NCBI GenBank assembly: GCA_030621535.1
Contig: JAUXHM010000021.1
Span: forward strand, 1 to 10,868
Reading direction: 5' to 3'
Length of the DNA stretch: 10,868 nucleotides
Origin: Candidatus Methanophagales archaeon
GTDB taxonomy: Archaea; Halobacteriota; Syntropharchaeia; Alkanophagales; Methanospirareceae
This document shows, piece after piece, positions 1 through 10,868 of the stretch (its first letter is position 1; each line of letters opens with the position of its first letter). The notes below the pieces were generated by a model, which saw nothing but the letters and a program-made list of their open reading frames with translations, did no database searches and had not been told where the DNA came from. The translations under genes were made by a program, and so were the position numbers.

Positions 1-306
1 TTTCTTCTTTTTGGTCTGACTTATTATGCTTATTTTACAAATATGATTTTTTCGATCCTCTTCATCGGTTTTCTGGCAATCATAGGCACTTTCATGAATA
101 GTTATACAGCCGACAAATATGACGGTTTGATGAAGAGAAAACTTGGGTCAGGAAAGTACTATTTCAGAATGGGGAGGGATGTCAGGATATTTATCATCTT
201 TCTTGGGGCTTTAATAAATCAACCTCTTTTAATCCTTGTTTTAATCGCTCTTTTGATGAATGCAGAAAATATCAGGAGGATAGTGGTTTTATATAAAAAT
301 GGATAA
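1..306 (+). CDS. C-terminal part of a CDP-alcohol phosphatidyltransferase-like membrane protein
   Basis: The reading frame is open from the first base, so the gene begins outside the window; the first ATG at 43 is probably internal. The visible 101 residues comprise two strongly hydrophobic segments separated by a basic, glycine-containing cytoplasmic-type loop with SYTADKYDG and GSGKYYFRMGRD. From memory this layout resembles the C-terminal end of archaeal CDP-alcohol phosphatidyltransferases, which join a CDP-activated lipid or inositol group to an alcohol in the membrane. The catalytic DGxxAR motif would lie upstream and cannot be seen, so the assignment is tentative. The stop codon region overlaps the next gene by 8 bases, which suggests translational coupling. 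It could also be another polytopic membrane protein. Confidence 0.45.
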   Translation, partial: FLLFGLTYYAYFTNMIFSILFIGFLAIIGTFMNSYTADKYDGLMKRKLGSGKYYFRMGRDVRIFIIFLGALINQPLLILVLIALLMNAENIRRIVVLYKNG

Positions 307-865
307 TATTGCTTGTGTAAAGAAGAAGATTGAGGCGATTATTAAAAAATCTCAGGTTCCTGAAGACCCGATACACTCGAAAAATACTCTGGAGTGGCTG
401 CTTAAATTAAAACCTGATGCTGATGATGCCTTAATAATAGCTGCTTTGGGTCATGATATAGAAAGAGCCATTGAGGAACGGAAAGTAAGGCGCGAAGATT
501 ATCAAAATTACGATGAGTTTAAAGAAGCCCATGCTTTAAATAGTGCTAAGATCCTAACAGAAATAATGAAAGAGTGCGGCATAAGTACAAAATTAGCCGA
601 TGACATCTTTTTTCTGGTCTGCCATCATGAAACGGGAGGCACGAGACGCGTTGATATTTTAAGAGATGCCGACAGCATCTCATTTTTCCATGTAAATCTG
701 CCCTATTACTTCATCCGGAATGGTGTGGAAGAGACAAAGGAGCGATGCTTGTGGGGGTACAGGAAGTTACCCGAAAACCTGAAAAGGGTTGTGGCTGAGT
801 TCGATTACCAGAATAAAGCACTTGAATTACTGGTAAGGACTTGTATTGGTCAGAGTGAGCAATGA
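299..865 (+). CDS. HD-domain protein (possible metal-dependent phosphohydrolase)
   Basis: This 188-residue soluble protein shows the spaced histidine/aspartate pattern of HD-superfamily proteins: His26, His52-Asp53, His78, His109-His110, then the helix LRDADSISFF with Asp123 and Asp125. HD proteins bind one or two metals and usually hydrolyse phosphate esters. The layout also recalls the uncharacterised DUF4202-type families, and no substrate can be named. ATG 299 is the only usable start because an in-frame TAG lies at 281. The purine-rich CAGGAGGATAG near 270 is about 20 bases upstream, so initiation may depend on coupling to the overlapping upstream gene. The pair may be functionally linked, for example in phospholipid or polyol-phosphate metabolism, but this is inference from the overlap only. 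Confidence 0.6.
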   Translation: MDNIACVKKKIEAIIKKSQVPEDPIHSKNTLEWLLKLKPDADDALIIAALGHDIERAIEERKVRREDYQNYDEFKEAHALNSAKILTEIMKECGISTKLADDIFFLVCHHETGGTRRVDILRDADSISFFHVNLPYYFIRNGVEETKERCLWGYRKLPENLKRVVAEFDYQNKALELLVRTCIGQSEQ

Positions 866-886
866 TATTGCCAAAACTTCACATAA

Positions 887-934
887 CGCGTCGTTTGTGA
901 CTCAGTTTGTTCGCTCAAATGCTTCGCACATGGC
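887..934 (+). repeat. half copy of the attC-like repeat (site A)
   Basis: From 889 the stretch TAACGCGTCGTTTGTG and the following 30 or so bases match the left half of the 1688 element. Over the 37-base core from GTTTGTG to CGCAC, 31 positions agree with one single-base gap. The right arm (CACAAAC...GTTA) that closes the hairpin in the other copy is absent here. It lies about 20 bases after the HD gene stop, as an attC would, but it is incomplete. Confidence 0.55.
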
Positions 935-947
935 ACTATCTAAAAAT

Positions 948-1076
948 CTAGTGATATTTTAACTTTTCACCTACTGCACCCCTCGTTTTCATCGCTTTTG
1001 CACCTAGTAAGCCATCGTAAAGTGATTCCACACCAACTTCCCATCCAAAAGCATAGCAAACCTCTGCATTCACCAT
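948..1076 (-). CDS. small open frame of 42 codons, unrecognised
   Basis: Starting at ATG 1076 and ending with TAG at 948-950, this frame encodes a 42-residue peptide including CYAFGWEVGVESLYDGLLG and a basic C-terminal end. No family is recognised and no clear ribosome binding site is present. It could be a chance frame or a fragment of a decayed gene in the accessory stretch. It is recorded because nothing else occupies the area. Confidence 0.15.
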   Translation of the reverse strand: MVNAEVCYAFGWEVGVESLYDGLLGAKAMKTRGAVGEKLKYH

Positions 1077-1185
1077 CAGAACAGTACAAAAACCTCAAAA
1101 ACAGCCATTATATGAAGAAAAAAGCGATAGCTACCGCTATCTAATGCGTTCCTCCATTACCCTTACCCGAACCGTCAAATAAACT

Positions 1186-1683
1186 TTACCCTGACTTCAA
1201 AAACGGCACGAACATCAAAAACGCTTCCAGCAGTGTCTTTTTGCATCTACCCAGCAGCCCCGCCCTCTTCATTGCCGAAAGCTTCATCTGGTTCTCGATT
1301 CCCATATCGGATGTAATTTGCTTCTTTCTGTGCGTCTTCTGGCTCGTTGAGTAGTTGTTCTCAACCCAGTTGTTCGTAGCCTGCCCGCCTTTCACGAAAT
1401 AGAACGCTGTAAGATGCGCCCAGTTCTCCCCAAAGAATTCCTTTAGAACTCCCGGATAGCTCGCGTAGAGGTCCGTAACGACAAACGTGCGCTTCGTTGG
1501 GTCCAGATACTTCGCAAGAAAAGCCGTGATGATTGCGGGGTCTTTGCTGTCGTGAAGTTCCTCGGTAATCGGCTGACCTGTAACGCCGTCCAGCAGGGTC
1601 AGCCGGAATTTCTGCGTCCTACCCGCCTTTGGATGCTACTCGTCGTAGAGAATAATCGGGATAAAAAGCTCTTTAGGGCACAT
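1186..1683 (-). pseudogene. truncated DDE-type transposase with an in-frame stop
   Basis: Reading leftward from 1683, a 166-codon frame gives a recognisable transposase C-terminal half. LYDE is followed by an amber TAG (1636-1638), then KFRLTLLDGVTGQPI, then FVVTDLYASYPGV, which carries the likely second catalytic aspartate. The end includes TNNWVENNYSTSQKTHRKKQ and a basic-hydrophobic tail ending with TAA at 1186. The amber codon sits where related archaeal transposases carry a sense codon (often DEQ). The N-terminal half is missing, because an in-frame TAG lies just upstream of 1683. The join between the HLTAFYF block and the TNNWVEN block looks shorter than in intact relatives, suggesting an internal deletion. 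No terminal inverted repeats were found. The insertion sequence is dead, and its family cannot be fixed from memory. Confidence 0.75.
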
Positions 1684-1684
1684 C

Positions 1685-1758
1685 GGCTAACACGCTGTTT
1701 GTGGCTCACTTCGTTTGCCCCAATGCTTACGCACTTCACAAACAGCGGAAACGTTATA
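1685..1758 (+). repeat. integron attC-like imperfect hairpin (site B)
   Basis: The element reads GGCTAAC, one spacer base, CGCTGTTTGTG (1693-1703), a 33-base centre, CACAAACAGCG (1737-1747), GAAAC, then GTTATAT. The 11-base arms are perfectly complementary. The outer TAAC/GTTA boxes are also complementary, with unequal unpaired bases between (1 and 5). This order of outer boxes, spacer and inner arms is that of an attC recombination site. The simple-site consensus (RYYYAAC and GTTRRRY) is matched at 6 of 7 positions on each side. The methyltransferase frame starts 28 bases after GTTA, as cassette genes do. No integrase is in the window, so an ordinary palindromic repeat or terminator remains possible. 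Confidence 0.4.
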
Positions 1759-1783
1759 TGAAATAGAGGTTTAAATAGGACTA

Positions 1784-2326
1784 ATGGACATGGGTCTAAG
1801 AAAAATCGCAATGCAGAAGGAATTAACAGGCAATAACCATCAACAGACATTGTTTGCTGAGGAAATTACCAACGGTAAAAACCTTTTATCACCCTGACTC
1901 AACCCGACAAAAATTAGAACATAAATTCAAAAATCCCATACACGAAGAATTAACGTTAGGCTCACTTGTTTCATACGTAGGAAATAGAAACGTCCCATTC
2001 CTGAGAATTTATAGATATAAAGAAGCATTTGCCTTCGATTTTGTAATGGACTTCTTGAGACGGTTCGAAGCAGATTCCGATGATTATGTATTTGACCCTT
2101 TTTCCGGATTGGGAACAACGATGTGCACATCCACGATTTGCGGTATTCCTTCAGTGGGAATTGATAAATTGCCGATAGCTTATTTTACCTCAAAAACCTT
2201 GCCGTTACTTTTACTATTGAAAGAAAATGAACTGAAGGAAATCTGGACTTCTCTAACACCCAAAATACAAAGAAGTGAACCTGCTGAAGTGGCATTGGGT
2301 GTTCCCCTTGCTAAAAATCTTCATAT
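1784..2326 (+). pseudogene. broken DNA methyltransferase (N4/N6-type), frameshifted and 3'-truncated
   Basis: The frame starting at ATG 1854 contains the AdoMet-binding motif DPFSGLGTT (residues 81-89) followed by GIPSVGIDKLPIA, typical of amino-methyltransferases that modify DNA at adenine N6 or cytosine N4. The homology-like sequence stops near VPLAKN. From about 2326 the frame continues only as antisense of ccmE, to a stop at 2376-2378, so the catalytic and target-recognition parts are missing. Upstream, ATG 1784 opens a 37-codon frame in another phase whose HQQTLFAEEITNGKNLLSP looks like a genuine methyltransferase N-terminus and ends at 1897, next to HPDSTRQKL in the main frame. This suggests an indel near 1885-1897. 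It is a relic of a restriction-modification or orphan methylase gene. A (D/N)PPY motif was not seen. Confidence 0.65.
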
Positions 2327-2698
2327 TTACTCATACTTTGATGGGCATTTAACCAATAGCTGTGTCGCATTCATGTGATATGGGGCAGTCAGTTTTCCGA
2401 TGGCAACGGCCTTTTGCCCCTCTTTGAGACCCTGAGGGTGGACTCCTGAATATGTTACCTTGATTGTGGCTTTGCCGTCAGTGAGGTTGAAAAGCAGCGT
2501 GCCGTCCTCAGCCAGATGTAATGACCCATCGGCAACTGTGTCCAAAATCTGGATTTCTTTGCCAATGTATTCCTCATTCCCTGCGACATCCGAGACCGCT
2601 AAATACGGATTGATAAAAGACGAAAAGGCATCGTATGCGAAAATAGCGCTTAGAGCGACCAGCGCGAAAACGATGATGTGTACCGCTTTGATTTTCAT
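2327..2698 (-). CDS. ccmE: CcmE-like haem chaperone with CxxxY motif
   Basis: This 123-residue protein has one N-terminal membrane anchor (about residues 5-22) and a small beta-rich domain with GTLLFNLTDG and KEGQKAVAIGKL, the OB-fold pattern of CcmE. CcmE holds haem on the outer membrane face and hands it to the cytochrome c ligation machinery. The usual haem-binding HxxxY is replaced by Cys118-Pro-Ser-Lys-Tyr122. Cysteine at this position is known from archaeal and some deltaproteobacterial 'System I*' pathways. The protein ends one residue after the tyrosine, shorter than most CcmE, and its stop lies at the junction with the truncated methyltransferase, so a lost tail is possible. A TTAAATA box about 27 bases upstream could drive a leaderless message. 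The leader is a near copy of the ccmB leader. Confidence 0.85.
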   Translation of the reverse strand: MKIKAVHIIVFALVALSAIFAYDAFSSFINPYLAVSDVAGNEEYIGKEIQILDTVADGSLHLAEDGTLLFNLTDGKATIKVTYSGVHPQGLKEGQKAVAIGKLTAPYHMNATQLLVKCPSKYE

Positions 2699-2817
2699 TG
2701 TATATAAGGTATAACTTCCTTCTATTTAAGACACAGATTTACACTGATTTACGCAGATTTATTTTTTCATCTGTGTTAATCTGCGTTAATCTGTGTCAAC
2801 GATTTATTTTTTCTTGT
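2692..2817 (-). repeat. leader repeat upstream of ccmE, inverted partner of the ccmB leader
   Basis: Read leftward, this stretch runs from the last codons of ccmD through an ACACAGATT-type palindromic repeat to the ATG of ccmE. It matches 4391-4577 in the same order. Shared blocks include ACAAGAAAA, TTGACACAGATTAACGC, AACACAGATGA, a 26-base identical block (2736-2761 here, 4507-4532 there), GAAGGA and ATACAATGAAAA. Internally, GACACAGATT at 2730 pairs with AATCTGTGTC at 2788-2797. The stop codon of ccmD lies inside the repeat. Confidence 0.9.
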
Positions 2818-2942
2818 TTTTCTCCTTCCAATTCCGCTATCCTCTCTTTAAGCGCAGACAGCCGTCTGTTAAGCCATACAAAGAGTACTAACAGCGTCGT
2901 CCAGTAAATGACGGAAACGACGAATATTCCATATACATCCAT
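2796..2942 (-). CDS. ccmD: CcmD-like small membrane protein
   Basis: A 48-residue frame starts 6 bases after the ccmC stop and is preceded by a perfect GGAGGTGAT ribosome binding site. It has an N-terminal hydrophobic segment (about residues 4-23, ending in LFVWLNRRL) and then a charged amphipathic tail, ALKERIAELEGEKQEK, that would form a short coiled coil. This is the architecture of CcmD, the small membrane subunit that helps release holo-CcmE from the CcmABC complex. CcmD proteins are too divergent to identify by sequence alone. The call rests on architecture, size and position between ccmC and ccmE. Its TGA stop overlaps the start of the leader repeat, so its C-terminus may have been set by that repeat. 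Confidence 0.7.
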   Translation of the reverse strand: MDVYGIFVVSVIYWTTLLVLFVWLNRRLSALKERIAELEGEKQEKINR

Positions 2943-2948
2943 CTCTTT

Positions 2949-3611
2949 CTAATCACCTCCTCCACCTTCTCCTTTTTCGTATGTTAATCTATTTACACGG
3001 TCTTCTAAAGACCAGACTGCGAATGCAGTTATCAAAAGATAAATGAAAAAGAGTAAAGCTGCTATAAGGTTCAGCGACAACGTCTGTTTTACCGGCAAAG
3101 CCATAGAAATTTCTGAAGCTTTCGGATGGAGTGAGCCCCACAGGGTTACCGAAAGAAAAGTCAGGGGTATGGTGGAAAAAGCCAGGATATTGTACACCGC
3201 ACCTACCAAAGCTCCTTTCTCGACACTTCCGATGGAAAGTTTTAGCGATAGATAGCCCATGTACGCAATCCAGAGTATAAGCATGGTTGTTTGTTTTGGG
3301 TCCCAGTTCCAGTACGCACCCCAGGAGGCATTTGCCCAAATCGAACCAGAAATCAGAGCTACCGCGCCATAAACCAATCCTAAAATCGTTGATACTTCTG
3401 CAGCCCTGTCGTATTCCAGTTTCCTCTTCCATAGGTACATTATGCTCGCAACGAGTGAGACGAAAAAAGCGAGAAAACAAATCAGGGCGACGGGTACGTG
3501 CGTATATGAGAAGTAAAGGTCCTCCCTTACAGGTTGGACGGCAACGTAAGCCATATAAGAAGCGACCACGCTCAATGCTACGGCAACACAAAGGAGAATA
3601 TCTCGCTTCAT
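2949..3611 (-). CDS. ccmC: CcmC, haem-handling membrane protein of cytochrome c maturation
   Basis: This 220-residue protein has about six membrane segments and the tryptophan-rich WWD signature WGAYWNWDPKQT (residues 97-108), which binds haem on the outer membrane face. Two flanking histidines, His38 (SYTHVPV) and His162 (LWGSLHPKA), sit where CcmC carries its axial haem ligands. CcmC loads haem onto CcmE with help from the CcmAB ATPase and CcmD. Length fits CcmC rather than the much larger CcmF. The gene is first in a leftward unit with ccmD and ccmE, and a TATA box at 3648-3657 lies about 40 bases upstream of ATG 3611. The glycine-rich end GEGGGGD is partly imposed by the ribosome binding site of ccmD encoded there. 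Confidence 0.93.
   Translation of the reverse strand: MKRDILLCVAVALSVVASYMAYVAVQPVREDLYFSYTHVPVALICFLAFFVSLVASIMYLWKRKLEYDRAAEVSTILGLVYGAVALISGSIWANASWGAYWNWDPKQTTMLILWIAYMGYLSLKLSIGSVEKGALVGAVYNILAFSTIPLTFLSVTLWGSLHPKASEISMALPVKQTLSLNLIAALLFFIYLLITAFAVWSLEDRVNRLTYEKGEGGGGD
2952..2960 (-). promoter_or_regulatory. ribosome binding site for ccmD inside ccmC
   Basis: On the minus strand this reads GGAGGTGAT, fully complementary to the 16S rRNA 3' end, ending 9 bases before ATG 2942. It supports the small frame as a translated gene. Confidence 0.8.
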
Positions 3612-3647
3612 TTCTTTTACTATCCTAATTCTTTATAACGCCTTTCC

Positions 3648-3657
3648 TTATATAAAA
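3648..3657. promoter_or_regulatory. shared TATA box between ccmC and ccmA
   Basis: The 102-base gap between the divergent genes contains TTATATAAAA, of which TTATATAA is a perfect palindrome. On the minus strand a start site 26 bases away would give ccmC a short leader of about 13 bases. On the plus strand it would give ccmA a leader of about 36 bases. A single symmetric TATA box may therefore drive both halves of the locus. Assignment is by position and motif only. Confidence 0.6.
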
Positions 3658-3702
3658 ACGTCAAAAAAATATGGAGATATGGGGATAGAATGCATAAGTA
3701 CA

Positions 3703-3710
3703 GGTGGTGA
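3703..3710 (+). promoter_or_regulatory. ribosome binding site of ccmA
   Basis: GGTGGTGA lies 3 bases before ATG 3714 and is a good archaeal Shine-Dalgarno match. It fixes the ccmA start. Confidence 0.65.
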
Positions 3711-3713
3711 CAA

Positions 3714-4370
3714 ATGTCTAACAACAGCATAGCAGTGAAAATCACCGAAGTGTCGAAGCGATACGGCTACTTGCAGGCGTTAAAATCCGTGTCGTTGGAA
3801 ATAGCAGCATCGGAATTTTTGGTTTTTTCGGGTCATAACGGAGCGGGGAAGACGACATTGCTGAAAATAATTGCCACGCATATCTCGCCATCTTCGGGAA
3901 CGCTGAAAATATTTGGTGCGGATGCATTCAAAAACGGGGGTGAAACAAGGAGAAGAATTGGATTAGTAACGCATGAAAGCTTTCTTTATGATGAACTGAC
4001 CGTCAGGGAGAACCTGCTATTCTATGCGAAACAGTTCGGTGCAGGAGAAGAGGACTTCCTCGCCACGGTGGAATTTTTGGGTTTGAAGCGCTGGTATAAC
4101 GTCTATGTAAAGCAGCTCTCGCATGGACTAAGAAAAAGGGCGGACATCGTGAGGGCGTTAATCCACAATCCTGATTTAATTCTGCTTGACGAACCTTTCT
4201 CGGGGCTGGACACGAAAACCTGTGACGTGCTTGTAGATTACTTCAAAAGTCACGAAGGCAAAGGCAAGACGCTATTAATATCGTCCCACTCCTTGGAGTG
4301 GTCGAAGAAGATTTGCGATAAAGGGATTTTGCTCGATAAAGGTAAAATAGTTGGAGAAATGACATTTTAG
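3714..4370 (+). CDS. ccmA: CcmA, ATPase of the haem-handling ABC complex
   Basis: This 218-residue ABC ATPase has a complete set of motifs: Walker A GHNGAGKT (residues 40-47), signature LSHGLRKR (135-142), Walker B LILLDEP (155-161), D-loop SGLD and switch His192 (SSHSLE). The Q-loop position carries His-Glu (THESFLYDELT) instead of the usual glutamine. CcmA hydrolyses ATP at the inner face of the CcmABCD complex and drives release of haem-loaded CcmE from CcmC. The short length, lack of extra domains and the neighbouring ccmB and ccmC distinguish it from other ABC exporters. It is transcribed rightward from the promoter shared with ccmC, and a 200-base spacer holding a repeat separates it from ccmB. 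Confidence 0.9.
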   Translation: MSNNSIAVKITEVSKRYGYLQALKSVSLEIAASEFLVFSGHNGAGKTTLLKIIATHISPSSGTLKIFGADAFKNGGETRRRIGLVTHESFLYDELTVRENLLFYAKQFGAGEEDFLATVEFLGLKRWYNVYVKQLSHGLRKRADIVRALIHNPDLILLDEPFSGLDTKTCDVLVDYFKSHEGKGKTLLISSHSLEWSKKICDKGILLDKGKIVGEMTF

Positions 4371-4390
4371 AGATAGAGCGGGGTGTTTCA

Positions 4391-4577
4391 ACAAGAAAAC
4401 AAATTATTGACACAGATTAACGCTTGTGGGCTCTGCCCACATCACCGCAAGCCCTGAAAGGGCTTAATTAACACAGATGATAAGAATCAACACGGTTAAA
4501 CTAAACTAAATCTGCGTAAATCAGTGTAAATCCGTGTCTCAAATGGAAGGAGGTTAAGTTACTTTATACAATGAAAA
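4391..4577 (+). repeat. leader repeat upstream of ccmB with nested hairpins
   Basis: This is the inverted partner of 2692-2817 and runs from the ccmA-ccmB spacer to the ATG of ccmB. Its outer GACACAGATT (4409) and AATCCGTGTC (4529-4538) form the palindromic ends. Compared with the ccmE copy it has an extra stretch after AACGC, around 4424-4468, containing two perfect hairpins: TGTGGGC-TCT-GCCCACA (4425-4441) and AAGCCC-TGAAA-GGGCTT (4449-4465). A second extra stretch near 4482-4506 is A-rich. Confidence 0.9.
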
Positions 4578-5266
4578 ATATCCGGAGTGGGGAATTCCAA
4601 AGAGCCGCATTGGGAATAGCGGAGAAAGACCTGAGGACAGAATTCCGGCGGTCTTATGAGATTCTATCTATCCTTTCTTTTTCGGTGGGTTCCATTCTGA
4701 TTTGCAGCTTTGCGTGGAGTGGCGGCGATGCGACAGACCCCGAAGTGGCAGGTGCAGCACTATGGGTTATCCTTTTCTTTTCAAGTATCCTTGTGTTTAC
4801 TACTTCGTTCACGCGTGAAGCAGACCGGGGAACGCTTGGCGGTTTGAAAACACTGCCTTGCTCATCGCTGGCAATCCTGCTCGGGAAAATCATCTATGGA
4901 ACGGCACTGCTATTTTTCGTTGAATGCGTGTTAATTCCGTTTTCCATCATCTTTTTAAATCTCGAGCTGGGCACACGATTTCCCGCTCTATTGCTTGTAT
5001 GTTTCTTAGGTGCGATTGGACTTTCATTTGCAGGTTCCTTTGTTTCCGGGCTCGTAATGTTCTCGGAAGGCAAGACCCTGCTTCTTTCTTTTCTTCTTAT
5101 TCCTATTTGTATGCCGGTGCTTATCCCATCGGTCATGGCAACAGTGAAAATCGTCAGTGGTTCGGGTATAGCCGAAGTAATACCGGAATTAAGACTGTTA
5201 ATCGCTTTTCTGTTCCTGATAACGGCGATAATGGTTCTTACCTTTGAGTTCGTGCTTGAAGAATAG
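4571..5266 (+). CDS. ccmB: CcmB, membrane subunit of the haem-handling ABC complex
   Basis: This 231-residue protein has about six membrane segments and the cytoplasmic coupling region TREADRGTLGGLKTLP (about residues 81-96), characteristic of CcmB, where it contacts CcmA. CcmB, CcmA, CcmC and CcmD form the complex that releases holo-CcmE. The start at ATG 4571 is supported because ATACAATGAAAA at this point is identical to the start of ccmE and no in-frame upstream start exists. The strong GGAGG lies 18 bases upstream, farther than usual. The gene follows ccmA on the same strand but is separated by the inverted leader repeat, so it may have its own promoter. A VapBC-type pair follows 31 bases later. 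Confidence 0.88.
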   Translation: MKNIRSGEFQRAALGIAEKDLRTEFRRSYEILSILSFSVGSILICSFAWSGGDATDPEVAGAALWVILFFSSILVFTTSFTREADRGTLGGLKTLPCSSLAILLGKIIYGTALLFFVECVLIPFSIIFLNLELGTRFPALLLVCFLGAIGLSFAGSFVSGLVMFSEGKTLLLSFLLIPICMPVLIPSVMATVKIVSGSGIAEVIPELRLLIAFLFLITAIMVLTFEFVLEE

Positions 5267-5297
5267 TTTTTTAAGCTATTCGAAGTTAAAGTTAAGC

Positions 5298-5540
5298 ATG
5301 GTAAAAACGATAACTATACGGGATGACGTCTATGAAAAACTTCGCGTGCTGAAAGGGGATGAGTCGCTCAGTGATTTGATTGAAAGAATGATTGGTGGAG
5401 GGAGAGGAAAAGGAATTGACGTGCTTAAAAAGATCAGGGAAACCATTGATCTAAGCAGCGAAGAAAAGGAGGCAGTTCTTAAGGAAATATACAAGAAAAG
5501 AGGTGAAAAGAGAGATTTCGATGATTGTCTTAGATACTGA
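5298..5540 (+). CDS. VapB-type antitoxin (DUF217-like)
   Basis: ATG 5298 gives an 80-residue protein beginning VKTITIRDDVYEKL, followed by ESLSDLIERMIGGG. This is the N-terminal pattern of the archaeal DUF217 antitoxin family, with a predicted ribbon-helix-type DNA-binding start and a charged helical C-terminus for binding the toxin. Starting at the upstream ATG 5244 would add 18 unrelated residues overlapping ccmB, so 5298 is preferred. It overlaps the downstream PIN-domain gene by 20 bases. Such antitoxins neutralise VapC and repress their own operon. A T-rich box about 27 bases upstream may be its promoter. Confidence 0.8.
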   Translation: MVKTITIRDDVYEKLRVLKGDESLSDLIERMIGGGRGKGIDVLKKIRETIDLSSEEKEAVLKEIYKKRGEKRDFDDCLRY

Positions 5541-5898
5541 TGTCTTGATAGAGATCTTCGATAGGAAGTCAGCAGTGGGGGAGGAGATCCTGGGAAAAAT
5601 AGAGGGGTATAAGGTTGCAACTACTTCTATTAACCTGCATGAGATAGTTTATGGATTTTACAAGGTGAAAAAGGAGATTATAAAAGAGCTTATGGAATTC
5701 AACATTTTAGAGTACACAAGGGGTGATGCGCTCCTGTCTGCGAAGCTTGAATCGGCACTCGAAAAGATTGGAAAACCCGTCGGCAGGTTCGATACAATGA
5801 TTGCTGCAATTTGCATAAATCGTGATGCTATGCTCTCAACGTTGAACAGGACGCACTTTGAAAGATTTGTCGGGTTTGGGCTGAGATTGTTCGACTGA
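5521..5898 (+). CDS. vapC: VapC-type PIN-domain toxin ribonuclease
   Basis: The 125-residue protein starts MIVLDTDVLIEIF and carries the acidic PIN residues Asp5, Glu41 (INLHEIVYG) and Asp91 (GRFDTMIAA), with LSTLNRTHFERF near the end, the region of the fourth active-site position. PIN toxins are magnesium-dependent RNases that cleave tRNA or rRNA when freed from the antitoxin. ATG 5521 is chosen over an upstream in-frame ATG at 5503 because the family begins directly with the MIVLDT strand. The 20-base overlap with the antitoxin gene is typical for VapBC operons. Length is normal and nothing suggests inactivation. Confidence 0.88.
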   Translation: MIVLDTDVLIEIFDRKSAVGEEILGKIEGYKVATTSINLHEIVYGFYKVKKEIIKELMEFNILEYTRGDALLSAKLESALEKIGKPVGRFDTMIAAICINRDAMLSTLNRTHFERFVGFGLRLFD

Positions 5899-5924
5899 AT
5901 TATTTGAATAGCTTCCTATGCAGG

Positions 5925-6512
5925 TTACTTTATTGGGATTGTGCCAATAACCTCTGCAATCTCGTCTTCCGTGAAGTCGTGTGGTATGATATAAAACGAC
6001 CACTCGCGGTCTGCCCAGAAGTACTGGTAAGTAACGCCATCTGACGAAGTTTGATATATCTGCTTCTCAGCGATTGTAAGCTCCTTCAGATCGGATGCCC
6101 AACTCCCTCCCCATTTTTGCATACCTGCCACCATCTTCTCGGTCTCGTCGTTTGCAATCGTCTCGTTTGGATACAGCGTCGTCCACAGGGTCAGGAATTT
6201 ACCTCCTTCCATATTCATATAATGCACGATTGCCACGTCTTCAATATGCTTAACACTGCCCGTATGCGACTGTTTTACACGCTGCAGTGCATCCTCACCG
6301 CAGGATACTACTACCTTCTTCATGCCAAGGAGTTCATCGGGAGCGATTGCAGAAGCATTAACATTTACGTTCAGGTTCACTTCAGGTGACGGTGTAGCAG
6401 CTTGTGGTTCAGTCAGGAACTCAATGTAGCCGAAATACGACACTGCCGCTGTCGCTACCAGCAGGATAACAATAGCGATCAGGAGGATTTTTTTGTGTGT
6501 GTGGTTGTTCAT
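5925..6512 (-). CDS. membrane-anchored extracytoplasmic protein, unrecognised
   Basis: This 195-residue protein has a positively charged start and one hydrophobic segment (residues 9-29). A low-complexity linker rich in Pro, Asn and Val follows (about 34-55), then a folded domain of about 135 residues with many aromatic residues (KWGGSWASD, YQYFWADREWSFYI). The layout is that of a protein anchored by an uncleaved signal and facing outward. No family is recognised and no lipobox or haem-binding CxxCH is present, so it is not itself a cytochrome. A TTTAATTAAA box about 26 bases upstream of ATG 6512 suggests a leaderless message. It converges on the VapBC operon and is divergent from the next gene. 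Confidence 0.75.
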   Translation of the reverse strand: MNNHTHKKILLIAIVILLVATAAVSYFGYIEFLTEPQAATPSPEVNLNVNVNASAIAPDELLGMKKVVVSCGEDALQRVKQSHTGSVKHIEDVAIVHYMNMEGGKFLTLWTTLYPNETIANDETEKMVAGMQKWGGSWASDLKELTIAEKQIYQTSSDGVTYQYFWADREWSFYIIPHDFTEDEIAEVIGTIPIK

Positions 6513-6533
6513 GTTTGTTACTTAGACGTTAGA

Positions 6534-6543
6534 TTTAATTAAA
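6534..6543 (-). promoter_or_regulatory. TATA box of the membrane-anchored protein gene
   Basis: TTTAATTAAA is centred about 26 bases from ATG 6512, the archaeal distance from TATA box to transcription start. The message would therefore begin at or next to the start codon. Confidence 0.5.
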
Positions 6544-6613
6544 CAAAAGAAAATTGTGTCCTCTTCAAGACTTGCAGTAGAATTCCAAGACCTAAAATAG
6601 ATGGTCATTTTAA

Positions 6614-6621
6614 TTTATATA
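6614..6621 (+). promoter_or_regulatory. TATA box of the 161-residue protein gene
   Basis: TTTATATA is centred 27 bases upstream of ATG 6645 and no Shine-Dalgarno sequence lies between, so a leaderless transcript is likely. Confidence 0.6.
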
Positions 6622-6644
6622 CCTAATAGTGCAAATAACAGATA

Positions 6645-7130
6645 ATGGCAGATGCAAAAGCAAACATAGGTAAAATGGAAGAGATTAACGATTTGCCTCG
6701 GAACGTGAAACCATTAAAACGGAATGAATACGCGATAATCTACGAGGACGTAGCCACAACAATCTTTTCAAGAGCTTCGCAGATGCTTACAAAACGCTCA
6801 ATCCCGTTCTCAGTTGATGATATAAAAGAAGAACGTGACGCTGAAGATGACTCGTGGAGATACACCGTGATTAAGATAAAGGTTGAAGTCAAGGAAGATT
6901 TCAATCGGATTTCTGATGAGATTATTAGCTACGCTTATGCGGATATTGACCCAAACGATGCAACAAAGGTGTTATTGGTACTTGAGAATGCTAACAAGCT
7001 ACATCTACTACGGAGACAAAGGAATTTTGCTGATTATGATATGGGAATCACGCTGCGTGTGAACGATGCAAAAAGTGCTATAGTGCTTGCAGAAACGGTG
7101 ATTGCCGGGGTAAGTTCATGGAGCTCGTGA
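6645..7130 (+). CDS. hypothetical soluble protein, 161 residues
   Basis: The product is a charged, soluble, mixed alpha/beta protein without signal peptide or membrane segment. It has a lysine/asparagine-rich first 25 residues, a central acidic stretch (DDIKEERDAEDDSW, about 58-71), then alternating strands and helices. No catalytic motif or family is recognised. The start is supported by the TATA box at 27 bases. It stands alone between a divergent gene and a palindromic repeat. The C-terminal half (about 105-161) with LVLENANKLHLL and AKSAIVLAETVI could be a regulatory-type fold, but no function can be given. Confidence 0.7.
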   Translation: MADAKANIGKMEEINDLPRNVKPLKRNEYAIIYEDVATTIFSRASQMLTKRSIPFSVDDIKEERDAEDDSWRYTVIKIKVEVKEDFNRISDEIISYAYADIDPNDATKVLLVLENANKLHLLRRQRNFADYDMGITLRVNDAKSAIVLAETVIAGVSSWSS

Positions 7131-7196
7131 TGTGATAATCGCACCTCATACGGTACTATCTAATTTTCCAGCGAAATTGCTCTATCCTTAAATTTC

Positions 7197-7282
7197 ACCG
7201 CAGAGCACATGGAGAACGCAGAGGCACCAGAAAAATCTAAACAACGATTAAAACAGTCTTAAAACTCTGCGCTCTCTGCGGT
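7197..7282. repeat. intergenic inverted repeat of the CCGCAGAG type
   Basis: The left arm ACCGCAGAG (7197-7205), followed by AACGCAGAG, faces CTCTGCG and CTCTGCGGT (7274-7282). The outer 9 bases are perfectly complementary. The unit occupies the gap between the 161-residue protein gene and the stress protein gene. Similar GCAGAG palindromes are common intergenic repeats in prokaryotes. Here it could also end transcription of the two converging genes. Confidence 0.75.
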
Positions 7283-7300
7283 TAATCTGACAATGTCATC

Positions 7301-7767
7301 TTAAATCTGTTCTCTTTTTACAACCAGTACAGGTCGTTTGGAACCCCGAATCACCTTCTCAGAGACCGAGCGCCCAACAGCATCTCCCTGACATTGCTCT
7401 TGCCGTGCGAGCCGAGCACGGTGAGAGAAACGTCTTCGCCTTCTACGATTTTAAGTATTTCCTTGAACGGAATTCCATCAGGCGTTTTTACGCTCACTTT
7501 TAGCCCCTCCTTTTCTATCTCCATCTTGACCGCCTCCAATTTCTTCTCGGCATTTGCTCTCATCATCTCTTGAACTTCCAATTCATATGCCACTGTCGTC
7601 TCTCCGGGCCATGCTACACCTGTTGCCATTGTTGCCATCTCTCGCACGTCCATCACATGCACAACAACAACCTCCTCTGTTCCCGCTTCCTTCAATTTCT
7701 TCACATATTCCAGCGCCTTAACGGCGCAATCCGAGAAATCTGTCGGATACAATATTTTTCTAAACAT
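7301..7767 (-). CDS. universal stress protein (UspA family), interrupted by a frameshift
   Basis: The protein starts MFRKILYPTDFS and carries the ATP-binding pattern G-2x-G-9x-G(S/T): Gly119, Gly122, Gly132. The uninterrupted frame then ends early at 7351 after ARSLRR. If two bases are removed from the GCGC near 7368-7374, translation continues as GSVSEKVIRGSKRPVLVVKREQI to TAA at 7301-7303. That is exactly the C-terminal strand and glycine-serine expected of UspA proteins. The corrected product would be 154 residues, normal for the family. The break is either a real mutation or an assembly error. UspA proteins bind ATP or act as signalling partners during stress. The gene starts 15 bases after the radical SAM gene, with AAGGGAT as binding site, so both are probably co-transcribed. 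Confidence 0.85.
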
Positions 7768-7782
7768 TGCTATTATCCCTTG

Positions 7783-8967
7783 TTAGCTATCGGGATTGAT
7801 AGGACACAACGGATCTTCAGCCCATATATCTCCCTCTTCTGCGTATGCCCTTATTCGGCATCCTCCGCCGCATAAATCCTTCTGTGAGCAGGAACTGCAC
7901 TTTCCCTTCAAGAACTTCGTCTTTTCGCGGAACGCAGCGAGAACAGGATTTTCTGCATCATTCCACAGTTCGCTGAACTTTCTCTCGCGGATGTTCCCGA
8001 TTTTAAATTCTTCTAACTGCGCGAATTGACATGGATACACGTTCCCCGCGGGGTCAACGTTCGCAACGCGGTCGCCAGCACTACAAGAATCGCCCGTGTA
8101 TTGAAGCAATTTAAGTGCGTTTTCGTATTCGGGGCTGTTGTCCTCTCTTAATTTATTCAACAGGTAAATGCCGTCTTGGGGTGCATCTACCGTAAGAATC
8201 TCCATTTCCTCGGGGTCCAAATCCCGTGCACGCTGGTACAGCAGGTCAAAGATATGTGCAACTTCTTCGGGCTTTAATTGCTTCTCGTAAATCTCTTTCC
8301 CCCTTCCGCTTGGAACGAGCCAGTAAACACAGAACCGCGGCACTTTTAAAACCTGGGCAAAGTCAAGCAGGTCTTCTATTTCTTGATAATTATCTCGCGT
8401 AATGGTGATCCTGATACCTGATTTAAGCCCGACTTCTGCGCAGTTCTTCAACGCTTGCACTGCTTTTCTGAAGCACCCTCGTTGGTTCCTGATGGCATCG
8501 TGCGTTTCCTCTTTCGCACCGTCCAGCGACACACCGGCATATTCGATTCCGTGTGCCTTTATCCTTGCTGCAACCTCCTTTGTTATCAGCGTGCCATTGG
8601 TGCTCAGTGCGGTTTTCAGCCCCTTCGCAGTTGTGTACGCCGCGAGTTCCCAGAAATCTTTTCGTACCAACGGCTCGCCACCACTGAACAAAAGCAAAGG
8701 CACTTGCATCTCGGCGAGGTCGTCAATGCACGCCTTTGCTTCCTCTAATGATAATTCCTGTTCTATATTCAGTTCTGGTCGAGCATTAATGTAGCAGTGC
8801 GTACAGGCTAAGTTGCATTTGTTCGTAATGTTCCAGAAAACCACGGGTCTGCGAGTTTCAGCAAATGCGAGTAACCTGCTTGGAACCTGATGCGGCGATT
8901 TTTTCCTGTGTTTTAGCGCTTCACTAACCGTTCCCTTTCCATGAACAAGCTGTGTTATGCGAATCAT
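7783..8967 (-). CDS. ahbC: radical SAM haem-biosynthesis enzyme, AhbC-like
   Basis: From ATG 8967 the 394-residue protein carries the radical SAM cluster CNLACTHC (Cys51, Cys55, Cys58), the FSGGEPL motif (about 94-100) and a C-terminal SPASM-type region with CSAGDRVANVDPAGNVYPC, CSSCSQKDLCGGGC and a last DPLC for auxiliary Fe-S clusters. The N-terminal pattern MIRITQLVHG...RLLAFAETRRPVVFWNIT resembles AhbC, which removes acetate side chains from didecarboxysiroheme in the archaeal haem b route. The paralogues AhbD and NirJ are the main alternatives. AGTAGGAGC at 8971-8979 fixes this start; a frame extension to 9021 adds 18 residues without family resemblance. Haem supply fits the nearby cytochrome c maturation genes. 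It is followed by the stress protein gene. Confidence 0.8.
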   Translation of the reverse strand: MIRITQLVHGKGTVSEALKHRKKSPHQVPSRLLAFAETRRPVVFWNITNKCNLACTHCYINARPELNIEQELSLEEAKACIDDLAEMQVPLLLFSGGEPLVRKDFWELAAYTTAKGLKTALSTNGTLITKEVAARIKAHGIEYAGVSLDGAKEETHDAIRNQRGCFRKAVQALKNCAEVGLKSGIRITITRDNYQEIEDLLDFAQVLKVPRFCVYWLVPSGRGKEIYEKQLKPEEVAHIFDLLYQRARDLDPEEMEILTVDAPQDGIYLLNKLREDNSPEYENALKLLQYTGDSCSAGDRVANVDPAGNVYPCQFAQLEEFKIGNIRERKFSELWNDAENPVLAAFREKTKFLKGKCSSCSQKDLCGGGCRIRAYAEEGDIWAEDPLCPINPDS

Positions 8968-8970
8968 GTT

Positions 8971-8979
8971 GCTCCTACT
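8971..8979 (-). promoter_or_regulatory. ribosome binding site deciding the ahbC start
   Basis: On the minus strand this reads AGTAGGAGC, three bases before ATG 8967. It favours this start over the upstream ATG at 9021, which lacks a comparable site. Confidence 0.65.
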
Positions 8980-9109
8980 TTTTGGTTGTTTGCTATGTTC
9001 TATACTTACGTTATCTAACAAATATTTTTAATTTTGTTTCAATTAAGTTAATAGCCTAAAATTCACGGCATATAAGGTTTTCGATTTTTTAATCTTATTT
9101 GATTAGCTA

Positions 9110-9222
9110 ACCACAAGATTACACAGATTTTCACGAGAAAAAGAATAATATTAACCTTATCTCAGCACACTATTGATTTCTTTACCCCTTGTTAATCCCA
9201 TCACTTGTGTTAATCTCGTTGT
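9110..9222. repeat. degenerate ACACAGATT-type intergenic repeat
   Basis: ACCACAAGATTACACAG (around 9110-9126) and the oppositely oriented CTTGTGTTAATCTCGTTG (around 9204-9221) form imperfect arms of the same general type as the ccm leader repeats, but much diverged. They fill most of the 273-base gap between the divergent ahbC and HdrA-like genes, which holds no gene. Confidence 0.5.
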
Positions 9223-9263
9223 TTTTTATTTGCTATCTCAAAGCGGCAAAAAAAAACAACAAG

Positions 9264-9271
9264 TTATTTAT
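9264..9271 (+). promoter_or_regulatory. TATA box of the HdrA-like gene
   Basis: TTATTTAT is centred about 27 bases upstream of ATG 9295, again predicting a leaderless or nearly leaderless message. Confidence 0.5.
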
Positions 9272-9294
9272 CGCAGTAATAAAAAGTGGTATTT

Positions 9295-10868
9295 ATGCGA
9301 TTGGGTATCTTTCTTTGCGCCTGTAACGGTACAATAGATATAGATTTTAAAAACGTCAAAAGGAGTCTGAAGAAGAATAAAGGAGTCGAAATCGTTGAAC
9401 TCCATGACCAGTTATGTCAGGCAGGGTTGGATTATATCATAGACGACCTCAGAAGATTGGAGCTTGACGGCATATTAATAGCGGGCTGTAGTGAAAAAAA
9501 ACGACGGTTTGAGCGGGTAACCGCTGGATTTGGCCGTGACATCTTCTTCTTAAACATCCGCGAACACTGTGGTTGGGTGCACGGCAGAAAAGAAGCGACA
9601 GAAAAGGCAAAGGCTATGATAAAGGCCGCTATCAGCTACATTACAATAAAAACCACGCTTCCAGAACCTAAAAAAACCGTGGTGGATGTTGGATACGATG
9701 TGTTGGTAGTCGGTGAGGAGGGCAGAGGAGCCGTAAACGTTGCAAAAAGTCTTTCCAACCTGGCTAACGTGCATCTATTAACAAACGATATTCAAGAATG
9801 GTGTGATGAGCTGGAGATACACATTGGCGAAGTTAAAGGCATAAGCGGTGATATCGGCGGATTTGAGGTGGAAATAGAGAGAAATATAGACGTAGCGAAG
9901 TGCATATCCTGCGGTCTTTGTGCGGATGCGTGCCCGAAAAATGCGATACGATATGATGCAGTGTACACAATTGAAGCGGGATGCGATGAATGTGGCGATT
10001 GCATTGATGTATGTCCAACTGGCGCCATTGAGTTCCACAACCGTGAAGTCATCCATACGGGTCAAATTCTGGCGATTGCGGAGGGATGCGGCTGGAACGG
10101 GTCAACCCGGTTCGGGATTTACACTGCAGCGGATTACGAAGAAGCAATGAGGAAAGCAGTTGACGTGATTACGAATTTAGGAGAAATAGAGCATACGAAA
10201 TTTTTGGATTTGGATTTGGAAAGATGTGCAAGCGGTAGGAGCGAATTAATAGGATGTGAGTCCTGTTTACCCTGTCCCTACGATGCGATAACGAGGGAAG
10301 GTGCAAGGATGGCGTTTGACGAGGTCAGATGTCAAGGATGCGGGCTTTGTTGTGCCTTATGCCCTCTGTCAGTCCCGCAATTAGAGGAATACCCCAACCA
10401 TCTAATATATGCTCAAATAGAAAATCTGTTGTCTGCGGATTTAACGCAAAAAATTCTCTTATTTGCCTCTTCAGAACGCATTGAAGATTTAAACGTGGTT
10501 GGCAGGAAGAAACCAAAATATCCTGCGGTGCTACCCCTCTTCGTGCCTTCTATTGATCTGGTATCTGAGACGCACATACTTAGTGCATTTGAACTCGGTG
10601 CAGATGGTGTCATTCTGTGGGGATGCGAAAACGGTAATAGCCATCTTGAGCAGATTGAACCTACGATAAAGTTTGCAAATATGGCTTTATCCGCATTCGA
10701 TTTAGGTGCTGAAAGAGTGCTATTGGTAAGTGATACACCGGGCGATGCAGTGAATAAGATGGCGAATTTTGCCAACGACTTAAACCCTTCTCCTATTAGA
10801 AACAAGAAGCGGGAAACGATTGATTTTGGTAAAACCAAGAGGGATGTGCTGTTGGAATTAATGCGAAG
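9295..10868 (+). CDS. HdrA/MvhD-like multi-cluster iron-sulfur protein, cut by the window edge
   Basis: The frame is open to the right edge (524 residues visible). The N-terminus (LGIFLCACNG; Cys41; AGCS; LNIREHCGWVHG, about 86-97) matches the N-terminal domain of HdrA, the heterodisulfide reductase subunit. Where HdrA has its FAD-binding GxGxxG fold there is only VLVVGEEGRGAVNVAKS, and the sequence passes quickly to the segment just before the ferredoxin clusters. Two [4Fe-4S] motifs follow (Cys203-206-209-213; Cys230-233-236-240), then an unusual set (Cys311-321-324-327) and a further complete motif (Cys346-349-352-356). After residue 386 the sequence resembles MvhD, the [2Fe-2S] electron-transfer subunit, but most of its cysteines are replaced. 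Likely a cytoplasmic electron-transfer protein; flavin-based bifurcation is doubtful. Confidence 0.75.
   Translation, partial: MRLGIFLCACNGTIDIDFKNVKRSLKKNKGVEIVELHDQLCQAGLDYIIDDLRRLELDGILIAGCSEKKRRFERVTAGFGRDIFFLNIREHCGWVHGRKEATEKAKAMIKAAISYITIKTTLPEPKKTVVDVGYDVLVVGEEGRGAVNVAKSLSNLANVHLLTNDIQEWCDELEIHIGEVKGISGDIGGFEVEIERNIDVAKCISCGLCADACPKNAIRYDAVYTIEAGCDECGDCIDVCPTGAIEFHNREVIHTGQILAIAEGCGWNGSTRFGIYTAADYEEAMRKAVDVITNLGEIEHTKFLDLDLERCASGRSELIGCESCLPCPYDAITREGARMAFDEVRCQGCGLCCALCPLSVPQLEEYPNHLIYAQIENLLSADLTQKILLFASSERIEDLNVVGRKKPKYPAVLPLFVPSIDLVSETHILSAFELGADGVILWGCENGNSHLEQIEPTIKFANMALSAFDLGAERVLLVSDTPGDAVNKMANFANDLNPSPIRNKKRETIDFGKTKRDVLLELMR

Follow-up and report, generated by a model that had tools for sequence, protein, structure and literature searches.

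The window analysed here, the whole stretch of 10,868 nt from contig JAUXHM010000021.1 of assembly GCA_030621535.1 (Candidatus Methanophagales archaeon, ANME-1), contains a ccm gene cluster in which the sequences directly upstream of ccmE and ccmB resemble each other. The genes are ccmE, ccmD, ccmC, ccmA and ccmB as named in an earlier note on this DNA, judged by Pfam matches and position; the ccmD-like ORF of 48 residues gave no Pfam match and occupies the place of ccmD. The repeated sequences upstream of ccmE and ccmB are designated copy A and copy B, respectively. G000 denotes the window's own genome, a partial assembly of 1,090,776 bases in 170 contigs (60.6% complete), and G001-G005 are five congeners. 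The features relevant to the following analysis are:

2327-2698, minus strand: ccmE, the gene downstream of copy A (Pfam CcmE, E 1.4e-19)
2692-2817, minus strand: copy A, adjoining the ccmE start (BLAST family; core site 2718-2742)
2699-2707, minus strand: TTATATACA, fixed right end of copy A and proposed start region (putative role, from the fixed distance to the core)
2700-2807, minus strand: segment of copy A, 108 nt, missing from the empty ccmD/ccmE site of G005 (filled/empty comparison)
2722-2729, minus strand: TTAAATAG, proposed TATA box of copy A (from its position; putative promoter role)
2730-2758, minus strand: right arm of the internal hairpin of copy A (inverted repeat, fold)
2769-2797, minus strand: left arm of the internal hairpin of copy A (inverted repeat, fold)
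2796-2942, minus strand: ccmD-like ORF, the 3' end of which enters copy A (position by tblastn in relatives, alignment)
2949-3611, minus strand: ccmC (Pfam CcmC)
3714-4370, plus strand: ccmA, an ABC ATPase fitting CcmA
4391-4566, plus strand: copy B, in the ccmA-ccmB gap and reaching almost to the ccmB start (site empty in G005, L073 and L075; ends uncertain by a few bases)
4424-4470, plus strand: extra middle module TTGTGGGCTCTGCCCACA...GGGCTTAATTA of copy B (same module in L030 and L041)
4539-4546, plus strand: TCAAATGG, copy B counterpart of TTAAATAG (from its position; a weaker TATA-box match than TTAAATAG)
4571-5266, plus strand: ccmB, the gene downstream of copy B (Pfam CcmB, E 1.2e-18)

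The inverted, near-identical leaders before ccmE and ccmB claimed in the earlier note were confirmed, including the blocks of 26 and 17 bases. Positions 2692-2817 (minus strand) and 4391-4577 (plus strand) have identical blocks of 26, 17, 14 and 13 bases in common, which follow one another along the ccmE leader as TTGACACAGATTAACGC (17), ATTAACACAGATGA (14), TAAATCTGCGTAAATCAGTGTAAATC (26) and TATACAATGAAAA (13). Among 46 inverted pairs listed for the window, the arms 2712-2765/4503-4556 (54 nt, 91% complementary) and 2783-2810/4396-4423 (28 nt, 89%) rank first and second. The leaders are unequal in length, with 126 nt before ccmE and 187 nt before ccmB, and the ccmE leader constitutes an inverted repeat in its own right (2730-2758/2769-2797), with an RNA fold z of -6.5, none of 200 shuffles being as good. 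The sequence said to be shared at both ATGs exists in the sense that the 13-base block TATACAATGAAAA spans the start codon; however, the ATGAAAA following the repeat is native to both ccmE and ccmB, as judged by the filled/empty comparison described below, so that this part of the shared start codon has to be assigned to the target sequence and not to the repeat.

Copies A and B are two members of a dispersed repeat. A BLAST search with the ccmE leader located at least 46 places in its own genome (40 of 125 candidates scored), and a 25-base core pattern with up to three mismatches identified 56 sites in the partial G000 and 154, 124, 36, 89 and 105 sites in the five congeners, compared with none for the reversed-pattern controls. 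In the rest of the taxonomic family, 10 of 18 genomes carry 1-30 core sites, and outside of it none of 15 genomes has any. A search with the left arm alone (up to three mismatches) was positive in 30 of 294 genomes sampled from the phylum, of which 27 belong to this family and 3 do not. The best ccmC relatives of the window (GoMg1, CSMAG_2436 and AUK217) are 92-95% identical. No exact match to the copies was detected in viral contigs, and Rfam gave no match in the window at gathering score. Neither was a published description of the repeat recognised in the open-access literature searched; it is not mentioned in the available portions of the ANME genomics paper PMC9012536. A special relationship between the two window copies was considered and rejected. 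Ranked by BLAST score (0 = self), the ccmB copy takes rank 38 among the 55 G000 copies hit by the ccmE copy, and the ccmE copy rank 28 among the 53 hit by the ccmB copy, most copies thus scoring nearer to each window copy than its partner does. The earlier idea of a duplicated regulatory leader co-ordinating ccmE and ccmB holds insofar as both are copies of one element with a promoter-like right end; because the element occurs genome-wide, a specific pairing of ccmE with ccmB was abandoned.

The anatomy of the element was derived from 248 copies. With a length of about 75-220 bp it is too short to harbour a transposase gene. It is composed of an A-rich left end (ACAAGAAAAYAGAAAATAAATTAT), an arm GACACAGATTAACGCAGATTAACACAGAT, a variable middle, the opposite arm and the right end TTAAATAGAAGGNNGTTATACNTTATATACA, which has the fixed form TTAAATAG-N14-TTATATACA; the distance of TTATATACA from the core is fixed in most copies. 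The right end is joined to the arm in 161 of 167 cases. A left arm is found 38-196 nt from the core in 134 of the 248 copies (searched within 200 nt), and the remaining copies without a recognised left arm are shorter, diverged or equipped with another middle; 16 left-arm distances of at least 562 nt were classed as unrelated neighbours by size alone. Several types of middle module occur, and one and the same site carries different modules in two genomes (L028 versus L230), as is also the case at the ccmB site, an observation suggesting that parts are exchanged between copies. The inverted arms are internal and the left and right tails are unlike, the element thus having no terminal inverted repeats. 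Downstream of TTATATACA the sequence is rich in A, which makes up about 80% at offsets 3, 5, 6 and 7; of 217 copies, 48 continue with the triplet ATG and 46 with ATA.

The gene order around the repeats was compared in 19 of the 80 ccm loci fetched. The arrangement ccmB-ccmA < > ccmC-ccmD-ccmE is kept in the 13 loci which show ccmA or ccmB divergent from ccmC; L084 has the order C-D-E-A-B on one strand, and in L081, L082, L086, L087 and L088 fewer of the ccm genes are visible. The same order is found in relatives with and without the repeats. Between ccmD and ccmE, G000 and G004 carry a copy, and G001, G002 and G005 have an empty site. Between ccmA and ccmB, a copy is present in G000, G001 and G004; G005 lacks it, as do L073 and L075, which are more distantly related. 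At the latter site of G002 the contigs from both sides end within the copy, and in G003 no ccm locus was found, the matches being repeat copies only. The start codon and the A-rich stretch following it are native in either case; what the empty sites lack is the TTAAATAG...TTATATAC end. In the empty site of G005 the ccmD stop overlaps the ccmE start; with copy A in place this overlap is gone and ccmD extends from 45 codons (L071) to 48, and with copy B the gap between ccmA and ccmB grows from 23 to 200 bases. The order kept with or without repeats, together with the empty sites at ccmE and ccmB, therefore points to two insertions directly before the starts of these genes, both of them within tightly packed gene runs. 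G000 and G004 are filled at ccmE although their nearer relatives are empty, which requires two insertions there or else several exact losses; we prefer insertions, a choice made independently of a tree.

Filled and empty alleles were also encountered at no fewer than about ten further sites or pairs, read from 89 copy-versus-locus candidates, many of which are redundant or differ in the middle module alone. The left junctions usually lie at (A)CAAGAAAA and the right ones after TATATAC(A); unambiguous right junctions are followed by a native A. A target duplication of constant length was found in none of the filled/empty sites read (about ten clear ones). The element is dispersed, and its insertions are polymorphic among close relatives.

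The copies are oriented with respect to genes, as judged with a simple codon-usage gene caller, crude enough to have missed ccmE. Of the 58 copies of G000, 41 have a gene start facing their right end and 10 one facing their left end (p 1.5e-5); the corresponding values for the 39 copies of G005 are 28 and 6 (p 2e-4). In neither genome does a copy lie inside a called gene. A pooled set of 213 copies from five genomes, in which orthologous copies are included and 35 copies from mixed-search loci are left out, has right neighbours on the same strand in 158 cases, on the opposite strand in 30 and none in 25, and left neighbours that are divergent in 41 cases, on the same strand in 144 and none in 28. 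The bias towards gene starts is accompanied by a fixed geometry. Counted from 0 at the core start, TTAAATAG occupies offsets 13-20; the ATG of several genes, ccmE included, lies at offset 44, which places the centre of the box about 27 nt before it. For comparison, in Methanolobus psychrophilus, according to the accessible part of PMC5378194, some 16% of transcripts are leaderless and the distance of BRE/TATA boxes to the start site is about 19-22 nt. The element also precedes tRNA genes in several places. By hand count, the end of TTAAATAG lies 39 nt ahead of tRNA-Met in G000 and 36 nt ahead of a tRNA-Met in G004, and a native tRNA-Val box ends 37 nt ahead of its tRNA. As an alternative TATA box TTTATATA was considered; at sites where the distance from the core start to the first base of a tRNA is 57 or 60 nt, it would place the transcription start within the tRNA, and TTAAATAG is therefore preferred. 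The BRE consensus is purine-rich, and no obvious purine-rich BRE precedes the box. TATA-like boxes before 222 genes without the element show no sharp position and thus yield no promoter rule for this genus. These two findings, and the TCAAATGG that copy B has as its box, speak against the promoter reading. A scan of 2300-5300 for sigma-70 promoters and intrinsic terminators yielded fewer of them than shuffled sequences.

Based on these data we consider it most likely, with a probability of roughly 0.7, that both leaders are copies of a short dispersed element whose right end is an archaeal promoter, an activity suggested by the sequence and its position. The element multiplied in one ANME-1 genus, and in the ccm cluster it entered the ccmD/ccmE and ccmA/ccmB junctions, in both cases with the right end abutting the start codon. 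TTAAATAG would serve as TATA box and transcription would begin at or just before the ATG, so that an insertion would equip the gene behind it with a separate and probably leaderless transcript. Given promoter activity of the right end, this would hold for ccmE and ccmB, and ccm expression may be affected. A more far-reaching version, which we put forward tentatively and to which we would give somewhat less than an even chance, sees a hairpin and leaderless-promoter cassette that is mobile across one ANME-1 genus. This cassette might insert without target duplication before A-rich start codons, swap its middle modules between copies and make independent transcription units of genes inside operons, ccmE and ccmB being examples; archaeal transcription would then be rewired in a lineage-specific manner by an unrecognised mechanism with a one-sided target.

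The strongest competitor is a silent repeat with a preference for A-rich targets such as ATGAAAA, which would for that reason often come to lie before start codons. It is consistent with the A-rich bases after TTATATACA, which are native in the readable empty sites, and with a right end that is as intact in copies facing no gene start as in the others: the 158 gene-facing copies differ neither from the 30 with an opposite-strand neighbour (p 0.88) nor from the 25 without a near gene (p 0.81), a result that also tells against promoter activity. However, the bias towards gene starts persists in the G000 copies without an ATG at the junction (31 versus 9). Moreover, in 22 orthologous pairs TTAAATAG is kept better than the arm, with identities of 96% for TTAAATAG, 93% for TTTATATACA, 87% for the arm, 88% for the bases just past the right end and 94% for the downstream flank. 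At the first tRNA-Met site G005 is without the hairpin and has kept the right end, the common TCTTA suggesting a deletion in this genome. On balance we regard a silent repeat as unlikely, though as an explanation to be taken seriously. A regulon operator, i.e. vertically kept leaders linking a defined gene set to one regulator, would account for the fixed orientation and position before genes, but it is difficult to reconcile with a presence that varies among congeners whose ccm proteins are about 95% identical, with middle modules that vary at one site and with the 8 of 58 G000 copies that have gene 3' ends on both sides, and we judge it very improbable. The proposal of the earlier note that recombination between the leaders inverts the ccmD-ccmC-ccmA segment can practically be dismissed: inverted repeats (54 nt at 91% and 28 nt at 89%) do flank this segment, as in invertible DNA switches, but the order predicted for an inversion (ccmC-ccmD-ccmB or ccmA-ccmE) occurs in 0 of 19 ccm loci and relatives thus offer no alternative orientation, loci lacking the repeats have the same ccm order, neither window copy is the nearest relative of the other, no recombinase family matched among the 17 window ORFs scanned with Pfam, and the same leader recurs at many unrelated genes of the partial genome, one of the two results named in the earlier note as refuting it.

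Regarding the mobility of the promoter-like element, Y1 was the transposase family searched. Matches were present in 6 of 6 genomes, and as 0 of 11 Y1 loci are bracketed by the element, a Y1 transposase was rejected as its mover. At 3 of the 11 loci one copy is found on one side at a distance of about 0.9-1.4 kb, as may be expected of a repeat this frequent. No longer, autonomous copy was recognised among the 248. REPIN/RAYT systems and IS200/IS605-derived palindromic elements are dispersed hairpins with no constant target duplication and a one-sided conserved flank; the element described here is alike in these respects, but the Y1 genes of the genus are not bracketed by it. Mobile promoters, or promoter propagation, are known in prokaryotes as near-identical promoter regions before unrelated genes; the present case differs in being a recognisable element with arms, modules and filled/empty alleles, and in residing in an archaeon. 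Being short, multicopy and devoid of a transposase gene, the element agrees with the description of a MITE. Among such elements of bacteria, the Correia element is situated upstream of genes and carries strong promoters, as stated in the accessible text of PMC10969869, and the likeness to it and to other promoter-bearing bacterial MITEs consists in a short, multicopy, gene-upstream sequence with a repeat-borne promoter, which is predicted in our case. In contrast to these, the arms here are internal, the tails unlike and target duplications of constant length absent, and the promoter-like end is, by prediction, of the archaeal TATA kind. The best reading is that the nearest kind is a promoter-bearing MITE, above all the Correia element, and that the repeat may be termed MITE-like. 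For want of terminal inverted repeats and a constant target duplication we do not file it as a MITE, although it would work like one.

ANME-1 archaea are methane consumers; to our knowledge, none of them is available in pure culture, and little is known about gene regulation in this group. Isolation in pure culture has been achieved for no ANME lineage at all, as stated in the portion of PMC9012536 available. A promoter-like end brought to start codons at 36-154 sites per genome would be a major source of regulatory difference between close ANME-1 species. The filled and empty alleles of one gene would constitute natural before/after pairs for archaeal promoter gain, accessible in metatranscriptomes, and the ccm case touches the maturation of cytochromes used in electron transfer.

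After ccmB, the window carries a toxin-antitoxin gene pair:

5244-5898, VapB antitoxin/PIN toxin pair

In a comparison of the ccm loci of relatives, matches to this pair were present at the ccm loci L072 and L077 and absent at L071 and at the more distant L073 and L075.

Remnants of two further dispersed repeat types, the CGCAGAG type and the CACAAGATTACACAGATTTTCACGAG type, occur in the window at 7197-7290 and 9111-9137; at several loci elsewhere, repeats of these types adjoin copies of the present element. By-eye reading of the sequence also revealed two alike stretches at ca. 881-930 and 1684-1750 of the type GTTTGTG(A/G)CTCA...GCTTNCGCAC, and the region between them contains two short minus-strand ORFs for which a Pfam scan returned no matches.

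Among the congeners, the left part of the element copy at locus L015 is missing from the congener locus L173. Locus L019 carries a composite of three repeat types; the congener G005 is devoid of the whole composite and retains a remnant of one type. At the identical insertion site of L028 and L230 the middle modules differ between the genomes, and the single insertion site before ccmB likewise carries middle modules that vary by genome among the window's own partial genome (G000) and the congeners G001 and G004. The middle modules thus look as if they had been swapped between copies of the element.
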